The notes under the pieces: model-generated
Seen by the model: the letters and a program-made list of their open reading frames with translations, nothing else
What the model was told of the DNA's origin: nothing
Database searches by the model: none
In this document: in pieces, positions 1-61,560 of the stretch
Layout of the letters: each line of letters starts with the position of its first letter
Numbering within the stretch: the stretch's first letter is position 1
DNA from: an uncultured Lachnospiraceae bacterium
GTDB lineage: Bacteria > Bacillota > Clostridia > Lachnospirales > Lachnospiraceae
NCBI GenBank assembly: GCA_947627365.1
Contig: CANQVT010000010.1
Span: forward strand, 1 to 61,560
Direction: 5' to 3'
DNA length: 61,560 bases
Translations under genes and position numbers: made by a program

Positions 1-7
1 TACTCAT
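1..7 (-). CDS. Start of the next ABC transporter gene (partial)
   Basis: An ATG at 7-5 overlaps the TGA stop (6-4) of the upstream exporter in an ATGA junction, the usual coupling between two halves of a heterodimeric exporter. Only the first two codons lie in the window, so the product is inferred from context alone. Confidence 0.3.
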
Positions 8-1749
8 GCGCTCACCTCCGCTTCTTCCGTCGGCTGGGTCGAGGCGATCTCCTGATAGGTCGCGCAGCGCGCGATCAGCTCGTCGTGCGTCCCCATGTCC
101 TCGATTGCTCCGTTGTTCAAAACAATGATGTTATCCGCGTCGATCACCGAGCTGATGCGCTGCGCCACCACGATGACCGCCGCGTCAGTCGTGACGCTCT
201 TGAGCTCGCCGCGCAGCTTCTTGTCCGTCGCATAGTCGAGCGCGGAGAACGAGTCGTCAAAGAGGTAGACCTTCGGTCTGCGGACGATCGCCCGCGCGAT
301 CGCCAGACGCTGGCGCTGGCCGCCCGAGAAGTTCGAGCCACCCTCGGACACGCGCATCTGGATGCCGTCCTTATTCTCTCTTATGAATCCGTCCGCCTGC
401 GCCACACGCAGCGCCTCCCAGATCTCCTCGTCGGTCGCATCGCTTCTAGCCTGACGCATATTCTCCGCAAGCGTGCCCGCGAAGAGGAAGGCCTTCTGCG
501 GCACCATGCCGATCGCTGGCCGCAGATCTGACTGTTTGAGATTCTTCACATCGACGCCGTCAAAATAGACGGTGCCGCTGGTCGCGTCGGTCAGCCGCGG
601 GATCAGGTTGAGCAGCGTCGTCTTGCCGCTGCCCGTGGAGCCGATGATCGCCGTCGTCGTCCCCGGCTTCGCGGTAAAGGACAGATGCTTGAGAACTGGT
701 TCAACCTCCGGGCGATCCGGCGCATAGGAATAGCTCACGTCCTCGAAGCGGACCTCACCGCGCGGGGATCCCGCCGCGGCCGGATGCTCCGCGTCCTCCA
801 CCGAGCTCTCCGCGTCCAGCACCTCTATGATACGGTCCGTCGCCACCGCCGCCCTCGGCATCAGAATGAATACCATCGCCGCGGAGAGCGTGGCCGTCAT
901 AATAAACGACAAGTAAGTGATGAAGGCGATGATCTCGCCGACCTGCACCGAGCCCTGCTGTGCCAGATATCCGCCAAACCACAGGATGGCGATCGTCGCG
1001 GCGTTCACGATGAACGTGAACAGCGGACTCATCAGGGAATTCAACCTGGTGATCGCCAGGTTAATCTCGGAAAGGTCCTTGTTGACCACCCCGAAACGCT
1101 TCATCTCAAACGGCTCGCGCGTGAACGCCTTCGCCACGCGCACGCCCGAGATCTGATCCCGGAGGATGCCGTTCATGCCGTCGATGCGTTCCTGCTGCGC
1201 CTTGTAGTACGGAAGCATTTTCAGCAGGAATATGACCGATATGATCACAAGCATCGGCACCGTGATCAGTATGACGACCGAGAGCGATACGCTCTGCGCG
1301 ATCGCCATGATGATACCGACCACGAACATGACCGGCGCGGTGATCAGCACCGTCAGCAGGATCGTCAGGAAGCGGACTACCTGCTCGACGTCGTTGGTCG
1401 CACGCGTGATGAGCGTAGGCGCTCCGAAGCCCGCGATCTCTCTCTGCGAGTAGGACAAGATCTTCGTGTAGATCTTCTCCCTCAGATCACGTCCGACTGA
1501 CAGCGCGGCCTTCGCGCCCAGTATGCTTGCGCCTACCGCACAGCCAAACTGAAGTATGGACAGCACCACCATGATGATGCCCTTGTTGATAATGTAACCT
1601 GTATCGCCGTTCGCTACACCGTAATCGATGATCCCCGCGTTGATCCTCGGCAGATACAAAGACAGCAGCGTCTGTCCGATCTGTAAAAGAAGAACACAGC
1701 AAATGATCTTTCGGTACGGCTTGATCTGTTTTCCAAAAAAGCTAAACAT
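4..1749 (-). CDS. ABC exporter half-transporter, membrane plus ATPase domain
   Basis: Exporter-type half transporter: a six-helix membrane domain over about the first 300 residues, then a nucleotide-binding domain. Visible motifs are Walker A GSTGSGKTT, signature FSGGQRQR, and Walker B YLFDDSFSALD, where Asp replaces the usual catalytic Glu. In known families this marks the degenerate member of heterodimeric multidrug exporters of the BmrCD/LmrCD type, whose partner normally lies beside it; an overlapping start at the window edge fits. The start at 1749 (MFSFFGKQ) is chosen because GGGAGA precedes it; an in-frame ATG 36 nt earlier lacks a ribosome site. It follows the DUF975-CmpB gene by 22 nt, so the two are probably co-transcribed. 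Substrate unknown. Confidence 0.9.
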   Translation of the reverse strand: MFSFFGKQIKPYRKIICCVLLLQIGQTLLSLYLPRINAGIIDYGVANGDTGYIINKGIIMVVLSILQFGCAVGASILGAKAALSVGRDLREKIYTKILSYSQREIAGFGAPTLITRATNDVEQVVRFLTILLTVLITAPVMFVVGIIMAIAQSVSLSVVILITVPMLVIISVIFLLKMLPYYKAQQERIDGMNGILRDQISGVRVAKAFTREPFEMKRFGVVNKDLSEINLAITRLNSLMSPLFTFIVNAATIAILWFGGYLAQQGSVQVGEIIAFITYLSFIMTATLSAAMVFILMPRAAVATDRIIEVLDAESSVEDAEHPAAAGSPRGEVRFEDVSYSYAPDRPEVEPVLKHLSFTAKPGTTTAIIGSTGSGKTTLLNLIPRLTDATSGTVYFDGVDVKNLKQSDLRPAIGMVPQKAFLFAGTLAENMRQARSDATDEEIWEALRVAQADGFIRENKDGIQMRVSEGGSNFSGGQRQRLAIARAIVRRPKVYLFDDSFSALDYATDKKLRGELKSVTTDAAVIVVAQRISSVIDADNIIVLNNGAIEDMGTHDELIARCATYQEIASTQPTEEAEVSA

Positions 1750-1771
1750 AGCATTTCTCCCTTCTGCAGTC

Positions 1772-3601
1772 TCAGCAGCGGGCATTTACGCTTTGCCCCG
1801 AATGGAACTGCTGCGGCAGCTGTGCCGTGTAGTCCGTGATTCCCTTACCGGTGTTCGGGTGCTTGCCGGAGTAGATCTGGTCGGCCGTGAACGCCGCCAG
1901 CAGCACCACGCAGAGCGGAATAATAATCTGCAGCTTGATCTTTCGCAGGAAGTTATCCAAAAACGGTGCGGCCACATAGACGATCGCCATACCGCCGAGG
2001 CCGAACACCAGCAGACCCTCCGCGCAGATCCTTCCATGCAGATTCAGGAAATATCCGCTGTAATCCCACCACTTCTGTCCGCCGTGGGTCGCCTCCAAGT
2101 ACCAGGCGGTGAAGTACTCCACACAGCCGCAGAGCACGATGGTCGCGCAGAACTCCGCGAGCGGTTTGCTGCGAAGCTTGTTCAGCACGACGAGGATCAG
2201 CACGCCGCCCGTACCGTAGATCGGAAGCCACGGGCCGTGCAAGACGCCGCGGTTGACGAACTCGCCGTCGGAGACCAGATGCAGGCTGACCTCCCAGAGC
2301 CAGCCGATCAGCGCAAAGATAAAGAACAGCATGATCATGGACCAGATGGAGTAATGACGCTCGCAGTAGATCCCGCGGAACTTCTTCTCCTTGCCCTTTC
2401 CCTGATACTGTCCGAGCCTGACCGGGTATGCCTTTCCAGACATCTCGCCGCGCATTGACATGTATCTCTCGCGCTTCGCCATGAACTCGTCGTACTCCTG
2501 CTCCGTCTTGTCGTTCACAAGAGTCAGGCCAAAGACGTCCGCAATGAAGCCGAGGATACCCGTGCGCTGCTTCTTCGGCGGCTTCGGCTCGCCGATCGCA
2601 TCAATCTCCTTCTCGTAGGCGTACAGCAGATCCATACGATCTGCCTTCTCGAACAGGTAGGTATCGTTCAGAAGCTCGCTGCCCTCGATGGAGTTCTCCT
2701 TTGCCAGGGCGCGCACGTACGCGTAGTATTCCGCGAAGGTCGCCTGCCGGTAGGGCTCGGAGTAGAGCTTACCCACAATGCCCATCGTCACGGCGTCCAG
2801 GATCTTCCAGCCGATGAACGTGAAGTTCAGCACGAAGCACTGCCACTTGTGTCCGTCCATCATCTTTCTCGAAAGCCTGATCGCATCCTTCGAGGAAATG
2901 CCTGGATTCTCCGCCACAATGTACGGCACCATGCGGTAAGAGTAGGACTTGATCATTCCACCCACGATCGTGAACCACCAAAGCGTCTCATAGATCGTGC
3001 AACGCAGCATCGCAAACGCTACGTTCGTCCACTTGCGGATGCGGTAGAAAAACAAAAATCTGTGAACCGGCACTTCCTCGTAGGTGCGCCCCTCCAGGAA
3101 CATACGCGCGGAGACCGCCGTATAGACATTCGCCACATAGAACCACACCAACAACAGGATCGCCGTGCTGAGCAGGATGAACAAGATCAGCAGAACGCTG
3201 TTCGCCCCCGTCATGGACACGACCGCCGATACGATGGTCTCGATAAAAGTCCCCGAGGAGATCTCGTTTACCACGGAGGCGAATACGCCTCTGGTGGTAC
3301 CCGCAAATTCCTTTGTGCTGGAGCCAATCTTCTCAAGTCCGGACTCCATCAGACCGCCTAAGAGCTTCTCCATGGATTTTCCGTTCAGCAGTCCCTGGAA
3401 ACCGGTGTTCAGCGTCGATGTGCCGCTTTCCGTCAGCTCGGCCGAGACCTGAGCAGGCTGATCGGTCTTGCCCTCCTGACTCGTCGAGCCGCTTCCCCCG
3501 GAGCCCAAGAACCAGGCGACCAGGCAGACAATCACGAAGATAAAATAGTGCTTCTTCAACGACTGTCTCGCCTTCTGTTTCAACTCTCTCCTGTTGTACA
3601 T
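1772..3601 (-). CDS. DUF975-like / CmpB (ABC-transporter type IV) fusion membrane protein
   Basis: A membrane protein of about 609 residues made of two recognisable parts. The N-terminal half begins YNRRELKQKARQSLKKHYF, the typical opening of DUF975 proteins, and carries several membrane segments with a long soluble loop. The C-terminal half (about residue 410 on) matches the putative ABC-transporter type IV/CmpB family, with the pattern GWLWEVSLH, NRGVLHGPWLPIYG, CVEYFTAWYLEA and KWWDYSGYFLNLHGRIC. These are usually separate proteins. Start at 3601 is preferred because GGGAGGA sits 7 nt upstream; the ATG at 3616 lies before that site. The gene is directly upstream of the exporter half, but a joint role is inference only. 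Molecular function is unknown. Confidence 0.8.
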   Translation of the reverse strand: MYNRRELKQKARQSLKKHYFIFVIVCLVAWFLGSGGSGSTSQEGKTDQPAQVSAELTESGTSTLNTGFQGLLNGKSMEKLLGGLMESGLEKIGSSTKEFAGTTRGVFASVVNEISSGTFIETIVSAVVSMTGANSVLLILFILLSTAILLLVWFYVANVYTAVSARMFLEGRTYEEVPVHRFLFFYRIRKWTNVAFAMLRCTIYETLWWFTIVGGMIKSYSYRMVPYIVAENPGISSKDAIRLSRKMMDGHKWQCFVLNFTFIGWKILDAVTMGIVGKLYSEPYRQATFAEYYAYVRALAKENSIEGSELLNDTYLFEKADRMDLLYAYEKEIDAIGEPKPPKKQRTGILGFIADVFGLTLVNDKTEQEYDEFMAKRERYMSMRGEMSGKAYPVRLGQYQGKGKEKKFRGIYCERHYSIWSMIMLFFIFALIGWLWEVSLHLVSDGEFVNRGVLHGPWLPIYGTGGVLILVVLNKLRSKPLAEFCATIVLCGCVEYFTAWYLEATHGGQKWWDYSGYFLNLHGRICAEGLLVFGLGGMAIVYVAAPFLDNFLRKIKLQIIIPLCVVLLAAFTADQIYSGKHPNTGKGITDYTAQLPQQFHSGQSVNARC

Positions 3602-3652
3602 TTGTTTTCCTCCCAAATATTTCTTAGAATTTATGGATTCTTATCTCGCCAA

Positions 3653-3694
3653 TGACCCCGGCGAATTTATGCGCGCACAAATTCGCCAGGGTCA
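3653..3694 (-). terminator. Strong hairpin after the M13 peptidase gene
   Basis: TGACCC-GGCGAATTT pairs with AAATTCGCC-GGGTCA: 16-nt arms with one mismatch and a 10-nt loop, 17 bases after the peptidase stop. There is no clear T tract on either side, so it is either a weak intrinsic terminator or an mRNA-end hairpin separating this unit from the DUF975-CmpB gene. Confidence 0.55.
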
Positions 3695-3710
3695 ATGGAT
3701 GTGTAGCTTT

Positions 3711-6086
3711 TTACCAGATGGATACCCGATCCTCAGGGGCAACCCACATTCCGTCACCTTCGGTGATGCCGTAGGTCTCGTAGAACTCGTCAAAGTTCGG
3801 AAGCAGCGCATTGACGCGGACACTGTCCAGGCTGTGATAGTCGCTCGCCGCGTCCATTTCCAGCACCGGACGGTAAATCGCGCTCATCCACAGGCGCGCC
3901 CAGCTCTCAAACATCTCCGCGTAGTTGAAATCCTCCTTCCGGGACGCAAGCTCCAGCGCGACCGCCATGCCGCCTAAATCGGCGGTGTTCTCGGTGAGCG
4001 TCAGCAGCCCGTTCATCGGAATCGCGGGACCCTCCTCCCGGCCGTCGTAGTACGCAACGACCTTCTGGCAGCGCTCGGCAAACGCGGCCGCGTCCTCCCC
4101 CGTCCACCAGTTGACCACGTTTCCGTTTTCGTCGTACTGCGAACCCTGGCTATCAAACGCGTGACTGAGCTCGTGGCCGATGACGACTCCGAGCGCGCCT
4201 AGGTTCTGCTCATAGGACGCGTCCTTGCTGTACGCACCGGGCACCTGCAGGAAAGCCGCATAGATCGTCACATCATTGTACGTGGAGGTATAGTTTGCGT
4301 TCAGGGTCTGCGGGGGATAGAGCCATTCGCTCCGGTCCACCTCCTGCCCTTCATACCTCTGGACGTCCTTCTGGTTCGCGTCCTCGATCGTCATCACGTT
4401 CTCCAGGAGGGACCCGCCGTCCTCATAGCTCCTAAGCTCCATGCTGTCAAGCGGTACCTCGGGGTATTCGTCGGGAGCTCCGACCTTGATGCCCATCGTG
4501 TCGAGCTTTTTGAGCGCCTTTTCCTTTGTCGCATCGCTCATCCAGTCGAGTCCCTGAATCCTCTCGCGGTAGATATCGATCATCTCATTGATCATCTCGG
4601 TGATGTCCGCCTTCATCTCGTCATCGACGTATTTGTTCGCGTACAGCTCCCCGACATAGGCCGCGACCTGGGTGTTGACGAACCGCGCCGCGTTTTCCTC
4701 ATCACTGAGCGAGCCGACGACGCCGGTCTGAGCCGCGCTGTAATCCTTTTTCACCTGCACAAGCTCATCGCTCAGCACCTCCGCATAGCTGTCGAGCAGG
4801 AGATACTTGAAGTAATCTTTCAAAGCATCCAGGTTTTGGTTGTCGAGCAGTCCGGCAAGCGCCTCCATCGCGCCGACGTCCATGACGAGGAATTTATCCT
4901 TATTCTTAAGGCTGCTCTTGTCGAACAGCACATTCATGTCCACGTTCTGGAACACGTCGCAGATCTCGTCGAGCGTGTAGATGTTGTAGGTCTTATTCAC
5001 ATCGATCACTTCCGTCAGCCCCAGGCTTCCCTCAGCGATCTTCGCATCGAGCGCGAAAACATTCTCGAACGCCTCCTGTGCCTCCTCCTCGGAGTAGCCG
5101 ATCAACTGAAACAGCGCAGTCACATAATCGCGGAGCTTCTCTTTTCCGTTCTCATCGTTGCCCTCATACATATCCTTCACGTTGATTACTTTGGTTGTGA
5201 AAAGATCAATATAATGCGTCGAATCCCGGGAGTCCAGGAAAACCGCGAACGCCGCGACCTTGCTAAACGCCCTCGTCCCGACAAGATCTGCAACATCCGT
5301 CGCCGCTTCGACCTCATCAAGGTACGGCTTGAGCGGCTCGTAGCCCTGCGCGTTTCTCGCGTCTTTGTTCAGATAGTTCTCGTAGAGGGTCTTGATCTTA
5401 CCCGCCTTGGAGGCCTTATCCTGCTCCGCCGCCGCTGTCTGTGCGATCAGTTCGTTGATCTGCTGGTCGATGAGGTTGGTGCGCGCGTTTCCGATCATGG
5501 TCTGCCCCTCCGGGATGACGATGGTGTCGAGCGCCTCTTTGTTGACCGCCTGGTAGAAATCATCCTTCAGGTTCGTACCGTACAGGCGGTACATGCGGCG
5601 AATGTAGTGATCCATCTCATCGGCCGTGACAGGATCATCGGCTCCTAAGATACCCTCTTCCTTCTGCTCGATGATCCCCGCCGCAAACAGGTCGGCAAGC
5701 TCCGCGGCAGCCCACTCCGGGACATCCGTAAACTCCGGCTGCGTGATCGCGAGATAGACGTTGTTGCCCTTGATCTCCGGGACGCCGCCGAACGCACGCA
5801 CCAGCATGACAAGCGCCTCCGTGCGCGTCACCGGCTTCTCCGTGTCCGTGTCCTCGAAGCCCTCCATCAGCTGCTCCTGCGTCGCCTCCGGATTGTTGTA
5901 ATCGTCCGCCGCAGTCAGCAGCATCTCGCAGGCCTGAGCGCGCGTTATGGATTCGGCAGGCGTGGTCTCGTCAACATCTATCACCACTTCCGTCTGCGCC
6001 TCTTCCGCCGCAAGCACCACGCCCGCGGGCATTGCCCCAAGCGTCATCGCAGACGCGAGGAGCAGCGCGACCAGTTTTCTTTTCAT
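3711..6086 (-). CDS. Secreted M13 (neprilysin-like) metallopeptidase with SLH-type N-terminus
   Basis: A zinc endopeptidase of the M13 family (neprilysin, bacterial PepO), which cuts peptides rather than folded proteins. The zinc site VVIGHELSHAFD (HExxH) and the second motif ENTADLGG are intact, as is the upstream NANYTSTYN segment; the protein ends in VSIW, close to the family's C-terminal Trp. Residues 1-26 form a signal peptide (MKRKLVALLLASAMTLGAMP). About residues 45-175 contain SLH-like repeats (SITRAQACEMLLTA, PVTRTEALVMLVRAFGG, PEFTDVPEWAAAELADLFAAG), which normally hold proteins on the cell wall. So it is probably a surface-bound peptidase. Start at 6086 follows GGGAGAAA. It lies 48 nt behind the AIM24 gene and probably shares its repeat-controlled promoter. 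Confidence 0.9.
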   Translation of the reverse strand: MKRKLVALLLASAMTLGAMPAGVVLAAEEAQTEVVIDVDETTPAESITRAQACEMLLTAADDYNNPEATQEQLMEGFEDTDTEKPVTRTEALVMLVRAFGGVPEIKGNNVYLAITQPEFTDVPEWAAAELADLFAAGIIEQKEEGILGADDPVTADEMDHYIRRMYRLYGTNLKDDFYQAVNKEALDTIVIPEGQTMIGNARTNLIDQQINELIAQTAAAEQDKASKAGKIKTLYENYLNKDARNAQGYEPLKPYLDEVEAATDVADLVGTRAFSKVAAFAVFLDSRDSTHYIDLFTTKVINVKDMYEGNDENGKEKLRDYVTALFQLIGYSEEEAQEAFENVFALDAKIAEGSLGLTEVIDVNKTYNIYTLDEICDVFQNVDMNVLFDKSSLKNKDKFLVMDVGAMEALAGLLDNQNLDALKDYFKYLLLDSYAEVLSDELVQVKKDYSAAQTGVVGSLSDEENAARFVNTQVAAYVGELYANKYVDDEMKADITEMINEMIDIYRERIQGLDWMSDATKEKALKKLDTMGIKVGAPDEYPEVPLDSMELRSYEDGGSLLENVMTIEDANQKDVQRYEGQEVDRSEWLYPPQTLNANYTSTYNDVTIYAAFLQVPGAYSKDASYEQNLGALGVVIGHELSHAFDSQGSQYDENGNVVNWWTGEDAAAFAERCQKVVAYYDGREEGPAIPMNGLLTLTENTADLGGMAVALELASRKEDFNYAEMFESWARLWMSAIYRPVLEMDAASDYHSLDSVRVNALLPNFDEFYETYGITEGDGMWVAPEDRVSIW

Positions 6087-6134
6087 GGGTGTTTCTCCCT
6101 TCACTACTAAGATATGTCTCTGTCCCGCCAGAAA

Positions 6135-6818
6135 TTATGAATTCGAAGACGGGAAGTATGCTCTCAGAACGCCCGCCACGTTAGCCAGCGGAAGCGTCTG
6201 CAGCCATACATGGCCCGGTCCGGTAATCACGGTGTTGAAGAAGCCCTCGCCGCCGAACAGCTTGTTCTTCACGCCCGCCACCGTCTTGATATCAAGATTG
6301 CAGGTCGCGGTCATCGCAGCCAGATGCCCGGTGTCGACCAGGATCTGCTCTCCAGCCTGAAGCTCATACTCTACCACATGACCATCGAACTCGGCGAATA
6401 CGATACCCTGACCGCTTGCCTTCTGCATGATGAAGCCCTCGCCGCCAAAGAAGCCCACAGCAGCCTTCTTGCGGAAGTGCATGGACAGCGTCACACTGCT
6501 CTCCCCCGCCAGATACGCGCTCTTCTGGAAGACCATCTCGTTGCCCGGAGTGATCTCAAAGGGTACGATAGAGCCCGGGAAGGACGATGCGAAAGCGATC
6601 ATGCCGGGACCGCCCTGCGCGGTGTAGATATTCTGGAACATTTTCTCACCAGAAAAGGCTCTGCCAAGCGCTTTCCCGATCCCGCCATTCGACGTCGTCT
6701 CCATGTCCATATTGGGAGACATCCAGGACATGCCGCCTCCCTCTGTGATCATCTTTTCTCCCGCCTCGAGCTCACAAATCACTACCGGCAAGGTACCACC
6801 TTGGATGTTATACTTCAT
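6135..6818 (-). CDS. AIM24 family (TIGR00266-like) protein
   Basis: A 227-residue protein of the AIM24/DUF124 family, a single beta-rich domain with many glycines and repeated motifs such as GGIGKALGRAFSGEKMF, GGEGFIMQKASG and FGGEGFFNTVITGPG. Bacterial members have no settled biochemical role, although the mitochondrial member affects inner-membrane organisation. No signal peptide or membrane helix is visible, so it is probably cytoplasmic. The start has AAGGAGGAGAAGACA before ATG. It is the first gene of a unit that continues into the M13 peptidase, and its promoter carries the 21-bp-period direct repeats found before the small peptide genes, which links it to that regulon. Confidence 0.88.
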   Translation of the reverse strand: MKYNIQGGTLPVVICELEAGEKMITEGGGMSWMSPNMDMETTSNGGIGKALGRAFSGEKMFQNIYTAQGGPGMIAFASSFPGSIVPFEITPGNEMVFQKSAYLAGESSVTLSMHFRKKAAVGFFGGEGFIMQKASGQGIVFAEFDGHVVEYELQAGEQILVDTGHLAAMTATCNLDIKTVAGVKNKLFGGEGFFNTVITGPGHVWLQTLPLANVAGVLRAYFPSSNS

Positions 6819-6872
6819 TGTCTTCTCCTCCTTTTGCGTAATGCAGTAATAAATTGATAAACTATCACCTTT

Positions 6873-6943
6873 ATTTTCTCATAATTCTATGTTTTTTTCA
6901 ACGAAAAAAATTCGACGTTTGTGAAATCAAATCTGACTTTTGT
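6873..6943 (-). promoter_or_regulatory. Direct-repeat promoter of the AIM24-M13 unit
   Basis: Two copies of a motif, GACGTTTGT (6914-6922) and GACTTTTGT (6935-6943), start exactly 21 bp apart, written on the plus strand. The proximal copy begins 41 bp from a weak -10 (GAAAAT on the minus strand, 6873-6878, in the context TATGAGAAAAT). The same spacing occurs at three other promoters in the window. A tandem 9-bp box with 12-bp spacer resembles sites of LytTR-type activators. Confidence 0.6.
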
Positions 6944-7001
6944 GCAATGGAAAAAAATGAAAAAGCCGCCAAATGGTCAGGGGGATCTGCCAAAACGCTG
7001 C

Positions 7002-9050
7002 TCAGGCGTTCACCAGCATCGTCTGGATGTCGTAGGACAAGGTGACGCCGCTCCCCGCATAGATCTTGTAAAACTGGTTTACCACCCTGTCTGCTACCAT
7101 TCTTCCGTTCTCGAGATTCGTGTCCACCAGCGTCACGATGTACTGCAGGCTGCTGTACCGGCTGCCCACATCCACCATCCGCAGAGAATACGCGGCAGCG
7201 ATCTCCAGCGTCGACATCGCGTCCTCACACGCGCTGTTGTCCAGAGAATCCGGATTCTCGCTTCCGATCGTATAGAGGATCGTCTGCACCATCTGCCCCT
7301 TACGCTTGACGCAGCGGGACAGATAGCTGTAGAGATTCGGGAATTCCTCGTAGGGCACCCGGAAAAGTCCGCGATTCTCATCCATATTGCCTTCCAGCAC
7401 GCGGCGGATGTGGTCGAGGTCCGTCCCCGGCCTTTCCGACGACGCTCTGCCGGCAGAATCACGCCGAAAGAATCGGCAGGAATTTTTGCCGTTTTCCTTC
7501 ACATAATACAGCGCCTTGTCCGCGTTGCCATACAGGGTCAGGAAGCTTCTGCCCTCCGCCGGACACAGGGTAATTCCTGCGGAGATGTGCGTGAGATTCT
7601 CCATCTCGATCTCTTTTAGGCTTGCCGCAAAGGAGTCCACGATGCTTTTCACCTTCCCAAGCAGCGTCTCCCGGTTCACCTCGTCCGTGTAGAACACGAC
7701 AAATTCGTCTCCTCCCATGCGGAAAAGAACGTCCTTGTCCTCCACATTGGCGGCCAGGGCGGCAGCAAGCAGCTTCAGGACCTTATCCCCCATCAGATGT
7801 CCGTATGTATCGTTTACATTTCGAAAATCATCCAGATCCACGATGACCATCGCGCCCTTATGCGCTTCTGCCAGAAGTCCGTCGATGGCCTTCTCGCCGT
7901 AGCCGCGATTGTGCACTCCGGTCAGGGAGTCGAGCGCGTTCTTCTCCGTACCGTACTCCGAGAGGATCTGGTTGACCAGCGCAGTTTTCTCGTCTACGAT
8001 GTTCCACTGCTCATTCGCGGCGTCGTCTCCCTCTCTCCTGGTCTCCGGCGGAAGATAGAAATTCTCGCTCAGCATCCCCACAAACACATGGGCAAGATGC
8101 GGATCAAACTGTGTCCCGGAGCAGCGCTCAAACTCCGCTATCACTCTCTGGTTCGGCAGCTTGGCCCGGTAAATGCGGTTCGACGTCATCGCGTCGTAGG
8201 CGTCCGCGATTGCGATGATCCTCGCGCAGTACGGAATCTCCTCTCCCGCCAGGCCAAACGGATATCCCTTCCCATCGTAGCGTTCATGATGGTAGAGCGC
8301 CCCGTCGGCTACGCCCGGGATCATGCGGATGTTTTTCAGAATCTCACCGCCGATCACCGGATGCTTCTTGATCTGTACAAACTCCTCATCGCTTAAGCGG
8401 CTCGGCTTATTCAGGATCGAATCCGGCACACCGATCTTGCCGATGTCGTGGAGCAGTCCGATGTTATAGATGTTGCGCACCTCTTCCTCGCTCCAGCCCA
8501 GGCGCTTCGCGATCTCCTTCGAGCACTTGGCGACACGTACGGAGTGTCCCGAGGTGTACGCGTCCTTGGCATCGATCGTATTCGCGATCGTCAAAATCGA
8601 ATTCAGGGACAGCTTTTCCAGCAGCTTGCTCTTCTCCTCAAGCTTATCCTCCAGGTCTACCCGGAGGCCGTACAGCTCGATCAGGCGGCTGATCCGGCTC
8701 TTGACCGTCATCGGCACAAACGGCTTGGCAATAAAGTCGGCAGCGCCCATCTCGAAAAATTCCTTCTCCGTCTCGGGCGTAAAATCGGCCGTCAGGATAA
8801 TGACCGGAATCTTCGCCCAGGCCGGGTTTTCCCGTATCTTCGCCATCGTCTCCGCGCCATCCATCTCCGGCATGCGGAAATCGAGCAGAATCAACTTTGG
8901 CTCGTATTTCTCCAGAAGTTCCAGCGCCTGCTTTCCCGAGTCCGCCGAGACGACGTGGTAATCGTCCTTCAGGATCCGTTCCGCGAATTTTCGATTGACC
9001 GGGCTATCGTCCACGACAAGAACGTCTATCTTCTCTAACTGTTCTGGCAT
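7002..9050 (-). CDS. Response regulator with HD-GYP and GGDEF domains (c-di-GMP turnover)
   Basis: Domain order: CheY-like receiver (residues about 8-125, acidic pair DD14-15, phosphoacceptor D57 in LLDFRMP, KPF), HD-GYP phosphodiesterase domain (about 150-340, with HDIGKIG and HHERYDGKGYP complete), then GGDEF domain (about 375-535, RMGGDEFVVFY intact), then about 130 unassigned residues. Both catalytic motifs look active, so it could make and degrade cyclic di-GMP under control of one phosphorylation signal. The product-inhibition motif RxxD before GGDEF is changed (EDKD). There is no DNA-binding domain and no kinase gene nearby. The start follows GGAGGAGAAAAC. Its promoter has three copies of the 21-bp-period repeat shared with the neighbouring small peptide genes. 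Confidence 0.93.
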   Translation of the reverse strand: MPEQLEKIDVLVVDDSPVNRKFAERILKDDYHVVSADSGKQALELLEKYEPKLILLDFRMPEMDGAETMAKIRENPAWAKIPVIILTADFTPETEKEFFEMGAADFIAKPFVPMTVKSRISRLIELYGLRVDLEDKLEEKSKLLEKLSLNSILTIANTIDAKDAYTSGHSVRVAKCSKEIAKRLGWSEEEVRNIYNIGLLHDIGKIGVPDSILNKPSRLSDEEFVQIKKHPVIGGEILKNIRMIPGVADGALYHHERYDGKGYPFGLAGEEIPYCARIIAIADAYDAMTSNRIYRAKLPNQRVIAEFERCSGTQFDPHLAHVFVGMLSENFYLPPETRREGDDAANEQWNIVDEKTALVNQILSEYGTEKNALDSLTGVHNRGYGEKAIDGLLAEAHKGAMVIVDLDDFRNVNDTYGHLMGDKVLKLLAAALAANVEDKDVLFRMGGDEFVVFYTDEVNRETLLGKVKSIVDSFAASLKEIEMENLTHISAGITLCPAEGRSFLTLYGNADKALYYVKENGKNSCRFFRRDSAGRASSERPGTDLDHIRRVLEGNMDENRGLFRVPYEEFPNLYSYLSRCVKRKGQMVQTILYTIGSENPDSLDNSACEDAMSTLEIAAAYSLRMVDVGSRYSSLQYIVTLVDTNLENGRMVADRVVNQFYKIYAGSGVTLSYDIQTMLVNA

Positions 9051-9092
9051 GTTTTCTCCTCCCGCCTTCTCTGTATGCCTGTGTCCTCAGAT

Positions 9093-9183
9093 ATTTTATC
9101 ATAGAATTAAATATTCTCAAGCATTTCTTGATGACATTTATGAACTTAAACCTGACGTTTGTGAAATCAAACCTGACGTTTAT
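9093..9183 (-). promoter_or_regulatory. Triple direct-repeat promoter of the HD-GYP/GGDEF gene
   Basis: Three tandem copies, GACATTTAT (9133-9141), GACGTTTGT (9154-9162) and GACGTTTAT (9175-9183), are spaced exactly 21 bp. A -10 TAAAAT (minus strand, 9093-9098, context TATGATAAAAT) lies 40 bp from the nearest copy. No good -35 is visible, as expected for an activator-dependent promoter. Confidence 0.65.
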
Positions 9184-9208
9184 GAAATCGCGGAAACGAA
9201 ATAATGGG

Positions 9209-9260
9209 GAAAGAAAAGAGGACATTTTGGCAATCTGCTTTATCCGTTGCCAAAATGCCC
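9209..9260 (-). terminator. Intrinsic terminator after the first Nif11-type peptide gene
   Basis: GGGCATTTTGGCAA and TTGCCAAAATGTCC form a long stem, followed on the minus strand by CTCTTTTCTTT. Stem and loop are nearly identical to the terminator at 10571-10621, showing that whole intergenic segments were copied in this region. Confidence 0.8.
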
Positions 9261-9298
9261 TGCTTTACATGGTTTTCACGCTTCGTGCCTTCGGCGTT

Positions 9299-9526
9299 TT
9301 ATCTGCCGAAAAGACTTCCGACCCATCTCTTGATGGTATCGATGATACCTCCTCCGGCGACTGCCTCAAGCGCGTCGTCCGAGAGCTCGCCGGCAGCACC
9401 GCCAAGCTGATCAAGCAGCTCCTGAGCCTTCTCTGCTGTCACTTCCTTGCCGTACTCCTTCGCGATGGCGATGACCTCCTCCACCGTCTTGGCCTTCTGC
9501 AGCTTTGCAAGCATTTCCTCGTTCAT
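9299..9526 (-). CDS. Nif11-type leader peptide A, core GIIDTIKRWVGSLFGR
   Basis: A 75-residue peptide. Residues 1-58 resemble Nif11-type leaders of ribosomally made natural products (NEEMLAKLQKAKTVEEVIA, KEYGKEVTAEKAQELLDQLG) and end in GELSDDALEAVAGG, a double-glycine processing signal. Cleavage after GG would release about 16 residues, GIIDTIKRWVGSLFGR, a short amphipathic helix with no Cys, Ser or Thr pattern typical of modified peptides. This looks more like an unmodified signal or membrane-active peptide than a cyclised product, but that is inference. The start follows AAGGAGGAGAAGCATC. It is the last gene of a unit with peptide B and the 54-residue peptide, and is closed by a terminator. 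Confidence 0.82.
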   Translation of the reverse strand: MNEEMLAKLQKAKTVEEVIAIAKEYGKEVTAEKAQELLDQLGGAAGELSDDALEAVAGGGIIDTIKRWVGSLFGR

Positions 9527-9557
9527 GATGCTTCTCCTCCTTTTCTTCGATATATAT

Positions 9558-9578
9558 GAAACGCACTAGCATCGTTTC
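9558..9578 (-). repeat. Conserved leader hairpin, copy A
   Basis: GAAACG-N9-CGTTTC, an inverted repeat about 32 nt upstream of peptide A. The same element with the same spacing precedes peptide D, and a degenerate copy precedes peptide B, so the 5' leaders were duplicated with the genes. Confidence 0.55.
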
Positions 9579-9579
9579 C

Positions 9580-9675
9580 TTATTTTTTGCTTTCCTGACT
9601 CAATCTCATCAACCAGGATATGCTGCACCACCAGCATCCCCTGTAGCCCCAGCCCCCTGCGACTGCGGCAAGCGC
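9580..9675 (-). pseudogene. Truncated Nif11-type precursor: GG site and core only
   Basis: Minus-strand reading from 9675 gives ALAAVAGG followed by WGYRGCWWCSISWLMRL and SQESKK then a stop. ALAAVAGG is identical to the end of the leader of peptide D, and the underlying DNA (CTTGCCGCAGTCGCAGG) matches it base for base. The rest of the leader and any start codon are missing; upstream lies the 3' end of the 54-residue peptide gene. This is therefore a precursor remnant whose Trp- and Cys-rich core has survived. It was too short to be listed by length-based gene finding. Confidence 0.6.
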
Positions 9676-9687
9676 GCTCCCCCTTCC

Positions 9688-9852
9688 TTATACTAGCCGC
9701 CGCTGCCGCTGCCGGTCACGCAGACGCGCGTCTTCCTGGTCCGAACCACCATTTTCTCCGCCGACAACCGTCTCCAGCTCTTTTGTCTCCAACTCTTTCG
9801 CTTCCATCTCCTTCGCTTTTCCTAAAATTTCTTCTTTCTTTTCTTCTGACAT
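9688..9852 (-). CDS. Small double-glycine peptide, possibly frameshifted
   Basis: A 54-residue peptide starting MSEEKKEEILGKAKEM after a strong AAGGAGGAAAGTAAAA. The leader has a tandem repeat KELETKELET and ends in VVGG, a plausible double-glycine site, but is unlike the Nif11 leaders around it. In the annotated frame the tail is ENGGSDQEDARLRDRQRQRR, an odd, very basic end. Skipping one base at the GGTGGT run instead gives VVRTRKTRVCVTGSGSGG and a stop only a few codons earlier, which looks far more like a peptide core. Either a one-base frameshift has damaged the gene or the basic tail is real. Confidence 0.55.
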   Translation of the reverse strand: MSEEKKEEILGKAKEMEAKELETKELETVVGGENGGSDQEDARLRDRQRQRRLV

Positions 9853-10035
9853 TTTTACTTTCCTCCTTTTACTTTTTCCTGTTTCCATTCATGCGTTCTC
9901 TTTGCGTCCGGAAGCTCATCCGCCTCCGGAAATCTTAATTTCCTTTCTTCCTCACATCTCTTCTGGCAGTGTGATGGTCTCATGAGCTTTTCAATCTTGT
10001 CCGCCCATCCTCCTTGTCTGTTACACCCTGGCATT

Positions 10036-10326
10036 TTACCTGTCGAAAAGGGCTCCGACCCGGCTCCTGATGGTATCGACGATACCAACCCTTCTGTCCT
10101 CAGCACTCTTCATGTTTCCACCCTCGGCTCTCAGTGGTGTCGACGATACCCCTCCGGCAACTGCATCAAGCGCATCGTCCGAGAGCTCGCCGACAGCGCC
10201 GCCAAGCTGATCAAGCAACTCCTGAGCCTTCTGTGCCGTCACTTCCTTGCCGTACTCCTTCGCGATGGCGATGATCTCCTCCACCGTCCTGGCTTTCTGC
10301 AGCTTTGCAAACATTTCCTCGTTCAT
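10036..10326 (-). CDS. Nif11-type leader peptide B with extended core
   Basis: A 96-residue paralogue of peptide A. The leader is almost identical (NEEMFAKLQKARTVEEIIA through ELSDDALDAVAGG). The tail ends GIVDTIRSRVGALFDR, clearly the same helix as the core of A, but 21 residues (VSSTPLRAEGGNMKSAEDRR and one more) separate it from the GG site. At DNA level the extra 63 bases lie between two copies of GGTRTCGACGATACC, pointing to an in-frame duplication or insertion. The inserted part contains a second Gly-Gly (AEGG). The start at 10326 follows AAGGAGGAGAAACATC; longer upstream reading is not coding. First gene of the unit behind the 10457-10527 repeat promoter. Confidence 0.8.
   Translation of the reverse strand: MNEEMFAKLQKARTVEEIIAIAKEYGKEVTAQKAQELLDQLGGAVGELSDDALDAVAGGVSSTPLRAEGGNMKSAEDRRVGIVDTIRSRVGALFDR
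10073..10150. repeat. Direct repeat bordering the 63-bp insertion in peptide B
   Basis: GGTATCGACGATACC (10073-10087) and GGTGTCGACGATACC (10136-10150) are 63 bp apart, exactly 21 codons. Each is itself a near-palindrome. Peptide gene A has a single copy (GGTATCGATGATACC) at the matching place. Confidence 0.6.
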
Positions 10327-10367
10327 GATGTTTCTCCTCCTTTTCTTTTTTCTTGTTCGATATACAT

Positions 10368-10387
10368 GAAACGCGTTTACGTCGTTC
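10368..10387 (-). repeat. Conserved leader hairpin, copy B (degenerate)
   Basis: GAAACG-N9-CGTTCT before peptide B, the weaker copy of the hairpin seen before peptides A and D. Further upstream the leader shares GATACGCCGCAATGCGG and TTTGTTAGAT with the leader of peptide D. Confidence 0.4.
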
Positions 10388-10456
10388 TCCGGATTTTTGA
10401 TTTCCTGATTCTTGATACGCCGCAATGCGGACTTTGTTAGATGTCTCTCTGATTGG

Positions 10457-10527
10457 ATTATAACATGCTGGCCACTGCTTTTTGAGACCGCTAGACTGAC
10501 GTTTGTGAAATCAAACTCGACTTTTGT
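10457..10527 (-). promoter_or_regulatory. Direct-repeat promoter of the peptide B/A unit
   Basis: GACGTTTGT (10498-10506) and GACTTTTGT (10519-10527) are 21 bp apart. A perfect -10 TATAAT (minus strand, 10457-10462) lies 41 bp from the nearer copy and there is no -35 consensus. The block TTTTGAGACCGCTAGACTGACG also occurs, almost unchanged, before peptide D. Between this promoter and peptide B lies an untranslated leader of about 120 nt. Confidence 0.7.
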
Positions 10528-10570
10528 GCAATTGATGCCCAGCAGAGTGATTGGGGAAACGAGATAAGGG

Positions 10571-10621
10571 AAAGAAAAGCGGGCATTTTGGCAATCTGCT
10601 TTATCCGTTGCCAAAATGCCC
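10571..10621 (-). terminator. Intrinsic terminator after the Cys-rich Nif11-type gene
   Basis: GGGCATTTTGGCAA pairs with TTGCCAAAATGCCC around the loop CGGATAAAGCAGA, followed on the minus strand by GCTTTTCTTTCCC. It ends the D/Cys-rich peptide unit 20 bases after its last stop and is a near copy of the terminator at 9209-9260. Confidence 0.82.
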
Positions 10622-10641
10622 TGCTTTATATGGATATGTTA

Positions 10642-11037
10642 TCAGTGTATCATACAAATATTAACCGGGAATTTGTATTGCATATGCTTACATTGATAGC
10701 AATCGGTATGATAACATGAGCAGTCTCTTCCATGTTTTTTGCAGGTCCAGTCACTGCAGATGTAAAGGCCCGATACGACGAGATGTCCGTACAAATGCGC
10801 TCCCCCGCCGGCGACGGCCTCAAGCTCCGCATCTGAGAGCTCTCCGGTACCGTGAAGCTGCTTGTATATCTCCTGTGCTTCCTCCATGCTCAGCTCTTCG
10901 CCCGCTTCCTTCGCCAACGCAAGGACTTCCTCCGCTGACGCAGCGGCTTTCACCTTCTCGAAAACCTTATTCCGTTTCTCGAAAAGCTCCTGCTCGTTCC
11001 CTGTGACCGTCTTATCGGCATTGATTTTTGCTTCCAT
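10642..11037 (-). CDS. Nif11-type precursor with Cys-rich core
   Basis: A 131-residue peptide with a divergent Nif11-type leader (EEVLALAKEAGEELSMEEAQ, then GELSDAELEAVAGGG) and a core of about 53 residues. The core has seven cysteines in the pattern CSDWTCKKHGRDCSCYHTDC, then YQC and a last Cys near the end, with several His and Tyr. Such spacing fits thioether or disulfide cross-linking, or metal binding; no modifying enzyme (LanM, radical SAM, YcaO) is in the window, so the modification is unknown. The start has AAAGGTGGAAATTCT before ATG. It follows peptide D by 86 nt in one unit and is closed by the terminator at 10571-10621. Confidence 0.8.
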   Translation of the reverse strand: MEAKINADKTVTGNEQELFEKRNKVFEKVKAAASAEEVLALAKEAGEELSMEEAQEIYKQLHGTGELSDAELEAVAGGGAHLYGHLVVSGLYICSDWTCKKHGRDCSCYHTDCYQCKHMQYKFPVNICMIH

Positions 11038-11123
11038 AGAATTTCCACCTTTCTTGTGTCATTTATTGGCAATTCCGCCTTCGACAGATTCGCGGTTCTC
11101 TCCCATCCGAAACAGAGATACCA

Positions 11124-11336
11124 TCATACGTGAACAGGCATTTTTGATGGCCAAAAAATCCCCCCTGCGACTGCGGCAAGCGCGTCGTCCGAGAGCTCGC
11201 CGGCAGCACCACTGAGCTGATCGAGCAGCTCCTGAGCCTTCTGGGTCGTCACTTCCTTGCCGTACTCCTTCGCGATGGCGATGATCTCCTCCACCGTCTT
11301 GGCTTTCCGCAGTTTTGCAATCATTTCCTCGTTCAT
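11124..11336 (-). CDS. Nif11-type leader peptide D, short tail IFWPSKMPVHV
   Basis: A 70-residue peptide with the same leader as A and B (NEEMIAKLRKAKTVEEIIA to ELSDDALAAVAGG) but an 11-residue tail, IFWPSKMPVHV, that shares nothing with theirs. The tail could be a genuine short peptide or the result of a frameshift or truncation. It is the first gene behind the repeat promoter at 11629-11699. The ribosome site (AAAGGAAG) is weaker and farther from the ATG than in its relatives. Confidence 0.75.
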   Translation of the reverse strand: MNEEMIAKLRKAKTVEEIIAIAKEYGKEVTTQKAQELLDQLSGAAGELSDDALAAVAGGIFWPSKMPVHV

Positions 11337-11370
11337 TATGTCCCACTTCCTTTCTTTCTCCGATTTATAT

Positions 11371-11391
11371 GAAACGCACTTGCGTCGTTTC
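11371..11391 (-). repeat. Conserved leader hairpin, copy D
   Basis: GAAACG-N9-CGTTTC about 35 nt before peptide D, same geometry as the copy before peptide A. Could be an mRNA stability hairpin or an operator. Confidence 0.5.
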
Positions 11392-11468
11392 CCGGATTTT
11401 TGCTTTCCTGTTTTTTGATACGCCGCAATGCGGATTTTGTTAGATATTTTCCTGAAATCTCTGGCGAG

Positions 11469-11634
11469 ATTATACCATGTCCATTTTCCGAACCGTGCCC
11501 ACCTCGAAAAACCTTCGGTTTTCCTCGGTCACGGGCATTCGCCCTATGAATCTGTCATCTGACAAAACCGTCTGCAAGCAGTCGTTTTGTCATCTGACAT
11601 CTTCGCACGGCTCATTGCTTTCGCGAAGATTATA
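11469..11634. repeat. 160-bp hairpin-rich insertion in the peptide D leader
   Basis: The leader of D aligns with that of B up to GATTATACCA (11468 on), but B then continues straight into the repeat promoter while D carries about 160 extra bases and then a second GCGAAGATTATACCA (ending 11636). The extra DNA holds three hairpins: AAAACC-TTC-GGTTTT near 11511, GACAAAAC...GTTTTGTC at about 11560-11590, and ATCTTCGC...GCGAAGAT at about 11600-11631. It looks like a small structured repeat inserted with a duplicated target. No coding sequence seen in it. Confidence 0.5.
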
Positions 11635-11699
11635 CCACACTACCCACTACCTTTTGAGACCGCCAGACTGACGTTTATGAAATTAAACCTGACGTTTGT
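11629..11699 (-). promoter_or_regulatory. Direct-repeat promoter of the peptide D/Cys-rich unit
   Basis: GACGTTTAT (11670-11678) and GACGTTTGT (11691-11699) are 21 bp apart, and a TATAAT -10 (minus strand, 11629-11634) lies 41 bp from the nearer copy, the same layout as the peptide B promoter. The gap to the peptide D start is about 290 nt because of the hairpin-rich insertion. Confidence 0.68.
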
Positions 11700-11773
11700 G
11701 AAATCGCTGGTGTGCAACTTAGTAATCTATGATACCAGATCCGGCAGCACCCCTGAACAGCAGCCCGTCAACG

Positions 11774-11814
11774 AAAAAACTCCGCAGATACGTATTTTTA
11801 CGTATCTGCGGAGT
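11774..11814 (-). terminator. Intrinsic terminator after the small gene at 11839
   Basis: A perfect 15-bp stem, ACTCCGCAGATACGT with ACGTATCTGCGGAGT, followed by TTTTTTCGT on the minus strand. It ends transcription coming from the aldo/keto reductase or the small gene and isolates the peptide region. Confidence 0.85.
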
Positions 11815-11838
11815 CAAAGGGGAGGATAAGTATTTATC

Positions 11839-12030
11839 TTATCTTTCGTGTGTTATCATCGGAGGGGGATCCAATGATAAGAGCTTACGCTGATCTCCCG
11901 AGAATTTTCCGTTCGCTTCTCTCGAAGCTTTTCTCTTGAGATCAGTTATAGTATGACCGCTTTTTTCGGGAATATACAGTCCCATACAAACTTTTTCATT
12001 TTTTTCTGCCGTAAAAATACCTGGAAGCAT
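11839..12030 (-). CDS. Small protein of unknown function, 63 residues
   Basis: Not recognised. A 63-residue reading frame beginning MLPGIFTAEKNEKVCMGLY, mildly basic, without membrane segment or signal peptide. In its favour: GGAGGCGTGAA directly before the ATG, position 43 nt after the aldo/keto reductase stop on the same strand, and a strong terminator 25 bases after its stop. Against it: no family resemblance and short length. A chance frame is still possible. Confidence 0.42.
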   Translation of the reverse strand: MLPGIFTAEKNEKVCMGLYIPEKSGHTITDLKRKASREANGKFSGDQRKLLSLDPPPMITHER

Positions 12031-12073
12031 TTCACGCCTCCGGGATTTCTGTTTATAAATTTATGGCACGTTT

Positions 12074-13096
12074 TCAGAACGCTTTCCCTGCCAGTATCTC
12101 CTTATAATCTTTGAGATTCTTCTGCAGAAGCTCCGGCGTGTTCAAGTGGTACGGGCACTTCGCCATACACTGCTCGCAGCGCAGGCACTCCTCGATCTTC
12201 ATCATCTTCGCCTGTCCCTCCGGCGTGAGCCAGTTTCCGGACGGCGAGCGGCGCAGCAACAGCGACATGCGCGCGCAGTTGTTGATCTCGATACCGGCCG
12301 GGCACGGCATGCAGTAGCCGCAGCCGCGGCAGAAATCGCCCATCAGCTCGGCGCGGTCCTTCTCGATCAGCGCGCGGATCTCGTCCGTCATCTTCGGCGG
12401 GTTGTCGATGTAGGAAAGGAATTCCTCAAGCTCGTTCATCCGCTGCACGCCCCAGATCGGGAGCACGTTGTCGAACTGCGCCTCAAACGCGTAGGCCGCC
12501 GCCGAGTTCGTGATCAGACCACCCGAGAGCGCTTTCATCGCGATGAAGCCCATGTCCGCCTCTTTGCACTTTTTCACCAGCGCGATATCCTCGTCGGATG
12601 CCAGATAACAGAACGGGAACTGCAGGGTGTCGTACAGACCGCTCTCGATCGCCTCGTTCGCCACCGCGAGCCGGTGGTTCGTGATGCCGATGTGCCGGAT
12701 CTTGCCCTGCCGCTTCGCCTCCAGCATGCACTCGTACAGCCCGCTTTCGTCGCCCGGTTTCGGGCAGAACGATGGGTTGTGGAACTGATAAATGTCCACA
12801 TAGTCGGTCTTCAGATTCGCAAGCGTCGTCTCCAGATCCTTCCAGAAGCCCTCCGGATCGGTCGAACCGGTCTTCGTGGATATGTACACCTTCCCCCGCA
12901 CATCCGAGAGCGCCAGCCCCAGCTTGTGCTCACTGTCCGAATACCAGCGCGCCGTGTCGAAGAAATTGACGCCGCGTTCGTACGCCGTGCGAAGGATCTT
13001 CACCGCGTCCTCATCGCTGATCCGCTGGATCGGCAGCGCGCCGAATCCGTTCTTGTTCACCACGATCTCTGTCCTGCCAAGTCTCACTGTCTCCAT
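12074..13096 (-). CDS. Aldo/keto reductase with C-terminal 4Fe-4S domain
   Basis: A 340-residue protein. Residues 1-240 form an aldo/keto reductase barrel with the expected catalytic residues (FFDTARWYSDSE for Asp and Tyr, STKTG for Lys, QFHNPS for His). The last about 80 residues carry two ferredoxin-type clusters, CRGCGYCMPCPAGIEINNC and CLRCEQCMAKCP. This combination is common in anaerobes, where electrons may come from ferredoxin rather than NADPH; the substrate is unknown. Start at 13096 (METVRLGRTE) follows AGGAGGAGTGACAAA. It lies downstream of uxaC on the same strand. Confidence 0.9.
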   Translation of the reverse strand: METVRLGRTEIVVNKNGFGALPIQRISDEDAVKILRTAYERGVNFFDTARWYSDSEHKLGLALSDVRGKVYISTKTGSTDPEGFWKDLETTLANLKTDYVDIYQFHNPSFCPKPGDESGLYECMLEAKRQGKIRHIGITNHRLAVANEAIESGLYDTLQFPFCYLASDEDIALVKKCKEADMGFIAMKALSGGLITNSAAAYAFEAQFDNVLPIWGVQRMNELEEFLSYIDNPPKMTDEIRALIEKDRAELMGDFCRGCGYCMPCPAGIEINNCARMSLLLRRSPSGNWLTPEGQAKMMKIEECLRCEQCMAKCPYHLNTPELLQKNLKDYKEILAGKAF

Positions 13097-13192
13097 TTTG
13101 TCACTCCTCCTGCTATTCATAATTTTCTTATATCCAGACTGTCCTTTCCTGCCTTTGATCGCCCGTCTTCTGAAGCATCAATCGATTCAATC

Positions 13193-14590
13193 TTACACGT
13201 CAAATCCAAAAAAGCGGTTTGTATTGTGATAACAGACATCCTCGACGAGTGTCGCAAGCTGCGCCCTGTCGTACGGATATTGTCCGCTCTCCACCCACTC
13301 TCCAATCAGCTCGCAGAGAATACGTCGGAAATACTCGTGCCTTGTATAGCTGGTGAAGGAGCGGGAATCCGTCAGCATCCCGACAAAAGCTCCCAGCATC
13401 CCGTTGTTCGCAAGCTCAGTCAGCTGGCTGCGCATCCCGGCGCGGTTGTCGTTGAACCACCAGGCGCTGCCGTGCTGAATGCGTCCGACGCCGCCTCCCT
13501 GAAAACAGCCGGCGATGCTGACAAGCGCCGTATTGTCGTTCGGGTTCAGCGAGTAGAGGATCATCTTCGGCAGGCCGCCGTTTCGCGCGAAGGCGTTCAG
13601 CAACGGCGCCACGTTCTCCACACCGGAGCGGCTGTTCACCGCGTCGAAGCCGGTGTCCGGCCCGAGCGCCGCGAACTGCGGCTTGTTGTTGTCACGCAGG
13701 CAGCCGAAATGGATCTGCATGACCCAATCGAGCTCCGCGTATTTTTTCGCGCAGGCAATCGTCACCAGCGTCTTGTAGGCGTCCGCCTCCTCCTTCGAAG
13801 GAGCCGTCCCCTCCATCGCCTTCTGGAAAGCCCGCTGCGCTACAGCCACATCCGGCTTAGCATACATGCAGTAATCCAGACCGTGATCCGCGCACAGGCA
13901 GCCATGTGCTGCAAAGAAATCAATTCGTTCGTACAGAGCCTCTATCACATCGTCCGCGCAGCCGATCTCTCTCCCGGTCGTCTCCGAAAGCCTGTGAATA
14001 TAGTCCGCAAAGCCCGCCTTCTCAACATTCACCGCCTTGTCCGGACGGAAAGCAGGCAGCACCTTAATCTCCATCGTCCGGTCGGCGGCGATCATCTCAT
14101 GCCAATGGAGATCGTCGCAGGGATCGTCCGTCGTACAAATCGCCCGGACGTCAAATTTCCGCATCAGTTCCCGCGCGCTGTATTTCTTCAGGACTTCATT
14201 ACAGCGGTCATAAATCTCGTCCGCATTGTCCGCGTTCAGCGGCTCATAGATGTCGAACACCCGCTGCAGCTCGAGATGGCTCCAGTGGTACAGAGGGTTC
14301 CCGATCAGCCGCGGCAGCGCCGAGGCGTAGGCCCGGAATTTTTCTCTCGGATCTCCATCCCCGGTGACGAGCTCCTCCGGAACGCCCCCGGCGCGCATCT
14401 GTCTCCACTTATAGTGATCCCCGCCGAGCCAGACCTCTGAAATGTTGTCAAAGCTGCGATCCTCCGCAATCTCCTGCGGATTGATGTGGCAGTGATAATC
14501 GATAATCGGCATGTGCTCCGCGACTTCGTGATACAGCCGCTCTGCCGTCGGCGTCGACAGCAGAAAATCCTGATCCATGAAATTCTTCAT
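13193..14590 (-). CDS. uxaC: Glucuronate (uronate) isomerase
   Basis: Converts glucuronate to fructuronate and galacturonate to tagaturonate, the entry step of hexuronate use. The 465-residue length is normal. It belongs to the amidohydrolase fold, with the metal motif DYHCHINPQEIAEDR and later conserved segments DDPCDDLHWH, MQIHFGCLRDNN, GPDTGFDAVN and ARHEYFRR-like YTRHEYFRRILC near the end. The start has GAGGAGGTCCGT before ATG. No other uronate genes (uxaB, uxuA, kdgK) are next to it, so it may work with enzymes encoded elsewhere; the neighbouring aldo/keto reductase could act on a related sugar but this is only positional. Confidence 0.96.
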   Translation of the reverse strand: MKNFMDQDFLLSTPTAERLYHEVAEHMPIIDYHCHINPQEIAEDRSFDNISEVWLGGDHYKWRQMRAGGVPEELVTGDGDPREKFRAYASALPRLIGNPLYHWSHLELQRVFDIYEPLNADNADEIYDRCNEVLKKYSARELMRKFDVRAICTTDDPCDDLHWHEMIAADRTMEIKVLPAFRPDKAVNVEKAGFADYIHRLSETTGREIGCADDVIEALYERIDFFAAHGCLCADHGLDYCMYAKPDVAVAQRAFQKAMEGTAPSKEEADAYKTLVTIACAKKYAELDWVMQIHFGCLRDNNKPQFAALGPDTGFDAVNSRSGVENVAPLLNAFARNGGLPKMILYSLNPNDNTALVSIAGCFQGGGVGRIQHGSAWWFNDNRAGMRSQLTELANNGMLGAFVGMLTDSRSFTSYTRHEYFRRILCELIGEWVESGQYPYDRAQLATLVEDVCYHNTNRFFGFDV

Positions 14591-14673
14591 ACGGACCTCC
14601 TCGTCTTTCTCCCAGCGTCTTTCTCCGTGAACCGGTCTGATTTCTGCATGAAGGCCGGTTTCTTATCCTGCAT

Positions 14674-15456
14674 CTATCTTCTCCCGGTCAGGTCCTTGAC
14701 GACCTCTCCCGCGAGGATCAGCCCGGCAACCGGCGGCACAAACGCCACAGATCCCGGAACCGCACGCCGCCCGGGCGGGGGCAATTCTCTTTCTTCCCCT
14801 TTCTCCAAAAGCGTCAATCTCTCAGACTGCGAAAGTTCTTCTCCCATATGTCCGGACAATCTCCCGGACGATATCGGCTCCTCCCGCGAGTACACAACCT
14901 TCAGCCGCTCTACCCCGCGCTTTTTCAATTCCCTGCGCATGACCTTCGCGAGCGGACAGACCGAAGTCTCATAGATGTCCGCCACCTCAAAGCGCGTCGG
15001 ATCCAGCTTGTTTCCCGTGCCCATGCTGCTGATGATCGGCACGCCCGTTCTCTGCGCCTCCAGCACAAGCGCGATCTTGGCCGTGACCGTGTCGACTGCG
15101 TCCACCACATAGGAATACTTAGAAAAGTCAAACAGATTCTTCGTCTCCGGCAGGTAGAAGCAGCGATGGGTCTCCACCCGCGCCTCCGGGTTGATATCTA
15201 AAACGCGCTCCCGCATGACATCGGCCTTCGCCCTGCCGACCGTGCTGTGCGTCGCGATGATCTGGCGGTTCAGGTTCGTGAGGCACACCTCGTCGCTGTC
15301 GATCAGATCGAGCGCGCCCACGCCGCTGCGCGCCAGCGCTTCCACGACATAGCCGCCCACGCCTCCGATTCCGAACACGGCGACGCGTGCGCTTCGTAGC
15401 TTCTCCATCGCTTCCGCCCCGAGCAGGAGCTCTGTTCTCGCAAACTGATCCTGCAT
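14674..15456 (-). CDS. tcdA: tRNA threonylcarbamoyladenosine dehydratase (ThiF/E1-like)
   Basis: An ATP-dependent E1-like enzyme that cyclises t6A to ct6A at position 37 of tRNAs reading ANN codons. The N-terminal Rossmann part shows GIGGVGGYVVEALARSG and DLIDSDEVCLTNLNRQI, the nucleotide-binding pattern of this family. The segment DAVDTVTAKIAL and the ending GSVAFVPPVAGLILAGEVVKDL are also typical. Length (260) is normal. The start follows AGAAGGATTTGAA. It stands alone between uxaC and the ABC exporter pair, 24 nt after the exporter stop, so it may be read from the exporter promoter. Confidence 0.93.
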   Translation of the reverse strand: MQDQFARTELLLGAEAMEKLRSARVAVFGIGGVGGYVVEALARSGVGALDLIDSDEVCLTNLNRQIIATHSTVGRAKADVMRERVLDINPEARVETHRCFYLPETKNLFDFSKYSYVVDAVDTVTAKIALVLEAQRTGVPIISSMGTGNKLDPTRFEVADIYETSVCPLAKVMRRELKKRGVERLKVVYSREEPISSGRLSGHMGEELSQSERLTLLEKGEERELPPPGRRAVPGSVAFVPPVAGLILAGEVVKDLTGRR

Positions 15457-15480
15457 TTCAAATCCTTCTTTCCATGTATA

Positions 15481-17322
15481 TTAACCCGCGGACTCCTGCC
15501 CGAAAACCCCGGACGACATCTCATCCACATACTGCTTCATGTACAAACGATAATACGCCCCTCTCTTCTCCATCAGCTCATGATGTGTGCCGCGCTCGAT
15601 GATCTTCCCACCGTCCACCATCAGGATCACGTCCGCCTGACGGATCGTGGACAGCCGGTGCGCGATCACGAACGAGGTGCGGCCCTTGAGCAGCAGGTTC
15701 GTCGCGTCCTGAATCTTCTTCTCGGTCACCGTGTCGATTGAGGAGGTTGCTTCGTCAAGCACAAAAATCCGCGGATCGGCCAGAATCGCGCGCGCAAACG
15801 AGATCAGCTGTTTCTCTCCGGTCGAGAGCAGGTCGCCGCCCTCGCCCACCTGACTGTCGTAGCCGTCTCCCATGCGCTCCGGGATGCTCTCCGCCGCCAC
15901 AGCCTTCATCGCCGCTTCCATCTCCTCAAGCGTCGCGTCCGGCTTCGCGTAGCGCAGATTCTCCGCGATACTCCCCGAGAACAAGTGCGGCGTCTGGATC
16001 ACATAGCCGATGTTGCTGTGCAGCCAGAGCTGCGAGCGCTCCCGCGCATCCTTCCCGTCAATCAAAATCCGTCCACCGGTCGGCTCAAAGAAACGGCACA
16101 GCAGGTTCACCAGCGTCGATTTACCCGCCCCGGTCTCTCCCACGATCGCCACGTTCGTCCCCTGCGGCACCTTCAGATTAAAGTGCTCGAAAATCATCTC
16201 CTCGCCGTCCGGGTAGTGGAAGCTCACGTCCTCGAATTCGATGTCGCCGTAAAGCGGTTCCCAGTTTTCCTTTTTCGGGTTGAACGCGTCCCCGTACTTC
16301 TCCACGACGTCCGGGCGGTCCGCCACCTCGGAGGCCGTCTCCGTCAGCTTCGTATAGCGCTCGATGTTCACCTGCACCGAGACCAGATCGGACAGCGCCC
16401 GGATGATCCACTGGATCGGATCCATCATCCCCAGCGCGTAGGACATAAAGACCGAGAGCGTCCCGATCTCCATCACGCCCCTCAGGGAGATCACGCCTCC
16501 CTGCCAGAGCACGAGCGCCAGCGCGCACGAGGCCGAGAACGAGATCATCGAGAGGAAGAGCGCCCGGAAATGCATCGTGCGGATCGAGACCGTCCGCATC
16601 TCCTCCGTCGCCCTCTCGAAATCCTGCTGCATCTTATCCTCGATCACGAGCGTCTTGATCGTCCGCGCCCCGGTGATCCCCTCGTTATAGTTTCCGGTGA
16701 TCTGACCGTTGATCTCACGGATCTTTCGGTTCAGGCCAACCAGCTTTTTCTGAAAATAGACCGCGCCGATGGCCGTGACCGGCACCAGCAGCAGCACAAA
16801 GACCGCCAGTCTCCAATTCAGCAGGAACATCGTCACCACGATTCCCGCCAGATAGCTGAAATTCCACACACCGTCCATCAGACCCCAGGCGATCCAGCCT
16901 CCGATACGCCCCGTATCGCTCATCACGCGCGCGTGGATGTAGCCCACCGAATTCTGGTTGTAGTAGGAGAACGACAGCGTCTGAAGATGGTCGAAGCTCT
17001 TCTGCTTCATATCGCGCCCCACATACATTTCGATCTGACAGGTCTGGTACGTGGAGATCGTGTTCGCGGCCACCTCCAGCAGGATCACGCCGATATACGC
17101 CGCGATGAACACGCCGAGCCCCGAGAGCGTCCCCTTCGCGACGAACACGTCGAGCGCGTAGCTCTGGAACAGCGGTACGACGATGTCCAGCACGCTTCCG
17201 AAAATGCCGAGCACAACCATACTGACCATGATTCCGGCATACGGCTTCAGAAACGGCGCCAGTTTCGGCAGGCCGAACCAGGGCAGACGCACGTACGCCT
17301 GCTGCTCACGTTCCTCATTCAT
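15481..17322 (-). CDS. ABC exporter subunit, catalytic Glu present
   Basis: Half transporter of about 613 residues: membrane domain over residues 30-330, then the ATPase domain with Walker A GETGAGKST and Walker B FVLDEATSSID with the catalytic Glu. Its signature motif is altered to LLSTGEKQL in place of LSGGQ. Its partner at 17315-19330 has the opposite arrangement, so together they make one normal and one degenerate ATP site, the hallmark of heterodimeric exporters such as BmrCD. The start at 17322 (MNEEREQQ) follows GGAGGTGCCGCGGT and overlaps the partner's stop by 8 bases (ATGAATGA), showing translational coupling. Substrate unknown. Confidence 0.92.
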   Translation of the reverse strand: MNEEREQQAYVRLPWFGLPKLAPFLKPYAGIMVSMVVLGIFGSVLDIVVPLFQSYALDVFVAKGTLSGLGVFIAAYIGVILLEVAANTISTYQTCQIEMYVGRDMKQKSFDHLQTLSFSYYNQNSVGYIHARVMSDTGRIGGWIAWGLMDGVWNFSYLAGIVVTMFLLNWRLAVFVLLLVPVTAIGAVYFQKKLVGLNRKIREINGQITGNYNEGITGARTIKTLVIEDKMQQDFERATEEMRTVSIRTMHFRALFLSMISFSASCALALVLWQGGVISLRGVMEIGTLSVFMSYALGMMDPIQWIIRALSDLVSVQVNIERYTKLTETASEVADRPDVVEKYGDAFNPKKENWEPLYGDIEFEDVSFHYPDGEEMIFEHFNLKVPQGTNVAIVGETGAGKSTLVNLLCRFFEPTGGRILIDGKDARERSQLWLHSNIGYVIQTPHLFSGSIAENLRYAKPDATLEEMEAAMKAVAAESIPERMGDGYDSQVGEGGDLLSTGEKQLISFARAILADPRIFVLDEATSSIDTVTEKKIQDATNLLLKGRTSFVIAHRLSTIRQADVILMVDGGKIIERGTHHELMEKRGAYYRLYMKQYVDEMSSGVFGQESAG

Positions 17323-19330
17323 ACCGCGGCACCTCCTTTCCTGCATCCACTGTATCTTCCGCACCTTCCGGGCTCTGAATTTCGTAGATCTCGCGGTACA
17401 GTCCCTCCCGCGCGATCAGCTCGCGGTGCGTGCCCTGCTGCGCGATGCGCCCGCGCTCCAGCACGATGATCTGATCCGCATCCATCAAAGTAGAAATGCG
17501 GTGCGAAATCAGGATCACCGTCGCGTGTCCCATATACTGCTTCAGGGCATTCCTTATCTTTTCGTCCGTCTCCGTGTCCACCGCGGACAGGGAGTCGTCA
17601 AACACCATAATCGGCGTGTTCTGCACAAGCATCCTTGCGATCGCAGTTCGCTGCTTCTGTCCGCCCGAAAGCGTCACGCCGCGCTCACCCACAACCGTCT
17701 GATAGCCCTTCGAAAAGCGCTCGATGCTCTCATCGATGCAGGCCACGCGCGCCGCACGGCGAACCTCCTCCATCGTGCCGGCCACCTCCGCCGCCGTGCC
17801 GTCCCTTGTGATTGCGATATTCTCCTCGATCGTCCGTGAAAACAGATACGGCTCCTGCAACACCATGCCGATGTGCGAGCGCAGCCACGAAAGCGAAATA
17901 TCCTTCACCGGCACGCCGCTTATCGTGATCTCGCCGTCCTGCAGCTCATAGAGACGGTTCAACAGATGCATCATCGTCGACTTGCCGCTGCCGGTGCCGC
18001 CTAAAATGCCGAGCGTCGTCCCGCCCTTTATCGTCACGGAGACGTCCCGCAGAACCTTCTCGTCCTTCGTATAGCCAAAGCTCACGTTCCGGAAGACGAT
18101 GTCGCCGCTCATGTCGGGGCACAGAGTCTCTCCAGCTATCTGAACCGCTGCCACCCTCGCATTCTCCTGCATATTGGCCTTCGCCCCCTGCGGTTCCGGA
18201 CTGCCTGCTGTCTCGGAAATCTCCGCGCTCGCTTTTGACTCTCCTTCAAGGGCAGCGGATTCATCGCCCCTCCCCTCGATCTCCTCCGTCTTTGAATTCA
18301 GGATATACAGCAGACGATCCATGGACACGCCGGCCTTGCTCATCTCGGAGATCATTCTCCCCAGATGGCGCACCGGCCAGATCAGCCTGCGGTTGTACGA
18401 GATGAACGCGATCAGCATGCCCGCGGTCAGCTTTCCCTGCACGCAGAGCGCCGCCCCGGCGACGACGAGGATCATCAGCTGCAGCGCCATCACGAGGTCG
18501 CCTGCCGCCCAGAATCCCGATAGCAGTCCGCACAGCTTCATCCAAGCGTCCGTATAGATGTTATTCTGCTTCCGGAAGCGATCGCGCTCGTAGCTCTCCC
18601 GCCCGAACGCGCGCACCACGCGCACGCCCGTCAGGTTTTCCTGCGCGATCGTCGAAAGCACGCCCTCGTTCTCGTCGCACTCCTGAAACATATGCCCGAT
18701 CCTGTGGTAGAAGAAATACGAATACCCGATGATGACCGGGATCGAGAGAAACACGACCCATGACAGCGTCAGGCTCATGGACAGCATGACCACGACGCTG
18801 AATGCGATCAGCACCGCGATATGTACCACCTGCACCAGCTGCTCCGACACAAACTCCCGCACCATCGTGACGTCCGAGGTGCAGCGCTGAATGATATCTC
18901 CGGTCTGGTTCTCCATGTGCCAGGCGTACGGCAGGCGCTCGATGTGCTCGTAGAGCGTATCGCGCGTCGTCTTCATCATGCGCTCCGTGGCCACGGAATT
19001 CAGGTAATTATTCAGATACTGGAATACCGCCGTGAACGCGGCCACCACGAGGATCGCCAGCGCAGCCAGGTAGAGATGGCTTACGATAAATTCTCTTCCG
19101 CCCGCCTCGTCCAGAAAACGGCGCACCACGCCCGGCAGAGTCTCCGTCTGATTGCTCAGGCAGCCGTCCACCACAATGCGGATCACCTGCGGCGTCACCA
19201 TGTCGAGCGCCGCCACCACTGCCGAAGCCAGTATGCTCATAGTGAAAAATCTCTTGCTCCCCCGCAGGAAGAGCAAGAGCATTGTATATTTCGTGTAAAT
19301 ATGATCCTTCAGATTCGCAGCTTCTTTCAT
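17315..19330 (-). CDS. ABC exporter subunit, degenerate ATP site
   Basis: Half transporter of 671 residues with the membrane domain first and the ATPase domain from about residue 400. Walker A is GGTGSGKST, the signature LSGGQKQRTAIAR is canonical, but Walker B reads IMVFDDSLSAVD with Asp in the catalytic Glu position. A linker of about 50 residues rich in Glu, Ala and Ser (around residues 340-390) separates the domains and is unusual for the family. It pairs with the overlapping downstream gene as a heterodimer. The start has GGGAGGGAGACTGC before ATG. The membrane protein at 19385 lies 54 nt upstream on the same strand and may belong to the unit. Confidence 0.92.
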   Translation of the reverse strand: MKEAANLKDHIYTKYTMLLLFLRGSKRFFTMSILASAVVAALDMVTPQVIRIVVDGCLSNQTETLPGVVRRFLDEAGGREFIVSHLYLAALAILVVAAFTAVFQYLNNYLNSVATERMMKTTRDTLYEHIERLPYAWHMENQTGDIIQRCTSDVTMVREFVSEQLVQVVHIAVLIAFSVVVMLSMSLTLSWVVFLSIPVIIGYSYFFYHRIGHMFQECDENEGVLSTIAQENLTGVRVVRAFGRESYERDRFRKQNNIYTDAWMKLCGLLSGFWAAGDLVMALQLMILVVAGAALCVQGKLTAGMLIAFISYNRRLIWPVRHLGRMISEMSKAGVSMDRLLYILNSKTEEIEGRGDESAALEGESKASAEISETAGSPEPQGAKANMQENARVAAVQIAGETLCPDMSGDIVFRNVSFGYTKDEKVLRDVSVTIKGGTTLGILGGTGSGKSTMMHLLNRLYELQDGEITISGVPVKDISLSWLRSHIGMVLQEPYLFSRTIEENIAITRDGTAAEVAGTMEEVRRAARVACIDESIERFSKGYQTVVGERGVTLSGGQKQRTAIARMLVQNTPIMVFDDSLSAVDTETDEKIRNALKQYMGHATVILISHRISTLMDADQIIVLERGRIAQQGTHRELIAREGLYREIYEIQSPEGAEDTVDAGKEVPRYE

Positions 19331-19384
19331 GCAGTCTCCCTCCCCGTTCCTGTCTCAAAAGCTGAGCGGGGCCGTCTGCAGCCC

Positions 19385-21187
19385 CTAGATCTGGCCGGAA
19401 TCTCCGTTGCCCGGCATATCCTCTGTCTCCGGCTCAGTAACATCAGATCCGGCATCTTCCATCCCCGGCTCTGTAGTGTCAAATCCGGTATCTTCCATCC
19501 CCGGCTCCGTAGTATCAGATCCGGTATCTTCCGTCTCCAGCTCTGTGTCCGCTTTCTCCGGCGCGGCTCCGTCCAACGAGAGCACCGTGCACACGGAATC
19601 CCCCTTCACATAAGACAGCGTAATCTCGTCGCCCTCCTCGTAACGGATGATATCGATAAAGTCCGTGACCGGCACATCGAATACCTCATCGCTATCCTCA
19701 AGCATGAGATAGAAATGTGTGTTCCCGTCCACGACCGCCTGCGCGATACGCCGGATATTTCCTTTCGCCGTCTGCAGATCGTCTCCGGCCGCCGCGCCCT
19801 TATTTTTCAACCCGAGCATCTTTACATAGGTCTGCTCGCACTCTGGCACTGTATCGCCGATCGCCACATTCTGATAGCGCTGGATGTTCACCATAGCGTA
19901 TTTCTTCACAAGACCCGCGTTGTCCTTCAGCGCGATGAAGTATGTCGGCTCACCCGAGATGTTAAGAAGCAACGGGAAGGTTGCCCGGTAACCGAGGTTC
20001 TGCACCTGACCCTCGGCGGAGCCCATCGCAGAATACTCCTCCGCGCCTGCCACCTCATAATATTTTGTTTCCATTGTGCGCTGGTTCATGAGCACGAAGC
20101 CCACGTTCGAGCGGTCGCCGCTCACAGACGTCACGCCCGTGTACACCCACACGTCGTCGTCCTGCGCGAGGTAATTGTAGCCGTCCGTCGTCACCAGGCA
20201 GCCCTTCTGCCCGAGCACGCTGTTGATAAAGCCGTTGATCAGCGTGCCGTGGTAATCGTAGAGCTGGATCAGCAGATCCGCCGGATACACGCGGTCCACC
20301 CACGTCGGGCAGTCCTCCACGTCCATCGATTCGCACTCGCCCGTCACCGCGTTGCAAAGTACAACTTTGCCAATCGTCTGCCCGCCGAATAACCCGATCG
20401 AGAATTTTTTCACTGGGCAGATCCAATAGGGCGTGCCCTCCTCATCGATCTCAAAGCTGAGCTGATCGAAAATATAGGTCGGATAATGAAAGCGCAGATG
20501 CCGGTAGATATTGCGGTTGAAATACTCGGACTCCGAATACTTGATCCCCTCCGGAATCTTGACAAGCTCCGTGTTCTGCGTCGCCATGTCGATGCTGATG
20601 TAAGCCGGGATGCCGTTCTTGCGGTTCGTGAACCACTTGATCGGACTCGCGTACACCAACGGCGTCACACGCACCGGACGCCCCTGATAATTGATCTGCG
20701 AGTACAACGTGCTCACCTCGAACTGCGACACCATGTCCACCATGCTGCCCATCTTGCGGTTGCCCAGGATCTCCGCCGAATCCTTGTCGAGCAGCGGGAT
20801 CTGGTTATACTTTATCTGTTTGATGTCCTCCGCGAAATCGCCTGTCTCCGGCACAAGCAGGTCGCGGTACTTGCCCGCATTCACGATCGGTGAGGACAGG
20901 ATTGAACCCGCTACATAGACGACAAGCACCACCAGAAATAACGCAAGAAAAATCTTCGGCGCACGTCGCGCGCGGATCTCAGCCCTCAAGTCTCTGAAAT
21001 CTCCGATCGTCTGAACCTTTATCTTTCTCCCGATACTAAACACAAGCGCAATCAAAAGCAGCGCCAGCAGCACCATCCACAGCCCGCTCGAATGAATGTT
21101 GATCGCCGGCAGCGTCACATAATAGTAAGCGCCAAGCGCCAGCAGAATCACCAGCACCAGCAGCAATTTTATCTTTCCACGTCTCAT
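19385..21187 (-). CDS. Membrane protein of unknown function with Glu/Asp/Thr-rich repeat tail
   Basis: Not recognised as a named family. It is a 600-residue protein with three hydrophobic segments near the N-terminus (about residues 7-26, 36-52 and 82-102) and a large presumably extracytoplasmic domain. The C-terminal 60 residues contain near-perfect repeats of the unit TTEPGMEDTGFD, encoded by tandem 45-base DNA units at about 19425-19545; this tail may vary in length between strains. The start follows AAGGAGGTTTTCAG. It lies just upstream of the ABC exporter pair and is preceded by its own promoter, so it may head that operon. Confidence 0.75.
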   Translation of the reverse strand: MRRGKIKLLLVLVILLALGAYYYVTLPAINIHSSGLWMVLLALLLIALVFSIGRKIKVQTIGDFRDLRAEIRARRAPKIFLALFLVVLVVYVAGSILSSPIVNAGKYRDLLVPETGDFAEDIKQIKYNQIPLLDKDSAEILGNRKMGSMVDMVSQFEVSTLYSQINYQGRPVRVTPLVYASPIKWFTNRKNGIPAYISIDMATQNTELVKIPEGIKYSESEYFNRNIYRHLRFHYPTYIFDQLSFEIDEEGTPYWICPVKKFSIGLFGGQTIGKVVLCNAVTGECESMDVEDCPTWVDRVYPADLLIQLYDYHGTLINGFINSVLGQKGCLVTTDGYNYLAQDDDVWVYTGVTSVSGDRSNVGFVLMNQRTMETKYYEVAGAEEYSAMGSAEGQVQNLGYRATFPLLLNISGEPTYFIALKDNAGLVKKYAMVNIQRYQNVAIGDTVPECEQTYVKMLGLKNKGAAAGDDLQTAKGNIRRIAQAVVDGNTHFYLMLEDSDEVFDVPVTDFIDIIRYEEGDEITLSYVKGDSVCTVLSLDGAAPEKADTELETEDTGSDTTEPGMEDTGFDTTEPGMEDAGSDVTEPETEDMPGNGDSGQI

Positions 21188-21301
21188 CTGAAAACCTCCT
21201 TGCCTGCCTGTTTATCTTGAAAGCTCTCTCCCCCGCCTCGGATCCGCTCCTACGGCAAAGACATAACCGGAGACAGAGTCTCCTCAGCGCAATTTTAGTG
21301 A

Positions 21302-21387
21302 ATTATAGCATAATTATAGGCCGGACACAATAAAAATATGCGGTCCGGCATCTGCTCCTTGTCCGGGCAGTTTTTTTGTGGTAAGAT
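21302..21387. promoter_or_regulatory. Divergent promoters between 21187 and 21494
   Basis: This 306-base gap serves both directions. Minus strand: TTGTGT (21325-21330), 17 bp, TATAAT (21302-21307); a second TATAAT is at 21313-21318. Plus strand: TTGTCC (21359-21364), 17 bp, TAAGAT (21382-21387). An inverted repeat, GCCGGAC (21320-21326) and GTCCGGC (21343-21349), covers the minus-strand -35 and could be an operator or leader hairpin. Nothing coding is seen. Confidence 0.55.
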
Positions 21388-21493
21388 ACGTTCGACAGCG
21401 GAGCCTGGAAAACAGCAGCAATCCCGCAAAACCGGAAAATCCAAAGGAAATATCCATGCGAAGCACCTGAAAGACCTGAAAGGAGTACCTGAT

Positions 21494-21766
21494 ATGCAGA
21501 AACTGAAACGCGTCCTCGCGCTGCTCGGCGTCGTGATTCTGGTCGGCATGTACATTCTCACGCTCGTGTTCGCACTCAGCTCCAACCCGAACGCGAGCAA
21601 TATGCTCATGGCCTCAATCGCGTGCACCGTGATCATCCCCTGCCTGCTCTACGGCATGATCCTGATCGCGCGCGTGCTGGACAATCGGAACCGCCCCGAC
21701 GGGGACGCCGAGACAAAGGATACGGCTTCCTCTGATCCGGAGCGCAAAAAAAGCGCCCGGGGCTGA
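21494..21766 (+). CDS. Small membrane protein, unknown function
   Basis: A 90-residue protein with two hydrophobic segments (about residues 7-28 and 38-60) and a short charged tail rich in Asp, Lys and Arg. No family recognised. The start at 21494 (MQKLKRVLALLG) is chosen because AGGAG lies 8 nt upstream and a promoter with 17-bp spacing ends about 105 nt before it. The longer frame starting at 21338 includes the promoter and is not likely. It lies in front of the HAD hydrolase on the same strand with a 128-nt gap. Confidence 0.65.
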   Translation: MQKLKRVLALLGVVILVGMYILTLVFALSSNPNASNMLMASIACTVIIPCLLYGMILIARVLDNRNRPDGDAETKDTASSDPERKKSARG

Positions 21767-21894
21767 CGCCTTTCCGCCAGCAACACCGCCTGCAAAGGCT
21801 CCCTTCGGTATGAGACCGATATGAGAAAGGCACGCGACCGGCCTGAAAGCCGAAAAGAGACACAAAAGTCAACGATCAGAAAGGACCCTGCAGC

Positions 21895-22509
21895 ATGATA
21901 CAGAATATCATCTTCGACATCGGCGGCGTACTGGTCGATTACGACTGGAAAACCTATCTTGAAGGCTTCCGCTTCCCGGCAGAAAAGGAGGCCGCGATCG
22001 CGAAAGCCACTTTCCTCAGCTCGGCGTGGAGCGAGCTTGACCGCGAGGCGCTCTCCATAGACGAGATCACGGCCATGATGACTTCCGCCGCGCCCGAATA
22101 CACGGCCGATATTCTGACCGTATTTAGCGGCGCGCGCCGTACCATCCGCAGACGCGATTACGCCTGCGGCCTGATCCGCAGCCTCCAGGAGCGCGGTTTC
22201 AAGGTCTACTATCTCTCAAATTATTCCAGCTATATGCTTAGACAGACATGCGACGCGCTCGACTTCCTTCCACTCATGGATGGCGGCTTATTTTCCTACG
22301 AGGTGAAGCAGGTCAAACCGGAGCCGGAAATCTTTGCGTCCCTGCTTAAGCGCTGCCCCTCGATCCGCCCGGGGAAATCCGTCTTCTTCGACGATTCCGC
22401 CGCCAATATAAAAGCAGCCCGCCAGTTCGGCTTCCGCGGGATCGTATTCCGTGATCCGGCGCAGGCGATGGCGGAGCTGGACGAGCTGCAGGGGCAGGAA
22501 AACCGATAA
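21895..22509 (+). CDS. HAD-IA family hydrolase (phosphatase-like)
   Basis: A 204-residue HAD superfamily protein. Motif I is FDIGGVLVDYDW, motif II YYLSNYSS, motif III around VKPEPEIF (Lys), and motif IV VFFDDSAANIKAA. The pattern with Gly in place of the second acidic residue of motif I (DIGG rather than DxDGT) is common in the subfamily containing YihX-like sugar phosphatases. The cap is the small helical C1 type. Probable role: dephosphorylation of a small phosphorylated metabolite; the substrate cannot be read from sequence. Ends in an intrinsic terminator. Confidence 0.88.
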   Translation: MIQNIIFDIGGVLVDYDWKTYLEGFRFPAEKEAAIAKATFLSSAWSELDREALSIDEITAMMTSAAPEYTADILTVFSGARRTIRRRDYACGLIRSLQERGFKVYYLSNYSSYMLRQTCDALDFLPLMDGGLFSYEVKQVKPEPEIFASLLKRCPSIRPGKSVFFDDSAANIKAARQFGFRGIVFRDPAQAMAELDELQGQENR

Positions 22510-22530
22510 GGGGATCGTTCCCCTCATCGG
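22503..22530 (+). terminator. Terminator after the HAD hydrolase
   Basis: CCGATAAGGGG pairs with CCCCTCATCGG around ATCGTT, overlapping the stop codon and followed by GCCTTTCTCCTTTG. It also faces the convergent gene ending at 22550. Confidence 0.7.
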
Positions 22531-22549
22531 GCCTTTCTCCTTTGACTTG

Positions 22550-23713
22550 TCACTTTAGCGTGCAGATGTATTTGATCGTATAGTTGCTGTCGTTTATGCT
22601 GTAACCGATCTTTTTGTTGTCGCTTCTGAATCGGAGATCCTGATCGGACGTCTTAACCTTTTTCGCTTTCCCGGTTTTGACGGAAGCTTTCCATATCTCG
22701 CATTTGTTGTTTTTGGATACGATGAGATACAGATTTTTGCCCTTAACAACAGGGCCGTCGATGTAGCGGATCCCGTTTACGCCTCCGGTGAACGCATCCT
22801 TTCCCAGCCTGGTCTTTTTCCCGGCTTTTCTCATGTACAGATAATAATAGGCGCAGTAATCCCTGGAGTTCTGGGCCGTATATAGAACGGCGTTTTCATC
22901 TGCGTAGATCACGGAATAATTACTCGCGTACTTTTCCAGGGAATCGTCAGCCTCAAACTTATTGGTTTTTTTGTTGTACTTCTTTATCGCGTCTTCCTGC
23001 TCAATATAGGTCGTCTTCGCGTCCTTCCAGGCGCTCGTGTCGACGTCCCCGCGCGTGAATTTTACATTTGTGGAAACCACTTCCTTTTTTCCGGTCGACA
23101 GATTGATCATGACCGCCTTCCCGTCCGCGGTAAAAAGCAGTTTCCCTGCGGTGACCACCGGAGACTCGTCCTCTCCTCTGGTGAAGCCGAGCTCTCCGCT
23201 GAAGGAACAAAGCTTCGTCGCTTTGCGCTTCTTTACATTAATGCAGTATACATAATTTGTGGTTTTCATGCCCGGCAATTTTGTCTGGCTATAGTGCCCG
23301 TATACTTTGTTTTTATATACGGTGTCAAGATGAAACAATCCTTTGCACCCGAGCGTTACGATCCGTGTGGACTTTCCGGAGGCCGTCATACGGTAGACCG
23401 TACACTTGTAAGACCCGTTTGTCCCCGTATAGGTGGAATAGTAGAAATCCTTGTTAGAATAAAGGATGTTCTCCAGACTGCCTTTGACCGTCTTGACCGT
23501 TTTTCCTTTCCTGACCAGCTTGAATCCGCCGGCTATCTGATAGACTGAGTAATTTTTCGTGTACAGCTCCGACGCAGATCCCTTATGGACAAAACTGTAC
23601 TGCTTGTAAGTGCTGGCCGCAGCTTGTCCCGTCAAAGGCACAAGCATCAGGGCTGCAGCCAACAGTGCCATAGTAAATAACGTCTTTTTGAATCGCTTTG
23701 CAAAATTATACAT
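22550..23713 (-). CDS. Secreted protein, probable beta-propeller-like repeats, unknown function
   Basis: A 387-residue protein with a signal peptide (FKKTLFTMALLAAALMLVPL followed by TGQAAA). The mature part is Lys- and Tyr-rich and is made of repeated short strands such as YVYCINVKKRKATKLCSF, AVMINLSTGKKEV and LYLIVSKNNKCEIWKASV, which resembles DUF5050-type propellers of clostridial surface proteins. No catalytic motif is seen. The start at 23713 (MYNFAKRF) gives a good distance from GGGAGG; the ATG at 23719 is too close to it. It stands alone, convergent with the HAD hydrolase, and is preceded by an AT-rich upstream region. Confidence 0.72.
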   Translation of the reverse strand: MYNFAKRFKKTLFTMALLAAALMLVPLTGQAAASTYKQYSFVHKGSASELYTKNYSVYQIAGGFKLVRKGKTVKTVKGSLENILYSNKDFYYSTYTGTNGSYKCTVYRMTASGKSTRIVTLGCKGLFHLDTVYKNKVYGHYSQTKLPGMKTTNYVYCINVKKRKATKLCSFSGELGFTRGEDESPVVTAGKLLFTADGKAVMINLSTGKKEVVSTNVKFTRGDVDTSAWKDAKTTYIEQEDAIKKYNKKTNKFEADDSLEKYASNYSVIYADENAVLYTAQNSRDYCAYYYLYMRKAGKKTRLGKDAFTGGVNGIRYIDGPVVKGKNLYLIVSKNNKCEIWKASVKTGKAKKVKTSDQDLRFRSDNKKIGYSINDSNYTIKYICTLK

Positions 23714-23905
23714 TTTCATTGTCCTCCCTTTGACCGTTTCTATTGCTTTTTATCCTCTCTCCTTTTATCCTATCTTTTTTGTCCTACTGAATACTCCGTG
23801 AATTTTTATTTTATTATATAATATTTTGCAAAATATGCAATGAATTTATCGTTTAAAATTATATAATTAATTTGAATCAAACCTATCTACTAGAGCGGCA
23901 AATTT

Positions 23906-24534
23906 TTGATTTTTCTAAAAATCTGTCGCACTTTTCTTGACGATACGCAAGTGCAATACGCCCCGGAGCTGTTCACCTATATCAAGATTCACATTGACAG
24001 GTATCACAATCCAGGTGATTTCTGGATGATCGGCTCGCAGATCTTCCGCCTCATGCGGGGCGTACAGGAATCTCTGGCTAGACGTGTGGCTTTGCTGCAT
24101 CCCTACTCCAACAACGTCCTCAAACGCACTCCCAAAACACCAAAGCTGTACTTCTATGATACCGGCCTGGTCTGTTACCTTACGCGCTGGTCTTCCCCTG
24201 AGGTAGCCGAAAGCGGCGCCATGAACGGCGCGCTTCTGGAAAATTTCACCATATCGGAGATCGTGAAAAGTTATCAGAACGCGGGATTGGAACCGTACCT
24301 GTACTTCTACCGGGATCGTGACGCGAAGGAAATTGACGCTATTTTGGAGGCCGACGGCAAGCTCTGCCCCTTAGAGATCAAAAAAACTGCCAAGCCCGAC
24401 AAACGCCTGACCTGCGTCTTTGGGGTGATCGACAAATCCCCCTCCGACTCGGAACAGGCGCTATCCTCTGCATGGCAGATAAACTCAGCGCTTTTGACAG
24501 CAATCATCTGATCGTTCCGATCTGGATGATCTGA
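23906..24534 (+). pseudogene. Broken DUF4143/AAA ATPase gene
   Basis: Remains of a P-loop ATPase with a DUF4143 nuclease-like C-terminus, a family often mobile or linked to defence. Recognisable parts are FLDDTQVQYAPELFTYIKI and FWMIGSQIFRLMRGVQESLA of the ATPase, then YSNNVLKRTPKTPKLYFYDT and FYRDRDAKEIDAILEADG of the C-terminal domain. The Walker A half is absent, about 100 residues are missing between VALLHP and YSNNVL, and near the end a frameshift moves the true ending (GAILCMADKLSAFDSNHL, then IVPIWMI and stop at 24534) into another frame. So it has at least three lesions and is not functional. Confidence 0.82.
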
Positions 24535-24537
24535 TGC

Positions 24538-25812
24538 CTAACGATAAATAATATCCTCTCTTCCCGGCCCGTTCGAGACCATCGTGATCGGGAAGCCGAT
24601 CTGCTCCTCCACGAACTTGATGTACTTCCGGCAATTTTCCGGAAGATCTTCATACTTGCGAATTCCACGAATATTGCACTTCCAGCCCGGCAGAGTCTTC
24701 AGCACCGGCTTTGCCTTCTCCAGAAGCGCGGTCGTCGGAAAATCGGTCGTCACCTCGCCGTCGATCTCGTAGCCCACGCACACCGGAATTTCGTCGAGAT
24801 AACCGAGCACGTCGAGCACCGTGAACGCCACATCCGTCGTGCCCTGCAGCCTGCAGCCATACTTGGACGCCACGCAGTCGAACCAGCCCACTCTTCTCGG
24901 GCGTCCGGTCGTCGCGCCGAACTCTCCGCCGTCGCCGCCGCGCGTGCGCAGCTCGTCGGCTGCGTCGCCGAACAGCTCGCTGACAAAGGCTCCCGCGCCC
25001 ACCGCGCTCGAATACGCCTTGCAGACCGTGATCACCTTTTTGATCTCATACGGCGGGATTCCCGCGCCGACGGCCCCGTATCCGGCAAGCGTCGAAGACG
25101 ACGTCACCATCGGGTAGATGCCGTGATCCGGATCCTTCAAGGAGCCGAGCTGCCCTTCCAGCAGAATATCCTTGCCTTCCTTCACCGCCTGATAGAGAAA
25201 TGCGGAAGTGTCGCAAGCAAACGGCGCGATCATCTCGCGGTAGCCGTGCAGTTCCTCGAGCAACGCCTCCGGCGTCAGGATCGGCTTATGGTACAGATAT
25301 TCCAGAATCGGATTCTTGAGCTCGCAAATGCGCTGCACCTTGCCCTTCAGCGTATCTTCATCGAAGAGCTCGTTCACCTGAAAGCCGATCTTCGCAAATT
25401 TATCCGAGTAGAACGGCGCAATGCCGGACTTCGTCGAGCCGAAGGACTTGCCCCCTAAGCGCTCTTCTTCATACTGATCGAGCAGAATGTGATAGGACAT
25501 CACGATCTGCGCGCGATCCGACACCAGAATCTTCGGCATCGGGACGCCGCGGTCCACAATGCTCTTCACCTCGGCGCAGAGCGTCGGGATATTGAGCGCC
25601 ACGCCATTGCCGATCACGCTCGTCGTGTGCCCGTAAAACACGCCCGACGGGAGCGTGTGCAGGGCAAATTTCCCGTAATTGTTCACGATCGTATGCCCAG
25701 CGTTCGCACCGCCCTGAAAGCGCACGATAATGTCCGCCTTCTCCGCCAGCATATCCGTGATCTTGCCCTTTCCCTCGTCGCCCCAGTTTGCTCCTACTAC
25801 CGCCTGTACCAT
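24538..25812 (-). CDS. purA: Adenylosuccinate synthetase
   Basis: Joins IMP and aspartate with GTP to give adenylosuccinate, the first committed step to AMP. The GTP loop GDEGKGK near the N-terminus, the segment FQGGANAGHTI, GTDVAF-like GTTDVAFTVLDVL and the RPRRVGWFD motif are all present. Length (424 residues) is normal. The start at 25812 (MVQAVVGANWGDEGK) follows GGAGGAAGCGAAT; an earlier in-frame ATG has no site. It follows purB by 173 nt, and the broken ATPase gene lies just past its stop on the other strand. With purB it makes the AMP branch. Confidence 0.97.
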   Translation of the reverse strand: MVQAVVGANWGDEGKGKITDMLAEKADIIVRFQGGANAGHTIVNNYGKFALHTLPSGVFYGHTTSVIGNGVALNIPTLCAEVKSIVDRGVPMPKILVSDRAQIVMSYHILLDQYEEERLGGKSFGSTKSGIAPFYSDKFAKIGFQVNELFDEDTLKGKVQRICELKNPILEYLYHKPILTPEALLEELHGYREMIAPFACDTSAFLYQAVKEGKDILLEGQLGSLKDPDHGIYPMVTSSSTLAGYGAVGAGIPPYEIKKVITVCKAYSSAVGAGAFVSELFGDAADELRTRGGDGGEFGATTGRPRRVGWFDCVASKYGCRLQGTTDVAFTVLDVLGYLDEIPVCVGYEIDGEVTTDFPTTALLEKAKPVLKTLPGWKCNIRGIRKYEDLPENCRKYIKFVEEQIGFPITMVSNGPGREDIIYR

Positions 25813-25985
25813 ATTCGCTTCCTCCAAAATATACATATTTCATGTTACATTAACATTACCCGGACGGAACCGCACGGTACCCTTCCTGAACATTTCCCGG
25901 CAAAACCGACATCAAACGGTTTGTGCCGGAAAACGCCCGGAAATCCCTGCGGTTCCTTTCTTCGACTGCAATACACCAGAGTAAA

Positions 25986-27425
25986 CTAAACGTGAATCTC
26001 GGCTTTTACCCCAAGAAGCTCCTTGTTCTGCGAAAGCACCGGCTTCACTACCGTCTCCACGAAGCGCTCCACCTGCTCCTTCGAGCGGCCGACGTAGCGC
26101 GACGGCTCCATCGACTTCTTCAAATCCTCGAGGGACATACCGAACGACGGATCCGCGGCGATCAGCTCCAGAAGATTGTTTTCCTTACCCTCTTCCTTCA
26201 CATTGCGGCCAGCCTCCATCGAGAGCGTACGGATCTTCTCATGCAGCTCCTGGCGGTCGCCGCCGGCCTTCACCACGTCCATCATGATGTTCTCGGTCGC
26301 CATGAACGGAAGCTCCGCCATCAGCTGGCGCTCGATCACCTTCGGATAGACCTTCAGGCCGTCCGTCACGTTCAGGCAAAGATCCAGGATCCCGTCCACC
26401 GCGAGGAAACCCTCCGGCACGGAAAGCCGCTTGTTCGCGGAATCATCCAGCGTCCGCTCGAACCACTGACAGGACGAGGTGATCGCCGGATTTAAAGCGT
26501 CGCAGATCACATAGCGCGCCAGCGAGGCGATACGCTCGCTGCGCATCGGATTGCGCTTGTACGCCATCGCGGAAGAACCGATCTGCGTCTTCTCGAACGG
26601 CTCCTCCACCTGTTTCAGATGCTGAAGCAGCCGGATGTCGTTCGACATCTTATGCGCGCTCGCCGCGATCCCGGCCAGCACATTGAGCACCCTCGTGTCC
26701 GTCTTTCTCGAATACGTCTGCCCCGACACCGGAACACACGCGGAAAAGCCCATCTTCTGAGCGATCTTCGGATCAAGCTGATCCACCTTCGCCTGATCGC
26801 CGTCGAAAAGCTCCAGGAAGCTGGCCTGCGTACCCGTCGTCCCCTTCGAGCCGAGCAGCTTCATCGTAGAAAGCACATAGTCCAGATCCTCCAGATCCAT
26901 CAGAAACTCCTGCGCCCACAGTGTCGCGCGCTTGCCGACCGTCGTCGGCTGCGCCGGCTGGAAATGCGTAAACGCGAGCGTCGGAAGCTCACGGTATTTC
27001 ATCGCGAAATCCGCCAGCTGCGCAATCACGTTGACCAGCTTCTTCTTCACGAGCTTCAGCGCCTCGGTCATCACGATGATGTCCGTATTGTCCCCCACAT
27101 AGCAGGACGTCGCTCCGAGATGAATGATCGGCTTCGCCTTCGGGCACTGCACGCCGTACGCGTACACATGCGACATCACATCATGGCGCACGATCTTCTC
27201 GCGCTCCTTCGCCACCTCGTAGTTAATATCGTCCTGAAACGCTTTCAGCTCCGCGATCTGCTCGTCGGTAATGTCGAGCCCCAGCTCCTGCTCCGTCTCT
27301 GCCAGCGCGATCCACAGCCTCCTCCACGTGCGGAACTTCATGTCCGGCGAGAAAATGTACTGCATCTCTCTGCTCGCGTAGCGCTCCGAGAGCGGGCTCA
27401 CATATCGGTCATTGCGGTCTCCCAT
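25986..27425 (-). CDS. purB: Adenylosuccinate lyase
   Basis: Fumarase/aspartase superfamily enzyme acting twice in purine synthesis: on SAICAR and on adenylosuccinate, releasing fumarate. The signature loop SSAMAYKRNPMRSERI is complete, along with HLGATSCYVGDN and THFQPAQPTTVGKR carrying catalytic His residues. The 479-residue length matches the longer clostridial form. The start has AAAGGATAGATAGC before ATG. It lies between purF and purA on the same strand; a 198-nt gap with nested inverted repeats separates it from purF. Confidence 0.97.
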   Translation of the reverse strand: MGDRNDRYVSPLSERYASREMQYIFSPDMKFRTWRRLWIALAETEQELGLDITDEQIAELKAFQDDINYEVAKEREKIVRHDVMSHVYAYGVQCPKAKPIIHLGATSCYVGDNTDIIVMTEALKLVKKKLVNVIAQLADFAMKYRELPTLAFTHFQPAQPTTVGKRATLWAQEFLMDLEDLDYVLSTMKLLGSKGTTGTQASFLELFDGDQAKVDQLDPKIAQKMGFSACVPVSGQTYSRKTDTRVLNVLAGIAASAHKMSNDIRLLQHLKQVEEPFEKTQIGSSAMAYKRNPMRSERIASLARYVICDALNPAITSSCQWFERTLDDSANKRLSVPEGFLAVDGILDLCLNVTDGLKVYPKVIERQLMAELPFMATENIMMDVVKAGGDRQELHEKIRTLSMEAGRNVKEEGKENNLLELIAADPSFGMSLEDLKKSMEPSRYVGRSKEQVERFVETVVKPVLSQNKELLGVKAEIHV

Positions 27426-27499
27426 GCTATCTATCCTTTCTCATCAAGTCTATTGTCTGCGCGAACGCCGCCTCGCTGCAGTCCGCGCCATACTCTGTC

Positions 27500-27621
27500 A
27501 CGAACGCAGCCTCGAAACCTGCGGTTTCTCGGTGTTCGTTACACTCACATATCGTCGGGATTGCCGTGCGCCGCCGTCTGCAAACAGCCGCATCGCACGG
27601 CAACCCCGGCGCTGCGTTCGT
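27500..27621. repeat. Nested inverted repeat between purF and purB
   Basis: An outer pair ACGAACGCAGC (27500-27510) and GCTGCGTTCGT (27611-27621) encloses a hairpin GAAACC-TGC-GGTTTC (27514-27528) and a second pair TTGCCGTGCG (27561-27570) and CGCACGGCAA (27594-27603). The element ends 2 bases from the purF stop. It may be a mobile structured repeat or a processing/termination structure. Confidence 0.6.
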
Positions 27622-27623
27622 GT

Positions 27624-29072
27624 TTATCGTTCATAGTCCCCACGTATATCTTCCTTCGGCGGCTTCACCGGATACTGCCCCGTGAAGCACCCCCGGCAGA
27701 TCGGCAGCCCCTCCGTCAGCTCCTGCAGGCGCTCCAGCCGCAGGTATCCCAGCGAGTCCGCGCCGATGATCGCGCGGATCTCCTCGAGCGTGCGGTTGTA
27801 GGCGATCAGCTGCTCCCGCGCCGGTACGTCCGTCCCGAAATAGCACGGGTACAGAAACGGCGGCGCGCCGACGCGCATATGTACCTCCTTTGCCCCGGCC
27901 TCGCGCAGCATGCGGACGATCCGGTCGCTCGTCGTCCCGCGGACGATCGTGTCGTCGATCATGATGATCCGTTTCCCTTCCACCGCCTCGCGCAGCACAT
28001 TGAGCTTCACGCGGACGCTCGACTCCCTGCTGCTCTGCTTCGGCTTGATGAAGGTGCGCCCCACATAGCCGTTCTTGACAAACGCGGTCCCGTAGGGGAT
28101 CCCGGACTCCAGTGAGTAACCGAGCGCCGCCACGTTCCCGGACTCCGGCACGCCGACCACCAAGTCCGCGTCCACCGGCGAGTCCATCGCCAGAAAACGC
28201 CCGGCCCGGATCCGCGACTGATAGACGCTGACGCCGTCCAGACGGCTGTCCGGTCTCCCAAAATAAATATATTCAAAAATACAGCGCGCCGTCTTCTCCC
28301 TCGGCAGACACATGCTGCGGTCGGACACGATGCCCTCTTTCGGGCTGATCGTCACAATCTCCCCGGGCTCAACGTCCCGGATAAACTCTGCGCCGATCGT
28401 GTCCAGCGCGCAGGTCTCGGAGGCAAGAATATAGGCGTTTTCTCTCTTCCCGATGCAGAGCGGGCGAAACCCGTATGGATCCCTCGCCCCGATCAGCTTG
28501 CGCGGCGACATGATCACCAGCGAGTAAGCGCCCACCAGCTTCTTCATCGCGTTCGCGACCGCGCCCTCGACGTCCTTCGAACGGACTCGCTCTCTGGCGA
28601 TATGGTAGGCGATGACCTCCGTGTCGATCGTCGTCTGAAAGATCGCGCCTCCCATCTCCAACTCCCTGCGAAGCTGCGGCGCGTTGACCAGATTGCCATT
28701 GTGCGCGAGCGCCAGCGTGCCCTTGACATAGTTGAGCACCAGCGGCTGCGCGTTCTCACGCGTGCTCCCGCCCGCGGTCGAGTAGCGCACATGTCCGACG
28801 CCGATGTCGCCCTTCAGCGCCGCGAGGTGGTCGCCCGTGAACACCTCGTTCACAAGTCCCATGCCCTTGTGCGACAGCACCTTTTTCTTCGGCCCCTGCG
28901 TGTCGCTGACCGCGATCCCGCAGCTCTCCTGCCCGCGGTGCTGCAGCGCAAAAAGTCCATAGTAGATCGACGACGCGACGTCCTCTCCCGAGAAATCATA
29001 CATGCCGAAGACGCCGCACTCCTCGCGCAGCTTATCCTCGGGCTCCATCTGTTCGTGGATCTCACAATTCAT
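27624..29072 (-). CDS. purF: Amidophosphoribosyltransferase
   Basis: Commits PRPP to purine synthesis by adding the amide of glutamine to give phosphoribosylamine. The N-terminal glutaminase (Ntn hydrolase) uses the Cys in EECGVFGMYDF; as in other members the preceding residues are a propeptide removed to expose this Cys. The PRPP-binding loop MIDDTIVRGTTSDRIVRML and RHVRYST-like GHVRYSTAGGS are intact. Near the C-terminus CRGCFTGQYPVKPP contains cysteines of the Fe-S form seen in the B. subtilis-type enzyme. The start follows AGGAGATGAGAGA. purC lies 23 nt upstream, so the two are certainly co-transcribed. Confidence 0.97.
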   Translation of the reverse strand: MNCEIHEQMEPEDKLREECGVFGMYDFSGEDVASSIYYGLFALQHRGQESCGIAVSDTQGPKKKVLSHKGMGLVNEVFTGDHLAALKGDIGVGHVRYSTAGGSTRENAQPLVLNYVKGTLALAHNGNLVNAPQLRRELEMGGAIFQTTIDTEVIAYHIARERVRSKDVEGAVANAMKKLVGAYSLVIMSPRKLIGARDPYGFRPLCIGKRENAYILASETCALDTIGAEFIRDVEPGEIVTISPKEGIVSDRSMCLPREKTARCIFEYIYFGRPDSRLDGVSVYQSRIRAGRFLAMDSPVDADLVVGVPESGNVAALGYSLESGIPYGTAFVKNGYVGRTFIKPKQSSRESSVRVKLNVLREAVEGKRIIMIDDTIVRGTTSDRIVRMLREAGAKEVHMRVGAPPFLYPCYFGTDVPAREQLIAYNRTLEEIRAIIGADSLGYLRLERLQELTEGLPICRGCFTGQYPVKPPKEDIRGDYER

Positions 29073-29095
29073 TCTCTCATCTCCTGCATGGATCC

Positions 29096-29803
29096 CTATG
29101 CCAGCCCGAGCCGACGGAACACCTCATTGTAAGCCTCCTCAACATTGCCGAGGTCCCTGCGGAAACGGTCCTTATCCAGCTTCTCATGCGTCGTCGCGTC
29201 CCACAGGCGGCAAGTGTCCGGCGAGGTCTCGTCCGCCAGGATGATCTGTCCGTGGTAACGGCCAAACTCGATCTTGAAATCCACAAGCTCGATATTTGCC
29301 TGCATGAAATATTTTCTCAAAACATCATTTACCTTAAACGCATACTTCGTGATCGTCTCGATCTCCTCACGCGTGGCAAGACCCAGCGCGATTGCGAAAT
29401 AGTCGTTAATCAGCGGATCGCCCAGCTCGTCGTTCTTGTAGCTGAACTCAAGCGTCGGAGCCTGAAACGGCGTACCCTCCGGAACGCCCAGGCGCTTCGA
29501 AAAGCTGCCGGCCGCGATATTGCGCACGATCACCTCAAGCGGAACGATCTCCACCTTCTTCACAGCGGTTTCTCTGTCGCTGAGCTCCTCGATGAAATGG
29601 GTCGGAACGCCCTCCTTCTCAAGGATCTGAAACACATGGTTTGTCATACGATTGTTGATCACACCCTTGCCGACGATCGTGCCCTTCTTCAGGCCATTGA
29701 ACGCCGTGGCGTCGTCCTTGTAATCCACAATCAATACATCCTCATTGTCCGTGCGGTAAACCTTCTTTGCCTTTCCCTCGTAGAGCAATTCCTTTTTTTC
29801 CAT
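29096..29803 (-). CDS. purC: SAICAR synthetase
   Basis: Couples aspartate to CAIR with ATP to form SAICAR. The 235-residue length is normal. Conserved parts: [14 protein letters not shown] at the start, [29 protein letters not shown], and LVDFKIEFG followed by [14 protein letters not shown]. The start at 29803 follows GAGGAGATCAGTT; the reading frame extends 34 codons further upstream but without a ribosome site. It is the first gene of the purC-purF-purB-purA series. The roughly 130-base region before it, down to the preceding gene's stop, holds a TATACT-like -10 but no riboswitch that I can recognise. Confidence 0.97.
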
Positions 29804-29939
29804 AACTGATCTCCTCTTTCGCCTCTGTGAATTGTTTACCTGTTTGCTTCGGCGCGCCGCGGCTGAACAATGTCCGGCTTTGTCGTGCCCGGCTTCTTGC
29901 CACATGCAAGTATATATGATTGAGCCTTAGATTGCAAGT

Positions 29940-30734
29940 TCAGATTTTCGTGCTTCTGCAATATTGCTCCTTCAGTTCATCCAGAACCGCATCCAGCTCC
30001 AGATCCCGCGCACGCTCCAGACGCTCCGCAAACTCAGGCTTCGCACAGAGCTTTGCGCTGTACTCCTGAATACTCTTCACGAGAACAGGATCCGCCTTCA
30101 GCTTCTCAATGCGCTTCCTGGATTCCTTCTCATCCAAAAACAGCGGGAGCGCACTGATGTATTTCCGAAGCGTCTCCTTCGTCTTCATCAACTCATACGA
30201 CTCAAGGAAACACTCCGCGGCCGCCTCAAACTGAAACAGTCCGGCGTACGCGGCCCCGAGATTGTTCAGAACGGCCGCGTAGAACTGAGTCCCCAGCTTG
30301 CCCGGATTCCTGCGTCTCATGATCTCACGGTACTCCCCAATCGCACGCGCGTACATCCTTTCCCGGAACAGATAGTCGCCCCGCAGCTTCTGCTTCATGT
30401 CGTCAGACTGCACCTCGAGCTTCGCAAGCTTCTCCTGAAAATCCCGCATCTGCGCATGGGACAGGTAGCCTGCCTCGCGGAAGATCGGCAGCACGAAAAA
30501 GGCCGCCCCGCTCTGCTTCTCAAGCTGCTCGTACAGCTGCCGATACAGCCTCGTAAGGCCCAGCTCATCGCGAATCCAGTCGCACAGAGCCTCGTTGAGA
30601 ATGCTCTCGTCGATCAGACAGATATTGTTGTAAAGATAGAAGCACAGCTCCTCCAGCGAACAGATGCTGGTCCGTATATTCTCTATGAAATATGGCTTTT
30701 CCGCCTGCTTGACCAGGCACAGATCGTAACTCAT
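29940..30734 (-). CDS. Helical repeat protein, third gene of the DUF5717/DUF5716 unit
   Basis: No family name is certain. A 264-residue, almost entirely helical soluble protein. Residues about 115-200 have a tetratricopeptide-like pattern (LFRERMYARAIGEYREIM, AAVLNNLGAAYAGLFQFEAA, ECFLESYELMK), suggesting a protein-binding role. The start follows AAGGAATCCTCG. It is the last of three genes reading in one direction (53 nt after the actin-like gene), which suggests a shared function with the giant protein and the ATPase-like protein. Confidence 0.75.
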   Translation of the reverse strand: MSYDLCLVKQAEKPYFIENIRTSICSLEELCFYLYNNICLIDESILNEALCDWIRDELGLTRLYRQLYEQLEKQSGAAFFVLPIFREAGYLSHAQMRDFQEKLAKLEVQSDDMKQKLRGDYLFRERMYARAIGEYREIMRRRNPGKLGTQFYAAVLNNLGAAYAGLFQFEAAAECFLESYELMKTKETLRKYISALPLFLDEKESRKRIEKLKADPVLVKSIQEYSAKLCAKPEFAERLERARDLELDAVLDELKEQYCRSTKI

Positions 30735-30786
30735 CGAGGATTCCTTCTTTCTCTGAAAAGCATTTCACGCTCTCAATGTCATGTAT

Positions 30787-32061
30787 CTAAAAGTACAGCT
30801 CTCTCTTCCAGCTAAGCCCTGAAGATCGGTAAAGACCGCCAAATCCCAAATCCTCCACCTCGATATGACAGCAAGTCGCCGACGAGAACCAAACCGTCAT
30901 GCGCACCCTCGTCGCTCGCTCCGGCCGGGACGGAAGCCCTGGGAAGCGCATCATATGCACAACTTTCTCTCCCTCTGCCATCGGCTGAGAGAGGACGCGA
31001 AGCTCGCGCTCTCCGTTCAGAATAAACTCACAGACATGATGCGCCTCATACCAGTTGATCCCCGCATTTACCAGCGGATAGTATGTCTCCTTGCCGCGGA
31101 CGCTCATCTCCATGCCGAGATTTCGCTCGATCATGTCACGTCCGCCAAAGATGATCCCGTGTCCCTCCGTCAAGCCGACGCGCTCCATCACCGCATAGCA
31201 GGCGCCCTTGGAATACAGATTCCGCCCCTGAAACGCGTGCCGCCTGTAGCAGAGAAACTGGATGGAACGCTCCGCCCAGCTTTTGTTGAAATAATCACCC
31301 ATCAGATAGCTGGCGGAGATATTTCTGCGCTCGAACACCTTTTTCAAAAGCTCAAAGAACAGCCGATCCTTTTCCTTCTGCCATTCGATGTCGCCGCGCC
31401 CGGCGCGCACCTCCTCATTCATCAGCTGTCGGGCGACAGGCGTCACCGTGGCAATCGCCGGTCTCGTACTCCGGTCGATATGGAGCACATATCCGACAAT
31501 CGCCTCATCCTCGTACGTCAGAAGCGCGACATCCTGATACCACAGCTCTTTTTTCTGATTGATCGTGTGGTAATAAAAAGAAGAAAGATAATCCTGAAGA
31601 TAAATCTGCTTGCGGTCCAGCCCGTTTCGCTCGAGGGCCTCCACAATCACCGTACTCCACCAATCGTCAAGCTCCCGCACCGTCACCATTACCTGCAGCT
31701 TCGTATCCTTCGTCAGAAGCTTCAGCTTCGACAGACACAGTTGAAAATAAACTGCCAGAAACTCCTGCGGCACATAGCTTCGCCCGCAGCAAAGGACAGT
31801 CTCCTTCCTCTCGATTCTGTTGTACAGATCCGTAACGCCACTCTGCTGCTGTGCGGTCTCCTTTGCCCCGTCCTTGCCGTCCCAAAGTTGCCATCTGCCG
31901 CGGCTGTCCTGCCGCATGCCCATCGGCAGAAGAGCGTGCTCCGCGTCCGCCGATGCGCCAAGTGTCATCGGCTCCTTGACCGATTGATGATAGTATGTGA
32001 TCTGAGCATACTGCTCATTCAGCTCGATTCCCAATACCAATTCATTTGTCGCCTGTGTCAT
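30787..32061 (-). CDS. DUF5716-like protein, divergent actin/Hsp70-type fold (inferred)
   Basis: A 424-residue soluble protein. From memory it matches the family called DUF5716 in Lachnospiraceae. The opening ELVLGIELNEQYAQITYY has the shape of the phosphate-1 strand-turn-strand of Hsp70/actin ATPases, QDVALLTYEDEAIVGYVLHI could be the phosphate-2 hairpin, and YSKGACYAVMERV resembles the late adenosine motif. None of the motifs is canonical, so nucleotide binding is a proposal. The start follows AAGGTGGAGCT. It lies between the giant DUF5717-like gene (131 nt upstream) and the helical repeat gene. Confidence 0.7.
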   Translation of the reverse strand: MTQATNELVLGIELNEQYAQITYYHQSVKEPMTLGASADAEHALLPMGMRQDSRGRWQLWDGKDGAKETAQQQSGVTDLYNRIERKETVLCCGRSYVPQEFLAVYFQLCLSKLKLLTKDTKLQVMVTVRELDDWWSTVIVEALERNGLDRKQIYLQDYLSSFYYHTINQKKELWYQDVALLTYEDEAIVGYVLHIDRSTRPAIATVTPVARQLMNEEVRAGRGDIEWQKEKDRLFFELLKKVFERRNISASYLMGDYFNKSWAERSIQFLCYRRHAFQGRNLYSKGACYAVMERVGLTEGHGIIFGGRDMIERNLGMEMSVRGKETYYPLVNAGINWYEAHHVCEFILNGERELRVLSQPMAEGEKVVHMMRFPGLPSRPERATRVRMTVWFSSATCCHIEVEDLGFGGLYRSSGLSWKRELYF

Positions 32062-32192
32062 AGCTCCACCTTATTCCCTGCTTTTTCCATCCGAAAATGC
32101 TTCCCGCCCGCATCGTCCGCGGAATCCGCCTCCGCGCCTTCCCGGAATCCCTGCTTTCCGTGCCATATTCCGTCCCGGATCAGAACAGTCCT

Positions 32193-35100
32193 TTACATCA
32201 GTGTAAAAATCTCATCAGCGAGATACTCCATGGTCAGGCAGGCCTCCAGCTCCTTTCGTGCCTTCTCCTCTCCCTCGCTTCGCGCCCGCGCGATCTGATT
32301 CAGCGATTCGTACTTCGAAGTCCGTCCGGATGTCCCCGCAGGCGCCCGCAGCACCCAAAGGTCCGTCTTCTTTCGCTCACCGCCTGATTCCTCCTCGAGA
32401 TAACACTCCAGCTCATCCCCGTCAAACAGCGTGAATTCACGGACAAAAATGCCCTCGAAATAGTCCTTCATCACTTCCTCGCGGTACTCCTTTTCCCGGC
32501 CGCGCAGGCGATAAAAAATCGTGACCCTGCTCTCAGGGTTGCAGGCGTACTCCGCAAACACTCTGCCCTCCATCTGGTACGGCCGCAGCAGCTCCTCGTC
32601 GAAACGTCGCCAAAACGCAAAGCGCATCCCCTTCGCACCAAACTCCTCCAGCAATTCCTCTGTGATCTCCCTCTGTTCCGGCTTCAGCTCCAGGCTTCTC
32701 GCGTAGTACTGCAAAAGCGCCAGACGGCATACCTGCTCCTGTTCATCCGGCCTGTTCTTTCGCTTCAAATACAGATATTCACGCTCAATGTAGGCAAACA
32801 CAGGCTCCGCCACAGGAATGTCCTTTACAAAATACTCGTAGGCCTTGAGATTCACATAGGCCCTGCAAAGCTTCTTGCGCCCCATCTTCTTCCAGTAGGA
32901 CTCAAACACGGCCTCCGACCCTTGCGTCTCGCTCCTCGTGAACAGGATCATCGTTATGATCTTCTCTTCCAAAAGCATCGTATCCAGATCAAATCGAACT
33001 GCTGCCTGCCAGATCTGCTTCATATCATGCACCGGCCCCTCATAATAGAGAAGCAGGTACCGCAGCAGCTTGTCATCATACTTGCCGCGGTCAAAGCAGT
33101 ATTGGCACAGGGACACCAGCATGGAATTCTCCTCAAACTCCAGCTCCAGCACCATACGGCTGCAGATGCGCACGAGCTGAAGCAACGCAATCCCCTCTGT
33201 CCCATAGGCATCCAGAAGCGCAAATGCGTCCGCGCATTTTCCCTCCTCCGCCAGCAGCGTGATCAAAGCCGCCTTGTCCACCTTCACATAGTCAAGATAT
33301 GGAATGTGCTCCAAAAACTCCGGCAGGGAATCGCTCCGAATATGGTTTGCATAATAATCAAGCACGCGTTTTCGCAGGATATTGCGGAAAGCATCGGAGA
33401 ACGCTTCCATCTCACATGCCGCTGCAAAATAAGAAAGCGTATTCTTCTGAATCGGCCCACCCTCCATGCATCTGATGCAGACATGCAAAAGCAGACCCGG
33501 GAAATTCGGTATCGCCTGCACACACCACGCAAGCATTTCCTCGTCCTCAAAGATCCTCCGGACACTGCAAAGCCCGGACGGCAGATATCTTCGCCCCTGC
33601 GCATCTTCCAGCACGACTGCGCTGTCCGGATCGTAGATCTGGACGTAGGCCCGCCCTCCCACAAAGAGCGCCGCCTGCTCCCTCCTGAGACGCGCAGAGT
33701 GGATGACTACCTGCCGAATGTTCGGCAGATCACAGCTAAGCTCAAAAGTAAACAAAATCTTCGCCAGCTTCTCCGCCGAAGAGCCGGTCAGGGATTTCTT
33801 CCTCAAAAACGTCCGGTAAAGCACCGCGAGATCATCAGAAATCCGCGCCGACTCAAGCTGATCTGCCGTGAATTTCTCCATCGAGGCCCGATAGCTGTGA
33901 TAAGTCTGCGGATCGCGCTCCCGATTCTCCACAATCCTTCGATAGATCGCGGCTCTCCTGCGATAGTCCAGAGAGGTATCGTAGGCAAAATACATCCGGA
34001 TCACCTGCGGCATAGAATCCATGTCGAGGCTGTCCATCGTCTCCATATAATATTCATAGAGGCCTGTGATGCGCAGTCCGCTCTCGACGCCCTTCGCGTA
34101 CCAGGGGAAGAAACAGCTGTCCTTCTTGTCTCCCTTCATCAGCAGCAGACAGACCGCCTTCACCAGATCCTCAGACGGATAGAGCTGATAACCGCTCGTC
34201 AACACCTCAAAAAGTCTCTGATCAAACGAAGGGTAATGCGCTGCCAGATTCGCCGTCTGCCGCACGACCTCTGCGGTCAGAATATTCTCCTCCCTCGCAA
34301 AGCGCAGAAGCTGCAGCTCAAAATCCTCCAGCCGGTGCATCAGAAACGGGTCATTTCTCAGAATCTGATACGCCTCGAGATACAGAATCCGGCTGCGGCA
34401 GCCGTATCGAAATTGCTCTGCGATGGCCTCGTATTTCGCACTGTCATGATTCAGATAATTCTCCTGCAGATACAGAAGGATCCAGAGCAGCCTCCAGTTC
34501 GTCTTATCCCGCGAAAACAGGCGGACGACCTCTTCCTCCACACGGTCAACGTACGACGCCTCCTGATAAAAGAACGTCGTCAGATACAGATAAAATCCGT
34601 AGCGCTCCGGAGAATCCACGCGCCGTACTCTATCGTCCAGGCTCTCCAGAAGCTTCAACGCCTTCTGCTTCTTTCCATCTGCAAAGCACAGCTGCACCAG
34701 AAACAGGTCTGCATACAAATCCCGGCCCCCGGATCTTTTATAGCTGCCAATCACGCTCGTCGAGCGCTCCACCCAGGTGGCGAGATCGATCTTCTTCAGG
34801 CGGAAACGCACATACAAAGCCTCCAGCTCTTTTCTCATGATCTTGCAGGTATGATATCCGTGCCCGGCCCCAGCCCGCTCTGCCCTGCGCGCTGTCACCT
34901 CGACCCCAACAGACTGACAACCCGCCGTCAACGTAAGTCTCGCGTAGTTATTCCCTGCGTGCATCAGGTTCGTGTCCAGCACAACATTCAGCTCGTATAC
35001 ACTGCCGGCGAAGTCCTCCGTCGTAAAAGTCTTCTTCTCAATGCGCAGAAAGCGCGCGTCCGAGCTCGCAGTAATCTCCTGGTACCCCCAGGTATTCTTC

Positions 35101-35774
35101 ATAATCCGGATCGTCTGCCCCACGGGAGAGGAAAGCTCGTCCCAGCGATAGGAAGCCTGCTCCGCAGAAATCACAACCGGCTGCTTCGCACCTGTCCCGA
35201 CCAAGAACTCCTCGATCTGCTCATAACCGCTCCCCTGCGCATGCAGGCTGCCATAGAGCGCGGCAAACTGAGGCTCTCTCCTGGTCAACCTCTGCTCGAA
35301 TCCATCTGCGGCAAAGATACGGCTTGCCTTCTGGTAACTCTCCCGCGCGACCGCGGCAAGCTCTGCGGCACTGTCAACCCGCGCCGTCTCCTCGCTCTGC
35401 GGGCTTGGCGCTATCGCGATCTCATATGGCAGGACATACTCCCCGAGCTCGCTGCAGACCGTGACGCTTCCCTGTTCCTGTGTCCCTTCTTCAAAACCAC
35501 TGCAGTCGATCTGGAAGCGAATCTCATTCTCCAGTCCCTGAAACTCCGCCGGCTCACAGATCATGCGCGGACTGGATGTGTAGAGAAAACCCTTCACTTT
35601 GCGGTGATCCGCCGCAAAAATGCGAAAGCTCCCGCGCGCCGCAGCTCCAGGAGTGGCCTGAATCACAAGCTTTGCCGGCTCAATCACAAGCTTTGCCGAC
35701 TCATATTCAAATATTCCGTTTAGTAATTGTTCAATCCGTCTCTTCAATCTCATCACCTGTCCTGAAAATGCCAT
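32193..35774 (-). CDS. Giant DUF5717-like protein, 1193 residues
   Basis: A very long soluble protein with no signal peptide. From memory it corresponds to the DUF5717 family. The first about 330 residues have beta-rich, immunoglobulin-like segments (KLVIQATPGAAARGSFRIF, EYVLPYEIAIAP, VYELNVVLDTNLMHAGNNYA); the remainder is a long run of helical repeats. No enzymatic motif is visible. The start may be the ATG at 35774 (weak GAAGGTG) or the one at 35753 (MRLKRRIEQLL). It heads the three-gene unit; by layout it could be the scaffold for the actin-like protein. The 933-codon frame on the opposite strand is a shadow of it. Confidence 0.78.
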   Translation of the reverse strand: MAFSGQVMRLKRRIEQLLNGIFEYESAKLVIEPAKLVIQATPGAAARGSFRIFAADHRKVKGFLYTSSPRMICEPAEFQGLENEIRFQIDCSGFEEGTQEQGSVTVCSELGEYVLPYEIAIAPSPQSEETARVDSAAELAAVARESYQKASRIFAADGFEQRLTRREPQFAALYGSLHAQGSGYEQIEEFLVGTGAKQPVVISAEQASYRWDELSSPVGQTIRIMKNTWGYQEITASSDARFLRIEKKTFTTEDFAGSVYELNVVLDTNLMHAGNNYARLTLTAGCQSVGVEVTARRAERAGAGHGYHTCKIMRKELEALYVRFRLKKIDLATWVERSTSVIGSYKRSGGRDLYADLFLVQLCFADGKKQKALKLLESLDDRVRRVDSPERYGFYLYLTTFFYQEASYVDRVEEEVVRLFSRDKTNWRLLWILLYLQENYLNHDSAKYEAIAEQFRYGCRSRILYLEAYQILRNDPFLMHRLEDFELQLLRFAREENILTAEVVRQTANLAAHYPSFDQRLFEVLTSGYQLYPSEDLVKAVCLLLMKGDKKDSCFFPWYAKGVESGLRITGLYEYYMETMDSLDMDSMPQVIRMYFAYDTSLDYRRRAAIYRRIVENRERDPQTYHSYRASMEKFTADQLESARISDDLAVLYRTFLRKKSLTGSSAEKLAKILFTFELSCDLPNIRQVVIHSARLRREQAALFVGGRAYVQIYDPDSAVVLEDAQGRRYLPSGLCSVRRIFEDEEMLAWCVQAIPNFPGLLLHVCIRCMEGGPIQKNTLSYFAAACEMEAFSDAFRNILRKRVLDYYANHIRSDSLPEFLEHIPYLDYVKVDKAALITLLAEEGKCADAFALLDAYGTEGIALLQLVRICSRMVLELEFEENSMLVSLCQYCFDRGKYDDKLLRYLLLYYEGPVHDMKQIWQAAVRFDLDTMLLEEKIITMILFTRSETQGSEAVFESYWKKMGRKKLCRAYVNLKAYEYFVKDIPVAEPVFAYIEREYLYLKRKNRPDEQEQVCRLALLQYYARSLELKPEQREITEELLEEFGAKGMRFAFWRRFDEELLRPYQMEGRVFAEYACNPESRVTIFYRLRGREKEYREEVMKDYFEGIFVREFTLFDGDELECYLEEESGGERKKTDLWVLRAPAGTSGRTSKYESLNQIARARSEGEEKARKELEACLTMEYLADEIFTLM

Positions 35775-35875
35775 TTCAAGTATATCACCTTCGAGCCATT
35801 CTCCGCAAGCATTCTACAGAGATTCAAAAAAACTTAAGAAAAAAGAGAAGCTTATAAAAGATATGCAGACCAATA

Positions 35876-35938
35876 TAAAAAGGCAAGGATCTCTCTGGAC
35901 GGATGCAGTTATCATCCCTCCTCGGAAAGCCTTGCCTT
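35876..35938 (-). terminator. Branched terminator after nrdR
   Basis: AAGGCAAGG and CCTTGCCTT enclose a second hairpin GGATG-CAGTTAT-CATCC; on the minus strand the stem is followed by TTTTATATTGG. It lies 48 bases after the nrdR stop and before the DUF5717-like start. Confidence 0.7.
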
Positions 35939-35985
35939 GTCATATTTCCTGGCCGAAATCATCTCTGTGCATCTGACCAGCTTTC

Positions 35986-36435
35986 TCATTCCAGAATTTT
36001 CTTCAGCTCGTTCATGAAGGTATTGACATCCTTGAACTCACGGTACACCGAAGCAAAGCGCACGTACGCAACGGCCTCCAGATCCTTCAGCTTGTCCATC
36101 ACGATCTCGCCGATCACCTTGCTCTCGACCTCTTTTTCCTCGAGATTGAAGATCTCCATCTCCGCGGCGTCAATCATCTCCTTGATCTTCTGGATCGGAA
36201 TCGGCCGCTTGTAGCAGGCCCGCATCACTCCAGCCTCGATCTTCCTGCGATCATACTGCTCCCTGGTCTGATCCTTCTTGATCACGACAAGGGGGATCGT
36301 ATCCACCTTCTCATACGTCGTAAAGCGCTTCCCGCAAGCGTCGCACATGCGCCTTCTCCTGATAGAGCTGTTCTCATCCGCCGGTCTCGAATCAACGACA
36401 CGCGTATTTTCCTGGTTACAAAACGGACACTTCAT
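35986..36435 (-). CDS. nrdR: Transcriptional repressor NrdR
   Basis: A 149-residue repressor of ribonucleotide reductase genes. The N-terminal zinc ribbon is complete (CPFCNQENTRVVDSR and CDACGKRFTTYE), followed by an ATP-cone domain (PLVVIKKDQTREQYDRRKI through KVIGEIVMDKL) that senses ATP and dATP. The start at 36435 (MKCPFC) follows GGGAGGAAAGTAGA; the frame extends 8 codons further without a site. In related Clostridia it lies near sigG and ylmC, as here. Its targets are not in the window. Confidence 0.97.
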   Translation of the reverse strand: MKCPFCNQENTRVVDSRPADENSSIRRRRMCDACGKRFTTYEKVDTIPLVVIKKDQTREQYDRRKIEAGVMRACYKRPIPIQKIKEMIDAAEMEIFNLEEKEVESKVIGEIVMDKLKDLEAVAYVRFASVYREFKDVNTFMNELKKILE

Positions 36436-36673
36436 TCTACTTTCCTCCCCGGCATCCACTGGCCAAATCCGCCTTCAGGGCAGTGATCTAAGGTCTGCCC
36501 ATATACCTGATATCCGGATTCAAAATCCGCTCTTAAGTATAAAGGATGTCGGAATCACTGTCAATCACGAATCATGCATTTCCGTGTCGCCCTTCGGGAG
36601 CACAGCCGCTGTCTGTGCCGAACAACGCACTCTCGTCATATAATAGAGCAGCCGTCTTTTGTTGGGAGAATAA

Positions 36674-36937
36674 ATGGCCATGCGATTCTTTGACCTGAAG
36701 CAAAAAGAAGTGATCAATATCTGCACCTGCCGCTCACTCGGCTGTGTCAGCGACCTCGATATCGACTGTAACACCGGTTGCATTCTTTCTCTGATCATCC
36801 CCGGCCCTGGAAAATTCTGCTGGTTTCTCGGGCGCGAATACGAATATGTCATTCCCTGGAAATGCATCGTCCAGATCGGCGCCGACATTATTCTGGTAGA
36901 TGTCCGCGAGGAGGATGTGCGCAAAAAATGCAGCTGA
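36674..36937 (+). CDS. ylmC: YlmC/YmxH family sporulation protein (PRC barrel)
   Basis: An 87-residue PRC-barrel-like protein with the typical opening RFFDLKQKEVINICTCRSLG and CVSDLDIDCNTGCILSLIIP, and the late segment EYVIPWKCIVQIGADIILVD. Members are induced in sporulation and usually sit beside sigG. The start may be 36674 or the ATG two codons later (MRFFDLK); GGGAGA precedes both. It reads toward sigG and the two stops are 20 bases apart, an orientation opposite to its usual co-directional place. Confidence 0.9.
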   Translation: MAMRFFDLKQKEVINICTCRSLGCVSDLDIDCNTGCILSLIIPGPGKFCWFLGREYEYVIPWKCIVQIGADIILVDVREEDVRKKCS

Positions 36938-36957
36938 GAAATACGGCCGCGGCGCTG

Positions 36958-37737
36958 TTACGCCCGCAGGTAATTCCGCATGTTTTTGAGCGCGCTCTTT
37001 TCAAGCCTGCTCACCTGCGCCTGCGAGATCCCGATCTCCGACGCGACCTCCATCTGTGTCTTTCCCTCATAGAAGCGGAGCTCAATGATATGCTTTTCCC
37101 TGTCTTCCAACCGCTTCATCGCCTCCTTGAGCGAAATGACTTCGACCCAATTCTCCTCCTTGTTCTTCTTGTCGCTGATCTGATCCATGACATACAGCGC
37201 GTCCCCGCCCTCTGTGTACACCGGATCGTACAGGCTGACCGGGCTTTGGATCGCATCCATCGCGTAGACGATCTCCTCCTTCGGCACGCCGATTTCCTCC
37301 GCAATCTCGTTGATCGTCGGCTCCTTCAGGTGCTTTTTCGTGTAGCTTTCCTTCGCGTAGATCGCCTTGTAGGCCGTATCCCGCAGCGACCTGCTGACAC
37401 GGATCGCGTTGTTGTCCCTCAGATAGCGCCGGATCTCTCCGATGATCATCGGCACCGCATAGGTACTGAATTTGACATCGAGCTCCGTATTGAAATTGTC
37501 AATCGCCTTCATCAGCCCGATGCAGCCGATCTGGAACAGGTCGTCTACATTTTCATTGCTGCTCGAAAAGCGCTTGATCACACTCAGGACCAGCCGCAGA
37601 TTCCCCTTGATGTACAGCTCCCGCGCGTTCTCATCGCCCGCCTTGATGCGTTCGAACAGGAATTTTTTCTCCTCGCCTGTAAGGGTCGGAAGCTTCGCGG
37701 TGTTAACGCCGCATATCTCTACCTTGTTCAGTGCCAT
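36958..37737 (-). CDS. sigG: Sporulation sigma factor SigG
   Basis: Late forespore sigma factor. The 259-residue protein begins MALNKVEICGVNTAKLPTL, a segment characteristic of SigG, and has complete regions 2 (NLRLVLSVIKRF, VDDLFQIGCIGLMKAIDNF, STYAVPMIIGEIRRYLRDN), 3 and 4 (TQMEVASEIGISQAQVSRLE). The start at 37737 follows CAGGAGGATGATCAC. Normally sigG lies directly after sigE; here sigE is about 20 kb away with the cobalamin genes in between, and cobQ ends 118 nt upstream. How it is now transcribed in the forespore is unclear; I could not find a convincing SigF-type promoter. Confidence 0.97.
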   Translation of the reverse strand: MALNKVEICGVNTAKLPTLTGEEKKFLFERIKAGDENARELYIKGNLRLVLSVIKRFSSSNENVDDLFQIGCIGLMKAIDNFNTELDVKFSTYAVPMIIGEIRRYLRDNNAIRVSRSLRDTAYKAIYAKESYTKKHLKEPTINEIAEEIGVPKEEIVYAMDAIQSPVSLYDPVYTEGGDALYVMDQISDKKNKEENWVEVISLKEAMKRLEDREKHIIELRFYEGKTQMEVASEIGISQAQVSRLEKSALKNMRNYLRA

Positions 37738-37854
37738 GTGATCATCCTCCTGAAAGTATCTTCTGGTAAAATGATTCACATTTTGCAAGGCGGCTATTCG
37801 TCCGCGGCTCAATTTTTATAAAGTTTTAGACCTTGACAGATTGAGGGATCGGCG

Positions 37855-39363
37855 CTATACCTCCGCATCCATAATCCTGTAAATCTCCTCCATATCCAGA
37901 TGCTCTCTCAGGCCGGCGGCCAGCAGATCATACTGTGTTTCCTTAAATGCCGCGAAGTCGACCGGCTTTCCGATCTGCTCCGCGACGCCCTTTGCCTGCG
38001 CCAGGGCGTGTACGATCCCGGAAGCGAGCTCTTCGCTGTCGAAGATCCCGTGTACATAAGAGCCGTACACGTTCGGTCCATGCGCTCCTTCCTGTCTGCG
38101 CTCCCCGGAAATCACATCGACGAGCTCGGTCAGAGGCTGCGCCTTCTCGCCCAGAAACGTTCGTCCCATGTGGATCTCATATCCGGCGATCCGCGCGCCG
38201 CCAAGCGACTTAAGGATTCCTCCGGGCGCCAGGATCCGCCCTTCCACGCGCGTCCGTGCCTTCCCGGTCTCAAACACCGTCTCCGTGTCCAGAAGCTCCA
38301 TCCCGCGCACCGTTCCGCCCTCCTCGACTCCGTCCGGGTCGGATATTCTCCTGCCAAGCATCTGATATCCTCCGCAGACGCCGAAGATCGTGCTCCCGGC
38401 TCTGTGCGCCTTCAGAACCGCCGCCTCCAGACCATTCTGGCGCATCCACAGCAGATCGTACATCGTATTTTTCGTCCCCGGAAGGAGAATCAGATCCGGG
38501 CTTCCCAGCTGACCTGCCGTCGACACGTAGCGCAGCGACACGCCCTCGATTCCTTCAAATCGGTTGAAATCGGTAAAGTTTGAGATGCGCGGAAAACGGA
38601 TCACCGCAATATCGACCAGTTCCGCTTTCTGCGATCCCTCCAGACGCTCGCTCAGACTGTCCTCATCCTCGAGGCTGACCGAAAGATACGGCGTCACTCC
38701 GACCACCGGAAGCCCTGTCAGGCGTTCCAGCATCTCCACGCCCGGATCAAGGATCGTCCTGTCACCCCGGAATTTGTTGATGATCAGCCCTTTGATCCGT
38801 CGTCGCTCTTCCTCCTCCAGAAGAGCGACCGTGCCGTAGAGCTGCGCGAACACTCCGCCCCGGTCGATATCCCCGACCAGCAGCACCAGCGCTTCCGCCA
38901 GCTTCGCCATTCCCATGTTCACGATATCATCCTGCTTCAGATTGATCTCCGCCGGGCTTCCGGCCCCCTCGATCACAATGATATCATACGCCTCGTCCAG
39001 CCGGCCAAACGCCTCCATGATCCCGGGGATCAGAGATTTCTTGATCTTGAAGTAGTCCCGCGCGCTCATCGTCCCGATCACTTCCCCGTTCACGATCACC
39101 TGAGAGCCGACGTCGTTCGTAGGCTTGAGCAGGATCGGATTCATCGCGACGACGGGTTCTACGCCCGCAGCCTCCGCCTGCATGACCTGCGCCCTGCCCA
39201 TCTCCAGCCCCTCCCTCGTGATGAAGGAATTGAGCGCCATATTTTGTGATTTAAAGGGAGCGACACGGTATCCGTCCTGCCGGAAGATCCGGCACAACCC
39301 GGCCGCGATCACGCTCTTCCCGACATTTGACATTGTCCCCTGGATCATGATTTTTCTCGCCAT
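37855..39363 (-). CDS. cobQ: Cobyric acid synthase
   Basis: Amidates adenosylcobyrinate a,c-diamide at four positions, using glutamine and ATP. The 502-residue protein has the DTB-synthetase-like ATPase domain ([32 protein letters not shown]) and a C-terminal class I glutaminase domain with nucleophile in [12 protein letters not shown] and a late His in GSYVHGIFD. The start at 39363 (MARKIMIQG) follows GGAGATTAAA. It is the last gene of the unit controlled by cobalamin riboswitch 1 and ends next to sigG. Confidence 0.97.
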
Positions 39364-39459
39364 TTTAATCTCCATTCCGCCGGCTTGTTCCTGCGTGTGA
39401 TTCCCTCCCGGAAAGTTTTTTCCGGAATGTCCTTATCTGGAAAGCTTTTTCCTGAAATC

Positions 39460-40572
39460 TCACAATTCACTGTCAGACACCAGAATCCCTGCCTTTCTGG
39501 CCTCCTGCCGCAGCTCCTCATTGCGCCGATTCATCGCCCCGAAGGTCTGCAGCGGACAGAGCACCCGGCGGCACTGCCTCATTTTTGACAGGGCCAGCGC
39601 GTACGCCTCCTCGCCGACAGGCTCAAAGGCCCGCTCTTTGACGACCTCGGCCGCCAGATCACAGGCGGCAAGGCAGTCGATGTCGTTTTCCTGTAAGACC
39701 CCGGTAGCGAAGGGAATCCCCTCCCGCTGAAGTCTCCGGTACACCGGGATCCCGCTCCCGCCTCCGGCGATCACGAACACCTCCGGCGCCCCCTTCGTGG
39801 GCGGCAGCTCCACGCAGCCGAACGCCGCGTTGTAGGAGCCTGCCTCCATATCGTACAGACCGCAGATATAATCCGAGGTGAATATCTCCTCCGGTGTGCC
39901 GTGGCGCTCGATGTATTCGCCCTTCACACAAAGCAGTTGATCGGAGATTTTCTGCGCCAGATCCAGCTCATGCAAGGACATAATCACCGCCACATGCCTT
40001 TCCCTCACCATATGTTTCAGAATCTCCAGAAATTCCAGCTTGTGCCTGACGTCCAGGAAGGATGTCGGCTCGTCCAGCACGATCAGCTCCGGCTCCTGGC
40101 AAATCGCCCGCGCCAGCAGGATCCTCTGCCGCTGCCCGTCGCTGACCGCGTTGAAATCGCGCTGCGAAAGACCGGCAGCGTGTACCGTCTGAAGCGCCGC
40201 ACGCACCTTCGCACGATCCTCCGCGCCCAGAAGTCCAAGATTGCCGGTGTAGGGATACCGCCCGGTCGCGACCACGTCCTCGCAGGTCATCAGTTCCGGA
40301 CGGATGCGCTCCGTCAGCACCACTGCCAGCCGCCTTGCGATCTCCCGGCCCGTCATCTGCTGCATCTGCTGCCCGTCCAGATACACGCAACCCCCGAGCA
40401 GCTTCAGCTGTCTCGTGATGCTCTTGAGGATCGTCGACTTTCCCGCCCCGTTCGGCCCGATCAGCGTGAGGATCTCGCCGCGCTCCAGCTCGATGCGGAT
40501 GTCCCGGATCAAGGGTCTCCCGTCGTAGCCGACCGTCATCTCCTCCGTATAAAAGAAGAACTTCTTTGCCAT
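39460..40572 (-). CDS. Cobalamin/siderophore-type ABC ATPase with extra C-terminal domain
   Basis: ATPase of a FecCDE/BtuCD-type importer. Residues 1-255 form the ATPase domain: Walker A GPNGAGKST, signature VSDGQRQRILLARAI and Walker B LIVLDEPTSFLD. The signature has Asp in place of the first Gly (SDGQ), common in this subfamily. About 110 further residues follow (VFVIAGGGSGIPVYRRLQRE, ATGVLQENDIDCLAACDLAA), which look like a small Rossmann-type domain with a glycine loop and are not part of the normal ATPase. Start follows GGAGATAGT. Neighbours are the permease, the binding protein and an exported CbiK. Confidence 0.9.
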   Translation of the reverse strand: MAKKFFFYTEEMTVGYDGRPLIRDIRIELERGEILTLIGPNGAGKSTILKSITRQLKLLGGCVYLDGQQMQQMTGREIARRLAVVLTERIRPELMTCEDVVATGRYPYTGNLGLLGAEDRAKVRAALQTVHAAGLSQRDFNAVSDGQRQRILLARAICQEPELIVLDEPTSFLDVRHKLEFLEILKHMVRERHVAVIMSLHELDLAQKISDQLLCVKGEYIERHGTPEEIFTSDYICGLYDMEAGSYNAAFGCVELPPTKGAPEVFVIAGGGSGIPVYRRLQREGIPFATGVLQENDIDCLAACDLAAEVVKERAFEPVGEEAYALALSKMRQCRRVLCPLQTFGAMNRRNEELRQEARKAGILVSDSEL

Positions 40573-40634
40573 ACTATCTCCTCACACTCCTCCTGATCCA
40601 TAAAACTTTCGGCGAAAAAAAATTATTTTTTCTG

Positions 40635-41723
40635 CTAAGCTGCCTTCCGCCGCCGTATCATAATGAAAATCACCACCGGCGCACCGAAGATTGCCGTCAC
40701 CGAGCTGATGCTCAGCTCCGTCGGCGCGAAAACCGTGCGCGCGATCAGATCGCAGAACAGGCAGAACACGGCGCCGCCCAGAAAGCAGGCCGGGACGACC
40801 AGGATCGGCTTCGAGGTCTTCCAGATATTTTTGACGAGATGCGGCACCGCGATCCCGACGAAGGAAACCGGCCCCGCGAAGGCCGTCACACAGGCCGAGA
40901 GAATGCTGGAGAGCAGGATCAGGCAGACGCGGAACACGCGGACGTTCACGCCCAGATTCCTCGCGTAATCCTCGCCCAGCTGATACGCCCCGATCGGCTT
41001 GGAGAGAAGGAAGGTCAGAAGCACCGCCAGAAACACAATCGCCGCCATCACGGCGACGTTGTTCCAGGTAGTGCCGGAAAAGCTGCCCAGCGACCAGTTG
41101 TGCAGGTTGACAATATTCGAATCGTCGGCGAACGTCACGACAAAATCGGTCACTGCCGAACAAATATAGCTGATCATGACGCCGCAGATCACGAGCATCG
41201 ACATCTGCCGCACCTTGCGCGACACGGCAAGCACGAAACCCATCGAGATCATCGAGCCGAAGAAAGCCGCGAGCACCATCACCGTCGAGCTCGCCGTGAT
41301 CCCGCGCCCCAGCAGGAAGATCATCGACAGCGCCACCACGAGCTTCGCGCCGGAAGAGATCCCGAGCACGAAAGGCCCCGCGATCGGATTGTGAAAGAAG
41401 GTCTGCAGCAAAAATCCGGACACCGAAAGCGCGCCTCCCAGAATCACCGCCGCGAGAATACGCGGGAGGCGGATCTGCCAGATAATGTTGACGGACGTCT
41501 CGTCTCCTCCGCGGCCGGTCAGAATCTCGAAGATCTCCCGTACCGTAAGATCCACGCTGCCGGAATTCACGTTCCAGACGAACAGAACCGCCAGCAACGC
41601 GGACAGGATGACAAAGGAAACCCCGTAGCGCAGGGTTCGCCGTCTGCTCCCGTCCTTTTCCGGAAATTGCCCTGGTTTTTGCTGCGTCTGGGGCTCTTGT
41701 TGTGCCGGTACTTGCTGCGCCAT
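40635..41723 (-). CDS. FecCD/BtuC-type ABC permease
   Basis: Membrane subunit of a metal-chelate or corrinoid importer. It has the FecCD family pattern: about ten hydrophobic segments, LPRILAAVILGGALSVSGFL, the GISSGAKLVVALS segment and SFVGIAVPHLVKN coupling loop near the C-terminus. The N-terminus carries a Gln-rich cytoplasmic stretch of about 35 residues before the first helix. Start at 41723 (MAQQVPAQQ) follows GGAGGGAAGCGAG; an alternative ATG at 41789 adds 22 residues. It lies 62 nt upstream of the ATPase gene. Confidence 0.93.
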   Translation of the reverse strand: MAQQVPAQQEPQTQQKPGQFPEKDGSRRRTLRYGVSFVILSALLAVLFVWNVNSGSVDLTVREIFEILTGRGGDETSVNIIWQIRLPRILAAVILGGALSVSGFLLQTFFHNPIAGPFVLGISSGAKLVVALSMIFLLGRGITASSTVMVLAAFFGSMISMGFVLAVSRKVRQMSMLVICGVMISYICSAVTDFVVTFADDSNIVNLHNWSLGSFSGTTWNNVAVMAAIVFLAVLLTFLLSKPIGAYQLGEDYARNLGVNVRVFRVCLILLSSILSACVTAFAGPVSFVGIAVPHLVKNIWKTSKPILVVPACFLGGAVFCLFCDLIARTVFAPTELSISSVTAIFGAPVVIFIMIRRRKAA

Positions 41724-41867
41724 CTCGCTTCCCTCCTGCTTCCCTTCTGTACTCAGATCCTGAAAGGCTTCTTCCCGGCTTTCAATCATAATCCGTCACA
41801 TTCAGCCGGAATCCGTCCCGTTCCTCATCCTCCGTGCTCTGAATCCAAAAGCAATCCATCTGCTCTC

Positions 41868-43046
41868 TTACTCCAGCGGATACAGATACGTCATATTCTC
41901 CGGCTCTCCCCCGTTGAGGACCGCATGAATGTCCACGATCATGTCCGCCAATCCGGTCGTCTTCTGGAACAGGTTCTGTGTGGTACACCACACATTGCCC
42001 TCCTTCACCGCCCGGAAATCTTCAAGCAGCGCGCTCTTCTCAAGCAGCCCGTCCAGATTTTCGATCTGCCCGTCGATCGTGCTGTTGTAGATCAGCACAT
42101 CCGCGTCCTTCGCTCCGGCGTAGAAATCCTCCATCTGCATGTTGACCGTGGAGAGCGCGTTCTCCTCGTCCCCGAGATCCGAAAAGACATATTCGCCACC
42201 GGCGAGCTCGATCATCTTCGCCACGTAATCGTTGGCCTTGCGCACGTTCACGTAGCCGTTGGAGCTGATATAGAAAAAGGCTGCCGTCTTTCCGGTCTTC
42301 TCTCCGTCCAGCACGCCGGCAAGCTTCTCTGTCTGCTCCGCGAACAGCTGCTTAGCCAGTTCTTCCTTCCCGAGCAGCACCGCGTAGAGCTTCATCCACT
42401 CCGCGCGGCCGAGCGGGTGAGGCTCATAGCTGGAGCGCTCCACCAGCACCGGAATATCAAAACCTTCGAGCATCTCCTGCACCTCCGGCGTGTGGTAGAT
42501 CATCGTCGACTCGATCGCCAGATCGCAGCCCTCCGACACGATCAGTTCATAGTCCGGAGCGCTGTACTTGCCTGCGTACAGCAGCTCGCCGCCCTCCATC
42601 GCAGCCTTTGCCTCCGGGATATACCAGCCGTCCTCCTGCGTCCCGGACAGACGCAGGCTGCCGATCCCGTCAAGCGCCGCGAAATAGTCCATCGCCGAGG
42701 TCGCAACCAGATAGATACGATCCAGCGGCTTTTGCAATACTGTGATGTCCGCATCCAGCCCTTCCGGCACATTCGCTCCCTCCGGCACGACCAGATAGCG
42801 GCCGCCGTCCTCGATCGTGATCAGGGCATAACCACCTTCATAGTAGTCCACTGAAAAGCGCTCGGCGTAGAGCAGCTCCATACTGTGATCGTAGGACAGC
42901 CCCGCAAGCTCCCGGGCGCCCTGCGCCGAGACGCCGACGTATGGAAGAAGGGTCATCAAGGCCAGAGTGAACAGACCAGCCATAAACTGCACACATTCCT
43001 TTATACCGCTCCTCTTTTGCGTATGTATCATCGTTTTCTCATACAT
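41868..43046 (-). CDS. ABC importer substrate-binding protein (BtuF/FepB-like)
   Basis: Secreted binding protein for the adjacent permease and ATPase. After a hydrophobic signal segment (FMAGLFTLALMTLLPYVGVS) it has the two-lobed helical-backbone pattern of the family, for example LDGIGSLRLSGTQEDGW, YELIVSEGCDLAIESTMIYH and the late NSTIDGQIENLDGL. No lipobox Cys is visible, which is unusual for a Gram-positive binding protein; retention at the surface may be by the signal anchor. The start is uncertain (43046 or a later ATG at 43031). The order with the ATPase, permease and exported CbiK suggests corrinoid, haem or another tetrapyrrole as ligand. Confidence 0.85.
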   Translation of the reverse strand: MYEKTMIHTQKRSGIKECVQFMAGLFTLALMTLLPYVGVSAQGARELAGLSYDHSMELLYAERFSVDYYEGGYALITIEDGGRYLVVPEGANVPEGLDADITVLQKPLDRIYLVATSAMDYFAALDGIGSLRLSGTQEDGWYIPEAKAAMEGGELLYAGKYSAPDYELIVSEGCDLAIESTMIYHTPEVQEMLEGFDIPVLVERSSYEPHPLGRAEWMKLYAVLLGKEELAKQLFAEQTEKLAGVLDGEKTGKTAAFFYISSNGYVNVRKANDYVAKMIELAGGEYVFSDLGDEENALSTVNMQMEDFYAGAKDADVLIYNSTIDGQIENLDGLLEKSALLEDFRAVKEGNVWCTTQNLFQKTTGLADMIVDIHAVLNGGEPENMTYLYPLE

Positions 43047-43089
43047 TCTCCGTGTACCCCTGTCTGTTGTTTCTTTTACAGTTACACGC

Positions 43090-44025
43090 TCACTCCTCCT
43101 CGATCGTCGCCGAGTCAAGGTACAGATGATAGTCGATCTCATGCGGCGTGCTCATCGCAATCGTGTCCGCCGTGATCGCCATCTGGTAGTCGAAGCCTTT
43201 CACGGGAAGCAGAAATGTGGAATCACCCTCCTCGTTCACCGGCTCGAACTTCTCCTCGCCCAGCAGGACGTAATCATAGTACGGGCTTGAGAAGATGATC
43301 TCCGCGGTCGCCTCGCCGTTCTCCACGGTCAGCTTTGCCGGGGACGCCACCGTCGTCTTGCCCGAACCGCCCTCGAGCGTCGCCTCGATCAGATACGTCC
43401 CGTCCGCCAGGGCAAGCTCCTCGACCGTCGTCATCTCCTGCTCCCTGCGCGCGCCCTCCGGAAGAGAGGAAGCCAGGAACACAAGCGTCCGGTCGTACCA
43501 CTGCTCCTTGCGCTTGCTGAACGCCGCGCAGTCGATCCCCGCGTCCAAGGCCTCCACCGGCACCTCATAGGTATGCTGTCCGTCCTCATTCTCCACGAAA
43601 GGAATGTAGTCTTCCTCCTCCGCCTTCACGGCTTCCTCTCCCGTGCCCATGAAGAGATAGAGATAGCCGGTTCCGTTCATCGTCATCACCGCACTCATCT
43701 CGCCGTCCGCCACGGTGAGCTCGCACTTGTCGATCTTGAACATCGAGGAGCTGCACGCCACCTCGATCTCGTACACGCCGTCGTTCAGCTCGTCGGCCGT
43801 GATCGGCACCATCCAGTCCTCCACGACCTCCTCCGGCGTCACCATCTCCGCCGCCGTGGCGACGCCCGTCTCCGACGACTGCTCCGTTTCATGTTCGCCC
43901 GCCTGGACCGTCTCCTTCACCTGTCTGGCCTTTTCCGTCTCGTCCTCGGCCAGCGCTCCCCGGCTCATACTTCCGATCAATGTCAGAGCGACCGCTGCCG
44001 CCGCTAATTTCTGTAATTTCCTCAT
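43090..44025 (-). CDS. Secreted protein with two NEAT-like beta-sandwich domains (inferred)
   Basis: A 311-residue exported protein (signal LQKLAAAAVALTLIGSM with cut near ALA). After a Glu/Thr-rich linker come two similar domains, about residues 75-190 and 200-305. Each begins DG(V/T)Y(E/L)IE(V/A), continues with a strand ending in LTV-(A/E)-(D/N)GE, and ends with a strand pair. This layout and length resemble NEAT haem-binding domains, but the Tyr-x-x-x-Tyr ligand is not clearly seen (YYDYV in the second). A role in binding haem or a corrinoid for the importer is therefore a proposal. It lies between the exported CbiK and the binding protein. Confidence 0.65.
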   Translation of the reverse strand: MRKLQKLAAAAVALTLIGSMSRGALAEDETEKARQVKETVQAGEHETEQSSETGVATAAEMVTPEEVVEDWMVPITADELNDGVYEIEVACSSSMFKIDKCELTVADGEMSAVMTMNGTGYLYLFMGTGEEAVKAEEEDYIPFVENEDGQHTYEVPVEALDAGIDCAAFSKRKEQWYDRTLVFLASSLPEGARREQEMTTVEELALADGTYLIEATLEGGSGKTTVASPAKLTVENGEATAEIIFSSPYYDYVLLGEEKFEPVNEEGDSTFLLPVKGFDYQMAITADTIAMSTPHEIDYHLYLDSATIEEE

Positions 44026-44202
44026 GTTCTGATTCTCCCTGTTCTGTTATTTATCCTGATCCATCCTGATCCACCCTGTTCCATTGTCTGTCGCATCTGC
44101 TTTCTGCGCCATGTTTCATGCATGAATTCCGTCTGCTTTGCGCCCTCTCCGGCATAAAATACAAATCCTTCCGTATCGTTGAAATCCATTCATCCACATG
44201 GG

Positions 44203-44237
44203 AAGCCCGGCCTGCCGCAAAAACGGCCGCCGGGCTT
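44203..44237 (-). terminator. Hairpin after the exported cbiK
   Basis: AAGCCCGGC pairs with GCCGGGCTT about 40 bases after the cbiK stop, without a clear T tract. It may partly stop transcription or protect the upstream mRNA. The rest of the 250-base gap down to the next start shows nothing else. Confidence 0.5.
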
Positions 44238-44275
44238 TACAGCCTCCGCCTCACAGGCGAAAGCCGGTATTCTGA

Positions 44276-45244
44276 TTACTCAGCAAGCGAGTCGATCGCA
44301 GCCTGCGCGTGCGCCACGTACAGATCCTGGATCGGCTCCATGGAGCCGAGACCTGTCAGCAGGCACTCTACCTCATATCCGGCGTCCTCAAACGTCTTCT
44401 TCCAGGCGCCTTCCTCGTCGCCGGCCATATCGTTGTTCGCGTGGTCGCCGGCCACTACCATGAGCGGCTCAAGCACGACCTTCTTGTATTCCTTCTCGCC
44501 GACCGCGGCCACAACGTCGTCCAGAGATGGCGTCGCCTCTACCGTGCCGACAAAGTAATTCTCATGACCACCGGCCGTCAACACATCCTGCATCTTTGCG
44601 TAGACCTGATTGGATTCCGCCTCGGTGCCATGACCCATGAACACGATCGCGGTCTCGCCGTCGTCGTACTCCGCCGTCGCCGCAACGATTGCCTCGGCTA
44701 CAGCCTCAAAGTCCTCGTCGCTGGTTAAAAGCGGCTCGCCAAGCACGATCTGATCGAACGAATCCGCGTACTCCGCGAGCTCATTAGACAGATCCGTGTA
44801 CTCATAGCCGTTCATCAGATGCGTCGGCTGCACGACAAGGGTCTTCACCCCGTTGGCCACGGCGCGATCCAGAGCCTCGCCGACGTCGTCGATCTTCACA
44901 TTGTCGCGTGTGAGCACATGGTCGATGATGATGTTGCTCGTGAAGCCTCTTCTCACGCTGAAATCCGGGAACGCTTCTTCCATCGCCGCCTCGATCGCGC
45001 CGATCGTCGCCTGACGGTTGTCGTTGAAGCTGGTACCGAAGCTGATCACCAGCAGCTCCTTCTCGCCGATGTCGTCCTGATTCCTCACGTTCTCGTTGGA
45101 AGCGTCGCCCGTGTAGACTTCTGTCTCCAGCTCCGTCTCCGCTGCGGTAAGCTCGGTCTCCTCCGCCTGCACAGCCGCCGCGCTCATCGCCAGCATCGCC
45201 GCGCACACACCGCAGGTCATCAGTTTCATTGCCTTGTTTTTCAT
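44276..45244 (-). CDS. cbiK: Exported CbiK-type sirohydrochlorin cobaltochelatase
   Basis: Inserts Co2+ into sirohydrochlorin, the early step of the anaerobic cobalamin pathway; relatives also accept iron or bind haem. The mature part matches CbiK: LLVISFGTSFNDNRQATIGA, RGFTSNIIIDHVL, FMGHGTEAESNQVYAKM with the metal-binding His, and VAGDHANNDMAGD. Unlike the cytosolic enzyme, the protein starts with a signal peptide (KNKAMKLMTCGVCAAMLAMS, then AAAVQA) and an acidic linker, so it is probably outside the membrane. Start at 45244 follows AAGGAGGAGAGGAAC. It leads the unit behind riboswitch 1, followed by a secreted protein and an importer. Confidence 0.92.
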   Translation of the reverse strand: MKNKAMKLMTCGVCAAMLAMSAAAVQAEETELTAAETELETEVYTGDASNENVRNQDDIGEKELLVISFGTSFNDNRQATIGAIEAAMEEAFPDFSVRRGFTSNIIIDHVLTRDNVKIDDVGEALDRAVANGVKTLVVQPTHLMNGYEYTDLSNELAEYADSFDQIVLGEPLLTSDEDFEAVAEAIVAATAEYDDGETAIVFMGHGTEAESNQVYAKMQDVLTAGGHENYFVGTVEATPSLDDVVAAVGEKEYKKVVLEPLMVVAGDHANNDMAGDEEGAWKKTFEDAGYEVECLLTGLGSMEPIQDLYVAHAQAAIDSLAE

Positions 45245-45584
45245 GTTCCTCTCCTCCTTGTTTTGTGTGCATCGCACAAATTTCACAGCCTGCCATACAG
45301 ACTGTGATGCACAGCGCGCCGTTGCTTCAAGGCTTGGTTTTTCAAGGCGCGTGTGTCCTCGCAGGTACAGGAACATGACAGCACAGGCAGATATTTCCGC
45401 CGGAGATACAATCATGAGAATAGAAAACATGAGAATACCAGGAAAATAATAACACCCGAGCTTTCGCCATATCCATGCATGACAAAATCCGGGCGCATTC
45501 CTGCCTATGACATTTCACAGAATTTCACAAGATAACTTCTTCGGTACAACCAATTACTCGTGATCTGGAATGCAAATTCCCGTA

Positions 45585-45752
45585 CCAGCAACAGGCAGGT
45601 TTCCTGACTTACAGATCATCACGCATGGCCGCCTTCCCAGTTTCCCAGTGGCATCTGGCCTGCATTCCCTGCTTACAGTGACGAGATCGTACAGGATTTG
45701 CACCTGTTTCCCTTTTAACGAACGCCGTGGCGTCCGCACCTGTCGCCTAATA
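45585..45752 (-). promoter_or_regulatory. Cobalamin riboswitch 1
   Basis: Reading the minus strand gives the conserved order GGTGCGGACGCCACGG, AAAAGGGAAACAGGTGCAAA, TCCTGTACG, CACTGTAAGCAGGGA, GCCACTGGGAAACTGGGAAG and CTGTAAGTCAGGAAACCTG. This is a complete adenosylcobalamin-type aptamer. The leader to the cbiK start is about 340 nt; I see no strong terminator, so control may act on translation or a structure I missed. The intergenic DNA from 45245 to 45584 holds nothing coding that I can support. Confidence 0.93.
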
Positions 45753-45780
45753 GTAACACCTTTTTCTCAAAGATACAATA

Positions 45781-46512
45781 CTATTTTTTTGAAATCATAT
45801 ACAGCAGCGCGTTGCAGATACAGGCCGCGATGTTGCTCCCGCCCTTTCTGCCGCGAGCCACAATGAATGGAACGTCCGTCTGCATGATCAGCTCCTTCGA
45901 CTGCACCACGTTGACAAAGCCCACCGGCACGCCGATGATCAGGGCCGGCCTTATCTTCCCCTCGGCGATCAGCTCATAGAGCCTCACCAGCGCGGTCGGC
46001 GCGTTGCCGATCGCAAAGATTATCGGTTTCCCGAACGTTACGACTTTGTCCGCATCGTTCTTCACAGTCATTCCCCTGTGCGTCCCGTCCGTCGTGTTCA
46101 CATCAATCGCCGAGCGCACTGTACCATACTGTTCCGCGGCTTTATCCATGCTCGCCACCGCGCGCGTCGTCCCGTTTATCCGGGCAGCATCCGCCACATC
46201 CTCATCCGACATGAAGCAGAAGACCTCCCCTCCGTACTTCGCCAGGGTTTTCTTGCTGATCCCGGCCTTCGCCATCTGCGTGTCCGTGATGATGTCGCAG
46301 CCCGCGCGGATCGCCTCCAGCCCGGCCTCCACCGCGTCCGGTGAAAAACAGAGATTGTCCGCGTAGTCGAAATCCGCGCTGGTGTGAATGCAGCGCTTGA
46401 CGATCGGCTCTGTCCCCGGCTGCAGCTTTTTGTCGCCCAGCTCCTGCGTGATGATCTCAAAGCTGCGCCGCTCGATCTCCATCGGCTTCACCTTTTCCAG
46501 TTCGATCTTCAT
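45781..46512 (-). CDS. cbiC: Cobalt-precorrin-8 methylmutase
   Basis: Moves a methyl group from C11 to C12, turning cobalt-precorrin-8 into cobyrinate. The 243-residue protein contains the catalytic His in RCIHTSADFDYADNL and typical segments CDIITDTQMAKAGISKK, VTFGKPIIFAIGNAPTAL and VGFVNVVQSKELI. Start at 46512 (MKIELEKVKP) gives a six-base distance to AGAGGT; the ATG two codons earlier touches it. It is the last gene of the unit behind riboswitch 2; riboswitch 1 starts about 30 bases after its stop. Confidence 0.96.
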   Translation of the reverse strand: MKIELEKVKPMEIERRSFEIITQELGDKKLQPGTEPIVKRCIHTSADFDYADNLCFSPDAVEAGLEAIRAGCDIITDTQMAKAGISKKTLAKYGGEVFCFMSDEDVADAARINGTTRAVASMDKAAEQYGTVRSAIDVNTTDGTHRGMTVKNDADKVVTFGKPIIFAIGNAPTALVRLYELIAEGKIRPALIIGVPVGFVNVVQSKELIMQTDVPFIVARGRKGGSNIAACICNALLYMISKK

Positions 46513-46647
46513 ATCCATACCTCTCATGTCTTTTACGTAAACCTCTTGCCAAAAATGCTTTTCACGCAGATTTTCTGTCTCTGCCGCTCTTTTCTACATC
46601 CGATCTTTTCTGTTTCCGCACCCTTTTCTGTACCCGTTCCTGTCTCT

Positions 46648-48102
46648 TTACCGTGGCTGCGCGCTTTTACCAGGTTCCTGCTTCCTCTGCGCGCATTTCC
46701 TCAGAAACCGCGCCGCGATCTCAGGATTCGAATAATAATACAGATGCGGAAATCCGGCGATGCAGGAGAAGCTTCCCTGTATGCAGTCCCAGCCGTCCGC
46801 CCGAAGCGGTTTCTGCGCGTGGAATGCGTCTCCGCACGCTGTACTGTCAAAATAGTGGAACTCGTGCGCCCGAATCTCACCGATATCTGTTCCAAGCATC
46901 TGCTCGTTCTTCGGCTGCAGCGCGATATAACCGAAACGGCTCAGTTTTTTCGTGTAAAAGCTCCTGCCCGGAAGCGCGCCGACCATCGCGTGGCCGACGC
47001 CCTCCATGTCCTCCAGCTCCTCCTGAAGATACATGAATCCTCCGCATTCCGCCATGCAGGGCAGTCCGTCGTCCAGCGCCCGCCGTATGCTCTCTCTCAT
47101 GGAGCGGTTTTCACTGAGCCGTTCCGCGTAAAGCTCCGGGTATCCTCCGCAGAGCAGCAGACCGTCCGAGCGCGGCAGCTCTCTGTCGTGAAGTGGGGAA
47201 AAGAATTTCAGCTCCGCCCCGAGCTCGCGCAAAAGCTCCAGATTCTCCTCATACAGGAAGCAAAACGCCTCGTCCCGCGCTACGGCGATCACGGGAAAAA
47301 GCCCCGAATCCATATCCGAGAACTGTCCTGAACCGAGCCCAGAACCGGTCAAGTGTCCGTCCTTAACGTCAGGCGCCGTCCGCGCCAATGCAAGCAGACC
47401 GCCGATATCCAACGTTTGCTCAAGCATCTGCCCCAGCCTCCCAAGCTTGTCCCGCAGACCCTCCACCTCGTCCGGCGTCACCAGACCGAGATGGCGGCTT
47501 TCGATCTGCAGCTCAGGCACCGGGGGTACATAGCCGTAAGACTTCACGCCCAGCTCCGCCTCCAGAAGCTTCTTCATCTCCGGATACCGGCGCCCCGAAA
47601 ACTGATTCAAGATCACGCCCCGGATGCGGCTGTCCCTTCGAAACTCCAGAAAGCCTTTGACGTACGCAAGCAGAGAAAGTCCCATGCCGCGGCAGTTCAC
47701 GATCAGGATCACCGGCGTGTCCGTGACGCGCCCCACATCATAGCTGCTCGCCTGCACAGAGCTTCCGCCAAGGCCGTCATAGTAGCCCATCACGCCCTCG
47801 ATCACGGAGATATCCGCCTCCGCGGCGCCCCGGACGAGCAGATAGCGCGTCGTCTCCCCGTCCGTAAAAAATGTGTCCAAGTTCCGGGCTCTTGTGCCGA
47901 TCACGCGCGCGTGGAACATCGGATCGATGTAGTCCGGCCCGCACTTGAATGAGGTGACGCGCAGCCCGCGGTCGCGCAATGCCTGCAAAAGCCCGCAGGT
48001 GATCAGTGTTTTTCCGCTGCCGCTCGCGCCCGCCGCCAGCAGGATCCTCGGACAGCAGTTCACCGTCTTCTCTCGGTTTGCCGCACATTTCCCGTCTGTC
48101 AT
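46648..48102 (-). CDS. cbiA: Cobyrinate a,c-diamide synthase
   Basis: Amidates the a and c side chains of cobyrinate with glutamine and ATP. The 484-residue protein has the P-loop GASGSGKTLITCGL, the SFKCGPDYIDPMFH segment and a C-terminal glutaminase domain with LLCGGYPELYAERL and MAECGGFMYLQEEL (nucleophile Cys). Start at 48102 overlaps the stop of the cbiJ-E-T gene as ATGA; the frame continues far upstream but that part is antisense noise within the neighbour. A 135-nt gap leads to cbiC. Confidence 0.96.
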   Translation of the reverse strand: MTDGKCAANREKTVNCCPRILLAAGASGSGKTLITCGLLQALRDRGLRVTSFKCGPDYIDPMFHARVIGTRARNLDTFFTDGETTRYLLVRGAAEADISVIEGVMGYYDGLGGSSVQASSYDVGRVTDTPVILIVNCRGMGLSLLAYVKGFLEFRRDSRIRGVILNQFSGRRYPEMKKLLEAELGVKSYGYVPPVPELQIESRHLGLVTPDEVEGLRDKLGRLGQMLEQTLDIGGLLALARTAPDVKDGHLTGSGLGSGQFSDMDSGLFPVIAVARDEAFCFLYEENLELLRELGAELKFFSPLHDRELPRSDGLLLCGGYPELYAERLSENRSMRESIRRALDDGLPCMAECGGFMYLQEELEDMEGVGHAMVGALPGRSFYTKKLSRFGYIALQPKNEQMLGTDIGEIRAHEFHYFDSTACGDAFHAQKPLRADGWDCIQGSFSCIAGFPHLYYYSNPEIAARFLRKCAQRKQEPGKSAQPR

Positions 48103-50207
48103 CTCTTTTGCTCCTTCGCGTCTGTCTTCTGTGCTTCTTCGAACTCCGCCTTGCCCTCCACGGCCTCCCCGCTCCCGGCAAAGGAGATGATATACACCGG
48201 GTTCTGCCCCATCATCATATGCAACTGCCCGGCCTTCCTTGCCTTTCCCACGCTCACGACGGCGATGTCCTCCTGCCGCACAGGCAGCTCGCGCAGACAT
48301 TGGAGCGCCTCCGCGACCGTCTCCAACGTGATCGCGTTGAGCACCACGCGCACGCGGGGATTCTTCTTCAGCAATAGCTCCAGGATCTCTCTCAGATTTC
48401 CCGAGGAGCCGCCGACAAACGCATGCGTCGGCGCAGGCAGGCCTTCGAGCGCCTGCGGCGCGATCCCCTCGACCACCTCGAGATTTGCCGTACCGAATCT
48501 GCGGCTGTTCTGCCGGATCAGCTCTGCCGCCTCCGGCTTCTTCTCGACGGCAAAGACCTTTCCCTCCCACGCCTGCAGCGCCGCCTCCACGGACACCGAG
48601 CCTGTTCCGGCCCCGATATCATACACGACGCTGTCCTCCTCCAGCTGCAGCTTCGAGAGGGAAATGCTGCGGATCTCGCTCTTGGTCATCGGCACCTGGC
48701 TTCGCAGAAACGCTTCGTCCGCAACGCCGTGCGTCACCACCTTCTCCGCCTCCGGATTCTCGATCAGCACAGCCGCAAGGTCGCCGGTTTCCTCCTGCAA
48801 AAGCTGCTCCGGACTTCCCGACAGGATGCGCTCGTCCTCATAGGAGAGCCTGCATCCGACGTGCAGCAGCACCTGTCCCAGCCCATAATCCAGAAGATCC
48901 CGGCACATCTGCCAGAAGCTCTCCTGCTTCCCGACCAGCGAAAACACCTTCCTGTGTGTGCGCACCGCCCCGACGAGATTCTGCGACCGTCCGTGGATGC
49001 TGGCCAGAAAAGCATCCTCCCAGGAGCAGCGCAGACGCGCGCACAGATAGACGACCGAGGAAATCCCGCAGTAAACCTTCACCGGATACTCTTTCAGCTG
49101 ATCCAGCAGTTTTCTCGCCCCGCTGTAAAAGCCGACGTCCCCGGAGAGCAGGATCGCAGCCCGCTCATACTCCGGATGTGTCTCCAGATACGTTCTTATC
49201 TCCTCAGGCAGGTACGCTGAAACCTTCGGCGCAGCCAGATTCCGCACGCATTCCAGCATGCGCGGCGCCCCGATCAGCACATCGGCCTCCTCGCAGGCAC
49301 GCCGCGTCTCCACCGTCATATTGTCCGGATTCCCCATGCCGATCCCGATCAGGGAAACGCTCTGCTTCGGCGTGATCTGCCATTCTTCGCAGAGAATTCT
49401 TCTGATCTCAGTCGCCGAATATCCCGCCTCTTGCTGCGGGCGTCCCACAACCACAAGCTGCGCGCCTGCCCTTTTCGCCGCCCGCGCCTTCTCCGGAAAG
49501 CCTCCGGCCTTGCCGGATTCCTTCGTTACCAGATAGCGCGCGTTCACCTGTCTTAAAAGCGCGCAGTTGAGCTCCTCGTCAAACGGCCCCTGCATGCAGA
49601 TCAGATTTCTGCCCTGAAATCCGAGCGCCGCAGCGGACGCCGCTGCCTCCGGCGTCGAGAGTACGCGCGCGAAGACTCGCTCCCGATAATCAGAAAGCTG
49701 CGTATATCTCTCCAGCTCCTTGCTTCCGGTGGCCGCCAGGATATTTTCCTCCGTGTGGGAAAGATATTCCACCGCCTCCTGCACGGAATCAACAAAGATG
49801 CAGGAGGCATCCCGCGCGATTTTCTTTCCGTCTCCCCGGACGCCCCCGTCCGCCTCATCTGTCGAGGCATCCTCATAGCGCACGACGTTCGCGCTCTCCT
49901 CACGCAAAAGCCGCAGATAACGGCAGCCTGCCGTCTCGCAGGCCTCGCGGATGTTTTGTGTGACAACCGCCGCATAGGGATGCGTCGCGTCCACGACATG
50001 GGTGATCCCGCTTTCCCTCATCAGGCGAGCCATCTCCTCCTGTGTCAGCCGTCCCGCATGGATCTCATGCAAAGAGGACGTCATGTCCAGAAGCTGTTCC
50101 CCGTATTCCGTCGCCACACAGATTTCACAGGCGATCCCGTTTCGGTCAAGGAATTCCGCCAGCTCACGACCTTCCGTGGTCCCCGCAAACAAAAGTAATT
50201 TACTCAT
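48099..50207 (-). CDS. Fusion of precorrin-6A reductase (CbiJ) with CbiE and CbiT
   Basis: Three enzymes of the corrin pathway in one 702-residue chain. Residues 1-260 are CbiJ/CobK (LLLFAGTTEGRELAEFLDRN, DATHPYAAVVTQNI, YLVTKESGKAGGFPEKA). Residues about 285-490 are the CbiE C5-methyltransferase (SLIGIGMGNPDNMTVETRRA, LLSGDVGFYSGARKL). Residues about 505-680 are the CbiT C15-methyltransferase/decarboxylase (VYDIGAGTGSVSVEAALQ). CbiE-CbiT fusions (CobL) are common; adding CbiJ in front is much rarer. The start overlaps the cbiH stop by 8 bases (ATGAGTAA) and its stop overlaps cbiA, so all are translationally coupled. Confidence 0.95.
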   Translation of the reverse strand: MSKLLLFAGTTEGRELAEFLDRNGIACEICVATEYGEQLLDMTSSLHEIHAGRLTQEEMARLMRESGITHVVDATHPYAAVVTQNIREACETAGCRYLRLLREESANVVRYEDASTDEADGGVRGDGKKIARDASCIFVDSVQEAVEYLSHTEENILAATGSKELERYTQLSDYRERVFARVLSTPEAAASAAALGFQGRNLICMQGPFDEELNCALLRQVNARYLVTKESGKAGGFPEKARAAKRAGAQLVVVGRPQQEAGYSATEIRRILCEEWQITPKQSVSLIGIGMGNPDNMTVETRRACEEADVLIGAPRMLECVRNLAAPKVSAYLPEEIRTYLETHPEYERAAILLSGDVGFYSGARKLLDQLKEYPVKVYCGISSVVYLCARLRCSWEDAFLASIHGRSQNLVGAVRTHRKVFSLVGKQESFWQMCRDLLDYGLGQVLLHVGCRLSYEDERILSGSPEQLLQEETGDLAAVLIENPEAEKVVTHGVADEAFLRSQVPMTKSEIRSISLSKLQLEEDSVVYDIGAGTGSVSVEAALQAWEGKVFAVEKKPEAAELIRQNSRRFGTANLEVVEGIAPQALEGLPAPTHAFVGGSSGNLREILELLLKKNPRVRVVLNAITLETVAEALQCLRELPVRQEDIAVVSVGKARKAGQLHMMMGQNPVYIISFAGSGEAVEGKAEFEEAQKTDAKEQKR

Positions 50208-50970
50208 CCCGGCATCCTCCCTGCGTCATTTCTTTCCCGTCTTTGCTCCGATACCCTCTCGGCGTCACCATCAGCCCGCCGAGCATGACAGTCTGTGAAT
50301 TTCCGACAAAGACCGTCGTAAACATATCCACCTGCGTATCCCTCAGCTCCTTCAGTGAAAGCACGCGCACGTCTTCCCCTTCGCGCCCGATGCTGCCCGC
50401 GATCCCACAGACCGTATCCTCCGCCTTGTACCGCAGCAGCAGATCACACGCCCTGCGCAGGTAATCGGAGCGTTTCCGGCTGGACGGATTGTACAGGCAG
50501 ATCACGAAATCCGCCTCCGCGGCGGCGAGCAGGCGCCGCTCAATCTTCTCCCAGTGCGTCAAGAGGTCGCTCAGGCTGATCACGGCAAAATCATGGATCA
50601 GGGGCGCGCCAAGCAGCGCTGCGCCGCTTAGGGCGGCCGTCACGCCCGGTATCACATCGACTGCAATCGACGGGTAATTCTCCCCCACCTCCAGCATCAG
50701 GCCGGACATCCCGTAGACGCCCGCGTCCCCGCTGCAGATCATCGCCACCGTCTTTCCTTTCGACGCCTCCTCAAAGGCAAGCATGCAGCGCTCCCGTTCC
50801 TTTCGCATCGGCGTCGTCAGAAATTCCTTATCCGGAAAATGCGCCTTCACCAGATCCACATAAACAGTGTAGCCCACGATCACATCGCAGGCCTTCAGGC
50901 ACTGCGCCGCGCGTATCGTCATCTGTTCGTACGCGCCCGGACCGATTCCCACTACATAAATCTTACCCAA
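50200..50970 (-). CDS. cbiH: Cobalt-precorrin-3 C17-methyltransferase
   Basis: SAM-dependent ring-contracting methyltransferase. Family motifs are complete: GKIYVVGIGPGAYEQMTIRA at the start, CSGDAGVYGMSGLM, DVIPGVTAALSGAALLGAPL and FVICLYNPSSRKRSDYL. The best start is the TTG at 50970: it gives the normal family N-terminus, lies 8 nt after GGAG, and overlaps the cbiG stop by 8 bases. Longer versions beginning at 50997 (TTG) or 50979 (GTG) have no such site. Length 256, normal. Confidence 0.94.
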   Translation of the reverse strand: MGKIYVVGIGPGAYEQMTIRAAQCLKACDVIVGYTVYVDLVKAHFPDKEFLTTPMRKERERCMLAFEEASKGKTVAMICSGDAGVYGMSGLMLEVGENYPSIAVDVIPGVTAALSGAALLGAPLIHDFAVISLSDLLTHWEKIERRLLAAAEADFVICLYNPSSRKRSDYLRRACDLLLRYKAEDTVCGIAGSIGREGEDVRVLSLKELRDTQVDMFTTVFVGNSQTVMLGGLMVTPRGYRSKDGKEMTQGGCRDE

Positions 50971-52219
50971 ACTCCCCACTCCAATCTCTGGCGGCAAGCG
51001 CGACGGTCACACCGTCCCCCGCCATTTTCTTCTGTATCAATTTCCCACAACGTAGCGGCATAGTCTTGCCGCCGGACGCCGATCCGGCATTGCAGCCACC
51101 CTCGTCCGTCTGTATCGCATTCTGTCCCGTCCTTCTTTGTCCTCTTCTTTGCCCTCCGCCCGCGAGCACGGCGCTGCGCTCACAGACATTGGAGACGCCC
51201 GTGACAGCTTCCACAAAGGCCGAGTACGAAAATTCGCCCGGTGCCTCCATAAGCTCCTGCGCCGAGTACGTGACAAATTCAATTCCATATTTATCTGCAA
51301 AGCTAAGAAGACCCGGCTCTTTCGCCTTGATATCAATGCTGGCAAGCCGCTCCACGCTGTGCAGCGACACGCCGCAGGAGCGCAGAACCGTAACTATTTT
51401 TTCTTCGATCACCGCCGGATCCGCATTCTTCCTGCAGCCCACGCCGACACTGACGATCCGCGGAACAAGGGTCAGCGTCTGTTCGAAAGGTTGTTTCGTC
51501 TCGTCCAGGGTGACACAGATGCCACAGCCCTTTGCAGATGCTTCCCGGCCTGCCAGTATTTCCGGCTGTCCGCCCGAGCTGCGGCATACTTTCTGCACAC
51601 GGTCGACGCCCGTCCGTTTCTCAGATACCTGCTCGTCTTTTGTCTGTACGTTCCGGGTTCGGACATTCCAGGGCTCCAGTTCCGCCGGAAGCTCTCCCGC
51701 CACCGGAAAATCCGAGAAAAAGCCAATCTTCTTTCCGTCCAGCACGTCCACAGAAATCTGCTTCGCGAGCTTCATATCGGAAATCCAAAGCCGATTTTTC
51801 TTCGCGAACACATCGACCGCGAATCTCCCGTTCAGGTCCGTCGCCGTCGTGATCACCGCCACGGCTCCTAACTCGTCCGCCAGCTCGGCGGCGAGCGCAT
51901 TTGCGCCTCCGATATGCCCGGAGACCAGCGGGATCACAAACTTTCCCAGCTCGTCCACGCACAACACCGCCGGGTCGCTCGTCTTGCTTTTCAGGAACGG
52001 GGCGATACTGCGCACGGCGATCCCCGTCGCGCCTACGAAGACCAACGCATCGTGTTCGGCAAACGCTTCCTGCGTCCACTGACGAAGCGAGACCGGCAGA
52101 TTCCTTCCATCAGTCAGAACACTTTCATTCTGCGGTTCTTTTTTATTTTCCAACGTTTCCCTGATCCGCAGCGCCGTCTCCGCGCCGTGTGCAGTAAAGT
52201 ATATGATCGCAATCTCCAT
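50963..52219 (-). CDS. cbiG: Cobalt-precorrin-5A hydrolase
   Basis: Opens the lactone ring and releases the C20 fragment as acetaldehyde. N-terminal and C-terminal CbiG domains are recognisable (FVGATGIAVRSIAPFLKSK, SGHIGGANALAAELADELGA; then SVGVGCRKNADPAVIEEKI and VSNVCERSAVLAGGG). Two stretches are longer than usual: a hydrophilic linker of about 65 residues between the halves, and about 30 residues inserted shortly before the end between VLAGGG and LIQKKMAGDGVTVALAARDW. These additions are low-complexity and probably exposed loops. Start at 52219 (MEIAIIYFTAHG) follows AGGAATTCAGATC. Confidence 0.94.
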   Translation of the reverse strand: MEIAIIYFTAHGAETALRIRETLENKKEPQNESVLTDGRNLPVSLRQWTQEAFAEHDALVFVGATGIAVRSIAPFLKSKTSDPAVLCVDELGKFVIPLVSGHIGGANALAAELADELGAVAVITTATDLNGRFAVDVFAKKNRLWISDMKLAKQISVDVLDGKKIGFFSDFPVAGELPAELEPWNVRTRNVQTKDEQVSEKRTGVDRVQKVCRSSGGQPEILAGREASAKGCGICVTLDETKQPFEQTLTLVPRIVSVGVGCRKNADPAVIEEKIVTVLRSCGVSLHSVERLASIDIKAKEPGLLSFADKYGIEFVTYSAQELMEAPGEFSYSAFVEAVTGVSNVCERSAVLAGGGQRRGQRRTGQNAIQTDEGGCNAGSASGGKTMPLRCGKLIQKKMAGDGVTVALAARDWSGEFG

Positions 52220-52285
52220 GATCTGAATTCCTGTTCTGATCTCTGTACTCTCTTTCACTGTTTCCTAAATCCATGCCCCTGCGTC

Positions 52286-53092
52286 TTACATATCCGCAGG
52301 CCTTTCTGCCGCGTTCCCGGCCTTGTGCTGATCCATGGACTTTGCCTCCCGGAATTCCGTCGTGAACGCCGGATTATACAGATCCGATCTTCGGTAATTG
52401 CCGTGGCTGACCACATCCCCGATGATGATCAAGGCCGTCTTTGTGATCTGGTTGCGTTTCGCCGTCTCCGCCAGCGTATCGACCGTGCAGACAAACGATT
52501 TCTCATCCTCCCAGGTCGCCTTGTAGACGATGGCCGCAGGCGTCTCCGGCTCGTAACCGCCCTCAAGCAAGCGCTTCGACAGCTCCTCCAGCATCCCGGT
52601 GCTCAAAAAGATCACCATCGTCGCGTGGTGCGCGGCGAGCGAAGCGATCTCCTCCCGCTCCGGCACCGGCGTCCGGCCCGCCATGCGCGTGATGATCACG
52701 CTCTGCGAGACGTCCGGCAGCGTATATTCGAGGTTCAGCGCCGCCGCCGCGCCGCAGAACGAGCTGACGCCCGGACAGTAGTCGTAGGCGATCCCCTCCT
52801 CGTCCAGCACATCCATCTGTTCGCGGATCGCCCCATAGAGACAGGGATCTCCCGTATGCAGACGCACGGACGTCCGGCTTGTCGCTTCAGCCTTCCTCAA
52901 TACTTCCAGCACTTCCTCCAGCGTCATCTTCGCGCTGTTGTAGACCTCGCAGTCCGGCTTTCTGTAATCGAGAAGCTGCGGATTCACCAGTGATCCGGCA
53001 TAGACGATCACATCCGCTTCCTGAAGATAACGCATCCCTCGCAGCGTGATCAGATCCGGCGCGCCCGAGCCGGCGCCAACAAAATGTACCAT
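52286..53092 (-). CDS. cbiF: Cobalt-precorrin-4 C11-methyltransferase
   Basis: SAM-dependent corrin methyltransferase, 268 residues. Motifs: VHFVGAGSGAPDLITLRGMR at the start, the segment VRLHTGDPCLYGAIREQMDV, YCPGVSSFCGAAAALN and ITRMAGRTPVPEREEI, all typical of CbiF/CobM. The C-terminal 30 residues (EAKSMDQHKAGNAAERPADM) run past the normal end and look disordered. It lies between cbiD (72 nt upstream) and cbiG (66 nt downstream) in the riboswitch 2 unit. Confidence 0.96.
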   Translation of the reverse strand: MVHFVGAGSGAPDLITLRGMRYLQEADVIVYAGSLVNPQLLDYRKPDCEVYNSAKMTLEEVLEVLRKAEATSRTSVRLHTGDPCLYGAIREQMDVLDEEGIAYDYCPGVSSFCGAAAALNLEYTLPDVSQSVIITRMAGRTPVPEREEIASLAAHHATMVIFLSTGMLEELSKRLLEGGYEPETPAAIVYKATWEDEKSFVCTVDTLAETAKRNQITKTALIIIGDVVSHGNYRRSDLYNPAFTTEFREAKSMDQHKAGNAAERPADM

Positions 53093-53164
53093 AGCATTTT
53101 CCTCTCAATTCTTTTTCATATTTACTGCTGCGCCGCACAGCCTGCCCTTCTGTGCCGGCAAGCT

Positions 53165-54328
53165 CTATGCATGCTGCAAGGCGACGTCCCGAATCGTCTG
53201 CAAAAGCCCCTCCGCACCTTCTGTCTGTGCCAGATAACCATACTCCGCAGAGAACAGGATTGCCTCCGTCTGCAAGGCCTCTCCGACTCGATGCTGCAGG
53301 TAATACCGCACCCGGGACGCAGCGAGCTCCATCGCCTGCCGCATAAGCCCGGCCTGCCTGAGAATCCCCAATGCCTCGTCGGTCGTCTCCGTCTCAAGAA
53401 CGCGGCGCGCTGTCTCCGAATCCGCCCCGGCGCGCAGCGCAAACGCCGCCATCAGCTCCGCCCGGGCGTCCGCCTCGCGCGAATGTGTGTTCATGATTCC
53501 GCCTGCCACCTTGATAAATTTCCCGATATGCGCCACGAACAGAATGCCCTTTATCCCAAGCTCGACCGCCATATCCAGCGTCCGTCCCACGTAATTGCTG
53601 CACTTCATGGCGTTTGACAGATCCAGCTTCAATTCGTTTCCCGCGAATGTTTCCCCATAATTGCCCGGCGTGAGGATCAGATACTCCCGCCCGTTCGCCT
53701 TATGCATCTCCATCTCCAGCCGGATGCTCGCCAGCAGCGCCTCCTCGCTCATCGGCACGACGATCCCGCTCGTGCCAAGGATCGAGATCCCGCCCTCGAT
53801 CCCGAGGCGCGGATTAAATGTCTTCCTGGCCGCCTCCTCGCCGCCCGGCACAGAAATGACGACTTCAAGACCTCCGCAATAATCAAAATCCCGGCAGACC
53901 TCCGTCACCGCCTCGCGGATCATCCACCGCGGCGTCTCATTGATCGCCGCCGCGCCGACCGGCTGCTGCAGACCCTTTCGCGTCACCCGGCCGACTCCCT
54001 TGCCGCCATCGATAGAGATTCCCGGCTGCGCGGAGCGTTTCACCGATGCGTACACCAGAAGTCCGTTCGTGACGTCCGGATCGTCCCCACCGTCCTTGCG
54101 CACCGCGCACGAGGCTCTGCCGTCCTCCAGTTTTGCGTCCAGAATCTCCAGCCGCAGCCCAATCCCCTTCGGCGTCATCAGCGGAACCTCCCGCTGCACG
54201 CAGCCGGAAAAAAGCATCAGTGCCGCCGCCTTTGCCGCGGCCGCGGCGCAGGAGCCGGTCGTGTAGCCGCAGCGCAATTTCTTATTATTCTTCAAAACGT
54301 AGGTCGTCTCCAGACCGGTCTTTCCCAT
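53165..54328 (-). CDS. cbiD: Cobalt-precorrin-5B C1-methyltransferase
   Basis: Adds the methyl group at C1 in the anaerobic pathway; this gene is diagnostic for the early-cobalt route. The 387-residue protein contains the family start LRCGYTTGSCAAAAAKAAAL, VSVPGGEEAARKTFNPRLGI-like ISVPGGEEAARKTFNPRLG, GGISILGTSGIVVPMSEEAL and LFVAHIGKFIKVAGGIMNTH. It is the first gene behind riboswitch 2 and its terminator. cbiL, the preceding C20-methyltransferase, is not in the unit. Confidence 0.96.
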   Translation of the reverse strand: MGKTGLETTYVLKNNKKLRCGYTTGSCAAAAAKAAALMLFSGCVQREVPLMTPKGIGLRLEILDAKLEDGRASCAVRKDGGDDPDVTNGLLVYASVKRSAQPGISIDGGKGVGRVTRKGLQQPVGAAAINETPRWMIREAVTEVCRDFDYCGGLEVVISVPGGEEAARKTFNPRLGIEGGISILGTSGIVVPMSEEALLASIRLEMEMHKANGREYLILTPGNYGETFAGNELKLDLSNAMKCSNYVGRTLDMAVELGIKGILFVAHIGKFIKVAGGIMNTHSREADARAELMAAFALRAGADSETARRVLETETTDEALGILRQAGLMRQAMELAASRVRYYLQHRVGEALQTEAILFSAEYGYLAQTEGAEGLLQTIRDVALQHA

Positions 54329-54428
54329 ATCAAACTACCGCTTTCTAAATTTAAAACCGTGCAAACCGCGCAACGATGCATACTGTTTTCATCACTACAG
54401 ATTCGCGGATATCTCAAATCCACAACAC

Positions 54429-54457
54429 AAAAAGTCCTGCCTCCGAAGAGACAGGAC
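54429..54457 (-). terminator. Riboswitch 2 terminator (expression platform)
   Basis: On the minus strand GTCCTGTCTC and GAGGCAGGAC pair around a TTCG loop, followed directly by TTTTTGTG. About 95 nt after the aptamer and 100 nt before cbiD, this is the transcription terminator expected to form when cobalamin is bound. Confidence 0.82.
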
Positions 54458-54551
54458 ACCTGCAAAAATCCTCGATCCAATATTCCTCAAGCTCAGGAAA
54501 ATCTGTAACCGATTTATTATCCTGTCATACCTCGTGACATCAATGATAATA

Positions 54552-54712
54552 AGTCGTAAGCAGGCTTCCTGGCTCACAGATCACCGCCTTTCGCATCCCT
54601 TCCCGGTCGCCCAGTGGACTTCTGCGAAAGACTCCCTGTTTACAGTTGCGGGACAGCACAGGCCTTGCACCTGTTTTCCTTTTGACCGCAGACCGCGGCA
54701 CTCACAACCGAT
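54552..54712 (-). promoter_or_regulatory. Cobalamin riboswitch 2
   Basis: Minus-strand reading shows AAAAGGAAAACAGGTGCAAG, GCCTGTGCTGTCCCGCAACT, GTAAACAGGGAGTC, GTCCACTGGGCGACCGGGAA and CTGTGAGCCAGGAAGCCTGC, a complete cobalamin aptamer. It controls cbiD through cbiC. The rest of the 54329-54803 gap holds only its leader and the terminator at 54429-54457. Confidence 0.93.
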
Positions 54713-54803
54713 GTATTTTCTTAAGTTCTGATGGTATCTTAGCCGACTGATCTCAAAAAGTCAAGGAATAGTTGTCGGGTTCTTTCAGCAGATTACTTGG
54801 CAA

Positions 54804-55448
54804 TTACTTCATACCGAAATGTTCAGCAACAAGTTCAACCGTTTCCTCAACACTTCTATTTGTATCTCGCTCCAGCCAAAAGTACCCACTTTCCTTAATT
54901 GCCTGATAATGCTTATCATTTAAACTTTTTAATGTCTCACTGCATGTTGCCTTTGCCTTTTCAACATCAGTTGCACTATGTATGAAAGCATTAAACTCTT
55001 GATGGTCTGGTCTGTTACAATAATCATTGACCAGATCTTTTGGCTCTTTGATCATAAATACGATTCTGTCTGAAGAAGTAAGCAATTCTGCCTCTGAAAG
55101 TGTAAGATGGCAGTCACAGATAACCAATTCATTTTGTGATAATCTGATTAAGTCCATGATTACAAATTCAAGATCTTCTCTCGTATTGCTTATCAACCAT
55201 TCTCTATATTCTTCTACTGTTCTGCCAAAAAATTCATCTGCATCCTTAAACGACTTATTCATAGATGGTTGATATTTTGCATCAGATATTCGTTGATGAA
55301 CAGGAAACATCTCATCGATATCGTAGACAGGGATATGATATTTCTCCCCTAACCCCCTTGAAACCGTTGTCTTTCCCCCGCAAGGTGTTCCTGCAACAAA
55401 ATATACATTTTTTAGATATTCTCTAATAACATTATCCTGAAACTTCAT
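54804..55448 (-). CDS. AT-rich P-loop kinase-like protein, probable recent arrival
   Basis: A 214-residue protein with the P-loop VAGTPCGGKTTVSRGLGEKY and a following acidic pair VYDIDEMF, the pattern of small-molecule or nucleotide kinases (shikimate kinase/AAA_33 type). The middle part has VICDCHLTLSEAELL, a strand-acid motif, and a lid region rich in charged residues. Substrate unknown. Base composition is much more AT-rich than all neighbours and codon choice differs (many AAA, ATT, TTA), which points to horizontal transfer. It lies in the cobalamin block but shows no relation to cobalamin. Start has GGAGAAAGC before ATG. Confidence 0.78.
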   Translation of the reverse strand: MKFQDNVIREYLKNVYFVAGTPCGGKTTVSRGLGEKYHIPVYDIDEMFPVHQRISDAKYQPSMNKSFKDADEFFGRTVEEYREWLISNTREDLEFVIMDLIRLSQNELVICDCHLTLSEAELLTSSDRIVFMIKEPKDLVNDYCNRPDHQEFNAFIHSATDVEKAKATCSETLKSLNDKHYQAIKESGYFWLERDTNRSVEETVELVAEHFGMK

Positions 55449-55611
55449 ATGCTTTCTCCTTGATCAAATAGTTTTGTCTGCAATCCACTTGCGCATGAAA
55501 CTATCAATCAGAAGTTTCATGCTATTAAATGTTACGTGTTCTTAATGCAATTACCATATTTACGTCCTCCAAAATTAAATTGTTAAACTTGCAGGATTAA
55601 TCATATTATGA

Positions 55612-55764
55612 TTATCCATAATTGTCAATAAATGCCGGTTTCTCTTTGCGTATGTCAAAATATCCCTGGCCTTCAACCAGGATTTTCTCCTGATTCCGCA
55701 TCCGCTCTCCCACCCGCGCCATTACAGGATTGTTGCTCTTCTCCTCCCGTCCGCCAAGGCCCAT
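55612..55764 (-). pseudogene. Possible gene remnant after riboswitch 3
   Basis: A 50-codon frame beginning MGLGGREEKSNNPVMARVGE and continuing RMRNQEKILVEGQGYFDIRK to a stop at 55612. It looks protein-like in composition but has no ribosome site and is open upstream only as far as a nearby stop, so it may be the C-terminal end of a lost gene once controlled by riboswitch 3. Family not recognised. The DNA between 55765 and 55980 shows no supportable gene on either strand. Confidence 0.3.
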
Positions 55765-55980
55765 GTAAACATCTGCCGGCGCTTATGAAAAAAGGCGCAG
55801 CTTTCGTCGGCATTGCGGATTGCCGAACGACAGCATACGCCCTTCGTACAGATCAGCTTGCGGAACGTCATCTGTACGCTGTCCCGGCCGCCAGACCCTG
55901 CGAAAGGCCGACAAGCGTCGAGACTTAAGGAGGTAATTGTGTATCTCCCATTGCCCTGAGATAACATTCCATTTCTAGCA

Positions 55981-56009
55981 TAAATAAAAACCTGCTTCCC
56001 CATCGCAGG
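55981..56009 (-). terminator. Riboswitch 3 terminator
   Basis: CCTGC-GATGGGGAA-GCAGG followed by TTTTTATTTA on the minus strand, about 105 nt after the aptamer: the expected position of a riboswitch-controlled terminator. No intact gene follows it closely. Confidence 0.75.
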
Positions 56010-56112
56010 CTGCGAAGCGCGCATCCCAAAGGCAAAATCAGAAAATCTCTGTCATGATGTTTTCTCGCTTCTGTTGTGGAGTGTCGAGCCATCTTCGGCA
56101 GCTCATCTCTCA

Positions 56113-56275
56113 TACCAAGCAGGTTTCCTGGCTCACAGATCCTCGTTTGCCCCTCCTTCTCACGCTTCAATGGGTACGCAATGGACTTTGAGGCTCGCTC
56201 CCTGTATACAGTGACCGGATCGCTCAGGCATCTCACCTGATTCCCTCTTCAGAATTTCTTCTGCACTTGATACGG
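56113..56275 (-). promoter_or_regulatory. Cobalamin riboswitch 3 (no intact target)
   Basis: Minus strand: AGAGGGAATCAGGTGAGATG, CCTGAGCGATCCGGTCACTG, TATACAGGGAGCGAGCC and GATCTGTGAGCCAGGAAACC with TGCTTGG. A cobalamin aptamer with the conserved core, slightly more divergent than the other two (GGTGAGATG in place of GGTGCAAAT). It lies between cobD and a stretch of about 660 bases (55449-56112) without a supportable intact gene. Confidence 0.88.
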
Positions 56276-56331
56276 CAATTTTCAATTACACACTGAGACT
56301 ATAACATGATTCACCCGGCAAGTCAAGAATC

Positions 56332-57516
56332 TCATCTCTTTCTCGCCTCAGCGAGCAGCTTCACCAGCGCGTTGTTCTCCTCATCGCTCCGGACGCACAC
56401 GCGGAAAAACCCTCTGCCGAGCCCCGGAAAATTGCTGCAGTCCCGGATCAGAAAGCCACGCCGCAAACAGAACTCCTTCAGATCCTCCGGACCCTGAAAT
56501 AGCAGAAAATTTGCTTCCGATGGAAACACCCGGTATCCGGCATTCTCCAGGCGGCTTGCCAACCGCTCGCGATTTTCCCGGTTCAGTCGGGCCGTCTCTT
56601 CGGCAAAATCGAGCTCCTTTGCTGCCTGCGCGGCCGCCGCCTGGGCCGGAAGCGAAACGTTCCAGGGCTGCAAAACCATTCTCATCCGCTCAAGAAGCGC
56701 TGCGTCGCTGCATATTCCATAGCCAAAGCGCAGACCGGGCATCCCGTATATTTTCGTAAATGACCTGAGCACAAATATTTCCCGATTCCGAGGAACCACC
56801 TGACTGCCGGAAAATGTCCGCCTCCTGTCATCCTCGCACAGAAAGTCGTAAAAGCTTTCGTCCAGCACAAGCAGGATCTTCTGCTCCCCGCACCTGGTGA
56901 TCAGGCGCTCCAGAATCTCCCGGTCGATCAGGCGTCCGGTCGGATTGTTCGGATTTCCGAGGACAACGCAATCCGTTTCTTCATCGAGCGCATCCAAAAA
57001 GGACGCATCGAGCCGGAAGTCCTGCTCCGGCCGCAGACAAAAGCGCCGGAGCTCGCATCCGAACGCCGCGAGCGCCTGTTCATATTCGAAAAACGACGGC
57101 AAGGCCAGCAAAGCTCTCTTCGGGCGGTATGCGGCTGCAAGCGCGAATATCAGCTCCGCCGCCCCATTCCCGCAGATAATCTGCGACGAGCGTATCGCCT
57201 CTGCAGAGGATCCCCGCAGCGCAGGTTCACACTCCGCTTCCTGCAGCGCAGGCTCACACTTCGATTCCCTCTGCAATGCAGTCTCACGTTTCGCGAGCGT
57301 CTCTCTCAGCACGCGGCATTCCGGGTCTGGATAATGTACAGACTCTTCGATTGCCTGCCTTGCCGCCTGTCTTACCTTCTCCGGCATTCCACGGAAATTG
57401 ATGTTCGCGGAAAAATCCGCTATTCCGCCGTGTGCGTCGGCTTTCTGCCCGTCCGGCGTTCTGAATTCCCGCTCTGCCGGATATGTGTATATATTTCCGC
57501 CATGTTCGTGGAACAT
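56332..57516 (-). CDS. cobD: Threonine-phosphate decarboxylase / CobD-type aminotransferase-fold enzyme
   Basis: PLP enzyme that decarboxylates L-threonine-O-3-phosphate to aminopropanol phosphate, the linker of the cobalamin lower ligand. The 394-residue protein starts HEHGGNIYTYPAE and has DFSANINFRG, HYPDPECRVLRETLAKRE, GNPNNPTGRLIDREIL and the PLP-lysine segment VLRSFTKIYGMPGLRFGYG, all typical of CobD. Around residues 75-110 there is an insertion with an internal repeat (ESKCEPALQEAECEPALRG), an oddity for the family. The last part ends FFRVCVRSDEENNALV. It lies between sigE (266 nt upstream) and riboswitch 3; no riboswitch precedes it, and the gap 57517-57782 shows nothing supportable. 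Confidence 0.92.
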   Translation of the reverse strand: MFHEHGGNIYTYPAEREFRTPDGQKADAHGGIADFSANINFRGMPEKVRQAARQAIEESVHYPDPECRVLRETLAKRETALQRESKCEPALQEAECEPALRGSSAEAIRSSQIICGNGAAELIFALAAAYRPKRALLALPSFFEYEQALAAFGCELRRFCLRPEQDFRLDASFLDALDEETDCVVLGNPNNPTGRLIDREILERLITRCGEQKILLVLDESFYDFLCEDDRRRTFSGSQVVPRNREIFVLRSFTKIYGMPGLRFGYGICSDAALLERMRMVLQPWNVSLPAQAAAAQAAKELDFAEETARLNRENRERLASRLENAGYRVFPSEANFLLFQGPEDLKEFCLRRGFLIRDCSNFPGLGRGFFRVCVRSDEENNALVKLLAEARKR

Positions 57517-57782
57517 ACCTTGTTACCTTGTCCTCTTATGTTGTCGCTGTAGTTCTTTCGTCTCCCTGCATATGCAGGCGTCACAGTCCCCTTCGTCTCC
57601 TGCGCGTTTTCCTCACGCACAGACGGGGTGGCCGCCGACTCAGGCATCATTATATTCTCCCCGGATATTTTTCGCAAGACTTTTCCTTCGCGCACAGTCC
57701 AAACCGCCCAAACATTTCTTCCGCACATCACCCAGGTCTGCTACGCACACCACCGAACATTTTTCAAACGTCTGCCTGCACT

Positions 57783-58523
57783 TCACTCAAACCGCACGAT
57801 CTCCCTGCGGAGGCGCTTGATGATGCGCTTTTCCAGCCTTGATATATAGGACTGGGAAATGCCGAGCAGATCGGCGACCTCCTTCTGGGTCTTCTCCTCG
57901 CCGTCCTGTGTGTTGATCCCGAAGCGCAGATGAATGATCGTCTGCTCCCGCTTGGAAAGCTTGTCGATCGCGGCAAACAGAAGATTATGCTCCGCCTCTG
58001 TCTCCATGTCGCGCGAGATCACATCCTCGTCCGTTCCCAGGATGTCCGAGAGAAGCAGTTCGTTGCCGTCCCAGTCCACATTCAGGGGCTCGTCGATCGA
58101 CACCTCCATCTTATTCTTGCTGTTCCGGCGCAGATACATCAGGATCTCATTCTCGATGCAGCGGGAGGCGTAGGTCGCAAGCTTGATCTTCTTGTCCGGA
58201 TTGAACGTGTTGATCGCCTTGATCAGCCCGATCGTGCCGATTGAGATCAGATCCTCAACGCCGACGCCCGTATTGTCAAATTTTTTTGCTATGTATACGA
58301 CCAGACGAAGATTGTGCTCGATGAGCTGGCTTTTTGCCTTTGCATCCCCCTCTTTGCCCAGCATCGCAAGCAGCGCCCTTTCCTGCTCCGGTTCGAGCGG
58401 GGCCGGAAGCACCTCCGTTCCCCCGATGTAATGCGTCTCCTTCGGCTTCCGGAACAGAATATCCCCGAAATTTGCCGCCATCTTAAACTGAAAGCGCTGC
58501 GGCATCGCAATCTTTACAACCAT
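57783..58523 (-). CDS. sigE: Sporulation sigma factor SigE precursor
   Basis: Early mother-cell sigma factor, made as pro-SigE and cut by SpoIIGA. The 246-residue protein begins with the pro-sequence and membrane-binding segment, then region 2 ([59 protein letters not shown]) and region 4 ([20 protein letters not shown]). It follows spoIIGA by 20 nt, the classical operon. The normal third member sigG is not next to it but about 20 kb away. Confidence 0.97.
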
Positions 58524-58543
58524 CTCTCTTCTCCCCTTTTCTT

Positions 58544-59320
58544 CTATTTGTCAGGCCGCGCATGCAGCGGATGAAGGATCACCTGAAACCGGCCTCCCGC
58601 GCTGACCTGCCCGTCATAGATCGCCAGCACCGGGCGTTTTATGACAGCTGTACCCTCGGACAGCTCCACCGTCATGCGGTCGATCGTTACCCCCTGCATC
58701 CAGCCCTTCCCTGTTCCGACGCTGTGAAAAGGGATCAGGTAAAATCCCCGTCTTTCCTCCCACGTCTCCCCGAGCAGCCTTCTTGCGGGCGCCGCGTCCA
58801 CAATGCTCACCGGTCTTCCAGTCAACGGCTCTTCCAGACAATTCCCCGTATCGATCATGCCGCGCAGCGTCTCTGTCCGTTCCTCCCATTGCAGCCGCAC
58901 AGTCACAAGGCTGTCGCTCAGCGCCTTCTGCTTCGTCAGAAAACGTCCCGCGACGCGAAGCAGAAAAACCGCGAACACCGCCCCCGCCATCAGCGGAAAC
59001 CCGAGCAGCCCCGTCAGCACTTCCAGGACGCCGCCGAAGCAAACGCTTGTCAGCAATAAAAAGAACAGTCCTTTCAGAAACTCTCCTCTTCCCTTTCCCG
59101 CAAACAGAACCGCTCCGGCCAGCAGCATGCCGGAAAAGTACCATTCAGGCAGCCCGAGGCATACCAGCGCAGTCACCACAGCCGCGTTAGCCGCGCCCGC
59201 CGCCATCATGCGCTTTCGGGACAGCTTCTGTCGTCCCAGAAAAGCCGCAGTGACAATCAGCAGATAACCCGTGAGAAGATGTTCCAGAAAAAACTGGTCT
59301 ATGTAAAATTCATAATACAC
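58544..59320 (-). CDS. spoIIGA: Sigma-E processing peptidase SpoIIGA
   Basis: Membrane aspartic protease that activates pro-SigE. The N-terminal half has about five hydrophobic helices ([51 protein letters not shown]); the soluble C-terminal half carries the active-site motif [15 protein letters not shown], with the later [11 protein letters not shown] and [11 protein letters not shown]. The start is GTG at 59320 ([11 protein letters not shown]), 5 nt after GGGGTG; the family normally starts M/V-x-Y-E/D-x-Y-x-D. An upstream ATG at 59431 lies inside the promoter. Length 258, slightly short but complete. Confidence 0.94.
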
Positions 59321-59350
59321 AAAACACCCCCTGCGGATGCAACTGAGCTC

Positions 59351-59416
59351 AGTATACTCCGCAGAGGGTGTGAAATTTGTCAAATACAGGCGGCGTTTTC
59401 GCCATTTTTGTTGACA
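59351..59416 (-). promoter_or_regulatory. Candidate Spo0A-dependent spoIIG promoter
   Basis: Minus strand: TTGACA (59383-59378), 21-bp spacer, TATACT (59356-59351). The B. subtilis spoIIG promoter has the same odd long spacing (22 bp) and needs Spo0A. Upstream, TGGCGAA (59404-59398) matches the 0A box TGNCGAA exactly and TGTCAAC (59416-59410) matches it in part, 12 bp apart. A 12-bp palindrome ACTGAGCTCAGT (59342-59353) touches the -10. Confidence 0.6.
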
Positions 59417-59516
59417 GAATACGACACGCACGCCGGAACCATATCAATCATAAAAAACCGGAACAAATGATATGCTGATGAGAAAGATTAATGCTCCTCG
59501 AAATGAATGCTCTCGA

Positions 59517-60296
59517 TCAGGCCTGCAGCAGCGGCAGCAGTTTCGCAACCAGCTCCGCATCGATCTGGCCGGGAGCAGAAGCCTTCCCCGCCGTCGCGAA
59601 CGTCACGGCAGAGCCTGTCAGGGATCCGCACAGACGGCTGACCGTGCCCAGACGGCCCATCGCCATCGTGATGTACGGACGGTCCGCATATTGCAGCTTC
59701 ATCCGGACCGACGCCTCGAGAAGCGTCAGAACATCGTCCTCGGACTGCGGCATGACGGCCGCCTTTGTGACGTCTGCTCCAAGCTCCTGCATCCTCCGCA
59801 TGAGTCCTGTGAGCGTGTCGCACTTTGGCGTCCCCGCGAAGTCATGGAAGGAGGCCACGACCTTCCCTCCCTGCGCATGGATTATTTCCGCCATGCGCCG
59901 CAGGCGCTCCTCACCGCGATTCAGCTCAATATCAACAAGGTCTGCGTACCCGCTTTTTGCCGCGCGCTCATTCAGAGCTTCGTATTCCTCCATAGAAATC
60001 CGGCGCTCGCCGCCCTCCTCCTTTGTCCGGAAGGTAAAGAGGAGCGGACGCTCCCCCAGGCGACCCCGCAGATATTCGAGCGCATGCTCCGCCCAGAGCG
60101 CGTCGTCCGTCTGCTGCCAGAAATCAGCGCGCCACTCCGCCAGGTCGCAGGGGCCGGCCACAAGTCTGTCCGTCTGCCGCTCCAGCTCCTCCTGATCCGC
60201 GGCCGTCAGCGGGATACAGATCTTCGGCGTCCCATCCCCCAGAGTCAAACCGCGCACAGACAACTGCCCCCGTTCCATCTTGTTCATCGCATGCAT
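59517..60296 (-). CDS. aroD: Type I 3-dehydroquinate dehydratase
   Basis: Dehydrates 3-dehydroquinate to 3-dehydroshikimate by a Schiff-base mechanism. Catalytic residues are in place: WRADFW near the start, His in VVASFHDFAGTPK, and the Schiff-base Lys in GADVTKAAVMPQSEDD; the closing motif GQIDAELVAKLLPLL is typical. Length 259. Start at 60296 (MHAMNKMERGQL) follows GAGGAAAAGATAT. It is divergent from aroE, with a shared 244-base control region holding an 8-bp inverted repeat. The pair could serve aromatic amino acid synthesis or quinate/shikimate breakdown. Confidence 0.95.
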   Translation of the reverse strand: MHAMNKMERGQLSVRGLTLGDGTPKICIPLTAADQEELERQTDRLVAGPCDLAEWRADFWQQTDDALWAEHALEYLRGRLGERPLLFTFRTKEEGGERRISMEEYEALNERAAKSGYADLVDIELNRGEERLRRMAEIIHAQGGKVVASFHDFAGTPKCDTLTGLMRRMQELGADVTKAAVMPQSEDDVLTLLEASVRMKLQYADRPYITMAMGRLGTVSRLCGSLTGSAVTFATAGKASAPGQIDAELVAKLLPLLQA

Positions 60297-60405
60297 ATAT
60301 CTTTTCCTCGCTCTCTTTTTCTCGTTCGTACCGGGCTGTTTTCCTCTGTCACTATGACTCCGAAACCGCTCCTGCACGACCCGACAATTTCTATATTTAA
60401 TTTTA

Positions 60406-60429
60406 TTTTAGCATATCTGACTGCTAAAA
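60406..60429. promoter_or_regulatory. Palindrome in the aroD-aroE control region
   Basis: TTTTAGCA-TATCTGAC-TGCTAAAA, perfect 8-bp arms with an 8-bp centre, 40 bp before the aroE -35 and about 110 bp before aroD. Its size and place suit a dimeric regulator, but a terminator-like hairpin is also possible. Confidence 0.45.
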
Positions 60430-60469
60430 AAAAGAAGGAAAAAGAACGTCAAAAGAAGAGGTATTTTTA

Positions 60470-60498
60470 TTGACAGGCATAACTTAACACTATATGAT
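60470..60498 (+). promoter_or_regulatory. aroE promoter
   Basis: A consensus -35 TTGACA (60470-60475) and -10 TATGAT (60493-60498) with the ideal 17-bp spacer, in AT-rich DNA. Expected start of RNA about 60505, giving a leader of roughly 35 nt. Confidence 0.75.
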
Positions 60499-60540
60499 TA
60501 TATTAAATAACACAAATGATAAGTCGTCAAAGGATCTTTA

Positions 60541-61437
60541 ATGAAAGCAAAAAGCGAAAGAGGTACCCAAATGCCACAAGAGATTACCGGCCGCACGCGC
60601 CTCGGCTGCCTGCTCGGGACGCCGGTCACACACAGCCTGTCCCCGATGATGTACAATGAATCGTTCCGCCTGCTCGGTATGGACCGCGTCTATCTGTGCT
60701 TTGACACGGAGCATGCGGATCTCGGCGGTATCGTGCAGTCGCTGCGGCAGATGAACGTCTTCGGCTTCAATCTCACGATGCCGGACAAGGAGCGCGTCCT
60801 GCCGTTTCTCGACGAGATCGACCCTGCCGCTCAGATGATCGGGGCGGTAAATACGGTCAAGAATGAAGGCGGAAGGCTCATCGGCTACAACACCGACGGG
60901 ATCGGCTACATGCGATCCGTGCGCGAGGCAGGTTGCGATCCGTCGACCAGTGAGATGACACTGCTCGGCGCAGGCGGCGCCGCCGCTTCGATCGCGGTAC
61001 ACGCTGCGCTCGACGGTATCCCGGCTCTGCATATCGTGAACCGTCGCGGGCGCTCCTGGGAGAAGGCCCTGCGCCTCGCGGACACGATCAGCCGCAATAC
61101 CGGCTGTCACGCCGATGTCACTGATATGGCGGACGAAAGTGCCGTGCGGGACTGCATCCGGAAAAGCCGGCTGCTGACAAACGCTACCTCCGTCGGCATG
61201 GCGCCCCACGAGAATGCGTCTCCGATCGCGGATCCTTCATGGCTGCACCCGGATCTGCTCGTCTCGGATATCATCTACAACCCACGCCAGACCAGGCTGC
61301 TTCGCGAGGCTGAAGAGATGGGCTGCCGCACTTTGAACGGCATGCACATGCTGCTCTACCAGGGCGCGGCCGCATTCCGCATCTGGACCGGTCAGGATAT
61401 GCCGGTCGAAGAGGTACGGCAGAAATATTTCACATAA
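60541..61437 (+). CDS. aroE: Shikimate dehydrogenase
   Basis: Reduces 3-dehydroshikimate to shikimate with NADPH (or the reverse with NAD in quinate-type relatives). Motifs: GTPVTHSLSPMMYNESFRLL, FNLTMPDKERVLPFLDE with the catalytic Lys (Leu replaces the usual Val in NVTxPxK), VNTVKNEGGRLIGYNTDGIG and the Rossmann loop LLGAGGAAASIAVHA. Length up to 298. Start at 60541 follows AAAGGATCTTTA; a second ATG at 60571 follows AGAGGTACCCAA and gives a more usual N-terminus. Cofactor preference cannot be settled by eye. Confidence 0.93.
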   Translation: MKAKSERGTQMPQEITGRTRLGCLLGTPVTHSLSPMMYNESFRLLGMDRVYLCFDTEHADLGGIVQSLRQMNVFGFNLTMPDKERVLPFLDEIDPAAQMIGAVNTVKNEGGRLIGYNTDGIGYMRSVREAGCDPSTSEMTLLGAGGAAASIAVHAALDGIPALHIVNRRGRSWEKALRLADTISRNTGCHADVTDMADESAVRDCIRKSRLLTNATSVGMAPHENASPIADPSWLHPDLLVSDIIYNPRQTRLLREAEEMGCRTLNGMHMLLYQGAAAFRIWTGQDMPVEEVRQKYFT

Positions 61438-61511
61438 GTTTGGTTGGATTTTCATTGCAGTTTTTATTGGAACTGTTTATAATACTTGACTTTGGTATCA
61501 GACATTAAAAA

Positions 61512-61560
61512 ATGGCGTTAACCGATCGAAAAATTAAAGCTGTTGCAGTAGATTTGCAGC
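61512..61560 (+). CDS. Possible start of a P4-type integrase (partial)
   Basis: An ATG at 61512 opens MALTDRKIKAVAVDLQ up to the window end. The first ten residues look like the N-terminus of tyrosine integrases of the P4 type (MALTDxKI). The preceding 75 bases are AT-rich and lack a ribosome site, and only 16 codons are visible, so this is a weak call. Confidence 0.2.
   Translation, partial: MALTDRKIKAVAVDLQ

Follow-up and report, generated by a model that had tools for sequence, protein, structure and literature searches.

What controls four neighbouring minus-strand transcription units that share repeated boxes but encode products as different as small double-glycine peptides, a c-di-GMP enzyme and a secreted peptidase? 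The stretch of DNA analysed here (61,560 nucleotides from an uncultured Lachnospiraceae bacterium; the window) had been interpreted, in a sequence-only reading, as a self-contained peptide system under one repeat-based promoter of the LytTR type. Our analysis favours, with a probability of about 0.8, a two-tier wiring in which a kinase-regulator pair acts on an ECF sigma factor and, through it, on peptide genes, in addition to direct regulator targets, with the boxes as LytTR sites.

Box arrays and promoters in the window

At the start of each of the four units, GAC(G/T/A)TTT(G/A)T boxes recur two or three times with a period of exactly 21 bp (plus-strand starts 6914/6935, 9133/9154/9175, 10498/10519 and 11670/11691; Table 1), which bears out the earlier description; both strands of the window hold no other 21-bp pairs with at most two mismatches per box to GACGTTTGT. 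The box itself had been read as 9 bp long, and the conserved half-site turned out to span about 16 bp (TGACKTTTRTGNAATC). The spacers between boxes are conserved as well (AAACC), and one array runs to six copies. The proposed genome-wide search for box pairs at 21 bp (2.82 Mb, 104 contigs, 84.5% complete; up to three mismatches) returned ten pairs, three with three mismatches and seven with none or one. These seven comprise five overlapping pairs in the four window arrays and the only two good sites beyond the window, C20:23408 and C88:3740. A reversed control pattern gave one match.

Table 1. Features of the window and the regulator gene on contig C20
Feature	Position	Strand	Evidence or remark
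Secreted M13 (PepO-like) metallopeptidase	3711..6104	-	PF05649, PF01431; HELSH (HExxH); signal-like hydrophobic N terminus
AIM24-family protein	6135..6818	-	PF01987, 241.5 bits
-10 GAAAAT, TG before, AIM24-M13 unit	6873..6878	-	34 bp from box pair
Box pair, AIM24-M13 unit	6913..6949	+	two 16-bp half-sites, 21 bp apart; transcription on - strand
Receiver/HD-GYP/GGDEF protein	7002..9050	-	domain matches; HD..GYP and GGDEF motifs present
-10 TAAAAT, TG before, HD-GYP/GGDEF gene	9093..9098	-	33 bp from boxes
Three boxes, receiver/HD-GYP/GGDEF gene	9132..9189	+	box pattern search
Peptide B, Nif11 leader, short core after GG	9299..9526	-	TIGR03798, 33.5 bits, above cut-off of 32.3
Small peptide, ComC-like double-glycine leader	9688..9888	-	PF03047, 17.7 bits, weak, below cut-off of 20.4
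Peptide A, Nif11-like double-glycine leader	10036..10332	-	TIGR03798, 26.7 bits, below cut-off of 32.3
Putative ECF-sigma-type promoter, peptide A/ComC-like/B unit	10412..10439	-	TAACAAAG-N10-GGCGTATCAA, 1 mismatch
-10 TATAAT, box promoter, peptide A/ComC-like/B unit	10457..10462	-	34 bp from box pair
Box pair, peptide A/ComC-like/B unit	10497..10533	+	box pattern search
Cys-rich peptide with Nif11 leader	10642..11037	-	TIGR03798, 35.6 bits, above cut-off
Peptide D, Nif11-like leader	11124..11336	-	TIGR03798, 30.7 bits, just below cut-off of 32.3
Putative ECF-sigma-type promoter, peptide D/Cys-rich unit	11415..11442	-	0 mismatches
-10 TATAAT, box promoter, peptide D/Cys-rich unit	11629..11634	-	34 bp from box pair
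Box pair, peptide D/Cys-rich unit	11669..11705	+	box pattern search
LytTR response regulator	C20:37576-38292		PF00072, 57.9 bits; PF04397, 32.9 bits; both above cut-off

Behind the boxes, the AIM24 gene is followed by the M13 gene, which also has a sub-threshold SLH match; peptide A by the ComC-like peptide (66 aa, or 54 if an inner ATG is used) and peptide B; and peptide D by the Cys-rich peptide. Five of the nine Nif11 matches in the genome have no boxes ahead of them. The amphipathicity of the peptide B core gives no significant support for a pheromone, as 0.094 of shuffles were equally high.

In the four window units, the extended -10 starts 34, 33, 34 and 34 bp beyond the 16-bp half-site. 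Across 38 arrays from this genome and seven genus relatives (one overlapping row dropped), 34 have, on the transcript side and at a distance of 33-34 bp, TGn together with at least four of the six TATAAT positions, while on the opposite side at most three arrays share any single -10 offset. In loci of other families, a -10 is found 33-35 bp from the boxes in 25 of 32, a count that is partly circular because the TGAC-type matrix was trained on the same promoters (60 half-sites from 30 of them, out of 35 hand-picked loci among the 55 of L099-L153). The 40-41 bp previously given between nearest box and -10 agrees with this geometry, since a span that starts at the 9-bp box and takes in the whole -10 has about that length. 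The good -35 said to be missing is not missing everywhere: the AIM24 and HD-GYP promoters have fair ones (TTGAAA and TTGAGA), 16-17 bp ahead of the -10. The orientation of the boxes opposite to transcription, which the earlier reading listed among its caveats, is confirmed as a general feature, applying to all 47 boxed regulator promoters and, by -10 position, to 34 of the 38 arrays; the orientation along transcription that is printed for the pln promoters is absent from these 47.

Regulator, kinase and box type across relatives

The LytTR regulator, matching kinase and C39-peptidase exporter that the sequence-only reading had suggested looking for, and the modifying enzyme that it had missed in the window, are all present in the genome, close together on contig C20. 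The window is not self-contained. Residues D54 and K102 of the regulator are invariant among 15 aligned orthologues, and directly downstream lies the gene for a polytopic GHKL sensor kinase with about seven hydrophobic helices (HATPase_c_5, 52.2 bits, above cut-off). C20 also encodes an NHLM exporter with a C39 peptidase (TIGR03796, 951.7 bits, and TIGR03797, 727.3 bits, for ABC1/ABC2, above cut-offs; HlyD-like part below cut-off at 37.1 versus 156.2 bits), a radical SAM RiPP enzyme (TIGR03975, above cut-off), a Nif11 peptide and, behind boxes, the ECF sigma factor. STAS and SpoIIE-like genes, named by eye from sequence, lie downstream. The genome has six LytTR regulators in all; one on contig C5, beside a paralogue of the window HD-GYP/GGDEF gene, was rejected as a candidate, no box pair having been found in its locus (L002). 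The promoter of the C20 regulator itself has no good box pair, just one degenerate half-site.

Does the box go with this regulator? Close orthologues (at least 76% identity) occur in seven of 47 genus genomes, and all seven have boxes with none or one mismatch, a co-occurrence that is not independent evidence if these genomes form one clade, as they may. In G033 the boxes lie immediately 5' of the regulator gene, and in G036 the regulator and kinase genes come after an AIM24 gene with boxes. The other 40 genomes hold one such pair, in G044, which has no close regulator; its contig (3,255 bases) shares a 75-base stretch, 92% identical, with C20 of our genome, so that misbinning is possible, though not shown.

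Thirteen other genus genomes have regulators 43-64% identical and a different box of the ACC type (ACCATTCGTG, 22 bp). This box has 24 matches in 12 genomes (control, 0), ten of which are among those 13; G017 and G018 have the box without a regulator match, and G009, G014 and G046 the regulator without the box. Six matches sit about 60-75 bp ahead of a regulator gene, all six reversed, and the ACC-type sites near regulators precede genes for surface proteins, not peptides.

A motif-free search upstream of the regulator, which does not share the circularity of the matrix counts, found the best direct repeat to have a period of 21 or 22 in 33 of 53 loci, and repeats of at least 12/15 identity in 21 loci against 1.2 expected (530 control windows). 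With the matrix, box pairs, all reversed, are seen in 47 of 67 regulator promoters of relatives against 15 of 608 control windows, a figure partly circular for the reason given above; the remaining 20 show no pair. (The 67 come from 76 loci after removal of duplicates, partial matches and rows with fewer than 120 bases upstream.) On the tree, box type tracks regulator clade (17 changes versus 29.0 when shuffled; 0 of 200 shuffles as low). The boxes behave as those of a LytTR-type regulon, as had been proposed, with a LytTR regulator in the genome and a box type that follows its clade.

Among the loci listed in the wider set (80 kept, among the matches listed), the 55 regulator loci outside the genus have a kinase within 1 kb in 47, NHLM ABC1 genes in seven, AIM24 genes in four, M13 genes in five and double-glycine peptides in eight, versus none of 25 distant-regulator loci for the peptides.

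A second promoter motif and an ECF sigma factor

The two peptide units also have a promoter motif of fixed spacing, TAACANAA-N10-GGCGTATCAA (AAC/CGT type), so that "one repeat-based promoter" does not describe them; both sites had been overlooked. In this genome the motif occurs eight times, ahead of seven double-glycine peptide units and the ECF operon. With at most one mismatch it is found in eight of the 47 genus genomes, seven of which have the ECF sigma and none of the rest. The exception, G033, is 71% complete. G039 has sigma and motif without a close regulator or box, which indicates that the motif goes with the sigma. From this co-occurrence, the motif is probably read by the ECF sigma (PF04542, PF04545 and PF08281 above cut-off for the G036 protein; our orthologue is 77% identical). 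Of the 42 sites in the fetched loci, a subset of all motif matches, a double-glycine peptide gene lies behind 33 (31 of them assigned by a script, the other two, at window peptide D and at its counterpart in G042, by position), the ECF operon behind three and a radical SAM gene behind one, with no recognised gene behind five. Upstream of double-glycine peptides in loci outside the genus, neither the motif nor ECF-type spacing was found (0 of 62).

Proposed wiring, its alternatives and known systems

Sequence comparison supports the box, the promoter geometry, the links of box to regulator and of second motif to ECF sigma, and the make-up of the regulon. In the proposed wiring, the 21-bp direct repeat ahead of an extended -10 promoter would be occupied by at least two regulator protomers, which would activate, rather than repress, the AIM24-M13 unit, the c-di-GMP enzyme, two Nif11 peptide units, a small hydrophobic protein and the ECF sigma operon. 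The sigma would in turn read its motif ahead of its own operon and of double-glycine peptide genes, boxed or not, which would make the circuit a cascade that includes a coherent feed-forward arm. The NHLM transporter, with its C39 peptidase, would export the peptides, which would be cleaved behind Gly-Gly; radical SAM enzymes probably modify some, the M13 peptidase may trim or destroy them, and the kinase may sense one of them.

Could the boxes belong to something else? The two half-sites of an AraC-type protein likewise have a period of about 21 bp, and such a regulator might bind the boxes and count the LytTR pair as just one more of its targets. The half-site does exceed, at 16 bp, the 9 bp of a classical LytTR box, and its orientation is opposite to that of the Pln sites, yet its core is identical to known repeats of PlnG (GACATTTAT) and PlnE (GACGTTAAG; PMC2714321), and the box type shifts with the LytTR regulator clade; we consider a different regulator improbable. 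That the arrays are duplicated repetitive DNA of no regulatory meaning is less probable still: conserved spacers and a six-copy array would fit, but the extended -10 keeps its distance within the genus and in other families, and only two good sites lie elsewhere in the genome.

The nature of the input is far more evenly balanced. There is close to an even chance that the kinase responds to envelope stress, host compounds or a metabolite, and that the peptides are output only; the STAS and SpoIIE-like genes hint at inputs of another kind, 47 of the 55 listed regulator loci outside the genus have no peptide, and ACC-type sites lead to surface proteins instead. Set against this are the architecture of the kinase, whose helices and GHKL domain are like those of AgrC/ComD-like kinases, and the shared neighbourhood of exporter, peptides and regulator. 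Induction by a secreted peptide, with signalling or antagonism as its purpose, may be envisaged. Tentatively, the two-tier wiring could even serve an undescribed and widespread form of cell-cell communication in gut Clostridia, where NHLM-exported Nif11/NHLP peptides would be both signal and effector, the kinase would sense the processed peptide, the LytTR protein would act at reversed boxes, the ECF sigma would lock in production and the M13 peptidase would end the response. If so, Nif11 peptides would partly be pheromones and not solely antibiotics.

Nif11/NHLP leader peptides are a very large bacterial class, and Haft et al. (2010) reportedly described their RiPP clusters with NHLM exporters. 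Some can now be tied to a defined regulator, DNA box, dedicated sigma factor and promoter, a link that predicts the timing of peptide production and the partner genes in several Clostridia families and makes the wiring of a likely signalling or competition system in uncultured gut Clostridia testable. A search of an open-access collection (most subscription papers lie outside this scope) yielded nothing on LytTR together with Nif11, and on ECF sigma factors together with Nif11 only one paper, about methanobactins; it likewise found nothing on reversed LytTR boxes or on Nif11 with a pheromone or kinase. The reversed boxes raise the question of how a LytTR dimer activates with its other face toward RNA polymerase.

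Plantaricin (PlnABCD; PMC2714321) and Blp systems share the LytTR regulator, polytopic GHKL kinase, double-glycine leaders, C39 exporter and 21-bp-period direct repeats before the -35/-10; unlike them, our system has opposite-strand boxes, Nif11/NHLP leaders, an NHLM exporter pair, radical SAM enzymes and an ECF sigma tier, and its inducer peptide is hypothetical. The LytTR regulatory systems HdrRM and BrsRM likewise have an autoregulated LytTR gene and direct repeats separated by 12 bp and placed some 10 bp ahead of the -35 (PMC6193735), but they pair it with a membrane inhibitor and lack both receiver and kinase, whereas here a receiver-domain response regulator is joined by a kinase. Actinomycete lantibiotic clusters (MibX-MibW, PspX) also use a cluster-linked ECF sigma to drive RiPP genes (PMC6001450); here, in contrast, the sigma gene carries two-component-system boxes, and none of its neighbours was recognised as a membrane anti-sigma gene. 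Nif11/NHLP clusters, including the Lachnospiraceae lah cluster, share Nif11 double-glycine leaders, a C39 peptidase transporter and many peptides of varied core; our system differs from lah (PMC6363468) in its regulatory wiring and in having a radical SAM C-methyltransferase family enzyme in place of a lanthipeptide synthetase.

Box arrays, promoters and the regulator's contig

In the window, the box GAC(G/T/A)TTT(G/A)T recurs at exactly the spacing described in the sequence-only reading, in four arrays (table), beyond which no further 21-bp pair is found there at up to 2 mismatches per box. The gene calls behind the arrays were also correct: AIM24, an M13 peptidase (with its HExxH), a receiver/HD-GYP/GGDEF protein (with GGDEF and HD/GYP motifs), four peptides with Nif11-like leaders, of which peptide B and the Cys-rich peptide score above the TIGR03798 cut-off and peptides A and D under it, and one ComC-like peptide. 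In the 2.82-Mb assembly (84.5% complete), just two 0-1-mismatch pairs lie outside the window arrays, on two other contigs (C20:23408 and C88:3740), and the search also returned three rows with 3 mismatches, the control pattern giving one.

Box arrays of the window and the LytTR regulator of contig C20
Feature	Position	Strand	Details
Box array (two)	6914/6935	+	21 bp apart
Box array (three)	9133/9154/9175	+	21 bp apart
Box array (two)	10498/10519	+	21 bp apart
Box array (two)	11670/11691	+	21 bp apart
LytTR response regulator	C20:37576-38292		Receiver and LytTR domains, both above cut-off

Promoter geometry was read from 38 arrays of this genome and seven genus relatives, of which 34 have two boxes, three have three and one has six; each repeat consists of a half-site of 16 bp, TGACKTTTRTGNAATC, and 5 bp of spacer. 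An extended -10 lies 33-34 bp from the proximal half-site in 34 of the 38, and its side means that the boxes are read against transcription; on the opposite side, no single offset collects more than three extended -10s. Outside the genus, among the matches listed, 25 extended -10 matches fall 33-35 bp from the box, for 32 boxed regulator promoters.

Six LytTR genes occur in the genome, none of them on the window's contig. The LytTR regulator, matching kinase and C39-peptidase exporter that the window had lacked are all on C20. After the regulator comes a GHKL-domain kinase with some seven hydrophobic helices, and further along on the same strand stands an NHLM exporter with a C39 peptidase, TIGR03796 and TIGR03797 scoring above cut-off and the HlyD-like part under it. 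That strand also carries a Nif11 peptide, the box pair of C20, the gene for an ECF sigma factor and a radical SAM C-methyltransferase of RiPP type (TIGR03975), everything lying within ~17.6 kb. The regulator's own promoter carries no full box pair, just a degenerate half-site, which counts against the tie between box and regulator. On contig C5, another LytTR regulator (locus L002, 1453-2184) points away from a neighbouring gene (2329 onward) that is closely paralogous to the receiver/HD-GYP/GGDEF gene of the window; no box pair was found in this locus, and the two families seem to be associated in more than one place.

Box type follows regulator clade

Across the 47 genomes of the genus set, orthologues of the regulator (at least 76%) occur in seven, all with 0-1-mismatch boxes; in the remaining 40, such a pair is confined to G044, which has one. 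Six more genomes have 2-mismatch matches only, which is control level (24 control matches across the 47). In G033 three boxes lie directly before the regulator gene, and in G036 a boxed AIM24 gene precedes regulator and kinase. Regulators of 43-64% identity are found in 13 other genomes, and a motif-unbiased look upstream of some of these revealed another kind of pair, ACCATTCGTG, with a period of 22 bp. This pair has 24 copies in 12 genomes, 10 of them among the 13 (control 0), and six copies lie ~60-75 bp before the regulator gene, all reversed. The exceptions are G017 and G018, with this box type and no regulator match, and G009, G014 and G046, with such a regulator and no such box.

A regulator-alignment scan of named genomes gave at least 80 loci, many from MAGs labelled Lapin; the group that includes G040 and G042 is probably from rabbit gut, going by the isolate name. 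Among the matches listed, the best direct repeat in the 250 bp before the regulator (53 loci) has period 21 in 25 and period 22 in eight. At 12/15 identity or better, 16 and five loci remain, where 530 control windows drawn from these loci predict 1.0 and 0.2; this comparison uses no motif and is not circular. Labelling 67 regulator promoters by motif gave 33 of the TGAC type, 14 of the ACC type and 20 with neither, a count that is partly circular because 30 of these promoters served to train the TGAC matrix; the boxes are reversed in 47 of 47, and 15 of 608 random windows carry a label. In the regulator tree, all 33 TGAC-type promoters fall within one branch (47 rows) and 13 of the 14 ACC-type ones within another (18 rows), the exception, L152, being a long branch.

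Gene content outside the genus was surveyed at 55 regulator loci (L099-L153), all counts applying to the matches listed: a kinase is found no more than 1 kb away in 47, NHLM ABC1 (79-97% identity) nearby in seven, double-glycine peptides in eight (62 in total, at most 20 per locus), AIM24 in four and M13 in five. The same rule found no double-glycine peptides in the 25 listed distant-regulator loci (L154-L178), a set that includes one truncated close relative, L162. L107 and L148 each have a box pair before an M13 peptidase gene and, being closely related to each other, count as one case.

A putative ECF-type promoter downstream of the boxes

What the peptide units have in common downstream of the box promoter is TAACAAAATCCGCATTGCGGCGTATCAA-like DNA in which AAC stands exactly 19 bp ahead of CGTATCA, an arrangement resembling that of ECF sigma promoters. 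Its eight sites in the genome precede seven double-glycine peptide units, peptide D being assigned by position, and the ECF operon (control 1). The AIM24, HD-GYP and C88 promoters of this genome are boxed but absent from the genus-wide matches to this motif. With 0-1 mismatch it occurs in eight genus genomes (G000, G033, G035, G036, G038, G039, G040, G042), ten others having 2-mismatch matches only, and the ECF sigma orthologue occurs in the same set minus G033, which is 71% complete. G039 has sigma factor and motif without a close regulator or boxes, so the two layers are separable. Among 42 sites examined, 33 precede a double-glycine peptide gene, three the ECF operon, one a radical SAM gene and five nothing recognised. 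Outside the genus, this spacing was found upstream of 0 of 62 double-glycine peptides in the listed loci; the second layer may thus be local, or use another motif there.

In the window's peptide D unit, ~190 bp separate box and ECF promoters (11443-11628), versus ~55-60 bp in its G042 counterpart, which suggests an insertion in the window, one that holds a second TATACCA repeat. The first gene of the ECF operon, ahead of the sigma gene, encodes a 65-residue protein (L017:5542-6400 on C20; also L058 and L074) whose middle part closes with LDDSELELNAAGD, resembling a double-glycine leader in which the GG is altered; this protein may be a sigma-factor partner derived from a leader.

A proposed circuit and its relatives

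Most likely, the kinase-regulator pair activates the boxed promoters, that of the ECF sigma operon included, and the sigma factor would then activate the peptide genes and its own operon; in peptide units with both promoters, the result would be a coherent feed-forward loop. The natural candidate for the kinase's signal would be a peptide. The M13 peptidase might process the peptides or clear them away; PepO removes streptococcal pheromones. By analogy, the peptides would be cut at Gly-Gly and exported via the NHLM transporter, as with a Nif11-processing transporter in a Lachnospiraceae cluster (PMC6363468).

The system works like Pln/Blp control. In PMC2714321, each Pln repeat measures 9 bp, the spacers are 12 bp long and the repeats lie ahead of -35 and -10, with consensus TACGTTAAT; the natural variants GACATTTAT and GACGTTAAG share their core with the boxes here, whereas Pln repeats are printed along transcription and these boxes are reversed. 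LytTR regulatory systems, according to PMC6193735, autoregulate via repeats ~10 bp before -35, but are without receiver and kinase, both present here. ECF control of RiPPs is known from actinomycetes (PMC6001450). A term search of a two-component quorum sensing review (PMC8895600) gave no mention of Nif11 or direct repeats. No paper in the open-access full texts searched combines LytTR with Nif11, and just one, on methanobactins, names both an 'ECF sigma factor' and Nif11.

Several further genes occur in related peptide loci. A small protein of two similar hydrophobic halves (MKKFSNAIWSA...), found in L019 (C88, near 3740), L058, L062, L068 and L076, lies behind boxes in several species or after a boxed ECF gene, and could be an immunity protein. 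In G036, a CPBP (Rce1-like) protease gene sits between two boxed peptide units (L060:6179-6856); CPBP proteins often confer bacteriocin immunity. At the position of the window's peptide A region, relatives carry a radical SAM gene (L073:7993-9384 in G042, directly behind box and ECF promoters; L060:4175-5674 in G036) that the window seems to lack. Finally, a Nif11 peptide whose core includes Cys (YASVYVKDVGYVLYEKDRKSAECTATCFWCG...; L028, L212 on contig C16, L221, L222, L225) is near-identical in four species, has the ECF motif and no box, and makes a good study target.
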